Below are positions 1-64,000 of a DNA stretch of 64,000 nt, piece by piece. Source of the DNA: Thermoplasmata archaeon. GTDB lineage: Archaea; Thermoplasmatota; Thermoplasmata; Thermoplasmatales; Thermoplasmataceae. The stretch's first letter is position 1; each line of letters opens with the position of its first letter. A model generated the notes under the pieces. That model was not told the origin of the DNA and searched no databases. It was given only the letters and a program-made list of their open reading frames with translations. The DNA lies in assembly GCA_021817255.1 (NCBI GenBank), contig JAKAVO010000004.1, positions 1-64,000 on the forward strand, in the 5' to 3' direction. The position numbers and the translations under genes are program-made.

Positions 1-135
1 AATCTAGGAATAAAGAAATTAGGGAGGGGCACTCCCGAAGTTACGCCTGTGGAGATCAGGGCACTACCCGCAAGGGCAACTCAGATCGCAGAAGCAGGAA
101 GCCCCGTCCGATAGGGCGGGGAGGATGCCACTTAA
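1..135 (+). mobile_element. tnpB: 3' end of an IS200/IS605-family tnpB (C-terminal tail) plus right-end hairpin; 5' part outside window
   Basis: Frame +1 reads NLGIKKLGRGTPEVTPVEIRALPARATQIAEAGSPVR* (stop 112-114), a typical TnpB/OrfB tail (TPVE...EAGSP); overlapping GC hairpin CCCCGTCC-GATA-GGGCGGGG then GAGGATGCCAC. Confidence 0.75.
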
Positions 136-177
136 TGCTCTTCACTTCTGAACTGGGATAAAGTTTTATTCCTGCAA

Positions 178-1059
178 TTGCATAATGTTGGGATGGCTTC
201 GGATCAAGCAGTTCAGAATACGGTGGATGAAATCAGGAACATAATGATTTCTGAGCGAAGGAGCCCGAGGACGGTGAAGCAGTACTCATTTTTGGTTGGA
301 GTCTTTTTGAAGTTTACAAAGAAGCCTCTGGAACAATGCAATTCCAGTGATATAGAAAAATACAAATTCTACCTTGCCACAGAGCGGAATTATTCAAAAA
401 ACAGCCAGTATCTGGCTGTCCAGGCATTGAAGTATGCAATGAAAGCTAAGGAACTGAAGATACCAAAAAATCTGACACCACCAAAGAGATCCAGAAAAAT
501 CCCGGTATATCTGAGCCAGAGGGAATCGGCAAAACTTCTTAAAGAAAGCGAAGTGAATCTTAGAGATTATGCAATGGTTAGCATCTTTCTAAATTCAGGG
601 CTGCGGGTAAGTGAATTGTGCAATCTAAAGATTGAAGATATTGAATTTGAATCCGGAAAAATAACCGTTCATGGGGGAAAGGGCGATAAGGAAAGGATAA
701 CACTGGTGCCAGATCAGACAATGGGCATATTGAAATCTTATTTCATGTCAAGGTTGGCGAAGAATAAGGCATCCCCATTCTTTTTTATAAGCAACAAGGG
801 CGGAATGTTTCATCCCTCTACAATTGAGAAAATTATAAGAAACCTGGCAATTGGGGCTGGAATAAGGAGAAGGGTTACGCCACACACCCTGAGGCACACT
901 TTCGCAACAAATATCCTGAGAAATGGCGGAGACATAAGGTTCATACAGGCTCTCCTGGGGCATTCAAGCATAAGCACCACAGAAATATACACTCATATTG
1001 ACAGTGAAACAATGAGGGAAATGTACAGAAAATATGGGCCAAAGTATGACAGCGAATAA
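178..1059 (+). CDS. xerA: XerA-like tyrosine recombinase/integrase (start may be ATG at 193)
   Basis: Catalytic pattern R (SGLRVSELCNL), HTLRHTFAT, LLGHSSISTTEIYTH; N-terminal SAM-like domain. Confidence 0.93.
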   Translation: MHNVGMASDQAVQNTVDEIRNIMISERRSPRTVKQYSFLVGVFLKFTKKPLEQCNSSDIEKYKFYLATERNYSKNSQYLAVQALKYAMKAKELKIPKNLTPPKRSRKIPVYLSQRESAKLLKESEVNLRDYAMVSIFLNSGLRVSELCNLKIEDIEFESGKITVHGGKGDKERITLVPDQTMGILKSYFMSRLAKNKASPFFFISNKGGMFHPSTIEKIIRNLAIGAGIRRRVTPHTLRHTFATNILRNGGDIRFIQALLGHSSISTTEIYTHIDSETMREMYRKYGPKYDSE

Positions 1060-1245
1060 TTAATTTTTATTCAAAGGCAGATGCATCGGCCATGGACTCA
1101 TGGATCGCGTTATAGATAAAGGCAATTATCCTGGGCATACAAGAAATTTAGATATGCAATTGGCTGAAATCTCCAATCATCGGCAACCCTTAGATCTGCT
1201 TAGTGAAATGATAGCTCAACTAAAGGCGGCATTGCAAAATATGGG

Positions 1246-1455
1246 TTATTGTTTTGAGTAGAAGGATTCTACCTTTGTTCTTTTTCCCTCATGATCATAC
1301 AGATAAACTCCGTCTTTTTCATCAAGAGTTTTCTTGTGTGTTCCATCGCAGTATGGTTTATTGGCTGACAACCCACAGGCGCACAGATGCAATTCCTGAT
1401 CTCCAACTTTCACCAAATACGGCCGGTCTCTTTCATGCAAAACTATTCTGGACAT
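1246..1455 (-). CDS. CDGSH-type iron-sulfur domain protein
   Basis: Motif CACGLSANKPYCDGTH in a 69-aa protein. Confidence 0.9.
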   Translation of the reverse strand: MSRIVLHERDRPYLVKVGDQELHLCACGLSANKPYCDGTHKKTLDEKDGVYLYDHEGKRTKVESFYSKQ

Positions 1456-1555
1456 TGATATCCTTAATTAATCGCCTCCAGTTACAAAAATATTGCTGTT
1501 GTTAAAAAATGGTTTATATCATTAGTGATTAAACAAACAGGATCTTCATCCAAAT

Positions 1556-2623
1556 CTAATATTTTCTTGATACCAGGTAATCTGCAAACCATTTCAGGAA
1601 CTGCTTCTGTTCCATGTTTCCATCAATACGGTCAACATACCTTTTCCCGGATTCAATGAATTTTTCAATCAGCCACCTGGAATAATCATACGAACCAGTA
1701 TCCCTGACTATATTCTTCAGCTTCTCAAAATCCTCATCGTTTATATCACCTGAATTCAGGCATTTTTCAATGAATTTTCTGTCCTTCTCGCCAGATTTTT
1801 CTATTGCCTTGATCATTAGAAGTGTTTGTTTTCCTTCGTTAACATCGCTTTTTGGGGGTTTTCCAATTTCTTCCTGCGTTCCAAACAGCCCAATAACGTC
1901 ATCATGAAGCTGGAATGCAAGGCCTACCAGGTTTCCATAACTTCTCAGTGCATGCAGGTTTTCATTTCTTCCAGCAAGATATGAGCCCAGTACCAGCGGC
2001 CCTTCAAGAGTGTATTTTGCAGTTTTTCTAAGATGCAGCCTTATGAGATCGTTCATCCTGAGTTTAACGCCTGCGCTAGAAAACATGTCAAGGCCTTCAC
2101 CGTACCCGGTGGTTCTTATTATCTCTATAAGTTCTCCCATTGCCATGTATTTGATATCCAAAGGGAATTTGCTCCTGTTCAGTGCATCAAATGAATAATC
2201 CACGGCAAGATCACCTGCAACAATGGCAAGTGCCTCTGCCATGTGTTCTTTATCCTTTATATCTCCAAGCATTTCTTCAACCTTCCTGTGGAAACTCTTG
2301 AACCCCCTCCTCAGATCGCTTCTATCCATGATATCATCGTGGATCAGAAAAAAGGACTGGGAGAGTTCTATGCTGATTGCAGCCCTGTATATTTCGTCAC
2401 CTGCTCCGCCAAACATTCTGTAGGCAATCGCAATAAGTATTGGCCTGACCCTCTTTCCGCCATTCATAGTATAGTTTCTGAGCTCTGTAACTATCTTCTT
2501 CATGTGGGCATCCTTAACTTCATCTGAAACGTACTGAAAATACTCTTCAAGATTGAAATTTATCTTATTTTTTTCCATCTCAAGATATTTTTTGAACTTG
2601 CCAGTCTCTTCGGGTTCAACCAT
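1556..2623 (-). CDS. Polyprenyl (geranylgeranyl/farnesyl) diphosphate synthase
   Basis: First Asp-rich motif HDDIMDRSDLRRG and second motif LAFQLHDDVIG; GGKRVRP. Confidence 0.92.
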   Translation of the reverse strand: MVEPEETGKFKKYLEMEKNKINFNLEEYFQYVSDEVKDAHMKKIVTELRNYTMNGGKRVRPILIAIAYRMFGGAGDEIYRAAISIELSQSFFLIHDDIMDRSDLRRGFKSFHRKVEEMLGDIKDKEHMAEALAIVAGDLAVDYSFDALNRSKFPLDIKYMAMGELIEIIRTTGYGEGLDMFSSAGVKLRMNDLIRLHLRKTAKYTLEGPLVLGSYLAGRNENLHALRSYGNLVGLAFQLHDDVIGLFGTQEEIGKPPKSDVNEGKQTLLMIKAIEKSGEKDRKFIEKCLNSGDINDEDFEKLKNIVRDTGSYDYSRWLIEKFIESGKRYVDRIDGNMEQKQFLKWFADYLVSRKY

Positions 2624-2697
2624 AGCATGTGATTTCCTTTAACCATAAAAAAATAGAGTTTCCTATTTATTAGTGTTGGGCCTATTAGGGGATACTT

Positions 2698-3330
2698 ATG
2701 TCTGATATTTGCTGCGGGGTTGACGAAGCAGGAAGGGGGCCTGTAATTGGGCCTATGGTGATGGCAATAGTTTGTGCTGAAGATGAGTTAATGTCATCCA
2801 TAGGTGCAAAGGATTCAAAGTTGCTTTCCCCTTCTGCCAGGGAGAGGATATATAATAAAATCATAGAATTCTCGGAAAGTGTCCACTTCAGTATCATTAC
2901 GTCAATAAAAATAAATGAAATGATGGGTATTATGACACTGAACGAAATTGAAGAAAAAGTTGCGGTGGATCTGATAGGGAAGTATGGAAAAAACAGAGTT
3001 TTTGTAGACGCGTTCGACGTAAATGAAGAACGCCTGTCACTGAAACTGTCAAAAGCAACTGGCAAAGCTGTAATATCACGGCATAAAGGAGACGCCTTAT
3101 TTCCAGTTGTTTCTGCTGCTTCCATAATCGCAAAGGTTGTTCGAGACAGAGAAATTGAAGAAATAAGGAAAAAATATGGTGATTTCGGATCGGGATATCC
3201 ATCAGACCCTAAAACAATAAGTTTCATAAGAAAATCATTGAAGGAAGGAGTGGATCTGACCCCAATTGCCAGAATAAGGTGGAGCACATATACACGAATA
3301 GTTAATGAAAATAAACAGAGCCGATTCTAA
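2698..3330 (+). CDS. rnhB: Ribonuclease HII
   Basis: N-terminal CGVDEAGRGPVIGPMV; SGYPSDP motif. Confidence 0.95.
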   Translation: MSDICCGVDEAGRGPVIGPMVMAIVCAEDELMSSIGAKDSKLLSPSARERIYNKIIEFSESVHFSIITSIKINEMMGIMTLNEIEEKVAVDLIGKYGKNRVFVDAFDVNEERLSLKLSKATGKAVISRHKGDALFPVVSAASIIAKVVRDREIEEIRKKYGDFGSGYPSDPKTISFIRKSLKEGVDLTPIARIRWSTYTRIVNENKQSRF

Positions 3331-3392
3331 AGATCAAATTTCAAGTGAAAAATAAAACATTAGGTTAAAGTATTATTCTGAATTCTTGAACT

Positions 3393-4091
3393 GTGCCAGA
3401 AGAGATCAAAAACCAGGGTGAATTGAGGAATAGAGATGAAATTGCAGACGATTACAACGAGAGAGGAATATCATTCTTCAACCTGAAGAAGTACCCCGAT
3501 GCAATTAAGGAGTTCACAAAAGCCATAAAGATATTACAGAATGATCCGGATTACTATTTCAACAGAGGCCTTGCCTATTATTCCATGAGGATGTATGAAC
3601 AGGCAGTAAAAGATTACCGCAGTGCCATTGGCATAATCTCGGAAAACGCAGATTACCATAATGCACTGGGTGCAGCGCTGGAAGATTCTGGAAATGCCAA
3701 AGAGGCAGTTGAGGAGTTCAGCAGGGCAATAAAACTTGAGTCAGATATACCGGATTTCTTTTACAACAGGGGAAATGCACTGTTCAAGATAGGAAAGAAG
3801 GAAGAGGCGCTTAATGATTATTCTGAAGCTATAAGGCTGAACAGCATGGATCAGATATTTGTTTACAAGAGATACGAAACACTTATGGAGATGGGAAGGT
3901 TTGAGCAGGCATTGAAAGATATAGAAAAGGCAATTGATATGTCACCGGAAAACGGAACCTACTACCTTCTCAAATCTGATACCCTTGTAGAGCTTGGAAG
4001 AAAGGGCGAAGCATTGAATGTACTGGAAGAAGCATCAAAATTCAGCGTTTCACCTGAAGAAATTGAAGAAAGGAAGCGAAAGCTTGAGTGA
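3393..4091 (+). CDS. TPR-repeat protein (GTG start)
   Basis: Successive 34-aa TPR units (DYYFNRGLAYYSMRMYEQAVKDYRSAI, FFYNRGNALFKIGKKEEALNDYSEAI). Confidence 0.9.
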   Translation: MPEEIKNQGELRNRDEIADDYNERGISFFNLKKYPDAIKEFTKAIKILQNDPDYYFNRGLAYYSMRMYEQAVKDYRSAIGIISENADYHNALGAALEDSGNAKEAVEEFSRAIKLESDIPDFFYNRGNALFKIGKKEEALNDYSEAIRLNSMDQIFVYKRYETLMEMGRFEQALKDIEKAIDMSPENGTYYLLKSDTLVELGRKGEALNVLEEASKFSVSPEEIEERKRKLE

Positions 4092-5980
4092 AGGAATCAA
4101 AAAGAGAGAGTTATGCAGATGAAGGTTATGGCTCAATTAGCCTGAAGCCATACCAGATAGATGCTATAGACTTTGCAGTAAGTTCCCTGTTGAAAAATGT
4201 AACCCCAATAATAGAGTCTCCCACTGGTTCCGGAAAAACAATTATATCTATAATTTCATCAATTATTTACGCTAAAAAAGCTGGAAAGAAGGTTCTCTAC
4301 CTCACAAGAACAAATTCCCAGCAGGATCAGATTCTGAAAGAGCTTAGAATATTATCCAGTGCAATGGATTTCAAAGCTCTTGCTTTCCAAGGCAGGGTGA
4401 ATCTCTGCCCTCTTTATATGGAACTGGAAAATGAGCCGGAGTTTTCAACAGAATCTCTTTCAAAAATGTGCTCATCAAGGAAGAAAAGGACAAAGGAGAA
4501 GAAAGAGGGAGGATGCTACTATTACAACAGTGGCATTTCTTCGGACGATACAAGGGAATTTCTGCTTGAAAGCATTCATTCTTCAGCAGACATATTCGAA
4601 ACACTCAGGGCAAGAAAGATCTGCCCTTATGAATCACTGAAATTTGCAATGCGTGACGCGGATCTTGTTGTTATGCCCTATGCCTATTTTGTAAATTCAA
4701 ATATGGCAATTACAACCATTTATAACTGGAGAACATCAAGGGAGAATCTCGTAATTATAATAGATGAAGCACATAATCTCCCGGATATTGCAAGGGAATC
4801 CAATTCAATAGAGATTACCATGAACATGATCAATATATCCGAGAAAGAGGCCGTGGATTTTGGCGATCCTGAACTGCAGCCATCTGCCCATGTCTCTGAT
4901 TTTATGGAAACAATAAGGGTATCCCTGATAGAGATGGCAAGAAATCTGGATGAAAGCCAGAATGAGAAGAGGATAATGTTCAGGGACATATTTGACGAAA
5001 TGTGCATATATATGAAGAAAAAGCCGGAGGAAATTGAGTACATGATCGATGCGCTCACAGCATTTGGCTTGCAGATAGAAGGGCAGAAGGAGAATCTGGG
5101 AAAGGTTCCAATGTCACATCTCAGGATTCTTGGAGAAAAACTTAAGTTTTTAAGATATGCAGAGTTCGATCGTTTTATATGCATAGTTTCAAAGGAAAAG
5201 GAAGAAAAGCTTGAGGCTTACTGCCTCGATCCATCAATTGTGCTTGAGCACCTTTTCAAATCCGCAACCATTCACGTCTCAGCAACACTTGATCCCGTAT
5301 GGCTGTATACCAACATGACCGGGATTGAAAACTACGATTTCAAATCAATAAAAGGTGTTTTTCCCGACTCAAACCTTCTCACACTGTCCCAGGAAGGCCT
5401 GACAACAAAGTATTCAGAATTTGGAAATGAAATGGCAGAAGATTATGGAAAGGCTATAACAGAAATTCTTTCAGGGCTGGAGAAAAAGGCAATAGTTTTC
5501 TTTCCATCATTCAACACAATGCAGTACATAGAATCAAGAACCAAATTGCCTCATCTTTCTGAAACACGTTCAATGAACCAGAGAGATTTTGACAGGCTGA
5601 TTGCTATTTACAGGGAAGAAAAACTCCCGCTGTTTGGAGTTATGGGCGGGCGGCTTTCTGAGGGAATCAACCTTCCAGGCAGCCTTCTGGAAGTTGAAAT
5701 CATTGCAGGCATACCATTTCCAAAGCCCACGATAAAACAACGGGCACTCTCATCCTATTATGATATGCTTTTTGGCTCAGGCTGGCAGTATGCTTTCCTG
5801 TTCCCTGCAATAATCAAGATAAAACAGGCAATGGGGAGAGTCATTAGGTCAGTGGATGATATTGGGGTTGTTGTGGTACTGGATGGAAGGATAAAAATGC
5901 TTGAGCCATACGTAAAAACGAGTGCAAGTTCAGACGTTCGTTCTGATATTGATTCATTTTTCAAAAACGCTATTAAATAA
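4088..5980 (+). CDS. xpd: XPD/Rad3-family DNA repair helicase with Fe-S domain
   Basis: Walker A SPTGSGKT, DEAH box IIDEAHNLPD, four-Cys Fe-S region between motifs I and II, motif VI QAMGRVIRS. Confidence 0.92.
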   Translation: MKESKRESYADEGYGSISLKPYQIDAIDFAVSSLLKNVTPIIESPTGSGKTIISIISSIIYAKKAGKKVLYLTRTNSQQDQILKELRILSSAMDFKALAFQGRVNLCPLYMELENEPEFSTESLSKMCSSRKKRTKEKKEGGCYYYNSGISSDDTREFLLESIHSSADIFETLRARKICPYESLKFAMRDADLVVMPYAYFVNSNMAITTIYNWRTSRENLVIIIDEAHNLPDIARESNSIEITMNMINISEKEAVDFGDPELQPSAHVSDFMETIRVSLIEMARNLDESQNEKRIMFRDIFDEMCIYMKKKPEEIEYMIDALTAFGLQIEGQKENLGKVPMSHLRILGEKLKFLRYAEFDRFICIVSKEKEEKLEAYCLDPSIVLEHLFKSATIHVSATLDPVWLYTNMTGIENYDFKSIKGVFPDSNLLTLSQEGLTTKYSEFGNEMAEDYGKAITEILSGLEKKAIVFFPSFNTMQYIESRTKLPHLSETRSMNQRDFDRLIAIYREEKLPLFGVMGGRLSEGINLPGSLLEVEIIAGIPFPKPTIKQRALSSYYDMLFGSGWQYAFLFPAIIKIKQAMGRVIRSVDDIGVVVVLDGRIKMLEPYVKTSASSDVRSDIDSFFKNAIK

Positions 5981-6001
5981 TACCTACAAGTTTAATTAAC
6001 G

Positions 6002-6661
6002 GTGTTACATTTTATCATTATGGAAGTGGCAAACTCTTTCACCCTTATACCGGGAACAATGGCTAACTGCTATGACGTCTCATTTAATGGAAAAAGATTC
6101 CTCATTGATGCTGGAACAAAAGGTTCCGGCAAAAAAATCATTGAATTCTACAACACATTGAGGTCAAAGCCTGACCTAGTCCTAATAACGCATTACCACC
6201 CTGATCATATAGGGGGGTTATCCCTTGTCAAAGAGGAATACAATCCTGCCATATATGTGCCGGATGGCGAAATCGATGTTGTTATGGGCAAAAAGAAGAT
6301 GGTTCCGGCAAAAAGTTTCCTGTCAAAATTTGTCGCAGTTGCAATGAAATCCGCACCAGTAAAGGACGTCCACCCGGTATCAGAATTCAAATATGAAGGA
6401 GTAGTTGTGATAAAGTCAAATGGCCACACTCCCGATAGCACGTCATACCTGTTCACAAACCTTAGGGCACTTTTTGTTGGAGATGCAGTTATGAAGGATG
6501 GCGAAGAGATTACAGTGAACAAAACTTTCACGCTGAATTATGATGAAGCCCTCAACTCAATTAAAACATTGAGCCAGGAAAAGGAAGCAACGGTTTTCCC
6601 GGGCCATGGAAAACCATTCAGGTTTGACAGAGGAAAGCATGAGGATATTCGGGAGGAGTAA
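6002..6661 (+). CDS. Metallo-beta-lactamase-fold hydrolase
   Basis: THYHPDHIGG, SNGHTPDS, FVGDAV, FPGHG motifs. Confidence 0.9.
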   Translation: MLHFIIMEVANSFTLIPGTMANCYDVSFNGKRFLIDAGTKGSGKKIIEFYNTLRSKPDLVLITHYHPDHIGGLSLVKEEYNPAIYVPDGEIDVVMGKKKMVPAKSFLSKFVAVAMKSAPVKDVHPVSEFKYEGVVVIKSNGHTPDSTSYLFTNLRALFVGDAVMKDGEEITVNKTFTLNYDEALNSIKTLSQEKEATVFPGHGKPFRFDRGKHEDIREE

Positions 6662-6707
6662 CCCTAAAAAAGAGTTAATAGACAACAACGAATATAGAAA
6701 CATAGAT

Positions 6708-7169
6708 ATGCAGAAGGAGGAGTTGCAGGATCATGTGGTCAGGAGAATTGAACCACATGAGATAAAGAAAGCTATGGAAATATCACAGAGATCACTTTCT
6801 GAAAGATATTCAAAGGAGCTTTTGATTGAAATATACCAATCATGGCCAGATGGCTTTCTCGTTTATTCATCAGGGGACAGAATATATGGTTTTATAGCTG
6901 GACGGAGGGTTACCCAAAGCGAAGCCAGGATACTCATGCTTGCAACGGAAGAAGAATTCAGAAGCCTTGGGATAGGAGGCGAGATTATTGAAAATTTTAT
7001 CCAGGCATGCCAGACTTACGGTTTCATGACCATAAGGCTTGAAGTGCGGACTGATAATAAACGCGGAATAGAGTTTTATCAGAAACATGGCTTTCTTGTT
7101 ACTTCCATACTGAGAAATTACTACAGTGATGGCTCAGAAGCTTACGTAATGTGGAAACAGTTAATTTGA
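6708..7169 (+). CDS. GNAT-family N-acetyltransferase (RimI-like); ORF extends to 6606 but ATG 6708 preferred
   Basis: RSLGIGGEIIENF acetyl-CoA binding motif; LEVRTDNKRGIEFYQKHGF. Confidence 0.88.
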   Translation: MQKEELQDHVVRRIEPHEIKKAMEISQRSLSERYSKELLIEIYQSWPDGFLVYSSGDRIYGFIAGRRVTQSEARILMLATEEEFRSLGIGGEIIENFIQACQTYGFMTIRLEVRTDNKRGIEFYQKHGFLVTSILRNYYSDGSEAYVMWKQLI

Positions 7170-8102
7170 AAATACCTCAAGCCTTGTGGTCTGTTGAGGC
7201 TTTACAGTTACCGGCTTATCAATTTTCAGCACTGTCCCCTGGGTATACACTTCCTTTACACTGCTATTGACGATCCCGCTGCCGCTGAGAAATCTTATTA
7301 AGTTTCCCTCATCCGGAGTAATCTGTGCGGTATAGTCTTCTTTTACAAGATATTCCCTGATCTTGAATTTTTCGTTTTCAAAGACCTCTCTTTTGTATCC
7401 AAAACCTGTATCTTCCCTTCCCCTGTATTCCATTCTTGCCTGTTCAAGCTCCTTCTCACTGTCCACACCAATCCAGAGCGAATCTTCTTTGTACGCTCCA
7501 AGCAGCCTTTTTTTTGCAATCTCAGGGAAGACAGTTATTTCAACATCCTTTGCATTGAATTCGCTGAAGAAAATTTCCTTTATCGAGTTTTTGATATAAT
7601 AGAGGCCGGAGTTTATGTAGTGTTCAAGGACTGGTTTTTCTCTGAAAGAGGTTACCTGATCGCCATTCATTTCCACTATTCCATATGGGCTCCTCATTTT
7701 TGTAACAAGCATTGTCATGCCATAAGCTGATTCCTGGGCAAATTTTCTGAAATGTTCAAAATTTATATCTGTAATTGTATCTCCATTCCTGAGCATTATA
7801 TCCTCTTCTCCAACAGAATCCAATAAATTTCTTATGGAATATAATGTGCCCATGGGCTTTTCTTCCCTCAAATAATGAAATCTCATTCCGTCGTACACTT
7901 TTCCGTATCTGCTTTCAATCTTCTCCCCCAGATGGCCGGATAGGACATATATATCCTCAATGCCTAAATATTTGAAATCAAGTATCTGCCTGTCCATTAT
8001 TGTGTAATTAGGCTTAATTTCAACGAGAACTTTCGGAATCTCATCAGTAATCGGCTTTAATCTCTTGCCATATCCCCCGGACAAAATTGCTCCTATCATC
8101 AA
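7161..8102 (-). CDS. NDP-sugar nucleotidyltransferase
   Basis: N-terminal MMIGAILSGGYGKRLKPITDEIPKVLVEI signature. Confidence 0.88.
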   Translation of the reverse strand: MMIGAILSGGYGKRLKPITDEIPKVLVEIKPNYTIMDRQILDFKYLGIEDIYVLSGHLGEKIESRYGKVYDGMRFHYLREEKPMGTLYSIRNLLDSVGEEDIMLRNGDTITDINFEHFRKFAQESAYGMTMLVTKMRSPYGIVEMNGDQVTSFREKPVLEHYINSGLYYIKNSIKEIFFSEFNAKDVEITVFPEIAKKRLLGAYKEDSLWIGVDSEKELEQARMEYRGREDTGFGYKREVFENEKFKIREYLVKEDYTAQITPDEGNLIRFLSGSGIVNSSVKEVYTQGTVLKIDKPVTVKPQQTTRLEVFSN

Positions 8103-8198
8103 TTCACACTTATATCAAGTAGTATAACAAGATATTTTATTATTTGTCAATAGGCTTGGTGAGGTAAATATAAATTCTTTAAACGTTGCCCATGCTTT

Positions 8199-9380
8199 TT
8201 AATGAATTTTCAACGCCTTAGCTCCTTTCTCGAAGGCTTCGAGCGTTTTCTTCAGATCTTCTTTGGAGTGGATTGCTGAAGGCATAACCCTTATTCTGGC
8301 CAGCCCTTTTGCAACAGTCGGAAAGACGATTGGAGATGCGAAAACACCTTCATTTCTGTAAAGATAGCTGCTGAGTTCAAGAGTTTTCTTTTCGTCACCT
8401 ATGACAACCGGAGTTATGGGTGTTTTTGTTGAAGTGAGTTTGAATCCCAGATCCCTGAAGCCTTTCTGGAGATAGTTTGCATTATCCCAGAGTTTCTTCA
8501 CAAGGGAATCATCTCTTTCCATTATCTCAATAGACTTCAGCACTCCTGCGGCGTCGCCGGGGTTTAACGCACTGCTGAAAAGGAAAGGCCTTGCCCTCTG
8601 CTTGAGAAGATCTATTAATTTTTCACTTCCAGCGACAAATCCACCCATGGAACCGAGCGCCTTTGAAAAGGTTCCCATTTCTACCTCAACCTTGCCCTGA
8701 AGGCCAAAATGATCTACAATGCCTCTTCCATTTTTGCCAAGAACACCTTCACCGTGGGCATCATCAACATAAAACATGGTATCGTACCTGTCTTTCACTT
8801 CCTGAATCTCCTTGACTGGTGCAATATCACCATCCATGCTGAAAACACCATCCGTAACAACAAGTGATCTCTTTCCCTCCTTTCTGTGTTCCTTCATCTT
8901 TCTCTCCAGATCTTCCACTGACATGTGATTATACACATATTTTTTTGCAGAACTCAACCTCATGCCGTCTATTATGCTGGCGTGATTCAGTTCTTCACTG
9001 AAAATCACATCCTCTTTGCCAACGAGCACCGGAATAGTCCCAAGGTTAGCCAGCAAACCACCCTGGTAAACGAGGGACGATTCCATATGTTTAAATGAAG
9101 CAACTTTTTCTTCGAGCTTGTTGTGTATTTCCATTGTTCCTGCTATGGATCTGACGGCCCCTGCCCCCATTCCATATTGGCCAATTGCATCAATTACTGC
9201 CTTCTTCACTTCAGGATTGTTTGCAAGGCCAAGGTAGTTATTTGAGCACATATTCAGAACTTCCTTTCCCTCGATTTTAACGTGAGAACCCTGCGGCGAT
9301 TCAAGTATTCTTATTGGTATATACCTGCCATCATTTTTCAGGGTTTCAATTTCTTCATTGACCCAGCTTAAATCTGTCAT
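8199..9380 (-). CDS. kbl: Glycine C-acetyltransferase / 2-amino-3-ketobutyrate CoA ligase-like PLP enzyme
   Basis: MCSNNYLGLANNPEV, VDDAHGEGVLGKNGRG, TFSKALGSMGGFVAGS (PLP Lys). Confidence 0.88.
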   Translation of the reverse strand: MTDLSWVNEEIETLKNDGRYIPIRILESPQGSHVKIEGKEVLNMCSNNYLGLANNPEVKKAVIDAIGQYGMGAGAVRSIAGTMEIHNKLEEKVASFKHMESSLVYQGGLLANLGTIPVLVGKEDVIFSEELNHASIIDGMRLSSAKKYVYNHMSVEDLERKMKEHRKEGKRSLVVTDGVFSMDGDIAPVKEIQEVKDRYDTMFYVDDAHGEGVLGKNGRGIVDHFGLQGKVEVEMGTFSKALGSMGGFVAGSEKLIDLLKQRARPFLFSSALNPGDAAGVLKSIEIMERDDSLVKKLWDNANYLQKGFRDLGFKLTSTKTPITPVVIGDEKKTLELSSYLYRNEGVFASPIVFPTVAKGLARIRVMPSAIHSKEDLKKTLEAFEKGAKALKIH

Positions 9381-9423
9381 AACTTAGAATGGTTTACACA
9401 AAGAAAAAATTAACTGAATATTA

Positions 9424-10149
9424 TTAAGGTGAAAGTGTGAAATAAAGCCTCTTATTCTTTTTCCCCTTGTTTTCGATTTTCTGGAGGTTGATTTGCCCCA
9501 GTTCACTGGTATTTGCAACATGCGTTCCACCATCTGCCTGTTCATCAATGCCATCTATTTCTATGATCCTGACAATCTGGAGATCTTTTATGAGTTCCCT
9601 GCCTGGGGCAGTTCTGGAAATATTTGGTATTTTCAAAGCATCTTCCCCGCTCATGTACCTGATCTTTATATCATGATTTTCTTTTATTGCCCTGTTCACA
9701 GTGTCTATAATATTCTGTGCCATCTCCTGGGAGAAACTTTCCAGTGAAAAATCTACCCTTGCCCTGTCCTCATATATCTGGCTGCCTGTGATGAGCCCTT
9801 CGTAATCTGGCATTTTATTTACAATTCCATCTATCAGGTGTATGGATGTGTGAAATTTCATGAACATATATCTCTTCTCCCAGTCAATGGTACAGTGGCA
9901 GTAGTCCCCCTCCTTTATTTCATCCAGTTGATTCTCAATAATATGAAGCACTTCGTCGCCATCCTTGACGGTGTTGATGACTTTAAAATTATTATTGTTC
10001 ACAGTTATTGTGCCAGAGTCGCCTGGTTGCCCTCCCCCTGATGGATAAAAAACTGTCCTGTCCAGTATTACCCCTTTATCAGTGACTCTGTTCACCCTTG
10101 CGTCGCACTCTTTAACGTAAGAGTCATTGAAATACAATTTTTCGGTCAT
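9424..10149 (-). CDS. alaX: Alanyl-tRNA editing protein AlaX
   Basis: FYPSGGGQPGDSG, HTSIHLIDG, DGGTHVANTSELG. Confidence 0.9.
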   Translation of the reverse strand: MTEKLYFNDSYVKECDARVNRVTDKGVILDRTVFYPSGGGQPGDSGTITVNNNNFKVINTVKDGDEVLHIIENQLDEIKEGDYCHCTIDWEKRYMFMKFHTSIHLIDGIVNKMPDYEGLITGSQIYEDRARVDFSLESFSQEMAQNIIDTVNRAIKENHDIKIRYMSGEDALKIPNISRTAPGRELIKDLQIVRIIEIDGIDEQADGGTHVANTSELGQINLQKIENKGKKNKRLYFTLSP

Positions 10150-10197
10150 TAACTTTCAATTCTTACATTGTATATATGTCTATGCTACCGAACTTAG

Positions 10198-10812
10198 GTG
10201 GAATTTTCTGCGAATAAGCAATTTTCAAAAATGTTAAAAGGATTAATGGTATGGGCAATAACGACTAAATTCTGGAACAGATCTTTTGAGTACATAATGG
10301 GTATACTGGCATTTTTAGCTCCACTGATGTCCACATATATAATATTAAGACTGCTTAGCAGGAGAAGTTACGCATGGCTATTTTCAATTTTCAACATATT
10401 CATAGTTTCATTAATGCCAATTGTCCTGAGCCTCTATCTATCTCCGTCTTCGTTTACAGATGTCATGATCTTGATGATAATTTATTCCCTGATCTTTGTT
10501 CCTGCAACAACTTATATCATGAGATCAAGAAGGAAGCTCCTTAACTACCAGGGGAAATGGACCATACTGCATGCATACAGGATGCACTGGGCGATTTATA
10601 CTGCTTCCTTTGCTTTTTATTTCTATTCTATCTTTTTCATCTGGACATTTGCATTCAATATCTCATCTGCCGGCAGCAATTTGCTATTTTATATCTTCAC
10701 CGGCTTCCTCACATTCTATTACCTGATACTCGGTTTTGGGATTGCAAAAGTTGGCATGGAAGAAAAGAAGCGGAGGAAGAGAGAAATGGAAAAGAATAAC
10801 AATCTGTTGTAA
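10198..10812 (+). CDS. Multi-pass membrane protein of unknown function (GTG start)
   Basis: Several hydrophobic helices; no family recognised. Confidence 0.65.
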   Translation: MEFSANKQFSKMLKGLMVWAITTKFWNRSFEYIMGILAFLAPLMSTYIILRLLSRRSYAWLFSIFNIFIVSLMPIVLSLYLSPSSFTDVMILMIIYSLIFVPATTYIMRSRRKLLNYQGKWTILHAYRMHWAIYTASFAFYFYSIFFIWTFAFNISSAGSNLLFYIFTGFLTFYYLILGFGIAKVGMEEKKRRKREMEKNNNLL

Positions 10813-10872
10813 GGATACCTTATCTGTCATATTTTCTGCAAATATTCTTAAACTGAATTTTAATATCTATGC

Positions 10873-11817
10873 ATGAACAGTGCAGGCCTAAAAATTAGAT
10901 TGGCAACAATACTTGCAGGGATTGGAATAGCGGTCGTGGCTGGTATTGTAATTTCAGTTGTGGCCAACTATTTCTTCAACTTCTCATATTCGTTCTTGTT
11001 TCTCGGGTTTATATTGATAATGGTGTTAATTATGGATATCGTCCAGTACCTGATTTCACCATACATAATAGGAAGAATGTACCATCTCAGAAAGGTGGAT
11101 CCACGGGACCCGCAGACTGCATGGCTATATGCTTCCCTTCAACAGGTATGTTCCTACAACAATCAAAAAGTTCCGGATCTTTTCATCGCTGAAACATCAA
11201 TGGCCAATGCCTTCGCTTATGGCTCTGTGCTTTCAGGAAGAAGAATGGCTGTTACAAGGGGACTTCTGAATATACTTGATAAAGATGAGATTGAGGCAGT
11301 GATGGGGCACGAGATTGGGCACTTAAAACACCACGATGTTGCTCTGCTTCTCGCAATTGGCCTTATACCAACCATAATATTCTATTTTGGGTATTCCCTC
11401 ATATTCGGAAGTGGAAGAAAGGGCGGAAGCGGATATATCCTTATAGCTGCGCTGGCCATGATTGGCATAAGCTTCATTTTCAATATAATGGTGCTCGGCG
11501 TCAATAGAATGAGGGAGTCATACGCAGACGTGAATTCAGCTGAAACGATACCTGGCGGAGCAGGAAATCTTCAAACTGCACTAGCCAAAATAGTGGCTTC
11601 AACACCACAGAAGAGGCATCTGAGAAAGAGCGCAAGAAACAATGCGAGCAGCATGCTCATGATTTCCGGGCTGGATCAGGGGCAAATGGGAGACCACAGA
11701 AGATTGCTGGAGGAGTGGAAACATGCAAAAATAACTCTCAAACAATCCATATTCAGTGACCATCCACACCCTGCCAAGAGAATACAGATGCTGGAAAAAT
11801 TGAAGGGAAATCTGTAG
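10873..11817 (+). CDS. htpX: HtpX-like M48 membrane metalloprotease
   Basis: HEIGHLKHHD zinc motif, RMRESYADVNSAE, TM helices. Confidence 0.93.
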   Translation: MNSAGLKIRLATILAGIGIAVVAGIVISVVANYFFNFSYSFLFLGFILIMVLIMDIVQYLISPYIIGRMYHLRKVDPRDPQTAWLYASLQQVCSYNNQKVPDLFIAETSMANAFAYGSVLSGRRMAVTRGLLNILDKDEIEAVMGHEIGHLKHHDVALLLAIGLIPTIIFYFGYSLIFGSGRKGGSGYILIAALAMIGISFIFNIMVLGVNRMRESYADVNSAETIPGGAGNLQTALAKIVASTPQKRHLRKSARNNASSMLMISGLDQGQMGDHRRLLEEWKHAKITLKQSIFSDHPHPAKRIQMLEKLKGNL

Positions 11818-11840
11818 TTTTTGCCCAAAATCAAAGGATT

Positions 11841-12461
11841 TTATTCATTGTTTTTATTCATTTTTGGCGGAATTCCCCTGACTATGAAAGCACTTATAAG
11901 TATCAAAATAGTCAGTGCCAGCCCACCATAAAAGCCACCGATATATTTTGTATTCAAGAAAATAAAAACTAGAATTGCAGTCACAATCATAAAGTTTGAA
12001 ACTATGCCATTTCTAATGGAAAACGGGCTTGGCGCTTTTGCAATGCTCTTTTCAAAATATCCAGTAAGAGCGATGTAGACCATAGCCAGCAGAGTATATT
12101 TCCTGTCTGTGATTTCCGCTATCAATAATTTTCCTTCTCTTTTCAGCACTAGCACATCGGAATTTCCATCTCCGACAGATGTCTGCGAGTCCTTTTTTGA
12201 GACTATTGAGCCAAGTTCCCCAAGTTTCACAAAATATTCCTGGTTCCCAATTGCAACATTGAGGTTTTTTCTGATCAGGCCAGCCCTCCCGCTTGGATCA
12301 TTTATAATCAGACCCCTAAAGCTTCTCTTAATCTGCGCATTGAAGTTTCCGGAAATGTTAATGGATAAATTCCCTGCAAAACCTGATTTCGTGACAGATG
12401 CAAACTCTCCGCCTTCAGAATCAACCGTGCCATCTTTATAGGTAAATCTCATCGATTGCAA
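11841..12461 (-). CDS. Membrane protein of unknown function
   Basis: Long ORF with two C-terminal TM helices. Confidence 0.6.
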   Translation of the reverse strand: MQSMRFTYKDGTVDSEGGEFASVTKSGFAGNLSINISGNFNAQIKRSFRGLIINDPSGRAGLIRKNLNVAIGNQEYFVKLGELGSIVSKKDSQTSVGDGNSDVLVLKREGKLLIAEITDRKYTLLAMVYIALTGYFEKSIAKAPSPFSIRNGIVSNFMIVTAILVFIFLNTKYIGGFYGGLALTILILISAFIVRGIPPKMNKNNE

Positions 12462-12594
12462 TGGGGATATACGATTATTACTTTTTCTTATTGCTGGAAT
12501 TTCATAAAATTCAGCAAGAATGATTGCCAGATCCAGGTAAGAGGCGCCTAGCCACCCACCATTTTAAATGGTTTATGGCCAGCTTGCCTAAACT

Positions 12595-12735
12595 GGAGGA
12601 AGGGAAAGCACGTGGCCGGAATTAACGCCTGTGGAAAGTGCTGCAGCGGCGGAACTCTCAAAAGGGGGCATACGAGTTGCCACTCTATAAATCAGAAACC
12701 TCACATGCTTTAGGTGTGGGAAGATGCCAGTGAAA
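12595..12735 (+). mobile_element. Decayed TnpB 3'-tail / right-end (omega-RNA-like) relic
   Basis: PELTPVESAAAAELSKGGIRVATL* (12616-12690) matches the TPVE TnpB tail style; followed by imperfect hairpin CCTCACA...TGTGGGA and TGGGAAGATGCCA end. No intact tnpB upstream. Confidence 0.55.
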
Positions 12736-12880
12736 ATTTTCGCAGTATTTGTTATAGCAATGTTTTTATACAAAACAATAATCGGTCTTTTTAGGGTCTA
12801 ATGATACAGAGAAACATAATTAAAAAAATTGAAAATTCTGTTGTTTTCTCTGGATATATTCGCTTTTTGAAAAGAGGAGG

Positions 12881-13936
12881 GTGCCTGAAGTGAGAAGATT
12901 CCTTCTTCTTGAGGATGGCTCATCCTTTGGGGGGAAGGCATTTGGTTCATTTGGCGACTCAAATGGTGAACTTGTTTTTAACACATCATTCACCGGATAC
13001 TATGAGATTATGACCGATCCTTCATACGGAGGACAGGTTATAGTATTCAACTTCCCCTCAATGTTCTATTATGATTTTACAAGGGATATAGCCCAGAGTG
13101 ACAGTGTAAGTGCTAGTGGAATAGTCGTCAGGGACGGAATGCTTCCTGGTGGTGGAAGTTTTAGAATACTGGACGATCTCTTAAAATCTAATCAAATACC
13201 GGGAATTTACGGAATTGACACAAGGAAGCTAACTAAAAAAATAAGGGATGCGGGAAACCTTAGGGGATTCATCAGCTCAAATGATAAAATGCCGGACTAT
13301 TTTCCAGAGATGAATACGGGGGAACTGATTAAAAGGTTCTCTACAAAGCAAAGCTACAGAATAAACGGGAATGGCTCAAGAAACATTCTTTATGTGGATA
13401 TGGGGACAAAGAAGTCATTGCTGGATGAAATGTCAAAACTGGGAAACCTGGATGTTGTAAACATCTTCAACCTGCCTGAAAACTATGAAGCATACGATGC
13501 AGTATTCCTTTCGAATGGGCCAGGGGATCCTGGGAGCAGGGTTTTTGATGGACTGAAAAGTGATCTGAAAGAAATTATAGGTTCAATTCCCATATTCGGA
13601 GTATGCCTGGGCCATCAGATAATAGGCGAGGCCATTGGCGGAAAAATAGAAAAAATGAAATTTGGCCATCATGGTTCCAATCACTCCGTCGGAAACGGCA
13701 CCAGTTCATTTATAACTTCCCATAACCACAATTTCCGTATAGCTGAAGATTCCATATCAGGAAAAGGAATTGAAATCCTGTACAGGGATTTGAATGATGG
13801 TACGCCGGAAATGATTGGAATGGAGGAGCAAATGGTGCTCAGCTCACAGTTTCATCCGGAGGGGTCGCCAGGGCCAAGAGACAGCACTGGGTTCTTTGAA
13901 AGTTTAAGGAGCGTGATGGATGGCATCAAAAATTGA
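12881..13936 (+). CDS. carA: Carbamoyl-phosphate synthase small subunit
   Basis: FNTSFTGYYEIMTDPSYGGQ; GPGDPG; FGVCLGHQI; SQFHPEGSPGP. Confidence 0.96.
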   Translation: MPEVRRFLLLEDGSSFGGKAFGSFGDSNGELVFNTSFTGYYEIMTDPSYGGQVIVFNFPSMFYYDFTRDIAQSDSVSASGIVVRDGMLPGGGSFRILDDLLKSNQIPGIYGIDTRKLTKKIRDAGNLRGFISSNDKMPDYFPEMNTGELIKRFSTKQSYRINGNGSRNILYVDMGTKKSLLDEMSKLGNLDVVNIFNLPENYEAYDAVFLSNGPGDPGSRVFDGLKSDLKEIIGSIPIFGVCLGHQIIGEAIGGKIEKMKFGHHGSNHSVGNGTSSFITSHNHNFRIAEDSISGKGIEILYRDLNDGTPEMIGMEEQMVLSSQFHPEGSPGPRDSTGFFESLRSVMDGIKN

Positions 13937-16919
13937 TAAAGAATCAATGAGGGTTCTTGTTATTGGTTCCGGACCCGTTGTTATCGGCCAATCAGCAGAA
14001 TTCGATTATGCCGGAACGCAGGCATGCAGGATATTGAAGGAGAGAGGCATCTACACAATCCTGTTGAATTCAAACCCTGCAACAATACAGACAGACAACT
14101 ATAACGCTGACATTGTCCATATAGAACCAATCAACGTAGAGAATGCAAAAAGGATCATTGAAGAAGAAAGAGTTACACATATAGTGGGTTCAATGGGAGG
14201 GCAAACAGCATTGAATCTTGTCATGGACCTTCATAAAACAGGATACCTGGAGGAAAAGGGGGTAAGTATTCTTGGAACACAGCCCGAATCCATAAGGATC
14301 GCAGAGGACAGGGAATTATTCCACACTGTAATGGAGGCAAATGGCATAGCTATTCCATGGTCTGTGTCCCTGAAGCGCGGCAATTTTAAGGAAATTGCCA
14401 GGACAATAGACTATTTTCCTGTAATACTGAGGACATCTTTTTCACTCGGTGGCCTATCCGGAAAAATCATTGAGGACGGGAAGGAACTTATCTCAGTCCT
14501 GGAAGAGATCTTCTCCGACAAAAACCAGGAGTCGGTAGAAATTGAGAAATCTCTTCTTGGCCTGATTGAAATGGAATATGAGATTATAAGGGACCATGAG
14601 GGAAACAGCATCATGGTATGCAACATGGAAAATATAGATCCAATGGGGGTTCACACGGGAGAGAGCATTGTTGTAACGCCATCTCTTACAATTCCGGACA
14701 ATTTGCACCAGAAAATGCGAAAAACCGCACTGCAAATTGCAGAAATAACCGGCATAATCGGAGCATGCAATGTCCAGTTCGCTTTAGACCTGGATAGTGA
14801 AATCTTTTATGTTGTTGAAATAAACCCAAGAACATCAAGGTCTTCTGCCCTTGCTTCAAAAGCAAGCGGATACCCAATTGCCAAGGTAGCAACAATGATT
14901 ATGCTGGGTGATTCACTGGGAGAGATATCCAATCCAATCACGAAGAACACATCTGCATCCTTTGAGCCGTCAATGGATTACGTAATAGTGAAAATCCCAA
15001 TATGGCCAGTAGGTAAATTCCCGGATTCAGGATCAATTGGCGTTTCCATGAAATCCACAGGGGAAACAATGGGAATTGGCCGCTCATTTGAAGAGGCTTT
15101 TATGAAAGCGGTCGTTTCAACAGAGCTGGATTTCGGTCCATATTTCAAGAACAATAATGACAGCGAAATTATGAATATGCTGCGGGTGCCCAACTGGAAA
15201 AGGCTGGGATTTGTAATGTCTGCATTAAACAGGGAAATGGATCCGGCTAAATTAAGCAGGATAACAGGATGGCAGGTAAACATTCTTGAAAGGCTAGGCA
15301 GCCTGTTTGCCCATCTAAACAATTGTAAAGATGGCTTAGAGCCCAACATTAAGGAGCTCAAGAAATATGGTTTTCCTGACAGGTTCATTTCATGGCACAC
15401 GGGCATAAGTGAATATGAAATATTTCTGATGAGGCAAAGATCAAATTTGTTCCCTTGTTTCAGGATGATAGATTCCTCCTCCTCTGAATTCAGTTCCCAA
15501 ACAAAGTACCTGTATTCCACATATGATGAGGAGGATGAAAGCGGTTCGCTGAAAGAAGGCTCAATCTTAATACTTGGCTCTGGCTCAAACAGGATAGGAC
15601 AGGGGCTGGAATTTGACTACAGTTCTGTGAAGGCAATACACGCCCTTAAAAAATTTGGCTACAATACCCTGATAATAAACTCAAACCCTGAAACAGTATC
15701 TACAGACTTCAACACTTCAGATGAACTGTATTTCGAGCCCCTGACACTTGAATATGTAAGCGGGATAATTGAGAAAAGAAAACCATATGGCCTGATTATA
15801 CAGTTTTCCGGGCAGACAGGGCAGAATATGGCTCATGACATAGGGGAAATATATGGTGAAGATATAATTCTTGGGACAAAGCCATCATCCATAGAAAGAA
15901 TTGAAAATAGAACACTGTTTTCAAGAGAACTTGACCGCCTTGGAATCAAACAGGCAAAATGGGAACAGGTTCAAAGCGTTGAAGAAATAAGTGAAAAATC
16001 AAGGAAATTCCAGGACAGGGTTATAATAAGGGGAAGTTTCATTATAGGCGGATCTTCAATGTTTGTCAGCAGGAACGAGGAGGATATAGACTTCTTCATA
16101 AGCAGCCTGAAACTCAATAATGTTAAATTTCCCCTGCTGCTCTCAGAATTTCTTGAAGATGCAACTGAATACGATCTGGACTTCATAAGCAATGAAAAAC
16201 AACTTTCCATCGCTGGCATATTAAAGCAAATAGAACCAGCAGGGATTCATTCAGGGGATTCAATTGCAATATGTGGCCCTGGAATCCCGGATCAGGAACT
16301 TAAAAATAAAATGATGGGCATTGCGGAAAAATTTCTGGAAACCTATAAAATTGTTGGATTTACAAACATTCAGTTCATGGAAAAAAATGGCCAATTATAC
16401 GTTATAGAATTAAATGCACGTGCCAGCAGAACAATTCCGTTTATCAGCAAAACATCAGGAATTAACTGGGTTGAAAGGGGAATAGGAATGATGCTTGGCC
16501 ACAATGGACATTTAAACGAAGCCTATACCGAAGAATATGCCGCTAAAATCCCTGTATTTCCTTTCAACCGTTTCCACGAAAGCGACTATGTGCTTTCAGC
16601 CGAGATGAGATCTACAGGGGAGGGAATGGTCAGGGCAAAGACTTTGGAAGATCTGAAAGAAAAGATAAAATCATTCTACTCAATCCGTTCGCCACAATAT
16701 ATCTTCTTCGATTCCGATCGCATACTTGACATCGAAGGGGAGAAAATAGTTCAAATCACGGAACGCGAGGCAATAGATATAATAAACTCATCTCAAGACA
16801 CATGTGTAATATGCAGCACGGAGAGCAAATCCAGAAAGATGGCTTCACATCTCGCTGACATGAAAAAGATTCCCCTGATAAATAATCAGTACATCTGGAA
16901 TTTTATAAATTCGAAATAA
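13920..16919 (+). CDS. carB: Carbamoyl-phosphate synthase large subunit
   Basis: Duplicated ATP-grasp/PreATP-grasp (VIGSGPVVIGQSAEFDYAGTQACR; LGSGSNRIGQGLEFDYSSVKA). Confidence 0.96.
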   Translation: MASKIDKESMRVLVIGSGPVVIGQSAEFDYAGTQACRILKERGIYTILLNSNPATIQTDNYNADIVHIEPINVENAKRIIEEERVTHIVGSMGGQTALNLVMDLHKTGYLEEKGVSILGTQPESIRIAEDRELFHTVMEANGIAIPWSVSLKRGNFKEIARTIDYFPVILRTSFSLGGLSGKIIEDGKELISVLEEIFSDKNQESVEIEKSLLGLIEMEYEIIRDHEGNSIMVCNMENIDPMGVHTGESIVVTPSLTIPDNLHQKMRKTALQIAEITGIIGACNVQFALDLDSEIFYVVEINPRTSRSSALASKASGYPIAKVATMIMLGDSLGEISNPITKNTSASFEPSMDYVIVKIPIWPVGKFPDSGSIGVSMKSTGETMGIGRSFEEAFMKAVVSTELDFGPYFKNNNDSEIMNMLRVPNWKRLGFVMSALNREMDPAKLSRITGWQVNILERLGSLFAHLNNCKDGLEPNIKELKKYGFPDRFISWHTGISEYEIFLMRQRSNLFPCFRMIDSSSSEFSSQTKYLYSTYDEEDESGSLKEGSILILGSGSNRIGQGLEFDYSSVKAIHALKKFGYNTLIINSNPETVSTDFNTSDELYFEPLTLEYVSGIIEKRKPYGLIIQFSGQTGQNMAHDIGEIYGEDIILGTKPSSIERIENRTLFSRELDRLGIKQAKWEQVQSVEEISEKSRKFQDRVIIRGSFIIGGSSMFVSRNEEDIDFFISSLKLNNVKFPLLLSEFLEDATEYDLDFISNEKQLSIAGILKQIEPAGIHSGDSIAICGPGIPDQELKNKMMGIAEKFLETYKIVGFTNIQFMEKNGQLYVIELNARASRTIPFISKTSGINWVERGIGMMLGHNGHLNEAYTEEYAAKIPVFPFNRFHESDYVLSAEMRSTGEGMVRAKTLEDLKEKIKSFYSIRSPQYIFFDSDRILDIEGEKIVQITEREAIDIINSSQDTCVICSTESKSRKMASHLADMKKIPLINNQYIWNFINSK

Positions 16920-16934
16920 AATTATAATGTGTAC

Positions 16935-18380
16935 TCACAGAGGAGAGGTCGGGAATTTCTTCTTCGTGTTCTCTATTTCGCCAACCACTTTTTCCTTGAA
17001 TGAATCAAATTTCTTTGGTGATTCCGGATAGTTTTCATAAATCCTGTTCATTTCGTTCATCTTTTTCACGGTATAAACAAGGTTTGAGAATGCGTTTATA
17101 TTTTTCATCCCCTTTATGATCATTTTTGCCTTTCCTGCAAGCGACAGTTCAGGGATCATTCCAACAGTAAGATCGCTGGCTTCTTTTTTCGTTAGGAAAG
17201 TTTTCATGCCGTAGTTCAGGATTTCATTGTTAACTGACTGCAGGTATATTCTGAAAATTTCCATTCCACCCATTTTCTTTCCATATTTCTTGTTGAAGTC
17301 AACGTTGTATTTCCACAAGCCGGAAACTGAAACATCCCCTTTGGATATGGATTCAGCAGCATTCTTCCCGGCAATGACGCCGGCAATTAAGGCAGGCCCA
17401 ATTCCTCCAGCACTTATTGGATTTGGCATGGTCATGCTGTCTCCTGCACCCATATACCCATTATAAACAAGGCTCTCCATCTGCCTTCTGACCGGGACAG
17501 ACCATATGCCTTTGCCGTTGTTGTCAGAATCATCAACCTTGAGGTTTTTAAAATTGGGAAGCCATTTTACGTAATTGTCAATGAGAGTCTGCAGGTTGTC
17601 GCTTCTTCCCATCGCATTGTTTCTGATATCAAGTGCCCTTTTCTGCACTCCAAGGCCTATGTTCACTTTGTGGTTTGCCTTTGGGAAGACCCATCCATAA
17701 CCACCTGGGGCAAGTTCGTTATTCAAATGGATTAGTGCATATTTTTCATCGTAAAAGTTTGAATCTTCATGTTCCAGTTCAAAGCTATAGATGTATCTTC
17801 CTGTGCTCTCAATATCATTAATATCAACCATTCTGTCTATGAAATTGTTCTCAGGCAGCTTTCTCCTCAAGACAGTTGAAACTCCCAGAGAATCTATAAC
17901 CACTTTTGACCTGTATTCAACGTTTTTTCCATCTCGATCTCTGCCAGTTATCCCCTTTACAAATCCATCCTCAATTACAGGCCCGGTAACTTCAAATTTA
18001 GACTGATAGTCAATTTTCTCTTTTCTTGCTATGGAAAGCAGTTTTCTTTCAAAAACCGGCCTGTTAAGGGAGAACCCTTTTCCATCAAATGGAAACCTTG
18101 AATTTAGATCGGGAGAAAGGGCCATAACTCCGTCAACGGGCATATCCAGTTCAGGGCTGGAAAATTTTATGCCTACACTTTCTTCTATAAAATCTATGTG
18201 CGAAGCTGCGACCGCGTCTCCGCAGGTCCAGCCCCAGTTTGTTTTTTTTCCAACATTCATCTCTTCGTTTCTGTCCACTAGAAGAACTGAAGCACCGCCT
18301 CGCGCAGCCATAGTAGCTGCCAGAGTTCCTGCAAGTCCAGCTCCAGCCACAATTAAGTCATAATCGTTTTGAACCGACAT
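16935..18380 (-). CDS. Geranylgeranyl reductase-family FAD-dependent oxidoreductase
   Basis: DLIVAGAGLAGTLAATMAARGGASVLLVDRN; GYGWVFPK; GDSMTMPNPISAGGIGPALIAG. Confidence 0.9.
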   Translation of the reverse strand: MSVQNDYDLIVAGAGLAGTLAATMAARGGASVLLVDRNEEMNVGKKTNWGWTCGDAVAASHIDFIEESVGIKFSSPELDMPVDGVMALSPDLNSRFPFDGKGFSLNRPVFERKLLSIARKEKIDYQSKFEVTGPVIEDGFVKGITGRDRDGKNVEYRSKVVIDSLGVSTVLRRKLPENNFIDRMVDINDIESTGRYIYSFELEHEDSNFYDEKYALIHLNNELAPGGYGWVFPKANHKVNIGLGVQKRALDIRNNAMGRSDNLQTLIDNYVKWLPNFKNLKVDDSDNNGKGIWSVPVRRQMESLVYNGYMGAGDSMTMPNPISAGGIGPALIAGVIAGKNAAESISKGDVSVSGLWKYNVDFNKKYGKKMGGMEIFRIYLQSVNNEILNYGMKTFLTKKEASDLTVGMIPELSLAGKAKMIIKGMKNINAFSNLVYTVKKMNEMNRIYENYPESPKKFDSFKEKVVGEIENTKKKFPTSPL

Positions 18381-18449
18381 ATTAATTCCTTTTAAACTGT
18401 ATATTTGATAACTTTTAAATATTTTTTAATTTACGAAGTTACATAAATT

Positions 18450-18660
18450 TTATACCCCACCCTAAGTTGTTTGATTAAAAAACACGTTTGCCGTTCCTCT
18501 TGTAACGGGCATAAGGGGGTTAAATTCCTTTTATTTCAAGATTTATCATACAACGAATCAGCATTAAGGGAATATTTTTGCAGGTTTTTAACGCTTACAA
18601 CAAACATTAGAACCAAATCATGTTTGGGTTTTACCATAAAAATCACAGATCATTTTTGTG
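18450..18660 (-). mobile_element. Possible heavily decayed TnpB tail (low confidence)
   Basis: Minus strand reads ...KYSLNADSLYDKS*NKRNLTPLCPLQEERQ...; ends with AGGGTGGGGTA, identical to 11 nt at the right end of the intact element at 51447-52626. Confidence 0.3.
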
Positions 18661-18755
18661 AAAACTTTTCCCAAAAGTTCAGTAAAAATAAGTGAAAATT
18701 TTACTCTTTCCAGTTTTGAAATTTTAGTTTTGCCTTGCATAGTTCCGGGATATCT

Positions 18756-19460
18756 TCAAAATGGTTTTTTGCCTATCTGGTTCATTCCCTCAAAGAATAT
18801 CTTTCCGCCCTTCATAGAGAACCTTGGGAAAGCCATTTTCACATTTGCATCAACGGCATCAAAAAAAGCAGAAGAGAATATGGGATCTGTAAGTTCATTT
18901 GGATAAAAAAAGGCGGTGTTCTTCCGAAAGAGGAGGAAAATGAGGTTTGTATCCAGTCCAGACTTTTTCATAGCTGTAAGATTTCTAATGTGCTTTGTGC
19001 CTCTAACTGTTGGCGCGTCTGGAAAAATGACATAATTTCCGTATTGCATGGTGCAGCCCTTAACTTCCACATACCCATTGTTTATGGAAAAGTCATATCT
19101 GGAATCGCCGTGGGCAACTTCTCTTTGAAAGCCACCTTCAATAAAAGACTCAGCAATCTTATTATGAAATCTTGTATCAAGCAATATTTCCTCCCCATCG
19201 AGTATGCAGGAAGTTATGGAAAATGATGTTCTCAATCCCCCAGCCTTCCTTATTTTTACCATAGATCCCGGGAAAATAAGCTCTTTCAGCCTCCCAGGAT
19301 CATGAATGTGCACATCTAAAATCTCATCCCCACATCTTGCCTTCACAAGAAATCGGTTTGGCCGGCTCAGGACAACCGCTTGCATGAGATCGGAATCTAT
19401 CTCCAAAACCTTTGTCCCTTTCTTTAAATCATTCAGGAGCATTGCATGAAACAATCGCAC
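18756..19460 (-). CDS. sfsA: SfsA family (sugar fermentation stimulation protein homologue; putative nuclease)
   Basis: RPNRFLVKARCGDEILDVHIHDPGRLKELI; DFSINNGYVEVKGCTM; FPDAPTVRGTKHI. Confidence 0.92.
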   Translation of the reverse strand: MRLFHAMLLNDLKKGTKVLEIDSDLMQAVVLSRPNRFLVKARCGDEILDVHIHDPGRLKELIFPGSMVKIRKAGGLRTSFSITSCILDGEEILLDTRFHNKIAESFIEGGFQREVAHGDSRYDFSINNGYVEVKGCTMQYGNYVIFPDAPTVRGTKHIRNLTAMKKSGLDTNLIFLLFRKNTAFFYPNELTDPIFSSAFFDAVDANVKMAFPRFSMKGGKIFFEGMNQIGKKPF

Positions 19461-19705
19461 CCTTCAATAGAAGTTTTTTGTTTATTCCAGAACCACAACG
19501 ATTTCCCAAAGTCCCCTCTAAACTTTCAGCCAGGCTTCTGCTGCGTTGGAGGAATTCAAACAATTCTAAAGAAAACTTACTGGGAAAAGGCGCAATCCAC
19601 AAAATCTGGAACAACGAATAATCAGGTTAGTTTAAAAATCTTAACACCATTCAATTCCAGTTGACTTTTAATAGGGTTTTTAAGTAACCTAATATTAAGT
19701 GGGAT

Positions 19706-20551
19706 ATGGAAAGTGTTCAAACCATAATGACACCCGATCCTATTTTGTTCACGCTCCCATCTACAGTAGCACAGGCAGTATCAGTGCTTATGAGAAATAA
19801 TATTACAGGGATGCCTGTTGTCAATTCCAATGGCAAGTATGTCGGAATAATCTCGAGGAGAGATGTTTTCGCCAACCCTGAGGAAACCCAGGCAACCAGA
19901 ATCACAAGAAATGAACCTTCGATCAGGGAAGATACAGAAATTAGGGAAGCAGCCCTTCTTATGGTAAGAGAAAAGAGAAGGCATGCAGCAATTGTGAACA
20001 GCAACGATGAAGTAATTGGCATTCTTACTCCGCAGGATTTTCTTAAAACAATAGAAAAATCTTATGGAAATATCATCGTAAAAGAGGTCATGAAAAGTTT
20101 AGCTTTTCCCATCTGGGAAAAAACACCCCTTCCAGTTGTATATAGATCAATGAGGCTGACAGGGATATTTACCTACCCAGTAACTGATTCTCATGGAAAC
20201 TTCAAGGGATTGATTACTGACAGGGACCTTTTTGATAAGATAGATGTCAGCACTGTAAGGGTGGATGATGCTGAAATAATCTCAGATGATGATCCATGGT
20301 CATGGGATTCTATTAGAAATGTAGTCCCCTATTTTATAGAAAGGAACCATTTAAAAATTCCGGAGGACCCGGCTGAATCTATAGCAATCAGAAAGCCTGT
20401 AATAGCAAATCTTAATGAAAGGTTGGCACTGGTGGCAAGAAAGATGAGGGATGGCAATTTTAACCAGTTGCCAGTCACTTCAAGTGTTAACGGGCTGGAA
20501 GGAATTCTTACAGATCTGGACATACTGTCAGTATTCCTGAAAGAAAAATAA
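19706..20551 (+). CDS. CBS-domain protein (four CBS motifs)
   Basis: Repeated CBS motifs (IMTPDPILFTLPSTVAQAVSVLMRNNITGMPVVNSNGKYVGIISRRDV etc.). Confidence 0.9.
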   Translation: MESVQTIMTPDPILFTLPSTVAQAVSVLMRNNITGMPVVNSNGKYVGIISRRDVFANPEETQATRITRNEPSIREDTEIREAALLMVREKRRHAAIVNSNDEVIGILTPQDFLKTIEKSYGNIIVKEVMKSLAFPIWEKTPLPVVYRSMRLTGIFTYPVTDSHGNFKGLITDRDLFDKIDVSTVRVDDAEIISDDDPWSWDSIRNVVPYFIERNHLKIPEDPAESIAIRKPVIANLNERLALVARKMRDGNFNQLPVTSSVNGLEGILTDLDILSVFLKEK

Positions 20552-20572
20552 TAATCAAATAGGAGCTGGGAA

Positions 20573-22054
20573 TTGGGAAGCGTGAACAGAGTGGATGAAC
20601 TTGAACCGATGATTGAATTATCAAAAAGAAGAGGTTTCTTCTGGCCATCATTTTCCATTTATGGTGGTTTTTCAGGGCTTAATGATTATGGCCCGCTTGG
20701 CACTATCCTGAAATCAAGGATATACCTGGAGTGGAAGAATTCTTTTGCCAGAATAGGGGCAATAGAAATAGACTCTACTGACCTAACGCCTGAAGCAGTT
20801 CTAAAAGCATCTGGCCACGCAGACAAATTCATAGATATGGCTATTACATGTTCAAAATGCAAATCACGGTACAAGCTGGAGAACATAATTGAAAGCAATG
20901 GCGGATCAAAGATCCCGGAATCAATCGAGGAAGCAAGGGCTACAGTGAGCAACGGCAATTTCAAATGCCCGAAATGTGGAAATTTGCTTGCAGATCCATA
21001 TGAATTCCATCTGATGTTCGAGATAAGGTCAGGGAATGAAACAATGTATCTAAGGCCAGAAACAGCCCAGGGAATATTCGTAAACTTCAAACTGCTGTTG
21101 AATTACAACAGGGGAAAACTGCCAATGATTGTTATTCAGCAGGGAAAGGGTTATCGAAACGAAATCTCTCCAAGGCAGGGTGTGATCAGGCAGAAGGAAT
21201 TCAACATGGGTGAAGCTGAAGTTTTCCTTGACGGGCAGGATGGCAATTCTTTCATTCCCGGGGGGGATGATATTATACTGTTGCACGATATGAATTCCCA
21301 GGATCACAGAATGGATCTTTCAAGCGCTGTTCAATCCAGGATCGTGGGTTCCAATGATCATGCATTCTTTATGGAAATTGTTTATAGGCTGGCCCTTAAA
21401 GTTGGAGTTGATCCTGAGAGGCTGAGATTCAGGCAGCACAGAAAGGACGAGCTCGCCCACTATTCCAGGGAGTGCTGGGACCTTGAGGTAAAGATAAATG
21501 ATACATGGCTTGAGGTTGCAGGCATAGCAGACCGAGGCACATATGATCTGTCGAGGCACATAAAGGAATCAGGGGAAAACCTTTATTACGAGGGCCAAAA
21601 AATAGCAAATGTGATAGAACCCTCTATAGGAATGGACAGGATGATTGCAGCATCTATTATTTCGAATATGAAAAAGAGGGAGAATGGATATTCTTACCTC
21701 ACTTTTCCAGCAGATATTGCCCCATACAGAGTTGCGGTGCTACCTCTCCAAAAGAAGGATGGATTGCTGGAGAAAGCAAGGGATATTTTTTCAAAAATTC
21801 AGGAAATCGAGCCATATTCCGTATTTGATGAGTCAGGAGCTATAGGAAGAAGATATGCAAGGCAGGACGAAATAGGGACACCTTACTGCATAACTATTGA
21901 CTACGAAACACTGGAAAGGGATGTTGTAACAATCAGGGAGAGAAATTCAACGCTGCAGATCAGAGATGTAAAGGTTGAAACACTTCTTGAATTCCCGCTA
22001 TTTCTGAAAAATCCTGCCTTAAAAAAATTTGGATCGGAACAGCCTGGGCAGTGA
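20573..22054 (+). CDS. glyS: Glycyl-tRNA synthetase (class II)
   Basis: ELSKRRGFFWPSFSIYGGFSGLNDYGPLG; MYLRPETAQGIFVNF; GYRNEISPRQGVIRQKEF. Confidence 0.95.
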   Translation: MGSVNRVDELEPMIELSKRRGFFWPSFSIYGGFSGLNDYGPLGTILKSRIYLEWKNSFARIGAIEIDSTDLTPEAVLKASGHADKFIDMAITCSKCKSRYKLENIIESNGGSKIPESIEEARATVSNGNFKCPKCGNLLADPYEFHLMFEIRSGNETMYLRPETAQGIFVNFKLLLNYNRGKLPMIVIQQGKGYRNEISPRQGVIRQKEFNMGEAEVFLDGQDGNSFIPGGDDIILLHDMNSQDHRMDLSSAVQSRIVGSNDHAFFMEIVYRLALKVGVDPERLRFRQHRKDELAHYSRECWDLEVKINDTWLEVAGIADRGTYDLSRHIKESGENLYYEGQKIANVIEPSIGMDRMIAASIISNMKKRENGYSYLTFPADIAPYRVAVLPLQKKDGLLEKARDIFSKIQEIEPYSVFDESGAIGRRYARQDEIGTPYCITIDYETLERDVVTIRERNSTLQIRDVKVETLLEFPLFLKNPALKKFGSEQPGQ

Positions 22055-22247
22055 TTTACAGTGAGCACCAGAAGGTGAAAGATCCATTCAATTCATTTTT
22101 GGAACACGTTGGACCATAATGCAGGACCATAACATCAAAACAATATTCTTTTGCTTTTTGCCATTATGCAATTCAAAAGTAAAATGCAGGATATAAAACG
22201 GTACCAACAACAAATGTATTAATAATAAATTAATTATGCACCTTTAA

Positions 22248-22919
22248 GTGACTGGCAATTATAAAATATCTATAGTGATACCAACAATGAATGAAGGTGA
22301 GACTATAGGCAAAGTCATAGATGATCTTCAGTACCTGAACCCAAAAGAAATTATTGTGGTTGACACAAACTCCACAGACAAAACAAAAGAAATTGCTGAG
22401 AAGAAAGGAGGCAAGGTCCTGGATGAACCACAGCGTGGCTATGGAAGGGCATACAAAACAGGCATTGGCGAAGCCTGTGGGGATGTCATAGTATGCATGG
22501 ATGGGGATGGCACATATCCGGCCAAAGCAATAGGGCCGCTTATCGATTTGCTCTTCATCAACAAAGTGGATTTTATTTCATGTGATAGAATGACACTGAG
22601 AACAACACATACATATACAACACTCCATCTCATCGGAAACAAGATTTTGAACAAAACGCTTTCATTGCTGTATGGATTCAGGTTATACGATTCCCAGAGT
22701 GGAATGTGGATATTCAGGAAGGAGATCTATGGAAAAATGAAAAATTTAAGCGACGGGATGTCATATTCCCAGGACATTAAAATAGAAGCCCTGAGAAACG
22801 GGAAGCTGATCGAAATTCCAATTGTTTATGGTGTGAGAATTACCAAGCCTAAATTAAATACATGGGAAGACGGGTTTCATAACCTCTTTGAATTGTTTGT
22901 GAAATACGTGAATAAATAA
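22248..22919 (+). CDS. Family 2 glycosyltransferase (dolichyl-phosphate sugar synthase-like; GTG start)
   Basis: ISIVIPTMNEGETIGKVI; VCMDGDGTYP; DSQSGMWIFRKEI. Confidence 0.9.
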   Translation: MTGNYKISIVIPTMNEGETIGKVIDDLQYLNPKEIIVVDTNSTDKTKEIAEKKGGKVLDEPQRGYGRAYKTGIGEACGDVIVCMDGDGTYPAKAIGPLIDLLFINKVDFISCDRMTLRTTHTYTTLHLIGNKILNKTLSLLYGFRLYDSQSGMWIFRKEIYGKMKNLSDGMSYSQDIKIEALRNGKLIEIPIVYGVRITKPKLNTWEDGFHNLFELFVKYVNK

Positions 22920-23107
22920 TTGCACGGATGCAGGCTTATGCATCTAATATTGCTCAAAGGATGGCAGTTGAAATGAAAAAAAATGCCAAGTGCAAAAGTT
23001 GCCCATCTGATCCGCCAATAATTTAAGTTTTTGTGCTAAAATATTGTTATGAGAACGCCGTGAGTTTTTTCCAAACTTTAAAATATAAAGTATGTCTATA
23101 TCTTTTC

Positions 23108-23857
23108 ATGGAAATTAACCAGAGCAAGGCGGGAGTCATATGCAACAGGGACGTTGCTTTTAACAACCCCATTGTTATTGGGGGATTTATAGGGCAGACC
23201 ACATTGGGCGTAACCACAACGAGCTATATTATTGAACAGTTTGGCCTGCACGAAGTGGCAAAAGTCAAATCACACCAGATTGCTCCGGTTACTGTGTTTG
23301 TAGGGGGGAAGATGAGAAGCCCTTTCAGGATATATTCCAACGAGAAAGGAACTTTAATGGTTATTCAATGCGAGGTGCCTGTGGATATAGAAGGGCTATA
23401 TGAAATCACAGAGACCCTTATGGAATGGATCAAGCAATTCAAGCCGAAAGAGTATGTTATAATAGATGGAGTTCCAGTTCAGGATCTTCCGGAAGAAAGA
23501 GAAGCCTACCTTGTTGCCGGCATTGAGAGAATAAGGAGCCTGACAGGTACAAAAATAGCAACTGCAGAAGCTGCCTTAATTGGCGGAATGGGCGGTGCAA
23601 TATTGAATGAAAGCATACTTACGGGTGAAAATGCAATAGCACTTCTCACAAACGTGTCTATTGCAGTGCCGGACCACGATGCTGTACTTGCAATAATTAA
23701 AGCCCTGAATTCCATTTACCGGCTTGACATAAAAACTGCCATACTTGAAGAGAGTGTGAAAAAGATTCACGAGGAGATATTAAAGGTTGCAAGTGAGTAT
23801 AGAACAGCCACTTCTAGCCAGGATTCACTTTCAGGGCCGGATTCAATCTACAGGTGA
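23108..23857 (+). CDS. PAC2 / proteasome assembly chaperone family protein
   Basis: VIGGFIGQTTLGVTTTSYIIEQFGL...; ATAEAALIGGMGGAIL. Confidence 0.82.
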   Translation: MEINQSKAGVICNRDVAFNNPIVIGGFIGQTTLGVTTTSYIIEQFGLHEVAKVKSHQIAPVTVFVGGKMRSPFRIYSNEKGTLMVIQCEVPVDIEGLYEITETLMEWIKQFKPKEYVIIDGVPVQDLPEEREAYLVAGIERIRSLTGTKIATAEAALIGGMGGAILNESILTGENAIALLTNVSIAVPDHDAVLAIIKALNSIYRLDIKTAILEESVKKIHEEILKVASEYRTATSSQDSLSGPDSIYR

Positions 23858-23867
23858 ATGGATAAAA

Positions 23868-24881
23868 ATGATAAAAGTTGCTATTAATGGATATGGGACT
23901 ATTGGCAGGAGAGTAGCAGACGCAGTTCGTGCCCAAAAGGACATGTCAGTGGCTGGAATTGTTAAGAGGAAGCCTGACTATGTTGCAACTGAGGCATCAA
24001 GAAACTACAGGATTTTCGCCAGCGACAAAGAATCCCTTAAGTCATTTGCAAATTCCAATCTGGAGGCAGAAGGCACAATGGAAGAACTTATGGACGACGT
24101 TGACATAATTGTGGATGCAACACCAGAGGGGCAGGGAGAAAAAAACATCAATATATACAGGGCAAAGAAGAAAAAAGCCATATTTCAGGGAGGTGAACCC
24201 GCCACCCTTGCAGAAGCCAGTTTCAACGCATACGGAAATTTTGTTGATTCATGGGGAAAGGACTATGTAAGGGTTGTTTCCTGCAACACTACCGCCATGG
24301 CAAGGACAGTTTCAGTTTGCATTGAAAAATTTGGCGTGAGGAAAGTGGAGGCAACCATAATAAGAAGGGCAACGGATCCTAATGACAGCAAAAAGGGGCC
24401 TATTAACGCCATAGAACCTTCTCTGGGCTTTCCATCACACCACGGGCCGGATCTGAAGACTGTGCTGGCTATAGGAGAAGCAAACACTGTTGCTGTAAAA
24501 GTTCCAACAACACTGATGCACGTCCATGTGGTTAATTTAACGCTTGAAAAGCCTATCGCCCAGGAAGACACTTTAGATCTGTTCAGGGACTATGGCAGAA
24601 TTATTTCAGTGTCGGGAAAGGATGGATTAACATCCACTGCCCAGCTTATGGATCTGGGAAAAGAGATGGGGCGAAAGAGAGGGGACATGTTCGAAATACC
24701 TGTGTGGAAAGAGTCGATATATGCATATAATGACAATTTAAGATATATACAGGCTGTCCATCAGGAAAGTGATGTCGTTCCGGAGAACATTGATGCCATA
24801 CGGTCAATGCTCCAGGAAAAGGACAGGGAAACATCTATCGGGGAAACCGACAGGGCATTGGAAATCAGGGGGAAGAGTTAA
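23868..24881 (+). CDS. gap: Archaeal type II glyceraldehyde-3-phosphate dehydrogenase
   Basis: IKVAINGYGTIGRRVADAV; VSCNTTAMARTV (catalytic Cys). Confidence 0.95.
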   Translation: MIKVAINGYGTIGRRVADAVRAQKDMSVAGIVKRKPDYVATEASRNYRIFASDKESLKSFANSNLEAEGTMEELMDDVDIIVDATPEGQGEKNINIYRAKKKKAIFQGGEPATLAEASFNAYGNFVDSWGKDYVRVVSCNTTAMARTVSVCIEKFGVRKVEATIIRRATDPNDSKKGPINAIEPSLGFPSHHGPDLKTVLAIGEANTVAVKVPTTLMHVHVVNLTLEKPIAQEDTLDLFRDYGRIISVSGKDGLTSTAQLMDLGKEMGRKRGDMFEIPVWKESIYAYNDNLRYIQAVHQESDVVPENIDAIRSMLQEKDRETSIGETDRALEIRGKS

Positions 24882-25877
24882 ATGGAGAAAAATGAAAAGA
24901 TAAAAAAAGAAGAGGAATCAAAGGAAGAAGGAAAGAAACTGACAATTGAAGATATCCCCGGAGTAGGGGAGGCAACGGCTGAAAAGCTTAGGGAAAATGG
25001 GCTGGATGATATAATGGCCATTGCAACTGCCTCGCCAAAGGACGTATCTGAACTCACGGGAATAGGCGAAGGCTCAGTGGCAAAGATTGTTTCTGCAGCA
25101 AGAAAGCTTGCAGATATCGGGAACTTTGAAACCGGGGAAGAAATATTCAACAAAAGGAAGGATGTTCTGAGGTTGAAAACCGGGAGCAACAACCTTGACA
25201 CCTTGCTGGGAGGAGGGCTGGAAACGCAATCAATAACCGAATTTTTTGGAGAATTTGGTTCAGGAAAGACACAGATCATGCACCAGCTGGCAGTGAACTG
25301 CACAATGCCGGAAGACAAGGGCGGTTTCAACTCTGACGTACTCATTATAGACACAGAGAATACATTCAGGCCTGAAAGAATAATACAGATGGCAAAGTAC
25401 AGGGAACTCGATTCTGATGAAGTGCTGAGAAGAATCCATGTGGCAAGGGCATACAATTCGCACCACCAGATCCTGCTTGGCGAAAAAGCATCAGAAATGG
25501 CCAAAGAATACAAAGCAAGACTGCTGATAGTTGATTCACTCACTTCCCATTTCCGTTCAGAATACATGGGGAGAGGGTCCCTGTCAGAAAGGCAACAGCT
25601 GTTAAACAGGCATATGCACGATCTGTTAAGATTTGGCACTCTTCAAAACGCAGTCATAGCTGTAACGAACCAGGTTGCTGCCAGGCCAGACGTATTCTTT
25701 GGCGATCCGACGGCTCCGATTGGCGGAAACATCGTGGGGCACACTGCAACGTTCAGGATATATCTCAGGAAGGGGAAGGCAGGAAAGAGAATTGCCAGAT
25801 TGATAGATTCTCCCTACTTACCGGAGGGAGAAGCGGTAATACAGGTATCAGAAGACGGAATAATAGATGGAACATAA
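24882..25877 (+). CDS. radA: DNA repair and recombination protein RadA
   Basis: HhH domain [15 protein letters not shown]; Walker [28 protein letters not shown]. Confidence 0.96.
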
Positions 25878-25890
25878 GGAGGAAAGCAAA

Positions 25891-26409
25891 ATGTGGGATT
25901 TGATATACAATGCCTTTGGCAAGTATCCTTCACAGATGAAGATAATAAAATATCTTGTGAATTACGGATTTTCAGTCAATGAAAAATTTGACGGTGAATT
26001 CTCGCTATACAGCGGAAAGGTAGAGGTAAGGCCAAGTTCCCTTGCAGAGGCTATAGTTGTAGATAAGAGAGTTGTCATTCAGGTGATCAAAAAAATAGTG
26101 GATGATCCAAAACTTTTTGAATTCTTCAAGAAGTTGAAGCCAATAGCTGATATGAGCAGTGCAAGCTCTAAGCTTCTGGATCTTGGAATCATAGAAATAA
26201 AGGCTGAAGATCCTTCAAAACCTGGAATTATAAGCTCTGTAATCAATGTGATTTCAAATAGGGGAATAGGAATAAGGCAGGTGATGGTAAGCGATCCAAT
26301 AATAAGCGATGAGCCAGTAGCCAGGGTCGTAACAGAAACCCCTATCAGCACGGAAATAATGGGCGAAATAAAAAAAATAAGCGGAATAGACTCTGTTGTG
26401 ATGCTCTGA
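25891..26409 (+). CDS. ACT-domain / amino-acid-binding regulator-like protein
   Basis: C-terminal ACT-like IEIKAEDPSKPGIISSVINVISNRGIGIRQVMVSDP; SD AGGAGG upstream of ATG 25891. Confidence 0.7.
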   Translation: MWDLIYNAFGKYPSQMKIIKYLVNYGFSVNEKFDGEFSLYSGKVEVRPSSLAEAIVVDKRVVIQVIKKIVDDPKLFEFFKKLKPIADMSSASSKLLDLGIIEIKAEDPSKPGIISSVINVISNRGIGIRQVMVSDPIISDEPVARVVTETPISTEIMGEIKKISGIDSVVML

Positions 26410-26422
26410 AGGAGGTAAAAAA

Positions 26423-26794
26423 ATGGCACTAATTGGAAAAAAGGGTCAGAAGGAAACTGACAATGATGATACCATAGAATACTTGGATCTCCAGGATTAC
26501 AGATTCGATACTGCACAGGAAAACGGGAGCCTAAAATCAATAAAGGTTGTTGATGTGGAGAGGGCCGATCATGTATCAAGAGCTGCAAAACTTGCTTATC
26601 AGAAGAATATAGTCATAATAGACATAAGCAATGCGAACAAAGATCCAAACAACACCAACCAGATTGATGTGACAATCCGAAAACTTGTGAAAGATATCAA
26701 CGGAGATTTTGGAAAGCTTGGAGAATTCTATTACATAGTAACTCCTTCCGACGTATTTCTTGATAAGAAAAAGATAAGGGAAGACTATATTTAG
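26423..26794 (+). CDS. sepF: SepF-like cell division protein
   Basis: Small protein with SepF pattern (IVIIDISN...FGKLGEFYYIVTPSDVFLDK); strong SD GGAGGT. Confidence 0.8.
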   Translation: MALIGKKGQKETDNDDTIEYLDLQDYRFDTAQENGSLKSIKVVDVERADHVSRAAKLAYQKNIVIIDISNANKDPNNTNQIDVTIRKLVKDINGDFGKLGEFYYIVTPSDVFLDKKKIREDYI

Positions 26795-26941
26795 GGATCC
26801 ATTTACAGAATTCAATCTGTTATCTTAAGAATAGAGGGTATGATCTAATCTCCATTGTGCTGCAAAATGGAAAGAGATTAACAAAAATATATCACAAGCA
26901 TTTAGCATTCTTTTAAAAAAACAATTTGTTATCTTTAAAAA

Positions 26942-27202
26942 TCAGTGCTGGTTCTCAAGTCCAATAAAAACTGCAAATCTCCTCAACAGGAATATGATAA
27001 TCTGCATTATTAGGGCCACAACTGAAAATACAAAAGCAACGTATGACATGGCCCCTTCCCACTGTATTGTTGATCCAAAGGCAGTCAGGTCGATAGGCGT
27101 CAAGGAAGCTAAAATGTAAAGGTATAGTAGATAAAACACCACAATGGCCACAACATTTATAAGCAACCCTGCGTAAATCTTGTTAATTTTAAATCTAGCC
27201 AT
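26942..27202 (-). CDS. Small two/three-TM membrane protein, unknown function
   Basis: 86-aa hydrophobic ORF. Confidence 0.5.
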   Translation of the reverse strand: MARFKINKIYAGLLINVVAIVVFYLLYLYILASLTPIDLTAFGSTIQWEGAMSYVAFVFSVVALIMQIIIFLLRRFAVFIGLENQH

Positions 27203-27299
27203 CTATTCGACTAAATAGAAGTGTATCTCTTATATTTTTCGATCGGATCCATGGCGCAAATTAAACGTTAACTTTAATGAATATTCAGTGGCACATCTT

Positions 27300-27450
27300 A
27301 AGTTCAATATGAAATACGGGCACATTTCATCCTGATGCCCAAAATTTATTGCAACACAAAATTCTGCAGGATTGCCGGAAAAAAGGATAAAGAATTACAC
27401 CTGGTGAGGCAGGTAAAGCTGTAGAATTCAAATAAAGTATGGTTTTTTGG
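27300..27450 (+). mobile_element. Possible decayed TnpB C-terminal relic (low confidence)
   Basis: Frame-broken series KYGHISS*..CPKFIA..NSAGLPEKRI and RITPGEAGKAVEFK* (stop 27433-27435) recalls a TnpB zinc ribbon and tail. Confidence 0.3.
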
Positions 27451-27689
27451 TAGATCGCAGCAGTAAACAAATATCCCTGGCTAAAGTTCCATTCCGGTTG
27501 ACATAAAACGTTTCTTTTTTGTGCTAATAAGTATAAAGATGTCAAGATATTAAGGTTCCAATTATCATATATTGAAATTTGAAAAATTATTTCCAGGCAC
27601 CATTTCATGGCTTATTAACTCAAAAAAGAGTAATAAGAGATAAGAAGGGAAGAAAAGCAAAATGTATATGTGAAACAATAGAAGGTAAC

Positions 27690-27745
27690 GTTAAGTGGAT
27701 CTAACATATATAAACGTTCACGTTTTATTGAAATTGTTTATATAC
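27690..27745 (+). promoter_or_regulatory. Putative promoter of the ABC-transporter cluster
   Basis: Two TATA-like boxes (CATATATAAACG, GTTTATATACTA) upstream of ATG 27768, with TAACGTTA and AACGTT palindromes. Confidence 0.4.
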
Positions 27746-27767
27746 TATGATAAGAATACGCACGATA

Positions 27768-30700
27768 ATGAATAAGAAGAAGTTTGTCATAGCGATGGTC
27801 TTCTCGTTGCTCATGCTGGGTTCGGCTTTTGCCGTCTCCACTTTAGCTTCGAATGGACCACAGTCTGTTTTGTCCTCACCACAAAGTGGGCAAGTTTACA
27901 ATAGTGTGCCAAGCGCATCTTCAAGCAATACACCTTGGAGCATGCCAACGACAACTATGCAGGAACCCAGCTACACTAACGGTACTTTCAAGATGGGTAT
28001 AGATTGTAACGTAGGTAATTTGAATCCTTTCCAGGAGAGAACCTATTGTGACGCTTACGTCGTGGAAGAGCTTTACGACAGTTTGTTTAGCACTTTACCA
28101 AATGGAACAGTAGTTCCATGGCTTGCATCTGGTTATTCAGTGAGCCATGTTACATCGCATAACTCAACGTTTAACATCGAAACAAACTCAACACAGAACT
28201 ATTCCTATGTGTACACAATAAACCTCAGGCCCTACGTTCAGTGGACCGACTGGACAGCCCAGAATGCATCCCAGACATACCAGTTCTCAAACACTGTTAA
28301 CTTTAATTATAACGGAAATGGAACATCTCACACATACAGTTCTTACAACACCACAACGATGAAAAAATATTATTTCCAGTCAGCAGACGTAGTTCAATCA
28401 TGGAGAATGCAAGCATCATGTGGAGACTGGCCGAATGTTGTCAACATTATTCCAAACGGAAATCTCAGCGTGAAGGTGTTTGTTACTAAACAGACATTAC
28501 TGCTATTTACCTCCGATTTTGCGAATAACATGCTTCCATACCACATATGGATCAAGCACGATTTCACATCTATACCTGGTTTATACAACTACACTCCTGG
28601 AATATCCTCTGGGAATGGATGGTATGACTGGAACATGGGTTGGAACACAGTAACTGGAAGATCCCCCGGATCTGTTGGAACAGGGCCATTTATGGTTCAG
28701 AACAGTTATGGGCTTCCACAGGGAGCAATCATACCAAGCCACTTGGAAAAGATGTATGTTAACCCACATTACTTCGCTCAATACACAAGCAAATCGAGCG
28801 GATTGAGGCAGTACACTCCTAAATTCTACGAGATTTATGAGCCATTCTACAGTTCTGAATCCTCAATGGTAGCTGCATATCAAAAAGGCCAGATAGACAC
28901 AACATCACTTGCACCAAGCCCAAGTTTCCTCCCACAGGTACAGTCCACACCTGGATCATACATATATCATAAAACATCAAGCGCTTACGGCTATTACGGC
29001 ATTAACACAAGAGCTGCACCACTGAATGTAACTGCATTCAGGCAGGCACTTAACTATGCAACTCCAACAGCTTACATACTGAGTACAATACAGGACGGCT
29101 ACGGCAAATTATCCTCTGACCCTGTCAATCCTTCAAATTTGCTATACTACAACTCATCTGCCCCATTATATTCACTTAACATGGCTAAAGCGACTGCTTT
29201 AATAAAGTCCATTCCAGGTATGAAAAACACTTCAAGTGGGCTCACGTATTACGGAAAACCTGTTGTGATAACAATACAGACAACAGTGGGTGCGGTTGCT
29301 CCAACTAACATAGAAGCAATAACTGCAACTGAGAAATACTGGAACGAGCTTGGAATTAAAGTAAACCTAAAGGAAGAAGCATTCACCACGCTGATAAATA
29401 ATCTTGTAGGAAGCATCGTGCAGAACAGTACTTTATACCAGATGATCTCTCTCGGAGTCAGTACGCCAATAGGTGATCCAGCTCTTGATTGCCGTGATAC
29501 TCTCAATCCAGCCTATGGAGTGCCAATTGGTACATATGGTGGACCATTTTCAAGCATGTCAGTGAATGGAAAGATGATAACCGGCAACCAGGTACAGAGC
29601 CTCTTCGATAACCTGACAGCAAAACTTGTCAATACAGCCAATCTGACAGAAGCAGAAAAACTAGCAAAGAGGATTCAGTCATTGATGATAGAGCAGGCAA
29701 CAATAGTCAACCTTGGATACGGAATTGATCTGATACCACAGCAGACTAACACATTCACAAACTACTCGCACACAAATCCCGAAGCTCAATACTTATACTG
29801 GTACTGGCAGTTCTTTTCACTTCAGGCCGTATCCAACGCGAAGGCAGTACACTACAAGTACAATCTGAAAGTTGAACAGAAATTCACCGGATCTCTTGCT
29901 GAAACTGCTGGAGATACAGGCAGCATAGTCTATACAGTCTTTAACGAAACAACAGGAATGCCAGTCCAGGGAGCGACTGTCAGCGTTGCAACATCATCTA
30001 TAGCAGGAGGGCTGTTAAACACAACCCCCAACAAACTGACGACCAATGCTCAGGGGCAGGCAACCTGGAGCTATAAAGTGTTCTCAGGATTGAACAACTT
30101 GCTTGTTTCGTGTAATGCTGCGGGCATACCTCAAAATATTCCAGACGAAATAGTGAACGTAAGTGCATTCGTATCACCCCCCTCATCACAACCACAGACA
30201 GAACTCAATTCCACATATCAGAACATAGTATTAACACACACCAACCAAACGAGCACCTTGGAACTGACATCCAAATACAATGGGAATTCGCATCTATACG
30301 CGGGCAACAGCGCTTCCATATCATACACAGTAAAAAACAGTACTGGAAGTGCAGTAGGTGATGCAAACATAACCGTTGTTGTTTCAGGAGTGCCAGGAAG
30401 CATTACAAGCAAAGCATTCTCGTTCAACACATCCACAAGCAACACTGGAACGTTCTACTTCAACGTATCAAAACTCCTCTCTGAACTGATGCAAACATAC
30501 AGCTCGGGTAACCCAATGTACCTGTACGATCAGGAAGTGAATATAACAGCAGTTGTATCCCTTGGAGGCCATAACCAGACAGGAGCAGGAACGGCAAGTA
30601 ACAGTGTGTTCCTTATCAATCCAGCACTTGTCATGTCATATGCCATGGGAAGCTCGTCCTACAAATCCGGACAATCAGGAAACATAACCTTTACTGTTAC

Positions 30701-31079
30701 AGAAAACGGTACAGCAGTTTCAGGCGCACACGTTCAGCTTACATCCCTGAATCTGAAAGGATTAACGTACAGCAACAGTTCACTCAACATGACAACAAAC
30801 TCAAAGGGAGTTGCAGTGTTCTCATTCTATGTGGGAAATGCAACATCCGGATCAGGCAGTTACGTTACTGTAAATGAATCTCTTGTTGCAAAGGCAAGCA
30901 CTTCAAACAGTTCAGTCATTCCAGCTAAGGACAATGTTCAATACAGTGTATCTGAAAAGGTTGTTAAACCGCCAACAAGCAACACCTTCCTGTACGTAAT
31001 CATAGGAGTGATTGCAGCAGTAGTTGTTATAGGAGCAGCAGCCTTTGTTGTAATGAGAAAACCAAAAGTAAAATCTTAA
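27768..31079 (+). CDS. Peptide-type ABC transporter substrate-binding protein (SBP family 5) with long C-terminal Ig-like extension and TM anchor
   Basis: N-terminal signal helix, family-5 SBP body (NLNPFQERTYCDAYVVEELYDSLF..., APLNVTAFRQALNYA), Ig-like repeats, C-terminal TM + KPKVKS. Confidence 0.88.
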   Translation: MNKKKFVIAMVFSLLMLGSAFAVSTLASNGPQSVLSSPQSGQVYNSVPSASSSNTPWSMPTTTMQEPSYTNGTFKMGIDCNVGNLNPFQERTYCDAYVVEELYDSLFSTLPNGTVVPWLASGYSVSHVTSHNSTFNIETNSTQNYSYVYTINLRPYVQWTDWTAQNASQTYQFSNTVNFNYNGNGTSHTYSSYNTTTMKKYYFQSADVVQSWRMQASCGDWPNVVNIIPNGNLSVKVFVTKQTLLLFTSDFANNMLPYHIWIKHDFTSIPGLYNYTPGISSGNGWYDWNMGWNTVTGRSPGSVGTGPFMVQNSYGLPQGAIIPSHLEKMYVNPHYFAQYTSKSSGLRQYTPKFYEIYEPFYSSESSMVAAYQKGQIDTTSLAPSPSFLPQVQSTPGSYIYHKTSSAYGYYGINTRAAPLNVTAFRQALNYATPTAYILSTIQDGYGKLSSDPVNPSNLLYYNSSAPLYSLNMAKATALIKSIPGMKNTSSGLTYYGKPVVITIQTTVGAVAPTNIEAITATEKYWNELGIKVNLKEEAFTTLINNLVGSIVQNSTLYQMISLGVSTPIGDPALDCRDTLNPAYGVPIGTYGGPFSSMSVNGKMITGNQVQSLFDNLTAKLVNTANLTEAEKLAKRIQSLMIEQATIVNLGYGIDLIPQQTNTFTNYSHTNPEAQYLYWYWQFFSLQAVSNAKAVHYKYNLKVEQKFTGSLAETAGDTGSIVYTVFNETTGMPVQGATVSVATSSIAGGLLNTTPNKLTTNAQGQATWSYKVFSGLNNLLVSCNAAGIPQNIPDEIVNVSAFVSPPSSQPQTELNSTYQNIVLTHTNQTSTLELTSKYNGNSHLYAGNSASISYTVKNSTGSAVGDANITVVVSGVPGSITSKAFSFNTSTSNTGTFYFNVSKLLSELMQTYSSGNPMYLYDQEVNITAVVSLGGHNQTGAGTASNSVFLINPALVMSYAMGSSSYKSGQSGNITFTVTENGTAVSGAHVQLTSLNLKGLTYSNSSLNMTTNSKGVAVFSFYVGNATSGSGSYVTVNESLVAKASTSNSSVIPAKDNVQYSVSEKVVKPPTSNTFLYVIIGVIAAVVVIGAAAFVVMRKPKVKS

Positions 31080-31137
31080 TTTTTCCCATAAAATTTTTAA
31101 ACACTTTTTTTTAACACTTTCTATAAGAGGGAAACGA

Positions 31138-32130
31138 ATGAATATTTATCTGTTAACTAGAAAAATTATACAGGCATTTGCCTTAGTAGTGATTATGACA
31201 CTTATTATATTTGTTGTATTCAGGTTAATGCCAGGAAATCCTGGCCTTTTGCTTCTAAAATCTGCCAATAAAAGTGGAACCCCATTGACTGCAAAGCAGA
31301 AGGAAGCTATACTCAGTACCATGGGACTGCAGAATGGAAAATTTTCCTTGATAGATTTTCAGACATATATATATCAGATGTTTACGTTCCACTGGGGCAA
31401 GGATTTCAATTCACCAGGGCAGTACGTTTACAATGAAATTGCGAACGCACTTCCATATACGCTTGTTCTCATAGTATCCTCAGCATTAATATCGTTTGCC
31501 ATTGGAATCCCGCTTGGAATATGGGTATCTAAAAAACGTGGAAAGAAAAGCGAAGGAATTATTCTTACAACAAGCTTAATACTAAACTCAATACCTTACT
31601 TCATTCTCGGAGTTATTATGTTCCTGTACCTCGCAGTCTATTCAAGCGTCCTGCCAATAAAAGCCTGTGTTCCGCTCAATTACATAACTAACCCCACTTT
31701 GAGCACTTTTCCCATTTTATTGTATCACATAGCTCTACCCTTCAGCACTTTGCTTATTATAGAATCAATGGGCCATATGATCACAATGAGGGCTGCGATG
31801 GTCTCTACGCTAGGAGAGGATCATATAAACACAGCAAGAGCGAAAGGAGTGCCAGAGAAATCAATACTCAGAAAGCATGCTGCGAGAATCGCAGTAATAC
31901 CTGTTACCACGAGGCTTGCCTTGCAATTGTCATTCCTTATAAGCGGTTCACTGATAGTGGCTATTATCTTTAACTGGCCAGGAATGGGGCCTTTGCTTTA
32001 CCATGCTGTTCTTAATGAGGACTATCCATTAAGTGAAGCATCCACTTTCATCATCTCACTGCTTACAATTTTGGCATATTCCATGATAGATTACATACAC
32101 GCGTGGTTAGACCCAAGAATTAAAGTATAA
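31138..32130 (+). CDS. ABC transporter permease (DppB-like)
   Basis: FRLMPGNPGLLLL; EAA-like loop INTARAKGVPEKSILRKHAARIAVIPV. Confidence 0.92.
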   Translation: MNIYLLTRKIIQAFALVVIMTLIIFVVFRLMPGNPGLLLLKSANKSGTPLTAKQKEAILSTMGLQNGKFSLIDFQTYIYQMFTFHWGKDFNSPGQYVYNEIANALPYTLVLIVSSALISFAIGIPLGIWVSKKRGKKSEGIILTTSLILNSIPYFILGVIMFLYLAVYSSVLPIKACVPLNYITNPTLSTFPILLYHIALPFSTLLIIESMGHMITMRAAMVSTLGEDHINTARAKGVPEKSILRKHAARIAVIPVTTRLALQLSFLISGSLIVAIIFNWPGMGPLLYHAVLNEDYPLSEASTFIISLLTILAYSMIDYIHAWLDPRIKV

Positions 32131-32153
32131 TAATAATGTTCAGGTGAATTAAT

Positions 32154-34418
32154 ATGGAAAAGGAGAAAAGAAAAGGGGGCAATTATCAGCCCTCAGTTTA
32201 TTGGAGAAGGCTTTACAGGCAATTCAAAGTTTTTTATAAAAGTTCGTATGGCAAGGTTGGTTTTTACATCCTGCTAGCTTTCGCTGTAATTACTCTCGTA
32301 ACACCCTTTGTTGTGGAACATCCAAATTACGCATATGTGGCACCAGAAGTTGATACGCACATTGCTTCTGAACTGAAGCAAACCCATCTGTCAAAAATAG
32401 TTAATGGATCATCTAACGCTGTAATATATGCACCAATGTCAACGACAGTTCAAAACCAGGGGACATCTGCTATATATCTAGGATCCTCCAATGGGAACCT
32501 TTATTGTTATGGACTTGGCACTTCAAAGGAGACTAGATTAGGGAATTATTCGGAAATCTACAATGCACACCTTCAAGGAAAGGAAAAAATGCTTGCCCCT
32601 ACCATGTTCTCACTGATTAATTGCAACCTGCTGTCCATTGGACTATCCGGTACCAATCTATTCGAAAGGTTTGTAGCCCTTCCAATTTCTAATGGCACAT
32701 CAGGCAGAGTTCAGATAGGAACCACATCATTCGTTACAGCAGGCTTATCCAAACCCGTTTATAAGAACTTCACATCCTTCACATACAATGGAACCCTCGT
32801 TGGGAATATCACTTCAAATTCAAAGTCATTCTCTGGAACAGTTTCCACGAGCATTCCATCCTTCTACTATAAGAATGCTGGTTCTAGCCCAAGTGGGCAG
32901 ATATACCTAATTTCCAACAATTCAACTGGCAACTACCTCTATAGATATCAGATCTCACCAAATTCCATGCTTGGAATAAATAAATTAGGAATTAAAAATC
33001 CAAAGGGAATGGAATATTATGGGACTGAGTTTTCCCCGAAAATGGTTGATGCAAATGCCCGCATATTAATATGGAACAATACAAGCATAAATGCATACTC
33101 TCCTGTTAATGGCAGCCTTGTTTGGAGCCTTAACACCGGGAATTCTTTTGACAAGAATGTTGCTCCCGTGATTCCAAGTTTCTACCAGGTTCAATATCTA
33201 AGCAACAATTCTGCATATTACCTGGCTGGTTCAGCAGTAGACAAAGTCAATCTGAATACAGGAGTCAATGAAACTGTTGGCAAACTAGGAGCGAGCCTGG
33301 TTGGGTTATCAGTAACTCCAGGTCATTCCGGATTGCCAAGTGCCATAATCGCCACATCTCCACTCAATTCTTACATGTTAACTTATAACTTAAGCGGTGC
33401 AATAAAATCAAGGATCACTCCATTGCCAATAAACTCGGGCCTCTTTACAAAAAGTGCTACCTATGATCAGGTGGCAGACTCCCTAATACTTGTATCAAAC
33501 AAAGGATCAATAATTTCATTCGGACTTAACTCCGGATCAAGCTATCCGTACACGTGGAGTGCAGGGCTCAGCCCAGTTCCAACAAACACTTCCAATGTGC
33601 TATATTTCACCGATGCGGCTACAGGCATAGGTGCTATCGCAATCACAGCCAATAATAACTACCTGTACATTTATAATTCAACAGCAAAGGGATGCACTCC
33701 GGTTCCGCCTATGGCAAAACTCCCGTCAGGCTCAAACCTCCTACTGGGCAGTACCCAATATGGAAGCGATGTCTGGGCGAGGTTTATGGAAAGCTTCGGC
33801 AACGACTGGATTTTCGGCATAACAATTGGGTTTTTTACCATATTGATCTCACTTGCAGTTGCGATGTACGTCGGGTATAAAGGGGGTTTTGGTGGAGAAG
33901 CAGTTGAAACACTTTCACTTGCATTGTTTCTTGTTCCCGCTTTAGCACTTTTGATAGCCTTGTCTTCGGTTATAAATAGTGCTAACTTTATCACACTGAT
34001 ACTTATCGTAAGCCTTACAGGCTGGCCCTTTGCCGCTTTTACTTTAATCGGTGTTGTAAGAGGGGTATCAGCCAGATCTTTTGTTGAAGCGTCAAGGCTG
34101 TTTGGATCGAAGGGTGGGTCTATAATGAGGCGCCATATAATGCCAAATATAGGTCCATTATTGCTCTATCTTCTCGCACTCTCCGTAGGCGGGGGAATAG
34201 GAGCAGTTTCAGGGCTTGAATTTCTTGGTCTGGCACCTTTGTCAACTGCAACCTGGGGAGGAATGCTGAATGCAGCATACACCGACTATTTTGTAGTTAT
34301 AACACAGCCACAGTGGATCCTTCCACCAGCCATTGCCCTGACAATGTTCATTTTCTCATTGATTTTTGTATCAAGGGGAATGGATGAAGTTGTCAATCCA
34401 AGATTGAGGAGGAGATAA
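32154..34418 (+). CDS. ABC transporter permease (DppC-like) with large extracellular beta-propeller-like insertion
   Basis: TM1 near the N-terminus, then about 500 aa of Asn/Ser/Gly-rich repeats, then permease core with EAA loop FVEASRLFGSKGGSIMRRHIMPNIGPLLL. Confidence 0.88.
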   Translation: MEKEKRKGGNYQPSVYWRRLYRQFKVFYKSSYGKVGFYILLAFAVITLVTPFVVEHPNYAYVAPEVDTHIASELKQTHLSKIVNGSSNAVIYAPMSTTVQNQGTSAIYLGSSNGNLYCYGLGTSKETRLGNYSEIYNAHLQGKEKMLAPTMFSLINCNLLSIGLSGTNLFERFVALPISNGTSGRVQIGTTSFVTAGLSKPVYKNFTSFTYNGTLVGNITSNSKSFSGTVSTSIPSFYYKNAGSSPSGQIYLISNNSTGNYLYRYQISPNSMLGINKLGIKNPKGMEYYGTEFSPKMVDANARILIWNNTSINAYSPVNGSLVWSLNTGNSFDKNVAPVIPSFYQVQYLSNNSAYYLAGSAVDKVNLNTGVNETVGKLGASLVGLSVTPGHSGLPSAIIATSPLNSYMLTYNLSGAIKSRITPLPINSGLFTKSATYDQVADSLILVSNKGSIISFGLNSGSSYPYTWSAGLSPVPTNTSNVLYFTDAATGIGAIAITANNNYLYIYNSTAKGCTPVPPMAKLPSGSNLLLGSTQYGSDVWARFMESFGNDWIFGITIGFFTILISLAVAMYVGYKGGFGGEAVETLSLALFLVPALALLIALSSVINSANFITLILIVSLTGWPFAAFTLIGVVRGVSARSFVEASRLFGSKGGSIMRRHIMPNIGPLLLYLLALSVGGGIGAVSGLEFLGLAPLSTATWGGMLNAAYTDYFVVITQPQWILPPAIALTMFIFSLIFVSRGMDEVVNPRLRRR

Positions 34419-34419
34419 A

Positions 34420-36990
34420 TTGATAAATGAAGAAATAATGAATTCAAAAACATTAATCAAAATAGACAACCTTTCTATTCACTTCAGGACATACGAAGGA
34501 AAGGTTCAGGCTCTTGACAGCATAAATCTTGACCTTAATGAGGGAGAAATTCTTGGAATTATAGGGGAAAGCGGCTCCGGAAAATCAACCACTGCCCTAT
34601 CACTTCTTGGCTTGCTCCCTGATAATGCTGAAGTGACAGGTTCAGTAGCTTATCTGGATAAAAGCATAATTAATTCCAAAGACACAGTGAATGACAGAAA
34701 GCTAAGGGCAAAAGCCAGGCTGCTCATGGATCAGAGGCTGGCTGAGATCAGATGGAGAGAGATATCAATGATCTTCCAGGGGGCAATGAATGCATTCAAT
34801 CCGGTGCACACAATCAGAGATCAGATCAAGGAAGTATTCGAAATTCACAACACATTTGCAGACATATCAAATTATTCAGAGAAGGATTTTATTGACGAGG
34901 GAAACCTCAGGGCAAGGGCAAACGAGCTTGCACTGGAGGATATAAAGGACAAGGAAAGCGCACAATTTAAAATTATTGAGCAGAAGATCTATGAAGAATT
35001 GGTAGAAAAGCTGAAAAGCGACCTGCAAAGAATGTCTCCGAAGCACAAGAGGAAATTGCTTGAAAACAACAGAATGGAAAGTAGCTGCAGGAAGTCTGGC
35101 TTCAATCCAAAGTTCCTGGATGCCTACCCCCATGAATTGAGTGGCGGAATGAAGCAAAGGGGCATTATTGCGATGGCGCTTGCCCTCAACCCAAAGGTCG
35201 TCATTGCGGACGAACCAACCACCGGGCTGGATGTAATCACACAGGCAAAAATTATAAAGGAGCTTAAAGGGCTCAAAGACAGCAAAACAATTCGTTCAAT
35301 GATAGTAATTTCCCACGATGTTGGTGTTGTTTCACAACTTGCAAATTATGTCGCTGTGATGTATGCTGGCAGAGTTATGGAATATGGTGAACCTAAAGAT
35401 ATTTTCGTAAATCCCAGAAACCCGTATACGTATGCACTTATGCACAGCTATCCATCTATTGATGCAACAAAACAGAGGATACACGGAATACCCGGATCAG
35501 TTCCGGATCTTATTGATCCGCCAAAAGGCTGTTATTTCGCGGGAAGATGCTTCATGGCACAGGATATATGCCATAACGAGAAACCGTCACTCAGAAACCT
35601 TAGCCAGGATCACAAATCCCTATGCCATTTCGACGACATAGACGAGGAAAAATATCTCCAAAAGCAAAGGTATAATGACGAATTATTGCAAGATCAGTCT
35701 GCTGTCAGCCGGCCAGTGTTGCTGGAAGCAAGGGAAATGAGCAAATATTTCTCTGTGCACTCCAATCTAACCACCAATTTGTTTGGCGGAGCCAACAAAC
35801 CGGTTGTCCATGCTGTTGACAAGGTCAATCTGCTCATAAGGAAAAAAGTAATAATTGGGGTTGTTGGAGAAAGCGGTTCAGGAAAGACAACACTGGGAAA
35901 ACTTCTTGTAAATGCAATTGAGTCAACAAATGGAAAGCTTATATTCAGGTTCGATCAGGTATCTGGAGAATCTATAATCGAATTTGCTGAACCCGATTCC
36001 AAAGAAGGGGAACTATCGGAAGAAGAGATTAGGGAAAGAAAAGACTTTCTTGACGATATAGCAAGAATGAGCAAATTAAACCCAAAATACAAAATCTACA
36101 GAAAGGAGAGCCAGTTAATATTTCAGGACCCATATGATTCCATAAACCCAAAAATGTCCATTTTTGACATTGTTGCAGAACCTCTCATAATCCAGAGAAA
36201 GGAACTGATAAAGAGAAGGAAACATGGAAGCAGTGACGCGTCAGCGAAAGGGAATGGAGAAGCAACACAAGAACCAGATTCCAATCAACCAGACTCCAGC
36301 GTGAACCTGAATTCTGATATAGACAGCGAAGAGTTTGATCTCGAAAAAGAAGTTTATAGTGCGCTGAATATTGCCAATCTCAGGCCTCCTGAACATTACG
36401 TTGAAAGATACCCTCACGAACTATCAGGGGGAGAAAGGCAAAGAGTATCCATCGCCAGATCAATCACTCTGAATCCATCATTTCTTGTTGCAGACGAACC
36501 AATATCAATGCTTGACGTTTCAATCAGGGCAAACATTATGAACCTTCTTTTAGAACTCAAGGAGAAAAGAGACATTTCTGTACTGTACATATCGCACGAT
36601 ATTGCATCAGCAAGATACGTCTCCGACTTTCTGGTTGTTATGTATCTGGGGCAGATCGTGGAATTAGGGAAATCTGAGGAAATAATCAGGGAACCTCTCC
36701 ACCCATACACCAAAGCGTTAATCTCAGCAGTGCCAAGCCTTGATCCAACTTGGGTCAATAAGGGATTGGATATAGTGGGAGAAATAGGGAGTGCAATAAA
36801 TCCTCCTAAAGGATGCAGGTTTTACGGCAGATGCGTGTACCATAAGGACATATGCAAGGAAGAAGACCCGCCACTTCAGGAAATAGGCAATAGAAGCTAC
36901 AGTTGCCATTTCGCCCAGGATGAACTGACTTTGGAAGAAACAATGGAAGAAATAGAAGGAGGAGAAGAAGGAAGCCACATGTCGGAGTGA
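34420..36990 (+). CDS. Fused double ABC ATPase of a peptide transporter (DppD-DppF-like single chain); start TTG 34420 or ATG 34438
   Basis: Two Walker A (GESGSGKST, GESGSGKTT), two signatures (LSGGMKQRG, LSGGERQRV), two C-terminal Cys-containing oligopeptide domains (PPKGCYFAGRC, PPKGCRFYGRC). Confidence 0.93.
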   Translation: MINEEIMNSKTLIKIDNLSIHFRTYEGKVQALDSINLDLNEGEILGIIGESGSGKSTTALSLLGLLPDNAEVTGSVAYLDKSIINSKDTVNDRKLRAKARLLMDQRLAEIRWREISMIFQGAMNAFNPVHTIRDQIKEVFEIHNTFADISNYSEKDFIDEGNLRARANELALEDIKDKESAQFKIIEQKIYEELVEKLKSDLQRMSPKHKRKLLENNRMESSCRKSGFNPKFLDAYPHELSGGMKQRGIIAMALALNPKVVIADEPTTGLDVITQAKIIKELKGLKDSKTIRSMIVISHDVGVVSQLANYVAVMYAGRVMEYGEPKDIFVNPRNPYTYALMHSYPSIDATKQRIHGIPGSVPDLIDPPKGCYFAGRCFMAQDICHNEKPSLRNLSQDHKSLCHFDDIDEEKYLQKQRYNDELLQDQSAVSRPVLLEAREMSKYFSVHSNLTTNLFGGANKPVVHAVDKVNLLIRKKVIIGVVGESGSGKTTLGKLLVNAIESTNGKLIFRFDQVSGESIIEFAEPDSKEGELSEEEIRERKDFLDDIARMSKLNPKYKIYRKESQLIFQDPYDSINPKMSIFDIVAEPLIIQRKELIKRRKHGSSDASAKGNGEATQEPDSNQPDSSVNLNSDIDSEEFDLEKEVYSALNIANLRPPEHYVERYPHELSGGERQRVSIARSITLNPSFLVADEPISMLDVSIRANIMNLLLELKEKRDISVLYISHDIASARYVSDFLVVMYLGQIVELGKSEEIIREPLHPYTKALISAVPSLDPTWVNKGLDIVGEIGSAINPPKGCRFYGRCVYHKDICKEEDPPLQEIGNRSYSCHFAQDELTLEETMEEIEGGEEGSHMSE

Positions 36991-36993
36991 TAA

Positions 36994-37380
36994 ATGGAAC
37001 TTTCTGATCCATCTGAAGAAATCCGCAGGAAAGAGAAACGGCTTACAAGATTTAAACTGGCCATTCCTCCCCTGGTCCTTCTATTTGGGATCTTCATTTC
37101 AGCCATAGTGCTTCTATTTGCAAATGCAATTTTCATAGTCAACGTTGTCCCCCTAATCCTTGTTATGCTTGGATTTGTGATAATTTTCTTTGGTGCGTTT
37201 TATGATTTTGGGGCAAACAGGTATGTAAATGCCATGTTCCAGTCCAAAGCATCCCTAAGGGAAAAGGATGTTGTCCAGATTAACAGGGAACAGTTAATAA
37301 TGACTTTAATTTTTTCTGGCATAGGAGGGTTATATATTTTAGCAGGCGTAATCCTCTTCTATTTAATACCACTGTTCTAG
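36994..37380 (+). CDS. Small membrane protein, unknown function
   Basis: 128 aa with about 3 TM helices, directly after the ATPase gene. Confidence 0.6.
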   Translation: MELSDPSEEIRRKEKRLTRFKLAIPPLVLLFGIFISAIVLLFANAIFIVNVVPLILVMLGFVIIFFGAFYDFGANRYVNAMFQSKASLREKDVVQINREQLIMTLIFSGIGGLYILAGVILFYLIPLF

Positions 37381-37506
37381 CCAGGGCAGAAATAGTCCTG
37401 AAATCCTTATTACCTAACCAATTTTCATATCTTTTCATGATGATGAACGCATTTCAAATTGATTGGAAACACAAAATAAAAATAAGGATAACATATTTCT
37501 GTAATT

Positions 37507-40002
37507 ATGAAGAAAAAAATCCTGGTTCTTCTTATTGTGTTCTCATTCATAGTTGTCGGCTCTATGTCTTTTGTATCAAGTTCCTTCAATATCCTTAATC
37601 CAAAAACAGGTGTTTTCAAGAGTGCAGATGGTGCTAATTTCACTTCAGGGAATTTCGCCGTACCAGGGCTTGACCACAATGTCAACCTGACAATTGACAG
37701 TTCAGGCATGGCCCATATAACTGCAAAAAATAATCATGATCTGTTCTATGCGCAGGGATATTATTCCGCATGCCAGAGGCTGTTTCAGATGGAGTTGCAG
37801 GCTACTGTTGCAGCAGGGAATTTAAGCAACTTTGTTGGAAATTCGGGATTGCAATCTGATTATACGTTGAGGCTGGTTGGCTTATCAAGAGATGCCTACA
37901 AGCTGGAAAATGATCTCAAATTTAACCATTCCAAAGAGTTCCAGTATATAGTATGGTATACCAAGGGGGTAGATGCATATATAAACAATACGGGTTCAGC
38001 ATCAGCCCATTTTGGATTCAAATTGCTTGGTGTGAATCCATTTAAATGGACAGTATTTGACAGCCTTGTCTGGCAGGAATATATGTCCTGGTCACTGGCG
38101 ACAGGCTCGACAAATGTGCTGCAGTCGGATCTTTTTGTAAATTCACTTGGTTTTGCAAATTACAGCCAAATCTGGCCATATTATCCTTACTATACTGAAA
38201 ACGTAACCATGATCCCTGGAAGCGGAACTGTCAACAATTTCAACCTCACAGATCAGGGCATAAGCCCATCATATCTGTGGAACCAGAATTTCTTCCAGTC
38301 CTGGGCAACAGGAATATCGGGAAAACTTCTGAAGAATTTAACCTCGTTGATAAAGTATTCATGCAATAATATTTCTGATCCTTACAACCTGCCAGGGTCA
38401 CACCTGACAGGTTCGCCAGTTGGGAGCAACAGCTGGGTAGTGGCATCAAACAATTCATCGGATGGCTCGCCAATGATGGCAAATGATCCGCATCTGCCCC
38501 TTCTGGCACCTTCCCTCTGGATAGAATTCCAGCTCAAAGACCCTTCATTTAACGTAACCGGATGGGGGCTTGCCGGCCTTCCGGGTGTTTTGATAGGGCA
38601 TACCAGAAACACATCATTTGGGCTAACAACACCTGAAGGGAACTCTGCCAATGACTATGTGGAATTCCTCCATGGCAACTCATATCTTTACAATAATTCA
38701 TACATTCCAATGCAGGTATGCAGCTTCACACAGGCAGGCCACACCTATTCCGTTTATATGACAAACAATGGCCCGCTTATAGGCAGGGAGGGAAACATAG
38801 GCATAAGCATGAACTGGGACGCCCAGTCACCAAGCACCGATTTAATAGCTGAGATCATGCTGGATCAGTCAACGAATTATTCCCAGATGTTGAATGCCCT
38901 GAAATATTGGGGGCCAGCACCTCCACAGAATTTTGCACTTGTATCGCTGCACCACGCTGGGTACATAACTGCGGGTGGATACCCTCTGATCAGGGAAACA
39001 CTGCCAGACGGAAAGGCTGTAAAAGTTGTAGGGTCTGTTTCGTTACTGAACGGTTCAAACCCTAAATATGGAGAGAGTGGATACGTCCCATTTAACTATT
39101 TGCCGCAGAAAGTAAACCCCCAAAGAGGTTATATGTTCGCTCCAAACCAGCCGACTGTGGGCAAAAACTATCCATATCCATTTGTTGGTTCTTACTGGGC
39201 AACAGGAGGAAGAGCTGAAACAATAGACCACTATCTTCAAAACCATTCGAAGATGCATATATCAAACATGATGTCTCTTCAATCCAATGTTACAGACTAC
39301 TGGGCAACTCAGTTCAATCCTCTCTTATTGAAGGCATTATCACAATATGGCCTAATGAACAGCAGTGAGAAGGAAGCATACGATCTTCTTTCAAGCTGGA
39401 ATTATTCATTCTACCAAAACATGAAAAACCCAACTGTATACCAGTACGTGACGGCTGCTTTCTACAACCTCACTTTTGATAAAGTGTTGCAGGAGAAGGG
39501 TATCTATAAATACACGCCCTCTGTATATATAAACACGGCAATTTACATGGCAAGAAATGATCCGTCTTCATCGTGGTTCAACGGAAGCTTTAACAAAACA
39601 ATGGAAAAGGCCTTTAAGATGGCAGTGGCATTTATGGATTCAAAACTTGGTGCGGCATCAAACTGGGACTGGGGGCACATACACAGTGTAGAAATAGCAA
39701 GCCTCACAGGAATAAGTGATCTTGGAATTGGGCCAATACCCATATGGGGCGGCCGGCACACGGTAAGCGTAGGGAGCGTACCGAGGCTGCTTGAGTATCC
39801 CCTGCCATGTGTTTCCATCGGTTCATCACTGCGAACAATTGCAAGGCCTGGCTCTTCCAGTTTCTATGGCGTTTTTCCTGGTGGACCGAGTGAAAATATC
39901 CTGAGCTACTGGTTTGATAACCAGGTTCCAAAATGGATCAATCACGAATATTACCCCATGCAGGGGTTGCCAGTGGAGGTGAGAATCACATATGAACCAT
40001 AA
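37507..40002 (+). CDS. Secreted penicillin acylase-family Ntn hydrolase
   Basis: Signal helix; GSNSWVVASNNSSDGSPMMANDPHLPLLAPSLW nucleophile region; GLPGVLIGHTRNTSFGLT. Confidence 0.9.
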   Translation: MKKKILVLLIVFSFIVVGSMSFVSSSFNILNPKTGVFKSADGANFTSGNFAVPGLDHNVNLTIDSSGMAHITAKNNHDLFYAQGYYSACQRLFQMELQATVAAGNLSNFVGNSGLQSDYTLRLVGLSRDAYKLENDLKFNHSKEFQYIVWYTKGVDAYINNTGSASAHFGFKLLGVNPFKWTVFDSLVWQEYMSWSLATGSTNVLQSDLFVNSLGFANYSQIWPYYPYYTENVTMIPGSGTVNNFNLTDQGISPSYLWNQNFFQSWATGISGKLLKNLTSLIKYSCNNISDPYNLPGSHLTGSPVGSNSWVVASNNSSDGSPMMANDPHLPLLAPSLWIEFQLKDPSFNVTGWGLAGLPGVLIGHTRNTSFGLTTPEGNSANDYVEFLHGNSYLYNNSYIPMQVCSFTQAGHTYSVYMTNNGPLIGREGNIGISMNWDAQSPSTDLIAEIMLDQSTNYSQMLNALKYWGPAPPQNFALVSLHHAGYITAGGYPLIRETLPDGKAVKVVGSVSLLNGSNPKYGESGYVPFNYLPQKVNPQRGYMFAPNQPTVGKNYPYPFVGSYWATGGRAETIDHYLQNHSKMHISNMMSLQSNVTDYWATQFNPLLLKALSQYGLMNSSEKEAYDLLSSWNYSFYQNMKNPTVYQYVTAAFYNLTFDKVLQEKGIYKYTPSVYINTAIYMARNDPSSSWFNGSFNKTMEKAFKMAVAFMDSKLGAASNWDWGHIHSVEIASLTGISDLGIGPIPIWGGRHTVSVGSVPRLLEYPLPCVSIGSSLRTIARPGSSSFYGVFPGGPSENILSYWFDNQVPKWINHEYYPMQGLPVEVRITYEP

Positions 40003-40375
40003 AATTTCAACATTGCCTGTAATAATATCTGCAATTTTGTCATTAGCTGTAGCATTCTTTCTAAATAATGCCTATTATCTTGTGATTGCTGCAATTCCTC
40101 TTTCAATGATTGCGAAGAAATGGTCGCTTCTGTATGGATTCCTGTTCGGTTTTCTCTCACTTTTATCCATGTATCTTCTGTATCCACTGTCAAGTTCCCT
40201 GAAGATATCGGTAGTTTTGGGTTCTATAACTTCACTTCCTTCAATTCTTGTATTGATTCTGTACCCTCTCTTTGGAGGCTTAATCTGCGGATTCGGAGGC
40301 CTCCTTTTTGCCTCAATATATGAATTGTCAGGAAAAAAAGGCAATAAAAAACTTGTAACAATTAAGAACAACTGA
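39992..40375 (+). CDS. Membrane protein, unknown function
   Basis: 127 aa mostly hydrophobic ORF overlapping the end of the acylase gene. Confidence 0.55.
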   Translation: MNHKISTLPVIISAILSLAVAFFLNNAYYLVIAAIPLSMIAKKWSLLYGFLFGFLSLLSMYLLYPLSSSLKISVVLGSITSLPSILVLILYPLFGGLICGFGGLLFASIYELSGKKGNKKLVTIKNN

Positions 40376-40503
40376 AAAATATCAACAATATTTTTCCTGT
40401 TGCTCATTAAATTTTCTTTAACTTTTGGCTCTTTCAAATTTTGCCTTTAATGAAATTTGTGCAGTTATGCCATCCATTATATTGAATAGATTTTTGTCCC
40501 GGT

Positions 40504-43500
40504 ATGAAAAGAATTGCACTTATTGCACTTATTACATTTATTTTACTTCTGCCAGGGGTGCCACTTTCTCTTAACAACCCTGGGAACCTGATAACACATC
40601 ATTTCAAGGAGAACGAAGCCCCTGCAATTAAAAACACAGATGGCGTAAGCATAGGATTGATCAATAATGGGTCTGATCTGTGCCATTCTAATTTCAACGC
40701 TTCAAAAACCAGATACCCCTTTTATGTTGAAGGAGCCAATTATTACAATCGAAGTGGAGTATATTTTCTGGTCAATTCCAGTGCATTGTCCCTGAATATG
40801 TCCTGGAATGAGAATGAAAGTTACTCTATGACTGAATCATATTATCATGCATCTTATGAAGGGCATTCCATTTCAGGCTGTTTTGGCTTGAAATATGGGT
40901 CGTACTTTACCGTTATCCAAAACCAAAGTGAAACTAAAATTCTTAAACTGGATCAGAACACTTTTTACGCACTGTCTTTCAGTTTTCTTGGAAACCACGT
41001 TGAAATAAAGGTGTGCTCGCAGAACACACTCTCATTCGCTGGCATGTTCAATTCCAGCTCTTCCAAAACGTATTCCAGTGCCCTGAACCTGACAGTTGAG
41101 GGGAATTATTACAATTTAAATTTTCAAAAACCCTGTGTTTCAAACCATCTCTGCGAAGCATATTCTCCTTTATTGCAACAACCAAACACCACAGCACAAA
41201 AGGGAAACTCATCCATCAGTGGTCTGGGTGCAGGAGATTTCACCTGCGACAGCGCAACCGGAACCTTCACATTTGTAAAGAATAATGACTCCATCGTGGA
41301 ATATAATCCTTCATCAAATAGAAGCAATCAGATTTATTCCTCAGGCACTGCTAAAATAATATGTTCAGTTTCAGGCAACAGTGCAACATACTGGATAATA
41401 AAAAATGAGTCAGGCTCAAATTACTGCGTTGAAGAATTAAACAACTCAAATTTAACATTACTTCCTGTTCAGGCTGTGGATCCTCCTCATGGAAATTTTC
41501 GCACTGTCATAATAAACAATGGACTCTCCTTCTATAACAACACACAGGTGATATATGCATTAAACGGTTCTCTAATTTACAATTACAGTGCAGTTCTGAA
41601 TAAAACATGGGCAATTGGCGGGATTTCCCAGCATTCAGGCACAATCTGCCTTTATTTTAGAAATGAGAGTGGCCTGTCGTCGTACAATACAGGTGACGGG
41701 AAACTGGTATATTTCAAAAATTTCAGCACAATTTCACCTTTAAAAACGCAGAGTGGGCAGGCATACTTTGGGATTAGTTACAGAAAAAACCAGAGCAGTT
41801 TCTATTATCCCGGACTTAATGCCATTTCTTCGAATCCCTTAATATTTATAAAAAAAAGCATGGCAGTTCTTGCCTGTTCCAACCAAACAGCGGGCATTTT
41901 AAGCATATCCACAAACAGTGAAGAATTTATCACGGTCTCCGGCATTCTCCTCCACTCTTTCAGCAAATCAATAATCAGCCTCTCGGGCACCACAATTAAT
42001 TTTTACCTTATGGGGAATTCAAGTTCTCCGGATTTGAATATTGTAGCTCCTGCAAATCAGTTATTCTCACCAGAAGGGTATTTCAACTTTACAATTTCGG
42101 GCACGAGCGGATTTGTTTCAAATATATCAATTGGGGGAATTTGCAGGGAAGGAAATAATCAAACGGCATTCTATCTGAACCTTTCATCGATGGCATCTGG
42201 GATTCATGATTATACACTGAAGATAATAACCGGAACGCTTTATTATACAACTAGGACGGGAATAGTTACAGTTGACAGTTCCTATCCGAATTTGGCATTC
42301 GCCCAGAAGACAAATAATGGAATATATTCAGGTGAGGTTTTATGTGCTAAATATTCTGATTCTATAAGCATCAGGAACATAAGTGCATTTGGCATTAATT
42401 ACACCGTAAATGCACATATGTCCACAATATCCTTCTTCACACCTTATAGAATAAGTGGGGATTCATTGTCATTTTCTGTTGTTTTTAAGGATATTTACAA
42501 TGTTTCAAGGAGCATAACACTGTCATTTAGATTCTATGGGGAAAACAGCTCAAAAATTCTGCCTGACATCTACGAAAATGAAATATTCAACAGCAAAAAT
42601 CTACACATAACATTTCGGGGGAATTCAGAAAATGTGTCTTCACTTATTCTGGAAGTTAAGAATCTATCATCAGGAAAGAAATTCAACTTCTCCTCATCAA
42701 CCAATTCAACCCATCTTTTCCTTCCAAACGGGAATTACACCATGTCCACATTCGGGTTATTCAGGCCCGGGAACCTTGATCTCATGAATATTGTTAATTT
42801 TTCAGTCCTGTCTAAAAATCTGAGTATCCTCTCAGAAAATAAACCAGAAAAATATTACTCTTTTTATGGCAACTCCGAAAATAACTCATTTCATTTCCGG
42901 TTCAATGCAAATATTCAAGGAACGTGGTCAGTCAGCATAATGCACAACCTGAATCTACTCTACAGCGAAAGAATTGGCAATAAAAGTATTTACCTCAATT
43001 CAACGGGCCTAGAAAACGTGTTTCGGGAAAATGGAACATTCTCAATTTATTTTAACTACAGTTCCATAAACCACCACTTTCATTCCAGTGAAATTAATCT
43101 GCTGGTGAACAATTCTGTACCATATTTCACGTCTCCTTCTAATTATTTTACAAACAGGCCTGCCTTAAATATTTCTGGCACTTTCAGAACAAATGGAAAA
43201 ATCTGTATCGGCCATAATGGCACAATGCTTGATTTCAATGGTTCCTTTATTCTTGGCAGGCCAGGGAACTACACTTTCCAGCTGGAAATCTGGTCAGACT
43301 CCATGAATCATCTTTTCAGGAACATTACTGTAAAATTTAACGAATCCCGCCCTAAGTTTGATCTTGCCGGATTTACCCCGGCACTTGAAAATTCCCCACA
43401 TTTGAAACTGCACATCCTGGAAGGCAGTGGCTATAAAATTTCAAGGGTATTCATGGAATTCAACGGGAAAGAGATAACTGAGAACGCTTCAGCCATCTAT

Positions 43501-44121
43501 CTTTCATTTAATAGTGATGGTCCCTATAATTTCACAATTGAAGTTGAGGATAAATGTGGCAACATAAACAAGACAACATACTACCTGAACGTGACTTATT
43601 TTCCATATGTAAGCAAAATAACTCTTTCATACAGGATATTTTTTCAGTCTTTTACCGCAGAAGCCCATATAACAGGATATAATACTTCTCCAGTGGATAT
43701 CAGGTGGTTCATAAACGGTGAACCTTACTCTTCAGGGCGGTTTGCTAATACATCTCTCCCCACAGGGTTCGACAGGATTTATGTAATGGCCAAATATGGG
43801 AATGAGAGCAAATATTACAATCTGACCATTCCAGGAATTAGCAGTTATTATGTAATTCCGGCACCTGCCATATTGATATTTGCATACGCGGCTAAAAACC
43901 TTCCTGTAAATAGGAATTCTGACGAACTCTTGAACACAATCCTTTCCGGGGATGACAACACGCTGAAATACATAGTAAGAAAATTAAGAAGGAAACATTT
44001 CACAAGAAGCAGGATAAAAAAGGTTTTCAATCTGTTGATAGAAAGGGAAATTGTGAAAATATCACCCGATCCAGATGGCAGGTTGAGGCTGGAGATATTG
44101 ACTAATAATAAGAAAAAGTGA
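40504..44121 (+). CDS. Large ectodomain protein with single C-terminal TM and cytoplasmic winged-helix-like tail
   Basis: Signal peptide; about 1100 aa Asn/Ser-rich ectodomain; TM YYVIPAPAILIFAYAA; basic tail DNTLKYIVRKLRRKHFTRSRIKKVFNLLIEREIVKISPDPDGRLRLEI. Confidence 0.75.
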   Translation: MKRIALIALITFILLLPGVPLSLNNPGNLITHHFKENEAPAIKNTDGVSIGLINNGSDLCHSNFNASKTRYPFYVEGANYYNRSGVYFLVNSSALSLNMSWNENESYSMTESYYHASYEGHSISGCFGLKYGSYFTVIQNQSETKILKLDQNTFYALSFSFLGNHVEIKVCSQNTLSFAGMFNSSSSKTYSSALNLTVEGNYYNLNFQKPCVSNHLCEAYSPLLQQPNTTAQKGNSSISGLGAGDFTCDSATGTFTFVKNNDSIVEYNPSSNRSNQIYSSGTAKIICSVSGNSATYWIIKNESGSNYCVEELNNSNLTLLPVQAVDPPHGNFRTVIINNGLSFYNNTQVIYALNGSLIYNYSAVLNKTWAIGGISQHSGTICLYFRNESGLSSYNTGDGKLVYFKNFSTISPLKTQSGQAYFGISYRKNQSSFYYPGLNAISSNPLIFIKKSMAVLACSNQTAGILSISTNSEEFITVSGILLHSFSKSIISLSGTTINFYLMGNSSSPDLNIVAPANQLFSPEGYFNFTISGTSGFVSNISIGGICREGNNQTAFYLNLSSMASGIHDYTLKIITGTLYYTTRTGIVTVDSSYPNLAFAQKTNNGIYSGEVLCAKYSDSISIRNISAFGINYTVNAHMSTISFFTPYRISGDSLSFSVVFKDIYNVSRSITLSFRFYGENSSKILPDIYENEIFNSKNLHITFRGNSENVSSLILEVKNLSSGKKFNFSSSTNSTHLFLPNGNYTMSTFGLFRPGNLDLMNIVNFSVLSKNLSILSENKPEKYYSFYGNSENNSFHFRFNANIQGTWSVSIMHNLNLLYSERIGNKSIYLNSTGLENVFRENGTFSIYFNYSSINHHFHSSEINLLVNNSVPYFTSPSNYFTNRPALNISGTFRTNGKICIGHNGTMLDFNGSFILGRPGNYTFQLEIWSDSMNHLFRNITVKFNESRPKFDLAGFTPALENSPHLKLHILEGSGYKISRVFMEFNGKEITENASAIYLSFNSDGPYNFTIEVEDKCGNINKTTYYLNVTYFPYVSKITLSYRIFFQSFTAEAHITGYNTSPVDIRWFINGEPYSSGRFANTSLPTGFDRIYVMAKYGNESKYYNLTIPGISSYYVIPAPAILIFAYAAKNLPVNRNSDELLNTILSGDDNTLKYIVRKLRRKHFTRSRIKKVFNLLIEREIVKISPDPDGRLRLEILTNNKKK

Positions 44122-44153
44122 TATATGACATTTTATTTATCCCTTCTATAAGG

Positions 44154-44771
44154 ATGAAATCTATCTATATTGTAATCGCGCTGGCAATAATCACGTTAAT
44201 GGCAACACCTATGGCAGGGAACATGAGTTTAGGAAGCACTAGTCCGGCACACGTTCAAAGCGCTCCCATACAAGCCAGCAACTATGCCAACAAACTTCAA
44301 AATGTAACAACTCCACCATCAACATTTCCAACGGTCAAGTATTATTACGGCAATGGCAGTTCATGCTCAATAACAACAAGCGAATGGACCAGCATCTTCA
44401 AAAATGTTTTTGATGACAGGTCAATAGTGGCCTACAATTTTTCTGCAAATTCTACACAGTACCTTATAGTTTTTGATATAACATACACAGGCCTGAACCC
44501 ATATGGCGTGCAGTATGTTAATGCGTTATCGCACACGGGGAACCTCTCAAAGAAAAATGAACTGAGGGCATTCTGGATGACTGCAAATGACACATCATGC
44601 GTAAGCGGATACACAAACTGGAAAGCTATCAGTGCAGGTGCATTTCCGGGATTCAGCTGGTCAAAACCAAAGATCCTGCCTAATTACGTGACTGAAGAAT
44701 ACGTTGGAGTCATGGTTGCTGTAGTAGCCTCAGTATTCGGTCTTTATTTCGTCTTCAACAGGCGAAAATGA
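44154..44771 (+). CDS. Secreted/membrane-anchored protein of unknown function
   Basis: N-terminal signal helix and C-terminal TM followed by FNRRK. Confidence 0.6.
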   Translation: MKSIYIVIALAIITLMATPMAGNMSLGSTSPAHVQSAPIQASNYANKLQNVTTPPSTFPTVKYYYGNGSSCSITTSEWTSIFKNVFDDRSIVAYNFSANSTQYLIVFDITYTGLNPYGVQYVNALSHTGNLSKKNELRAFWMTANDTSCVSGYTNWKAISAGAFPGFSWSKPKILPNYVTEEYVGVMVAVVASVFGLYFVFNRRK

Positions 44772-44825
44772 AGGCCTTCATGATAAAAGGATTTAATACA
44801 CTCAATAATTACTATTAGATAGGAA

Positions 44826-45383
44826 ATGAAAATTGTTTTAGGTATCACGGGTGCATCAGGAAGCATTCTTGCCAGAAGATTTCTAGAAACTGCTGACGCT
44901 GAAGTTCACCTCGTGATTTCAGCTAATTCAGATAAGGTAATAGAGTATGAAACCGGCTACAATTCCTCAGACTTTAAGAAAATGGCTGCCTATACATATG
45001 ATGACACGGATGTTGCCGCCAGGATAAGTTCTGGAAGCTTTATTTTTAATGCAATGGTGATAATGCCATGTTCTATGAACACTCTTGCCAAAATTGCAGC
45101 CGGAATCTCGGATTCGCTTATTACAAGGGCAGCAGCAGTTGCATTGAAGGAAAGAAGAAGGTTGATCCTGGTTCCAAGGGAGATGCCTTTAAGCGCAATT
45201 GCACTGGAAAACATGACCAGAATAACCAGGGCAGGGGGCATCATTGCGGCTGCAATGCCAGCTTTTTACACAAAACCTCAGACCATCGGCGATATGGTAG
45301 ATTTCATGGTTGGCAGGGTAATGGACCTGTGCGGGATGGACAACATCCTTGTGAAAAGATGGAAGGGGGAAGAGAGAGATTAG
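44826..45383 (+). CDS. ubiX: UbiX-family flavin prenyltransferase
   Basis: IVLGITGASGSILARRFLE; VIMPCSMNTLAKIAAGISDSLITRAAAVALKERRRLILVPREMPLS. Confidence 0.93.
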   Translation: MKIVLGITGASGSILARRFLETADAEVHLVISANSDKVIEYETGYNSSDFKKMAAYTYDDTDVAARISSGSFIFNAMVIMPCSMNTLAKIAAGISDSLITRAAAVALKERRRLILVPREMPLSAIALENMTRITRAGGIIAAAMPAFYTKPQTIGDMVDFMVGRVMDLCGMDNILVKRWKGEERD

Positions 45384-45834
45384 GTACCTGGCAGATAATA
45401 TGCTGGGAAGGCTTGCAAGGTACCTGAGAATAATGGGATATGACACAATGTACCCAAATCTCGGCATTTCGGATACGGAACTAATGGAGATAAGCAGGAA
45501 GGAAGAGAGAATTCTTCTATCCAGGGACAAACAGCTCTGTGGCAGATACAAAAAATCCATATTCATAGATTCTGATAAAATAGATGAACAGATAAAACAG
45601 GTCACAACTATTGAAAAACCAATGAGGGAACTTCTGTTTTCAAGATGTGCCGTATGCAACGGCATACTGGTCAAAGGTGCTGATAACTGCAGGGAAGAAT
45701 ATGATCCAAGGAAAAAAGAATCGGTTTACCATTGCCCTGATTGCGGCAAATGTTTCTGGGAAGGGACGCACTCTCAGAATATATTAACCAAATTAGAATC
45801 ACTGAAGGTATACGATGAAATTAAGGGAGAATGA
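45379..45834 (+). CDS. Mut7-C RNase (PIN-like) domain protein; ATT start at 45379 proposed (ATG alternative 45400)
   Basis: (I)RYLADNMLGRLARYLRIMGYDT...LLSRDKQL...; C-terminal zinc ribbon CAVC...CPDC. Confidence 0.82.
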   Translation: MRYLADNMLGRLARYLRIMGYDTMYPNLGISDTELMEISRKEERILLSRDKQLCGRYKKSIFIDSDKIDEQIKQVTTIEKPMRELLFSRCAVCNGILVKGADNCREEYDPRKKESVYHCPDCGKCFWEGTHSQNILTKLESLKVYDEIKGE

Positions 45835-46837
45835 TGAAGGATGGAGAGAAATACTCATAGAAAACATGGATGATCTATGGTATCTTAAAAACATCATTGA
45901 TCCTGAAACAACCATAAGAAAAAGTGTCATGAGAAGAGAAGAAAAAAGCGAAGACATGGAAAGAAGCAAAGAGACCCCAAGAAAGCCGGTATTGCTTGAA
46001 ATCAAGCCAGAAGAAGTGCACTTCCAGCCATTCACGGACCGCCTCAGGATCCAGGGCATTATTATTAATGGGCCTGAAGGGACTCTGGGGCAGCACCAGT
46101 CTATTTACGTCTCGGAAGGGGAGAACATAGAAATAATGAAGAAGAAGTGGGACAGATCATCTGAAAGCCTTATCAAAGATGCGCTGTTGAAAGTATCCAA
46201 TAATGCCCTGTTTATTGTCATGGACGATGAAAGCGCAACATTCTGCATATTGAGGGAATATGGGCTCCAAACGCAGGCAAAGATATTTTCAGGAAAATCC
46301 GGAAAGGAATATGCCGGCAATTATTCCAGAAAGGCATATTTTGATGAAATCCTGAAAACATTGAATTCAATGAAATTCTCAGGGCCGGTGATTGTCACAG
46401 GCCCGGGGTTCGAGGGAGAAATGTTTGAAAAATCCCTGAAAGAGAAAAAAACTGAACTGGAATCCCATTTTATTCCATCGACAAGAGATGACGAAAATGC
46501 TGTCTATGAAATCATCAACACCGATGCAGTAAGAAAAATAACAGGCGATTCAAGGGCTTCGAAGGAGAGAAGGTATATGGAGCAATTCCTGGAAGGGCTA
46601 TCCAAAAATTCAATGGTTGCGTACGGAAAAGATGAGATATCAAGGCTGTCCCAGACTGGTGCAATCGGGAAATTGCTTGTGCTTGAAGACAATTTCAGAA
46701 ATAAGGATTTTCAGGATATAATGGATAATGTGCACATTTCCGGAGGTGAGATCATTATTATGAGTTCAGAGGGAGAATATGGAAAAACTCTGAAGAATTT
46801 CGGAAGCATGGTTGCACTGTTAAGGTACAATCTTTAA
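45815..46837 (+). CDS. pelA: Pelota/Dom34 ribosome rescue factor
   Basis: LIENMDDLWYLKNIIDPETTIRKSVMRR; eRF1-like middle and C domains. Confidence 0.93.
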   Translation: MKLRENDEGWREILIENMDDLWYLKNIIDPETTIRKSVMRREEKSEDMERSKETPRKPVLLEIKPEEVHFQPFTDRLRIQGIIINGPEGTLGQHQSIYVSEGENIEIMKKKWDRSSESLIKDALLKVSNNALFIVMDDESATFCILREYGLQTQAKIFSGKSGKEYAGNYSRKAYFDEILKTLNSMKFSGPVIVTGPGFEGEMFEKSLKEKKTELESHFIPSTRDDENAVYEIINTDAVRKITGDSRASKERRYMEQFLEGLSKNSMVAYGKDEISRLSQTGAIGKLLVLEDNFRNKDFQDIMDNVHISGGEIIIMSSEGEYGKTLKNFGSMVALLRYNL

Positions 46838-46903
46838 GCAACTCATTGTTATAGGAAGGAAATTCTCAATTTTAATATACTTTTTAGATATTTGCGGTAC
46901 AAA

Positions 46904-46988
46904 GCGGAGATTGTCGAGCTAGGCTAAAGGCGATGGATTTAGGGTCCATTCCCGTAGGGGTTCGCCGGTTCGAATCCGGCTCTCCGCA
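46904..46988 (+). tRNA. tRNA-Leu (anticodon TAG)
   Basis: 7-bp acceptor GCGGAGA/TCTCCGC, anticodon stem ATGGA-TTTAGGG-TCCAT, long variable arm, GGTTCGAATCC T-arm. Confidence 0.95.
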
Positions 46989-47119
46989 TATTATATTAAA
47001 ATGCTCAATTGATAGAAATGAGAGTTCTTTGCTGCAATATATCCAATATCATACAGATACAGCCGGTATAAGGGATTCATGGCATTGTCAGGAATAATAC
47101 TATAAGGCAGAGCAACGAA

Positions 47120-47156
47120 ATGATAAAAATATTATAATACATTTTATAAAAATATC
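47120..47156. repeat. Direct repeat ATAAAAATAT x2 (47123 and 47146)
   Basis: Identical 10-mers 23 bp apart upstream of the wHTH regulator at 47196. Confidence 0.5.
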
Positions 47157-47195
47157 ACAATGCTATTAACCAACTATAAATACAACTAATGCAAT

Positions 47196-48173
47196 ATGAT
47201 TCAGAGAGTGCAAAGTGAGTTGCCGCTTGATGACATATCAAAGGAGGTCATAAGAAAGTTCCAGTGGCCCAGGGGGGAAAGTTCTAAATTCACCAGCAGG
47301 CCTTCGGTCTACAGAATGGCACAGGAATTTCAGGTACATCCAAAGGTCATCAAGTCAAGGATAAACAGCCTTTTTGAGGCAGGAGTGATTCGTGACATAA
47401 AATTCTTTGCAGACAGCAGATTTGTGCCATGGAATCGTTATTTTATATTATGTAAGACTTCAAGATGCCTGCCGCAGGAAATATACAACCATTTTAAGGA
47501 CCTTTCTTTCGTTGAGCGGTTAATATTTGGGACTATCAAGTTGCCAAATTCCACAGAGGCAGATACAGAAGTAACAAATGAGATGGAATTTCTGAGCATT
47601 TCCATAATTGCATCAAATAAAGCAGACATGAAAAGGAAAACCAGCTTCATAGAAAAAAAGCTTGGGCATTCACTGGACATCCTGGAAATAACCAACGATT
47701 TCCAGCATAAGGAAAGGTTAGTGACCGCAGGCGAACACATCATATTAAATGCAATACTGTATGAGAATCCACTGACCCTGAACATTGCCGTGATGTCGCA
47801 AAAGCTCGCAATTCCAACACGGACAGTACGCAGGAAAGTTGAAAAGATGCTCGAAGAGGGAGTTATTTATCAGGAAGTTTCTCTCGACACAAGTATGGCC
47901 CAGGACACTCTGTTGCCAAGCATAATAATGGTGGGGGATTATGGGAAATGGCTGCCTGGCATACGTGAGTCAAAGCCCCTGCAAGAGAGGCTGTTGCTCT
48001 ATAAAAACTGGTCAAGATTTTCCTTTTTCATATTTTATGCTGAATCATTCTCAAAAGTCGATCAAATAATTGCAGCAGCAAAAGAAATTGACCCTGCAAG
48101 CATGCTTACATACAGAAACGGGTCTTACAATAACCCATATATAAAGTACCCTTTGCCTGGAACTGGAAAATGA
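47196..48173 (+). CDS. Transcriptional regulator with two winged-HTH segments
   Basis: VYRMAQEFQVHPKVIKSRINSLFEAGVIRDI and NIAVMSQKLAIPTRTVRRKVEKMLEEGVIYQ. Confidence 0.75.
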   Translation: MIQRVQSELPLDDISKEVIRKFQWPRGESSKFTSRPSVYRMAQEFQVHPKVIKSRINSLFEAGVIRDIKFFADSRFVPWNRYFILCKTSRCLPQEIYNHFKDLSFVERLIFGTIKLPNSTEADTEVTNEMEFLSISIIASNKADMKRKTSFIEKKLGHSLDILEITNDFQHKERLVTAGEHIILNAILYENPLTLNIAVMSQKLAIPTRTVRRKVEKMLEEGVIYQEVSLDTSMAQDTLLPSIIMVGDYGKWLPGIRESKPLQERLLLYKNWSRFSFFIFYAESFSKVDQIIAAAKEIDPASMLTYRNGSYNNPYIKYPLPGTGK

Positions 48174-48314
48174 AAATGCCTATATTGACATGCATTTTAT
48201 CAACAGGTATAATTTATCTTTGACTTGCAGGGTGGAAAACGGCTAAAATCTGGCACTTGCAAACTATTGGGAAGATGCCAACACAAACCCAAAACTGAAT
48301 TCCCACGATAATGA

Positions 48315-50867
48315 ATGTCACAATCCAGCACTTTTCGTATCGTAATGTATAAAATACAGTCAAATGATCGTTTTTGTATGAAAAATTGTTCTCATCGAGT
48401 GGAAATGCTAAAGGCGAATGCCCTGGTTTTCATCGTGGTAATTGTGCTCATGGCCACTTCATTTGCAGTGGCAACCAGCCATGTGAATCGTGCATCAAGT
48501 CGAGGTGGCAGTTACCTGCCTTCTCAGCCCAGTTCAGGAAGCAGTTCTGTCAAACATTACAACCTGACGCTTGATGAGAAGGGTCTTCCGGCAGGAGCCT
48601 GCTGGGATGTGTACTTCGAGCAGAACGGAACATTTCAAACTATATTATCCTATAACAGCACAATGGTTATCCCTGCTCTAAACGGTTCTCACTGTATATA
48701 TCTTCAGAACGACTCCGGTAACTCTTACTGGTATGGCTATTCAGGCAATTTTAATAATTCTGGCCGTTCGTTTGGCTCTGTAACGATCAATGGAGGCCCC
48801 AAAACTGTAGACGTTACATACATCCGGGATTACTATATTAATTTCACAGAAACAGGTCTTCCGGCAACCAATAACTGGTGTGTAGGGGTGGACAATTCTG
48901 TATATTCAGTGACAAATTCTGCATATCATCCAATACTTGAAGAAAACGGAACATGGAGTTATTGTTTTAGTACGAAAATGTCAGGATTCTACGCATCTCC
49001 TCAAAGTGGAACGGTAACCATTTCCGGTCACAACGTTACTGTTGCTTCCAAATTCACCACTTCTTCTCCAGGACATTACCCCTTAGAATTCACAGAATCA
49101 GGTCTTCCAACAGGCATGGCATGGTATGTGAATCTCAGCAATGGGGATCAGTCTGGTGCAATCACAGGAACATCATTTTCATTTTCTCTGTTGAACGGAA
49201 CATATAATTATACGGTGAGTACGTTATCTGGCTACTCTCCATCTCAATCATCAGGTTCAATCACAGTTAATGGACAAAGCCAGTACATACTAATAACATT
49301 CACAAGTACTAAGCCAACTCCTCCGCCTAAGTGGGCATTCGCAGGTGCATACGCAAATTACAATATCAAAGGCTTTGCGCCAATAGGTAAAGGAAATTTC
49401 ACTTTGCAAATTACAATACTCTCTGTGAATGATACCAATGAATCGATCGGTGTAGAGATGAATGCATACAATTCCACTTCAAACCACCTCCAATATGAAA
49501 ACATTTCCTGGTCTAATTTTTTCCCGTTTATGATCGATCAACAGATGCTATCAGATCTCAATAATGCTTCTTTTGCTAATTCTCATAACGTGACAACAAA
49601 CGTAACCGTTACAACAGCTGGAGGGAAATTCCTAACAGACGAAGTCTATTCTAGCTATAACGGAACTGTTTTCAGAGTGTATTATGATCGCAATTCAGGC
49701 GTACTCGTATTACTTAACTTTTCGAATTCAACTTCGAACGCAACTTTCGAATTAGAATCAACTAACATAATAACAACAGCAACCCATGCCTATGCTATAG
49801 ATTTCACCGAATCCGGTCTCCCGTCTGGAACTGCATGGTATGTTAATTTAAGCAATGGCATGAAGTCAGGTGCAATCACAGGATCATCATATTCAACCTC
49901 TGTGACTAATGGATCATATACTTACACAATATCAACAGGAGACAAAAAATATTCGCCGTCACCATCTTCCGGATCACTAACGGTGAATGGTGCTTCAGTC
50001 TCCAGGGCTGTTAAATTCTCCGAAGTGGAATACACGGTAACATTCAAGGAATCTGGCCTTCCATCAGGAACCAGGTGGTATGTAAGCCTCGAAGACAACT
50101 CCAAATCATCCACAGCAAGCGCAATTACATTCACTGTACCAAACGGAACATACACTTTTGGGGTGGATTCATCCCTGAACATGTCTGGATATGCGCCCTC
50201 GAGCAGCAGTGGTTATGTGACCGTTAATGGTGCAAATAAGATAGAGAACATATCTTTTTCAGTCCCAAGCACTCACCCTCCAGTATGGGCATTCAAAGGA
50301 GCCTATGCAAATTACACCCTGAACCAGACCACGAAGACTTCGACTGAGCATGGTTACATATATTTCAGGATCATAAGCGTCAATAATGCAACCCAGATGG
50401 TAGAGATTTTTACCAAGGCGTACAATGGCACAAAAACAACAACCTCATATTACAACACTTCCTGGAACGATGTCTTTTTTGCCTATAATCAAACTGTACT
50501 GAGCATGTTAAACAACGGAACTCTTCCAGCTTCTTTCCACGGATCTAAAATAAAGAAGGATGTCACTATCAGCACGGCAATGGGAACGTTCACAACAGAT
50601 GAAATAAACACTACCCTGAATTCATCCTCTGCAGGATACGAAGTAATTTATGTGGATGTAAAAACTGGCCTTTTAGTGTCAGTATCCTTTTCGAACAGCT
50701 CAGGAAAGGTTACTGCAGGAATAGCTTCATCCAACATTCTGAACGCTAATCATAAGCCTTCTGGCTCTTTCTCTCTGTCACCAATGGAGCTATATGGCGC
50801 AATAGGGGGGGTTGTGGCAGTTGTTGCGGTGGTCTCCGCGATTTCAATCATAAGAAAGAGAAGATAA
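48315..50867 (+). CDS. Cell-surface repeat protein (FTESGLPSGTAWYVNLSNG-type repeats), C-terminal TM; ATG 48405 also possible
   Basis: At least five ESGLP/NGTYTY repeats, two copies of a WAFxGAYANY domain, C-terminal TM + IIRKRR. Confidence 0.85.
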   Translation: MSQSSTFRIVMYKIQSNDRFCMKNCSHRVEMLKANALVFIVVIVLMATSFAVATSHVNRASSRGGSYLPSQPSSGSSSVKHYNLTLDEKGLPAGACWDVYFEQNGTFQTILSYNSTMVIPALNGSHCIYLQNDSGNSYWYGYSGNFNNSGRSFGSVTINGGPKTVDVTYIRDYYINFTETGLPATNNWCVGVDNSVYSVTNSAYHPILEENGTWSYCFSTKMSGFYASPQSGTVTISGHNVTVASKFTTSSPGHYPLEFTESGLPTGMAWYVNLSNGDQSGAITGTSFSFSLLNGTYNYTVSTLSGYSPSQSSGSITVNGQSQYILITFTSTKPTPPPKWAFAGAYANYNIKGFAPIGKGNFTLQITILSVNDTNESIGVEMNAYNSTSNHLQYENISWSNFFPFMIDQQMLSDLNNASFANSHNVTTNVTVTTAGGKFLTDEVYSSYNGTVFRVYYDRNSGVLVLLNFSNSTSNATFELESTNIITTATHAYAIDFTESGLPSGTAWYVNLSNGMKSGAITGSSYSTSVTNGSYTYTISTGDKKYSPSPSSGSLTVNGASVSRAVKFSEVEYTVTFKESGLPSGTRWYVSLEDNSKSSTASAITFTVPNGTYTFGVDSSLNMSGYAPSSSSGYVTVNGANKIENISFSVPSTHPPVWAFKGAYANYTLNQTTKTSTEHGYIYFRIISVNNATQMVEIFTKAYNGTKTTTSYYNTSWNDVFFAYNQTVLSMLNNGTLPASFHGSKIKKDVTISTAMGTFTTDEINTTLNSSSAGYEVIYVDVKTGLLVSVSFSNSSGKVTAGIASSNILNANHKPSGSFSLSPMELYGAIGGVVAVVAVVSAISIIRKRR

Positions 50868-51446
50868 TCTCTTCTCTAATATATAGGGAGATATTCATGG
50901 TTTTACGGCAATACACAAATGCCAAAGCATTAGGCAGCATCACTGCTTTGATCATTGTCATCATAATAACTGGCGTGGTATTTGTTCCTATCTTTAACGC
51001 ATTGTCTGAAAGGGCCTCTTCAGGGTCAGGATTCGGATTTCCATCTTCTTCTCTTATCTCAAGCGCTTCCGGAGTAAACACCACTTTTCAGGAACAGGGA
51101 AAACCAAAAGCAACCAACGGAACAGAACTAATATATAATTCAGGCATTGTTTCCGGGGAATATGCCTATTATAACAGCACATCCAAAGGGTATTTCGAGC
51201 TTTTTGAGTTCAAGCTGTCCAGCAATGTTAGCAGCCGCAACTTCTATTCCCACTATTATGCACTGTTCCATACTATCTGGAAAGGCAATGCATCAAGGGA
51301 CAATATTTCTGCCAATCAGTCTCTCCTTGGAACCACTTATTTCTACTTCTCTGGAATTGCATTCACGCCAATCAGGGTTTCCGTAGGATTTAACGGAAAT
51401 TATGCGTTTTTCCTTGAATATCTTGGCACTTCCGCTGTCGATATTA

Positions 51447-52626
51447 GTCAACTACCCCACCCTGACAGGTGGTGCTTGTTGCTGGCCTCCCCCATGCCCG
51501 TAGGCATGGATTCATTGAACCGCAACGATTGGCTGGTTGGCAACAGCCTGAAGTACTCAGATCTACCAAGTACCTCAATGTTTCTTGAGGCGTTAAGATC
51601 GGCGTGAAGCTGTAAGTTGCAATTTTTGCAGTGGAATTCTGATCCATTCCTGTTTTGTTTGGATATGTGTCCGCATCTTGAGCATGTCTGTGATGTGTAT
51701 CTTGGATCAACAAAGATCACGGACTTGCCTATGTCTTTGGCTTTGTATTCCATGAACTGCTCCAGTTGGAACGGTGACCATGATCCAAGCTTATGGTTGA
51801 ACTTCTTGCCATTCTTCTTTTTCCTCATCTTCGCCGTCTCGAGTTCCTCAAGTGCAAAGACATCAAATGGGAGATTCACGATTTTTTTTGATATCACATG
51901 ATTGGCATTCTGCATGAACCGTCTCTCTCTTCCGCTCATTTCCCTCAGTTTGCGATGAGCGGAACGAGTGCCCGCATGCTGCAATATCTTTCTGTTGTAC
52001 TGATATCTTCCCTTGACATCTTTTAAATGCCCTGAATTAAAGAACATATTGTTAGACAATACTGCAATATTCTTTATGCCCCGGTCTATTCCTACAACGC
52101 TTGCATCCTTTTTCTTCACTGTTTCATAATCTGCATCATCCACCTCTACCTGGATCATCACAAAAATCTTCCCTTCCTTTGTGTGGATCACAACCTGTGC
52201 ATTCGTGTATTTTCCCGTGTGTTTCTTTATGAGTGGTGAATCTGCCACAGGAAATACCAGTCTGCCTTTGATTGTCGCCAATGATATGGTGTGGCTGTCA
52301 GGATAGAACTTGAAAGTTCTCTGATCATACCTGATTGTGTGCGACTTCCGGTGTATTTTTTTCATAAGTTTTGTCTGTTTTAATGATTCTGATGCTGTAT
52401 CCCTTGCAGTCTGAACTAATGCGGATGGAAGTGTTGGTATCTTTTCCCTAACATCTTTATACGTTCCCCTGTTCAGCTTGTTCTTGTTAAACGTTTTCTC
52501 CAGGAATCCATAGTCCAGAACTATCTGGCACGCTTCCCTGAACTGCCTTCCCGTCTCCAAGAGGGAGGCATCATAGGGAAGTTTCAGTTTAATAGTCCTG
52601 AACATTATTTATTAAATTGCATTACA
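51447..52626 (-). mobile_element. Solo tnpB IS200/IS605-type element (no tnpA)
   Basis: Intact tnpB; right-end hairpin CCACC-TGTCAG-GGTGG; boundaries inferred from restored host frame, with a 3-nt (AGT) ambiguity. Confidence 0.75.
51448..52605 (-). CDS. tnpB: TnpB RNA-guided nuclease (RuvC-like, zinc ribbon)
   Basis: RuvC VGIDRGIKNIAV, FALEELETAKM, CSRCGHISKQNRNGSEFHCKNC zinc ribbon, HADLNASRNI. Confidence 0.94.
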   Translation of the reverse strand: MFRTIKLKLPYDASLLETGRQFREACQIVLDYGFLEKTFNKNKLNRGTYKDVREKIPTLPSALVQTARDTASESLKQTKLMKKIHRKSHTIRYDQRTFKFYPDSHTISLATIKGRLVFPVADSPLIKKHTGKYTNAQVVIHTKEGKIFVMIQVEVDDADYETVKKKDASVVGIDRGIKNIAVLSNNMFFNSGHLKDVKGRYQYNRKILQHAGTRSAHRKLREMSGRERRFMQNANHVISKKIVNLPFDVFALEELETAKMRKKKNGKKFNHKLGSWSPFQLEQFMEYKAKDIGKSVIFVDPRYTSQTCSRCGHISKQNRNGSEFHCKNCNLQLHADLNASRNIEVLGRSEYFRLLPTSQSLRFNESMPTGMGEASNKHHLSGWGS

Positions 52627-52749
52627 GTACATTAATGCTGCCTTTCGCTTTCATCCCCTCGCCAAGTCAAGAAGCCTTCCAGCTCACAATGGATAAAAAC
52701 GTGACTTAACATAAATATATGGTTTTTCATCCTATAACAACCACTTGTT

Positions 52750-53394
52750 CTAACCTATTTTCAATTTATAATAATTGCAGTATTGCTTAATGTTGCACTG
52801 GCTGCACAATGGGGAAACAGGTTTGCATACTTTTTTTCCAAACTCCACCATCATTGGGTTAAGCCCGAGCCATAAATCCTCAGGGATCAGCCTCCTGAGT
52901 TCCTGCTCTGTGGCATCCGGATCATCTGAGCCAGACCAGCCTATTCTTCTGCTGATTCTCTGGACATGGGTATCAACAGCAATGGCAGGAACGTTAAATC
53001 CATCTGCAAGCACTACATTGGCGGTCTTCCTTCCCACACCCTTTATTTCGGTTAGTTGCTCAATGGTTGCCGGCACTTTGCAATTGTATTTGTCCTTTAG
53101 CAGCTTTGCCGCATCAATCACCCTCTTTGCCTTTACGGTCTTGAATCCTACCCTGTCAATTATTGATAGCACATCTTCATATTTTGCCTCTGATAAGCCA
53201 TTGCAGTCCTTATATTTCTCATACAGCCCCCTGGCCGCCTTATCCGTTATAGCGTCCTTTGTCCTGTGGGACATTATGGTGCCAATCAAAACCCAGAATG
53301 GGTCAGAAAATTCAAAATGGTGGAGAGGGCTTTGGTCTCTCATCAAACTGATTATTTCAGAGAGAGAATGCCTGTTGTTGTCTTCATCAGCCAT
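52750..53394 (-). CDS. nth: Endonuclease III (Fe-S)
   Basis: TEIKGVGRKTANVVLADGFNVPAIAVDTHVQR; C-x6-C-x2-C-x5-C cluster. Confidence 0.95.
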   Translation of the reverse strand: MADEDNNRHSLSEIISLMRDQSPLHHFEFSDPFWVLIGTIMSHRTKDAITDKAARGLYEKYKDCNGLSEAKYEDVLSIIDRVGFKTVKAKRVIDAAKLLKDKYNCKVPATIEQLTEIKGVGRKTANVVLADGFNVPAIAVDTHVQRISRRIGWSGSDDPDATEQELRRLIPEDLWLGLNPMMVEFGKKVCKPVSPLCSQCNIKQYCNYYKLKIG

Positions 53395-53444
53395 AATTGA
53401 AGTGTAAATATAAACTATTTATAAAGTTAAGTGCATTGGGTTGC

Positions 53445-54386
53445 ATGGAAACTTACGAGTTCCTTATTCTCGGAGGTGGAATCACTGGTCTCCAAATAGG
53501 AAAAGAACTAAGAAATAAGGGTTTTAAGACATTGAATGTTGACAGATCCATGGATCTTGGGTATCCTGTTTCAGGAAGCTGTTTTGTATCCATAGAAATA
53601 TTCAACAGATATTTCAGGAAGTACGAAAAGCATGTTAATGGAATATTCTCGTCCATAATAATAGAAAATGGTGATTCTGAAGAAGAAATGCCTCTCCCAC
53701 CGGAAAAGAATATCATAAGCATGGACAGGGAAAAACTCGTAAGGGATATGGCTGCTGATCTTTCAGCCAGCGGAGGAAAGATTTTCATAGCTTCAACCAT
53801 AAGTTTGCCAGATGGGGAAAAGGATGGAAAATTGATGGCAGCTCTCAAAAGGGAAGGCAAAGATGAAACCGTAGAAGTGCAGAAAATTATCCTTGCAACA
53901 GGCAATCCGGAAGAGAAATTCCTCACTCACCAGAAGGACTGCAGAATATCAAGGATCAATGCAATATATGAAAGAGGAAGGCTCGGAAAGTTTCCTGCAG
54001 AAAGTTTTCGTGTAAAGCTCAACAACAATGGAATCTCAGTGGAAGCAATTTATATGGGTTCCAGGGAAACACTTCAAATAAATGGAAGAGGCAGTTCAAA
54101 AATATATTCAGAAGCTATTTTCAAATACGACGCTTTAACACATAACTGCTTTCCGTCAACAGTTCCATTTATAATTGCATCCGGCAATATGCTTGGAACA
54201 GAAAATTACACAGGTGCAGGCATCGGTTTTTCCATGGATTACAATAACTACCTGATTGAAAATCTGGAAAAAGAAAATTCATATGAAAACCTCAGGGATT
54301 GGTATATGTCAAAAAGGAACCAAAATAATTTCCTGAAAATGGATCCGGTGGATTCTATTCTATATAGAATTCCCATTTATTCATAA
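53445..54386 (+). CDS. FAD-dependent oxidoreductase (geranylgeranyl reductase-like fold)
   Basis: ETYEFLILGGGITGLQIGKELRNKGFKTLNVDRS dinucleotide fold. Confidence 0.75.
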   Translation: METYEFLILGGGITGLQIGKELRNKGFKTLNVDRSMDLGYPVSGSCFVSIEIFNRYFRKYEKHVNGIFSSIIIENGDSEEEMPLPPEKNIISMDREKLVRDMAADLSASGGKIFIASTISLPDGEKDGKLMAALKREGKDETVEVQKIILATGNPEEKFLTHQKDCRISRINAIYERGRLGKFPAESFRVKLNNNGISVEAIYMGSRETLQINGRGSSKIYSEAIFKYDALTHNCFPSTVPFIIASGNMLGTENYTGAGIGFSMDYNNYLIENLEKENSYENLRDWYMSKRNQNNFLKMDPVDSILYRIPIYS

Positions 54387-54388
54387 AC

Positions 54389-55750
54389 TCAGTCGTCAAA
54401 TTCTTTCAGCAGGTCAGGGTTGCCTTTCATCTGCCCCCTCATCATCTTTTTCAGTGCACGGTTTCCTTTCATAAGTTTGGCATTTTCCTTCATTGCCCTG
54501 AATTCTTTCAGCAGGTTTCTAACATCCTGCTCCTGCGTGCCCGATCCCCTTGATACCCTTTTGATAACCTTTGCATTTATTATTTCCGGGTTTTCCAGTT
54601 CCTTATACGTCATTGAGTCAAGAATAACTGTGTATCTGCCTATTTTTTCCTGTGCAGCATCAATATCAAGCACATTGCCTGCTCCATTTGGCATTTTCCC
54701 GACAGGTATGGACTCAAACAATCTTTTCATAAGCGAGGGTTTGGCAAACTTTTCCCATATGTCATACATATCCATGAGGTTAAATTTTCCACTCATGATT
54801 TTTGTCATGGTTTCTTCGGCCTTTTCATCACTTATATCCGCTTCCTGGACAACATCAAGAAGCGCTTCAGGATCTCCAAGCCCCAGCAGCCTGCCAAGAA
54901 ACTTTTTGGGGTTGAATATCTCAAAGTCTTCAAGGTGTTCCCCGGTTCCAATCATGAATACCGGCACTCCGGTCTGGGCAACTGCACTGAGTGCACCTCC
55001 TGCCTTTCCTGTACCGTCCATTTTGGTTATTATGACTCCTGTTAACCCTGTAGCTTCCATAAGTGCATTGGCCTGGGGGCCCGCCTGCTGTCCAATTGTT
55101 GCATCTATAACCAGGAGAATTTCATCAGGGTTGACTGCTTTCTTCAGCTTTGAGATCTCATCGAGAAGATCTTCATCAAGGGAATCTCTTCCGCTTGTAT
55201 CAACAATCCTGACCTGAATGTCCTTCAATTCATCCATCGATTGGCTGAAAATCTTAACCGGATTCTTCTCGCCCTTTATTCCAAAAAACTTTGCACCTGT
55301 TTGACTGGCAAGGGTTTTGAGCTGTTCAAAGGCAGCCGGCCTGTGCACATCCGCTGCAACAAATCCCGTTGAAAGGCCTTTTTTTATAAAGAATCTCGCA
55401 AGTTTTCCCGCTGTTGTTGTTTTACCCTGCCCATAGAGCCCCACAAGCAATATTGTCTGTGGCTGTATCTTTAAGTTGGATGCCTTTCCAAGTATCCCAA
55501 GCAGCTCTTCATACACAATCTTCAGTATATAATCCTGCGGTGTCATCCCGGCAGGCGGTTTTTCATTTTCAGATCTTTCCTCAATCTTTTTGCTGAGTTC
55601 CATGGTCAGCTTGACATTCACATCCGCTTTGAGCAGTGCTCTCTGAATATCCCTAATCATTTCTTTAATGACATTTCTGTCAATATAACTTGAACCAGTT
55701 ATTTTTCTAAAAGTCTCCCTCAAAGAGGTTGATAAATTATCCAGGGCCAC
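54389..55750 (-). CDS. srp54: Signal recognition particle 54 kDa protein
   Basis: GLYGQGKTTTAGKLARFF, DTSGRDSLDEDLL, ITKMDGTGKAGGAL; Met-rich M domain. Confidence 0.96.
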   Translation of the reverse strand: MALDNLSTSLRETFRKITGSSYIDRNVIKEMIRDIQRALLKADVNVKLTMELSKKIEERSENEKPPAGMTPQDYILKIVYEELLGILGKASNLKIQPQTILLVGLYGQGKTTTAGKLARFFIKKGLSTGFVAADVHRPAAFEQLKTLASQTGAKFFGIKGEKNPVKIFSQSMDELKDIQVRIVDTSGRDSLDEDLLDEISKLKKAVNPDEILLVIDATIGQQAGPQANALMEATGLTGVIITKMDGTGKAGGALSAVAQTGVPVFMIGTGEHLEDFEIFNPKKFLGRLLGLGDPEALLDVVQEADISDEKAEETMTKIMSGKFNLMDMYDIWEKFAKPSLMKRLFESIPVGKMPNGAGNVLDIDAAQEKIGRYTVILDSMTYKELENPEIINAKVIKRVSRGSGTQEQDVRNLLKEFRAMKENAKLMKGNRALKKMMRGQMKGNPDLLKEFDD

Positions 55751-55761
55751 TGTTAATCACC

Positions 55762-56067
55762 CTAATATTCCCTCCATCTGTGGCCACACTTGGAACACGT
55801 ATAGATAGCTGTCTCAGGTTCATCTGCAGCTCTTGTTTGTTTCAGGACATAATATGCTCCTTTGTTTCCACATTTTGGGCATACTGCCTCTGAATCCATA
55901 GGCTCAATATGGACTTCTTCCCTAATCATCACTACATCCTTCTCCGTGCTCTTGGCTACTATTTTTCCGTCCACCTTTTTATTTCCTTTTTCTTCGTGTC
56001 CGCACACCTGGCATATATTTTTGTCTCTGCCCGGTATTATAAGTGATCCGCATTTTGAACAAAACAT
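55762..56067 (-). CDS. Transcription factor S (TFIIS/RPB9-like)
   Basis: MFCSKCGSLIIPG...CQVCGHEE...CPKCGNKGAYYVLKQTRAADEPETAIYTCSKCGHRWREY. Confidence 0.94.
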   Translation of the reverse strand: MFCSKCGSLIIPGRDKNICQVCGHEEKGNKKVDGKIVAKSTEKDVVMIREEVHIEPMDSEAVCPKCGNKGAYYVLKQTRAADEPETAIYTCSKCGHRWREY

Positions 56068-56182
56068 AATTCCGTATATCCTGTCCTTATATTTGTCAAT
56101 TACTACAAGAATTTTATTTTTTTTAAAAGAATTCTTCATAATGGCGATGAAAATTTATTTTAAGAGTTAAGCATATGCATTT

Positions 56183-56872
56183 ATGGTAAAGCTTGATGAT
56201 GCCATCATAGCAAGGCTTGAACATGCTGGGCATAAATTTGAGATTTTAGTAGATCCTGATGCGGTTGAACGAATAAGAGAAGGAAAGCTGGATATGGAAA
56301 AAGATCTTGCCTCTGAAGATATTTTCAAGGATGCCAAAAAGGGAGATAAGGCAGGGGAAGATGCAATTAAGGAAGTATTCAAAACAGATGACCTTTCAAG
56401 AATAGTAACAGAAATCATAAAGAAAGGCCAGATTCAGCTAACCACTGAACAGAAACATAAAATGGTGGAGACGAAAAGAAAAATAATAATAAGCACCATC
56501 TCACGGGAAAGCATTAACCCACAGACCAACGCCCCAAATCCGCCGGCCAGAATTGAGGCAGCGATGGAAGAGGCAAAGATCCACATTGATCCTTTTAAGT
56601 CTGTAAATGAACAGATCAACCTGGTTCTCAAAGAGCTGAAGCCAATCATTCCCATAAGAATGGAAAAAGTGAAACTTGCTATTAAGGTGAGGGGAGAGGC
56701 ATACGGGAGAATGTATGGGGAAATCAGCCATGAAGGGCAGATAATTAAGGAAGAGTGGGGGAAAGACGGAAACTGGATGTGCGTTATTGAAGTGCCTGCC
56801 GGCCTGTACGGAGATGTAATGTCTGCACTGGGGCGAAGAGGGAAAGATGACATAGAAATACGGAAAATATAG
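56183..56872 (+). CDS. SBDS/Sdo1 ribosome maturation protein
   Basis: DAIIARLEHAGHKFEILVDPDAVERIREGK; QTNAPNPPARIEAAMEEA. Confidence 0.95.
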   Translation: MVKLDDAIIARLEHAGHKFEILVDPDAVERIREGKLDMEKDLASEDIFKDAKKGDKAGEDAIKEVFKTDDLSRIVTEIIKKGQIQLTTEQKHKMVETKRKIIISTISRESINPQTNAPNPPARIEAAMEEAKIHIDPFKSVNEQINLVLKELKPIIPIRMEKVKLAIKVRGEAYGRMYGEISHEGQIIKEEWGKDGNWMCVIEVPAGLYGDVMSALGRRGKDDIEIRKI

Positions 56873-57041
56873 GGGGCGAAGAAAGTTAATTCCAATAGTA
56901 TAACAGATAAATAAAAGAAATAATAAATAATAAGTTTTCATAGCCCATACAAAGAGAAAAACCAATAGATAAAACATGGAATGTATTAATTGCAATGAGA
57001 AATTAAGGATGTGATTTAAGACGAGAGAAATAAAACAGATT

Positions 57042-57716
57042 GTGTTTCCAGGGGAGGACATTGAACCGGGAGACCTTAAACCAAGAAATGGATTGCACCG
57101 AGATCCAGACGGAAAATACACTTCTCAATATTTTGGTGTAATTCAAAAAGGAGATGAATATATTGACATAGTTCCGTTTAGCGGAAGCTATTTTCCAAGG
57201 CGCGGTGACAAGGTTATTGGAAAAATTATGGATGTTGGCCCGTCAATGTGGACGGTTGACATAAAATCACCATATATGACAATGCTTCACATGAACGACA
57301 CTCCATGGAGAACTATATCCGGCGATCTGAAGAAATTTTTAACAAGTGGCGATTACATATATGCCAGAGTTATGAATGTTAACGAAATAAAGGAAAGCTG
57401 GATAACACTGAAAGAGCCGGGAATTGGGTTGAGAAAACTGGAAGGTGGCCATATAATGTCAATCCCAGCTCCAAAGGTTCCGAGAATAATCGGCAAAAAC
57501 GGTTCGATGGTAAATATGGTGAAGGATGCCACATTTACAAGAATTGTAATAGGGCAGAACGGCCTGATATGGATAGACGGCCTTCCGGAAAATGTCATCG
57601 TTGCTTCTGAAGCAATCGGATTGATAGAGACTGAAGCACACGCAACTGGTTTAACAGATAGAATAACAGAATACTTGAAAAGTAAAAAAGGTGAAATTAA
57701 TGGGAACACCCAGTGA
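57042..57716 (+). CDS. rrp4: Exosome subunit Rrp4 (GTG start)
   Basis: S1 and KH (IIGKNGSMVNMVKDAT) domains; gene order. Confidence 0.93.
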   Translation: MFPGEDIEPGDLKPRNGLHRDPDGKYTSQYFGVIQKGDEYIDIVPFSGSYFPRRGDKVIGKIMDVGPSMWTVDIKSPYMTMLHMNDTPWRTISGDLKKFLTSGDYIYARVMNVNEIKESWITLKEPGIGLRKLEGGHIMSIPAPKVPRIIGKNGSMVNMVKDATFTRIVIGQNGLIWIDGLPENVIVASEAIGLIETEAHATGLTDRITEYLKSKKGEINGNTQ

Positions 57717-58452
57717 TAAGAAACTCATAAATGAAAATGGACTAAGGCTGGACGGCAGAGGAGACGAAGAACTGAGACCGATAAAGATTACAACCGATGT
57801 TCTTGAGAGGGCAGACGGGAGTGCTTTCATGGAATGGGGAGGGAACAAAATCCTTGTAGCCGTATACGGGCCAAGGGAAGCATACCCCAAACATACGCAG
57901 GATATTGAAAAAAGCGTTATCAAAGCAAGGTACAACATGGCTGCATTTTCAGTGGACGAAAGGAAAAGGCCGGGACCGGACAGAAGGTCAACAGAAATAT
58001 CAAAGGTAATCTCTGAAGCATTGAGCGCTGCAGTGCTCGTTGAGCAATTCCCCAGAACACAGATTGATGTATTCATAGAGGTAGTCCAGGCAGATGCAGG
58101 AACAAGAATTGCAAGTTTAACGGCAGCATCAGTTGCACTGGCATCAGCAGGAATTCCAATGAGGGACATGGTTGTGGGCTGCTCGGCAGGAAAGGTGGAG
58201 GACAGAATTGTACTGGATCTTTCAAAGGATGAAGACAACTTTGGCCAGGCAGATCTCCCGATGGCTGTGCTTTCAAAGGATAAACAGGTAGTTTTGGCAC
58301 AGATGGACGGAGACCTTTCAAAAGAAGAATTCGGGAAGGCAACTGAAATGATAATAAAAGCTACGGACAGAATTGCTGATATTCAAAGAAAGGCACTTTC
58401 GGAAAAGTATAAAATTGAAAATCTGCCAGAACCAGAATCAGGAGGTGAATAA
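57700..58452 (+). CDS. rrp41: Exosome subunit Rrp41
   Basis: RNase PH fold: LRLDGRGDEELRPIKITTDVLERADGSAFMEWGGNKILVAVYGPRE. Confidence 0.95.
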   Translation: MGTPSDKKLINENGLRLDGRGDEELRPIKITTDVLERADGSAFMEWGGNKILVAVYGPREAYPKHTQDIEKSVIKARYNMAAFSVDERKRPGPDRRSTEISKVISEALSAAVLVEQFPRTQIDVFIEVVQADAGTRIASLTAASVALASAGIPMRDMVVGCSAGKVEDRIVLDLSKDEDNFGQADLPMAVLSKDKQVVLAQMDGDLSKEEFGKATEMIIKATDRIADIQRKALSEKYKIENLPEPESGGE

Positions 58453-59238
58453 ATGCCCAAAGACGCAAGTGGAATTTTATCAGAAATCAAGAAGGGATAT
58501 ATAAGCAAAAAGTTGAAAGAAGGGCTAAGGGGAGACCAGAGGAAGCTGGATGAATTCAGATCTATAAGAATAGAGCCAAACTTCGTTCCAAGGGCACAGG
58601 GCTCAGCATTTGTAAACCTGGGAAAAACAAAAGTCCTCGTAGGGGTTAAAATAGAATCAGGCGAACCATTCCCGGATACGCCAAACCAGGGTGTTCTTAC
58701 AACTAACGTCGAACTCCTTCCAATGGCATTTCCCACATTTGAGCCAGGCCCACCAAACGAGGAATCCATAGAAATAGCAAGGGTTGTTGACAGGGGAATC
58801 AGGGAAAGCAAAATGATCGACCTTGAGAAATTGTGTGTAGAGCCGGCAAAGAAAGTTATGATAGTATTTGTCGACATTGATGTTCTGGACTTTGACGGGA
58901 ACCTGATAGATGCCTGCACAATGGGTGTGGTAACAGCACTGCATACAGCAACGTATAAAGTGGACGAGTCATCGCCTGAGACAAAGTTGCCAGTAAATTC
59001 AATGCCAATCTCCGTAACCATGGCAAAAATAGGGGATGAGCTGGTCTGTGATCCTGACGTTGAAGAGGAACAGATGTCGGATGCAAGGTTAACTGTGACT
59101 TTCACTGAGGATGGGCACATTAGAGCTATGCAAAAGGGAAACTCAGGTTCATTTTCCATGGATCAGGTTAAAAAGGGAATTGACATGTCGGAAGCAGTAG
59201 GAAATAAAATAAGAGAATACATTAAAGGGGTGATTTAG
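58453..59238 (+). CDS. rrp42: Exosome subunit Rrp42
   Basis: RNase PH fold: [41 protein letters not shown]. Confidence 0.95.
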
Positions 59239-59240
59239 AG

Positions 59241-59501
59241 ATGTCAAGAAGAACTTTAAAGGTTGGGCCAGCAGGGAGATTTGGACCCAGATACGGTGTT
59301 ACTGTAAGGAAGGTATGGAGTGAAATATACAAACAGAAGAAAGCGAAATACGAATGCCCAAAGTGCAAGCAGCTTAAGGTTGTCAGAGTAGCATCTGGAA
59401 TTTGGAACTGCAGGCACTGTGGATACAAATTTGCAGGAGGATCCTACAATCCGGAGTTCTCTCAGAAAGTTAAGGAAGAACTGGTGAAAAATGCAGTATA
59501 A
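59241..59501 (+). CDS. rpl37ae: Ribosomal protein L37Ae
   Basis: [46 protein letters not shown]. Confidence 0.95.
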
Positions 59502-59625
59502 GTGCATAAGATGTGGAAGAATACTTGAAAAATCTCTTGGAACAAATGAGATAGAATGCGAGTGTGGTTCAAGAGTATTTTTGAAGGAAAGGCCAAATAT
59601 AGAAAAAGAAGTTAACTCAAGATGA
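59491..59625 (+). CDS. rpoP: RNA polymerase subunit P (44 aa; below the ORF-track length cut-off)
   Basis: [44 protein letters not shown]. Confidence 0.9.
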
Positions 59626-59634
59626 GTATATAAT

Positions 59635-60792
59635 ATGGGCTTATTCACTGAGTTATCCAGTGAAAACCTGTGTGTGAGATGCACAGGCAGGGTCTTTGCA
59701 AATGTTGGCCACTCTTTAACAAACACCGAGCGTGGCAACCGGATTTTTTTTACATCGAAGTGCTTTGGCGAGGAGATTTTATTAAAGGAGGAAAAGGAGT
59801 GTTCTTTGTGTTCAGGAATATTTCTGGAGATTCCAAAATATGCAGGGGAAATCAGAAAAAGGCTCGCAGATTATGAATACAGCACTGTGCTTATAGGTTC
59901 TTCATTCCCTAAGGATTTGTTGAAACGCGAAGAAGAAATCCAGTCAAAATTTGGTGGACTGGGCGAACCGGTAAAGAAAGAATTTAGCAGGGAACTTGGC
60001 AAGTTTTACTCAGAACTCACTGGCAAGGATTTTGACAGGGAAGATCCAGACATAATGGTAAAGGTGAATGTCGAATATATGTCCATAGATTTTCAGATCA
60101 AATCCCTCCTCATTTATGGGGTGTATAACAAAACCATAAGGGGAATCCCGCAGACGAGATGGATAAAATATTCTGAAAAAACAGACACGGTGGAATCTAT
60201 AATCGGGGAGCAGCTCATGGCTCTGGGAAAAGGAACGGACTTTGCACTCCACGGTGCGGGAAGAGAGGATGTTGATGTGAGGATGCTCGGCAACGGAAGA
60301 GAATTTGTTATTGAACTCACCCAGCCAAAGATAAGATCTGTAAACCTGATGAAACTGGAGGAGAATATTAATAATTTAAACAGGGGAGTTTCAGTTTCAT
60401 CGCTGCGGCAGTCAAGCAGGGAAGAAATTAAGAAAATTAAGGATGAAAAGCACTACAAAACGTATGTTGCCAGGCTTCAATCAGGAGAACCTCTGCAATG
60501 CGAAAAGTTAAGGGAAATATGTAGGGAATTTAACGGGAAAGTTATATATCAAAGGACACCATTACGAGTTAGCAGTTCCAGATCTGATCGGATACGGGAA
60601 AGAAGAATAGCGGAAATGACAGTAGAGTGTTCACCAGACGGCGATCACATATTAACTATAGAGGCTGAGGCTGGCACCTATATCAAAGAACTGGTAAGTG
60701 GGGACGATGGCAGAACCAAGCCCAGTCTGGCTGAGAGGTTAGGCATGGATGTAAAGGTCAGGGAACTGGATGTAGTAATGATCAAAAGGTGA
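59635..60792 (+). CDS. pus10: tRNA pseudouridine synthase Pus10
   Basis: N-terminal CVRCTGRVF and CSLC zinc pairs; FALHGAGREDVDVRMLGNGREFVIELTQPK; AGTYIKELVSGDDGRTKPSLAE. Confidence 0.93.
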   Translation: MGLFTELSSENLCVRCTGRVFANVGHSLTNTERGNRIFFTSKCFGEEILLKEEKECSLCSGIFLEIPKYAGEIRKRLADYEYSTVLIGSSFPKDLLKREEEIQSKFGGLGEPVKKEFSRELGKFYSELTGKDFDREDPDIMVKVNVEYMSIDFQIKSLLIYGVYNKTIRGIPQTRWIKYSEKTDTVESIIGEQLMALGKGTDFALHGAGREDVDVRMLGNGREFVIELTQPKIRSVNLMKLEENINNLNRGVSVSSLRQSSREEIKKIKDEKHYKTYVARLQSGEPLQCEKLREICREFNGKVIYQRTPLRVSSSRSDRIRERRIAEMTVECSPDGDHILTIEAEAGTYIKELVSGDDGRTKPSLAERLGMDVKVRELDVVMIKR

Positions 60793-60797
60793 AGAAT

Positions 60798-61094
60798 ATG
60801 GTACGAATGTCACATGGACCAAGATCAGGGTCAAGAATGACCATGACGAAGCGTTTAAAGGATAGAGGCATGCCAAGAATCAACTCATACATGAGAAAAT
60901 TCGAAGTAGGAGAGTTCGTGGCAGTGAGCATTGATCCCTCAATACACAAAGGAATGCCTTTCCACAATTTTCAGGGGTTTACCGGAGTTATTGAAGGCAT
61001 GCAGGGAAGATGCTACCTCCTGGGAATCAAGGTGGGCGGCGTAAAAAAGACAATAATAGCAGACCCCGTGCATTTGAAGAAAATCAAGGTGTAG
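60798..61094 (+). CDS. rpl21e: Ribosomal protein L21e
   Basis: SHGPRSGSRMTMTKRLKDRGMPRINSYMRKFEVGEFVAVSIDPSIHKGMP. Confidence 0.95.
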   Translation: MVRMSHGPRSGSRMTMTKRLKDRGMPRINSYMRKFEVGEFVAVSIDPSIHKGMPFHNFQGFTGVIEGMQGRCYLLGIKVGGVKKTIIADPVHLKKIKV

Positions 61095-61096
61095 GG

Positions 61097-61405
61097 ATGA
61101 ATATAAAATATATCACATCTTCAGAAGCAAAAGACAAACTCCAGGAATTAAAAGAAAATTCTCCTGTTGAGGCAAAGGAATTTGATTATGTGAGGCAGTT
61201 TTCCAGGCTTAGCAAGAAAGACGCGGTTGAAGCAGTTAAAAAGGTTTCAGCGCTATCAGGTTTTTCAGAAGAAGTAAGTGTAAAAATAGTAGATTTGATG
61301 CCTTCAAATATGGAACAGATGCTGGCAGTTCTAAACTCTTATAAACTGACTCCGAAAGATGAAGTTTTAAGTAGTATAATAGATTATTTAAAAGAATTAC
61401 AGTGA
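61097..61405 (+). CDS. rpoF: RNA polymerase subunit F (Rpb4-like)
   Basis: LSKKDAVEAVKKV...KIVDLMPSNMEQMLAVL; position between L21e and DUF655. Confidence 0.9.
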   Translation: MNIKYITSSEAKDKLQELKENSPVEAKEFDYVRQFSRLSKKDAVEAVKKVSALSGFSEEVSVKIVDLMPSNMEQMLAVLNSYKLTPKDEVLSSIIDYLKELQ

Positions 61406-61409
61406 TATT

Positions 61410-61958
61410 ATGGAGGAATATGCCTTTATTTTGGACATCTTAATGCAGGGTAGGTCTAGTGATCACTCCTATAGCAGGACTCCACTGGTTTTTGGACTGG
61501 GGGAGACGGAGTTTAAACTCCTGGAAATGATTCCAAAGGAAGGGGCAATAATAACAGTCGGGGATAAGGTCTATATTGGAAAAGATCTGCAGAAACGGGA
61601 TAAAATAATGACTGTAAAACGCAGAATAGGATTTGAAGAACTTTCGTCCTCAGCAACAACTGAACTTCCATATATTCTGGAAAATATAGTTAAGGAGAAT
61701 GAGAAAGTATACGTGGACTTTTTTAACAGGGCAGAATCAATAAATTCAAGGATGCACACACTGGAACTTCTACCAGGGCTTGGAAACAAGACCATGTGGT
61801 CAATAATAGATGAAAGAAAGAAAAAGCCTTTCGAATCATTCAAGGAACTTACCGAAAGGGTCAAAACCATTCACCACCCTGAAAAGATGATCGCAGTGAG
61901 AATAGCGCAGGAAATAGATGGCAGGAACGAAAAGTACAGGATTTTTGTTAAGCAATGA
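61410..61958 (+). CDS. DUF655 family protein
   Basis: YAFILDILMQG...LELLPGLGNKTMWSIIDERKKKPFESF; conserved order before KsgA. Confidence 0.88.
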   Translation: MEEYAFILDILMQGRSSDHSYSRTPLVFGLGETEFKLLEMIPKEGAIITVGDKVYIGKDLQKRDKIMTVKRRIGFEELSSSATTELPYILENIVKENEKVYVDFFNRAESINSRMHTLELLPGLGNKTMWSIIDERKKKPFESFKELTERVKTIHHPEKMIAVRIAQEIDGRNEKYRIFVKQ

Positions 61959-62680
61959 AGTTGTACACTGAAAAATATGGGCAGGTCCTATTAAAGGACA
62001 AAAACATCGCACAGATTGAAATTTCTAGTCTTGATGATGGGGAAAGTGTACTGGAAATTGGCCCGGGAGAAGGTGTTTTAACGCAATTTCTCCTTGAAAA
62101 ATACCCAAGGGTTACGGTTATTGAATCAGATCATCGTTTTGTGGAAATACTGAGAATAAAATTCTTTGATTACATTGAGAAAGGAAATCTTGAAGTAATC
62201 CACGGCGACTTTCTTGAATACAATGGCCTAATTCAGGATCAAATTATTGGAAACGTGCCATATCACATATCTTCAAAGATAGTGCAGAAGTTATCCACGA
62301 TGCAATTTAACAAGGCAATTTTAATGCTCCAAAGCGAATTTGCGTCGACACTTATGGCAAAGCCATCCACTAAGGAATACACCAGAATGACAGTATTTAC
62401 GTACCTCAACTTCAATGTAGAACTTATCAAACTCGTATCAAGAAACAGTTTTTCTCCAGTGCCAGGAGTGGATAGCGCAATTATTTCCCTCAGGAACAAA
62501 AGCAAGTTTCCTGATATTGACAGAAATGCAGCTGAAGTGAAATTGCGGGAATTATTTTCACAAAAGAGGAAGAAACTGAAAAACGTTATAGAAAATTGCC
62601 CCACGCAATTTCAGGATAGCAGGATAGATCAACTGATGCCGGAAGAAATAATGAACCTTCTTCAAAACAGAGTCTTCTGA
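61955..62680 (+). CDS. ksgA: 16S rRNA dimethyladenosine transferase
   Basis: VLEIGPGEGVLTQFLL; IIGNVPYHISSKIV; FSPVPGVDSAIISL. Confidence 0.94.
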   Translation: MKLYTEKYGQVLLKDKNIAQIEISSLDDGESVLEIGPGEGVLTQFLLEKYPRVTVIESDHRFVEILRIKFFDYIEKGNLEVIHGDFLEYNGLIQDQIIGNVPYHISSKIVQKLSTMQFNKAILMLQSEFASTLMAKPSTKEYTRMTVFTYLNFNVELIKLVSRNSFSPVPGVDSAIISLRNKSKFPDIDRNAAEVKLRELFSQKRKKLKNVIENCPTQFQDSRIDQLMPEEIMNLLQNRVF

Positions 62681-62861
62681 TCAAATAGAATATTACAGGG
62701 CTTATGTGCCTCCCTGCAGGCTGGATATAAAATCTGGCCAGCATAAACAATAACTATTTCAAATTGCTTCAGAAAATTTGTTCAGCCGTGATGTTCCACA
62801 AAAAACGGAACGAGTCAATTATTTTAAAAAACGGTGTGGTTATCTTTTGGATTTTAAAAAA

Positions 62862-62990
62862 TCAGTCAAAAGCGCAACCGCACTGTATTGCTTCTATCTC
62901 GCTCTCATGTTTTGTACCGCACATCTGGCACTCAAAGGGCCCACTTCCTATTTCCACACTTAACATAATTCGATGTAAATCTTTAAGCAT
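62862..62990 (-). CDS. Putative zinc-ribbon microprotein (42 aa)
   Basis: MLKDLHRIMLSVEIGSGPFECQMCGTKHESEIEAIQCGCAFD*: CxxC ... CxC. Confidence 0.5.
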   Translation of the reverse strand: MLKDLHRIMLSVEIGSGPFECQMCGTKHESEIEAIQCGCAFD

Positions 62991-63238
62991 TTAAACTTTG
63001 CTCTCCGCAGATTCGTCATTTGCCTGATGGCTAATGCAATTGCATAAGTTTTTTTGGCAGCAGCTTTAAACACACTTAACACCGAGAATTAAAGGTTGTG
63101 TTTATGAAAATATGGTTAACTGGAAAAATTATCCGGATTCAAGAACAACCGCACTTACAAACATATTCCACGAAAATATATAAAAAAAATTGGGATAAAC
63201 AGGGCTTTTATCAGAGGTCTTTAAAAAAAGGTGTATTT

Positions 63239-64000
63239 TCACTTTCCAGTATCGCTGGAACCCTTTGTGTTACTCTTCTGTTGTTGAATCTTTGCAAATT
63301 CGGAGATTCCAAAATTGCTCACACCAGCAGTAAGCGTGTTTGCGGGAATCATCATCAGAGTTCCTTTGCCTTCGAGCCCAATTTCATACAGGATATTCAT
63401 CCACCTCAGTTGCAGGGCACCTGGGTTGTCAACATACATTTTAGAAGCTTCCACCATCTTGCTCGCTGCCTCTACTTCAGCAAGGGCAAGTGTCACCCTT
63501 GATCTTCGTTCTCTTTCTGCGGATGCCTGCCTCGACATAGCTTCCTGCAATGATTGGGGAACAACTACATCCCTTATCTCAACAGAGGATACTTTTATTC
63601 CCCAGTGTTCTGTTTTCTCGTCAATAATGGCTCTTGCGCCTTCGCCTACCTTTTCTCTTTCTGATAAAATTTCATCGAAGGAGTATTTGCCTATAACTTC
63701 CCTCAGTGTTGTTTGAGCAGAAAGGCTTGTTGCATTTGCAAAATTCTCAATGTTAAGCACTGTCTTTTGAGGGTCAATGGCCTGATAATACATAATTGCA
63801 TCACAGTTCACTGGCACGTTGTCGTTTGTGAATGTTGAGTCTGTTTTGAAGGCAACCGCCTGGATTCTCAAGCTTATGATTACAGGTATCTTTGAGATAA
63901 ACGGAGTCACATAAATTATCCCTGGCCCCTTAATACCCGAAAATCTTCCCAGAGTAAGCACTGGGGCTCTTTCCCATTCTCTCAATATGTGCAATCCTGA
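63239..64000 (-). CDS. SPFH/band-7 (stomatin-like) protein, N-terminus beyond window
   Basis: REWERAPVLTLGRFSGIKGPGIIYVTPF; GIKVSSVEIRDVVVPQSLQEAMSRQASAERERRSRV. Confidence 0.92.
   Translation of the reverse strand, partial: SGLHILREWERAPVLTLGRFSGIKGPGIIYVTPFISKIPVIISLRIQAVAFKTDSTFTNDNVPVNCDAIMYYQAIDPQKTVLNIENFANATSLSAQTTLREVIGKYSFDEILSEREKVGEGARAIIDEKTEHWGIKVSSVEIRDVVVPQSLQEAMSRQASAERERRSRVTLALAEVEAASKMVEASKMYVDNPGALQLRWMNILYEIGLEGKGTLMMIPANTLTAGVSNFGISEFAKIQQQKSNTKGSSDTGK

What the first reader, a model, noticed from the sequence alone, without database searches (positions are those of the whole stretch)
50897..52709. TnpB element interrupts a membrane-protein gene and the host frame is restored exactly on removal
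Seen in sequence: the 5' ORF runs in frame to ATT A (51446), after which the right end of the tnpB element begins. Beyond the tnpB start, 52627 onward reads GT ACA TTA ATG CTG..., giving ...GTSAVDI-STLMLPFAFIPSPSQEAFQLTMDKNVT* (stop 52707-52709). Deleting 51447-52626 (1180 bp) yields one ORF of about 210 codons with no target duplication, as expected for single-strand IS200/IS605 transposition. Only a 3-nt ambiguity (AGT) remains in the breakpoint. This looks like a recent, potentially reversible gene knockout.
Basis: partly seen in the sequence, partly recalled or inferred. Interest (0 to 1): 0.72.

Follow-up and report, generated by a model that had tools for sequence, protein, structure and literature searches.

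The report
TnpB transposon in membrane-protein gene tail

Summary
The TnpB element and the interrupted gene are real; the exact restoration is not. Alignment with relatives' elements, and a natural empty site in a sister genome, put the left end at 52692, next to a TTTAT target (52697-52693, minus strand). The element is 51447-52692 (1246 bp), without target duplication. The 'restored' tail LPFAFIPSPSQEAFQLTMDK is the antisense of the element's left end; nine other copies read FAFIPLPGQGVFPLT-like there. Correct removal still gives one open frame, 188 aa ending VDINKNVT, but an open frame is expected by chance and the conserved tail is absent, so the sequence right of the element is probably not the gene's original continuation. 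The gene keeps 183 of about 190 codons plus 53 element-encoded residues; 'knockout' is overstated. The element is a tnpB-only IS200/IS605 (IS1341-type) element with nuclease motifs intact and a covarying right end. New member of a known kind; low interest.

The parts
50897..51446 (+). Interrupted gene: 183 codons of a small protein with one N-terminal membrane helix; in the genome as it stands it reads on into the element to 51607 (236 aa).
   Evidence: homologues in nine related genomes; no Pfam family.
51447..52692 (-). Complete tnpB-only IS200/IS605 element, 1246 bp, corrected boundaries.
   Evidence: Left-end and right-end alignments of relatives; natural empty site of a 1245-bp relative.
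51448..52605 (-). tnpB, 385 aa, intact ORF; RuvC motifs GIDRGIKN (172), ALEELE (251), HADLNASRN (334); zinc-finger CSRC (308), CKNC (326).
51447..51541 (-). Element right end, probable omega-RNA scaffold, overlapping the 3' end of tnpB; ends GTTGAC.
   Evidence: Conserved in 25 copies with covarying helices. RNA not observed; no Rfam match.
51427..51446 (-). Predicted 20-nt TnpB guide, TAATATCGACAGCGGAAGTG, taken from the interrupted gene.
   Evidence: Inference from position directly 3' of the right end, by analogy with ISDra2 (PMC8612924).
52644..52692 (-).
52693..52697 (-). TTTAT target site, predicted TAM.
   Evidence: TTTAT directly precedes 14 of 15 aligned left ends and stays behind at the empty site.
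52693..52749 (+). 57 bp between the element and the nth stop codon; origin unresolved; lacks the gene family's conserved tail.

Best explanation
A 1246-bp tnpB-only IS200/IS605 element (51447-52692, minus strand) was inserted 3' of a TTTAT site close to the 3' end of a small membrane-protein gene, by single-strand 'peel and paste' transposition, presumably catalysed by a TnpA acting in trans. Its right end probably doubles as the omega-RNA scaffold and its guide is now the adjacent gene sequence, so TnpB should re-cut the site if the element leaves, which favours retention. The gene is altered only at its C-terminus. The sequence right of the element does not carry the family's conserved tail, so removal closes the frame (188 aa) without recreating the family C-terminus; most likely the right flank was replaced after insertion, by deletion or by recombination between element copies. 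Shown: boundaries, target, intact ORF, covarying right end, missing tail. Inferred: the trans TnpA, RNA-guided cutting, and the later loss of the tail.
For: Left ends of relatives' elements align through 52692 and are preceded by TTTAT with unrelated flanks before it. A 1245-bp relative is absent from a sister genome with a seamless joint after TTTAT and no duplication, and so is a 369-bp mini-element. Homologues end VDINNTAEAVI[ML]QM. TnpB domains and motifs. Right-end covariation.
Against: No TnpA is encoded in the element; the only Y1 transposase found in the (78% complete) assembly is on another contig. No strain-level empty allele of this very site was found. The reciprocal piece with the missing tail was not found in the assembly, so loss of the tail after insertion is not proven.
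Confidence: 0.85

Rival explanations
1. One reading: the element ends at 52626, and 52627-52709 is the gene's own 3' part, restored exactly by deleting 1180 bp.
For: The joined frame is open for 210 codons.
Against: 52627-52692 is shared by element copies at unrelated sites; homologues have a different, shorter C-terminus; an open frame of this length is common by chance.
Confidence: 0.02
2. Clean insertion: before insertion this lineage's gene already ended VDINKNVT, so removal of 51447-52692 really would give back the pre-insertion gene.
For: Corrected join is in frame, 188 aa against 190-193 aa in homologues, and gives the conserved VDIN; no target duplication, as in the verified relative.
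Against: The first codons after the joint (N, K) are dictated by the TTTAT target itself; the AVIxxM tail is kept by all intact homologues read, including distant paralogues, and is absent here.
Confidence: 0.35
3. The right flank was replaced after insertion, by a deletion ending within 52 bp of the element or by recombination between two element copies, so the two flanks come from different places.
For: Conserved tail missing; the 57-bp flank matches neither the 3' side of the gene's homologues nor that of nth in relatives; the three-gene cassette lies elsewhere in relatives while the tRNA-Leu to nth interval holds other genes in G010.
Against: No second full copy in the assembly and no reciprocal product found.
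Confidence: 0.5
4. Assembly chimera: contigs from two places were joined through the repeated element.
For: Fragmented metagenome-like assembly (54 contigs) and an element family that is multicopy in relatives.
Against: Gene order on both sides of the join agrees with the single-contig genome G010; only one full copy lies in this assembly.
Confidence: 0.08

Closest known systems
ISDra2, IS200/IS605 family, Deinococcus radiodurans (PMC8612924)
   Same: TnpB with RuvC motifs; right end directly followed by the guide sequence; insertion 3' of a T-rich pentamer that stays on the left side (TTGAT there, TTTAT here); no target duplication.
   Different: ISDra2 carries its own tnpA; here only tnpB is present. 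Sequence similarity is at family level only.
IS1341-type (tnpB-only) elements and PATEs of haloarchaea (PMC3119063)
   Same: tnpB without tnpA, near-terminal palindromes, short targeting oligonucleotide, accompanied by transposase-free derivatives that share the ends.
   Different: Other archaeal order, other sequence family and target; here the mini-elements keep the whole covarying right end.

Membership tests
IS200/IS605, tnpB-only (IS1341-type) | TnpB protein with OrfB_IS605 and Cas12f1-like zinc-finger domains | tested here: met
   PF01385 and PF07282 above cut-off; matches to solved TnpB structures.
IS200/IS605, tnpB-only (IS1341-type) | Insertion 3' of a fixed short target without duplication | tested here: met
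   TTTAT at 14 of 15 left ends; seamless empty site of a close relative. For the window copy itself by homology only.
IS200/IS605, tnpB-only (IS1341-type) | Structured left and right ends | tested here: inconclusive
   Right end: covarying helices. Left end of the window copy: folding no better than shuffles, conserved in sequence only.
IS200/IS605, tnpB-only (IS1341-type) | No tnpA in the element | tested here: met
   One long ORF fills the element; the only Y1_Tnp match in the genome is on contig C51.
OMEGA (TnpB with omega-RNA) nuclease system | Right-end RNA guiding DNA cleavage next to a TAM | not testable with these tools
   Needs RNA sequencing and cleavage assays; predicted guide and TAM are given as inference.
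   Homologues end VDINNTAEAVI[ML]QM; the joined products end STLML...DKNVT (reader) or VDINKNVT (corrected).

The most novel reading that the evidence does not exclude
The element's left end plus a surrogate right end moved the adjacent three-gene cassette (47196-51446) as one single-strand unit into the tRNA-Leu to nth interval, which would explain why the gene stops at the element's right end while the left flank is unrelated to the gene.
Probability: 0.03. Interest if true: 0.5.

Novelty: new member of a known kind. Interest (0 to 1): 0.18.

Why it matters
Mainly as a caution: the breakpoints of IS200/IS605 elements cannot be set by asking which deletion keeps a frame open, because the left end can itself be open in antisense and mimic a host C-terminus. 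The corrected ends, the TTTAT target and the covarying right end define a tnpB element family and its mini-elements in this archaeal family well enough for a TnpB and guide-RNA test.

Tried and rejected
Rfam on the locus and on a mini-element gave nothing useful. The flank 52693-52749 compared with the 3' flanks of eight homologues of the interrupted gene and of 13 nth genes showed no similarity above shuffles. A right-end copy at the left border of the cassette, needed for the one-ended transposition idea, was not found. The one scan of genome contigs for the host protein returned a single homologue and no strain-level empty allele. A degenerate left-end pattern was written with wrong spacing and does not match the window either, so its zero result is void. 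Single-strand folding of the window's left end was no better than shuffles.

Full report
Observation. The + strand ORF starting at 50897 reads to GATATTA at 51446, then continues into the element and stops at 51607 (236 aa). On the minus strand, 51448-52605 encodes a 385-aa TnpB with PF07282 and PF01385 domains, matched by solved TnpB and Cas12f structures, with RuvC motifs and zinc-finger cysteines in place.

The left breakpoint is wrong. I collected copies of the element from related genomes and aligned the DNA upstream of their tnpB starts. The window sequence up to 52692 aligns with their conserved left end: GTGAGCNGGAAGNCC, TTGACCTGGC, GGGATGAAAGCGAA. A separate BLAST with the 110-nt left-end region finds the same in many copies with unrelated flanks, and TTTAT stands directly before 14 of the 15 left ends inspected. 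At the other end, 22 of 25 copies end in GTTGAC, which is window 51447.

A natural empty site confirms the rule. The copy in G008:C35 is absent from the sister genome G009:C16, where the flanks are joined as ...GGTATTTAT|GTCTAAA..., one substitution from the G008 flank. This gives an element of 1245 bp that starts directly after TTTAT and ends with GTTGAC, without duplication. A 369-bp mini-element in G009:C49 behaves alike against G008:C17, with a few substitutions around the joint. Applied to the window, the element is 51447-52692, 1246 bp, with TTTAT at 52697-52693 on the minus strand.

Antisense translation of the left ends of nine other copies gives FAFIPLPGQGVFPLT-like peptides, most followed by DK. 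The 66 bp of left end are open in that frame, and 66 is divisible by three, so the wrong and the right join share the frame and the stop. At random window positions a frame stays open for 27 or more codons with probability 0.35, so the open frame is no evidence.

The host gene. Homologues at 42-63% identity occur in nine relatives. They are 190-193 aa where the start is clear, with C-terminus VDINNTAEAVI[ML]QM or close to it; more distant paralogues keep an AVIxxM(Y)-like tail. With the correct boundary the joined protein is 188 aa, ending VDINKNVT. The N and K codons come from the TTTAT target itself, and the conserved tail is absent. A degenerate DNA pattern for the tail has no match in the whole own assembly (78% complete). 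So simple removal closes the frame but does not recreate the family C-terminus. The interrupted gene still keeps 183 codons, so loss of function is not shown.

Surroundings. The gene belongs to a three-gene cassette (47196, 48315, 50897) that lies in other places in G011, G032, G037 and G053. In G010, a single-contig genome of the same genus, gene order agrees with the window on both sides, but the interval between tRNA-Leu (window 46904-46988) and nth holds other genes. Similarity between the two genomes stops just after the tRNA (46994). The 57 bp between the element and nth match neither the sequence 3' of the gene's homologues nor that 3' of nth in relatives. I therefore think it most likely that the right flank was replaced after insertion; a lineage-specific C-terminus before insertion is not excluded, nor is an assembly chimera.

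How it works. By established knowledge of ISDra2 (PMC8612924), TnpA excises such elements as single strands next to the target motif, and TnpB with the right-end RNA re-cuts the empty joint. Here the right-end structure is supported by covariation: 95.5% of cells paired, 8 of 28 pairs with two-sided changes, and covariation score 0.236 against 0.143 in shuffles, with none of 500 reaching it. Part of these sequences also encode the TnpB C-terminus, and the covariation does not tell an RNA from a single-stranded DNA function. The predicted guide TAATATCGACAGCGGAAGTG and the predicted TAM TTTAT are inferences. The only Y1 transposase found in the genome is on another contig, beside a diverged tnpB.

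Verdict. A real, ordinary tnpB-only IS200/IS605 element with corrected boundaries. The headline claim of exact restoration is not supported.

Noticed in passing
L056 660-1028 (G009:C49), L054 about 194-566 (G009:C52), G008:C16:20660-21025; in the own genome L060 about 896-1094 (G000:C45): Mini-elements of about 370 bp and about 200 bp without tnpB keep the same left end and the whole covarying right end (possible omega-RNA scaffold); the 369-bp one is recently mobile (empty site in G008:C17). They resemble the PATEs of haloarchaea; whether they make guide RNAs for TnpB in trans is open.
   Followed up: partly
window 46904-52750; L113 9900-13425: The interval between tRNA-Leu and nth is variable between species of the genus: surface-protein cassette here; in G010 a putative toxin-antitoxin pair, metabolic genes and a decayed tRNA-like copy near L113 11090. 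It looks like a tRNA-linked integration hotspot.
   Followed up: partly
G000:C51:52866-54057 (L004): A tnpA plus diverged tnpB element whose left end has the same layout (TTTAC, GAGC, hairpin, GGGATGAATGCGA); a candidate source of TnpA in trans.
   Followed up: no
G021:C34, G021:C51, G009:C46, G026:C50, G026:C8: Right-end copies of the family lie within a few hundred bases of contig ends, which suggests that these repeats break assemblies and are undercounted.
   Followed up: no
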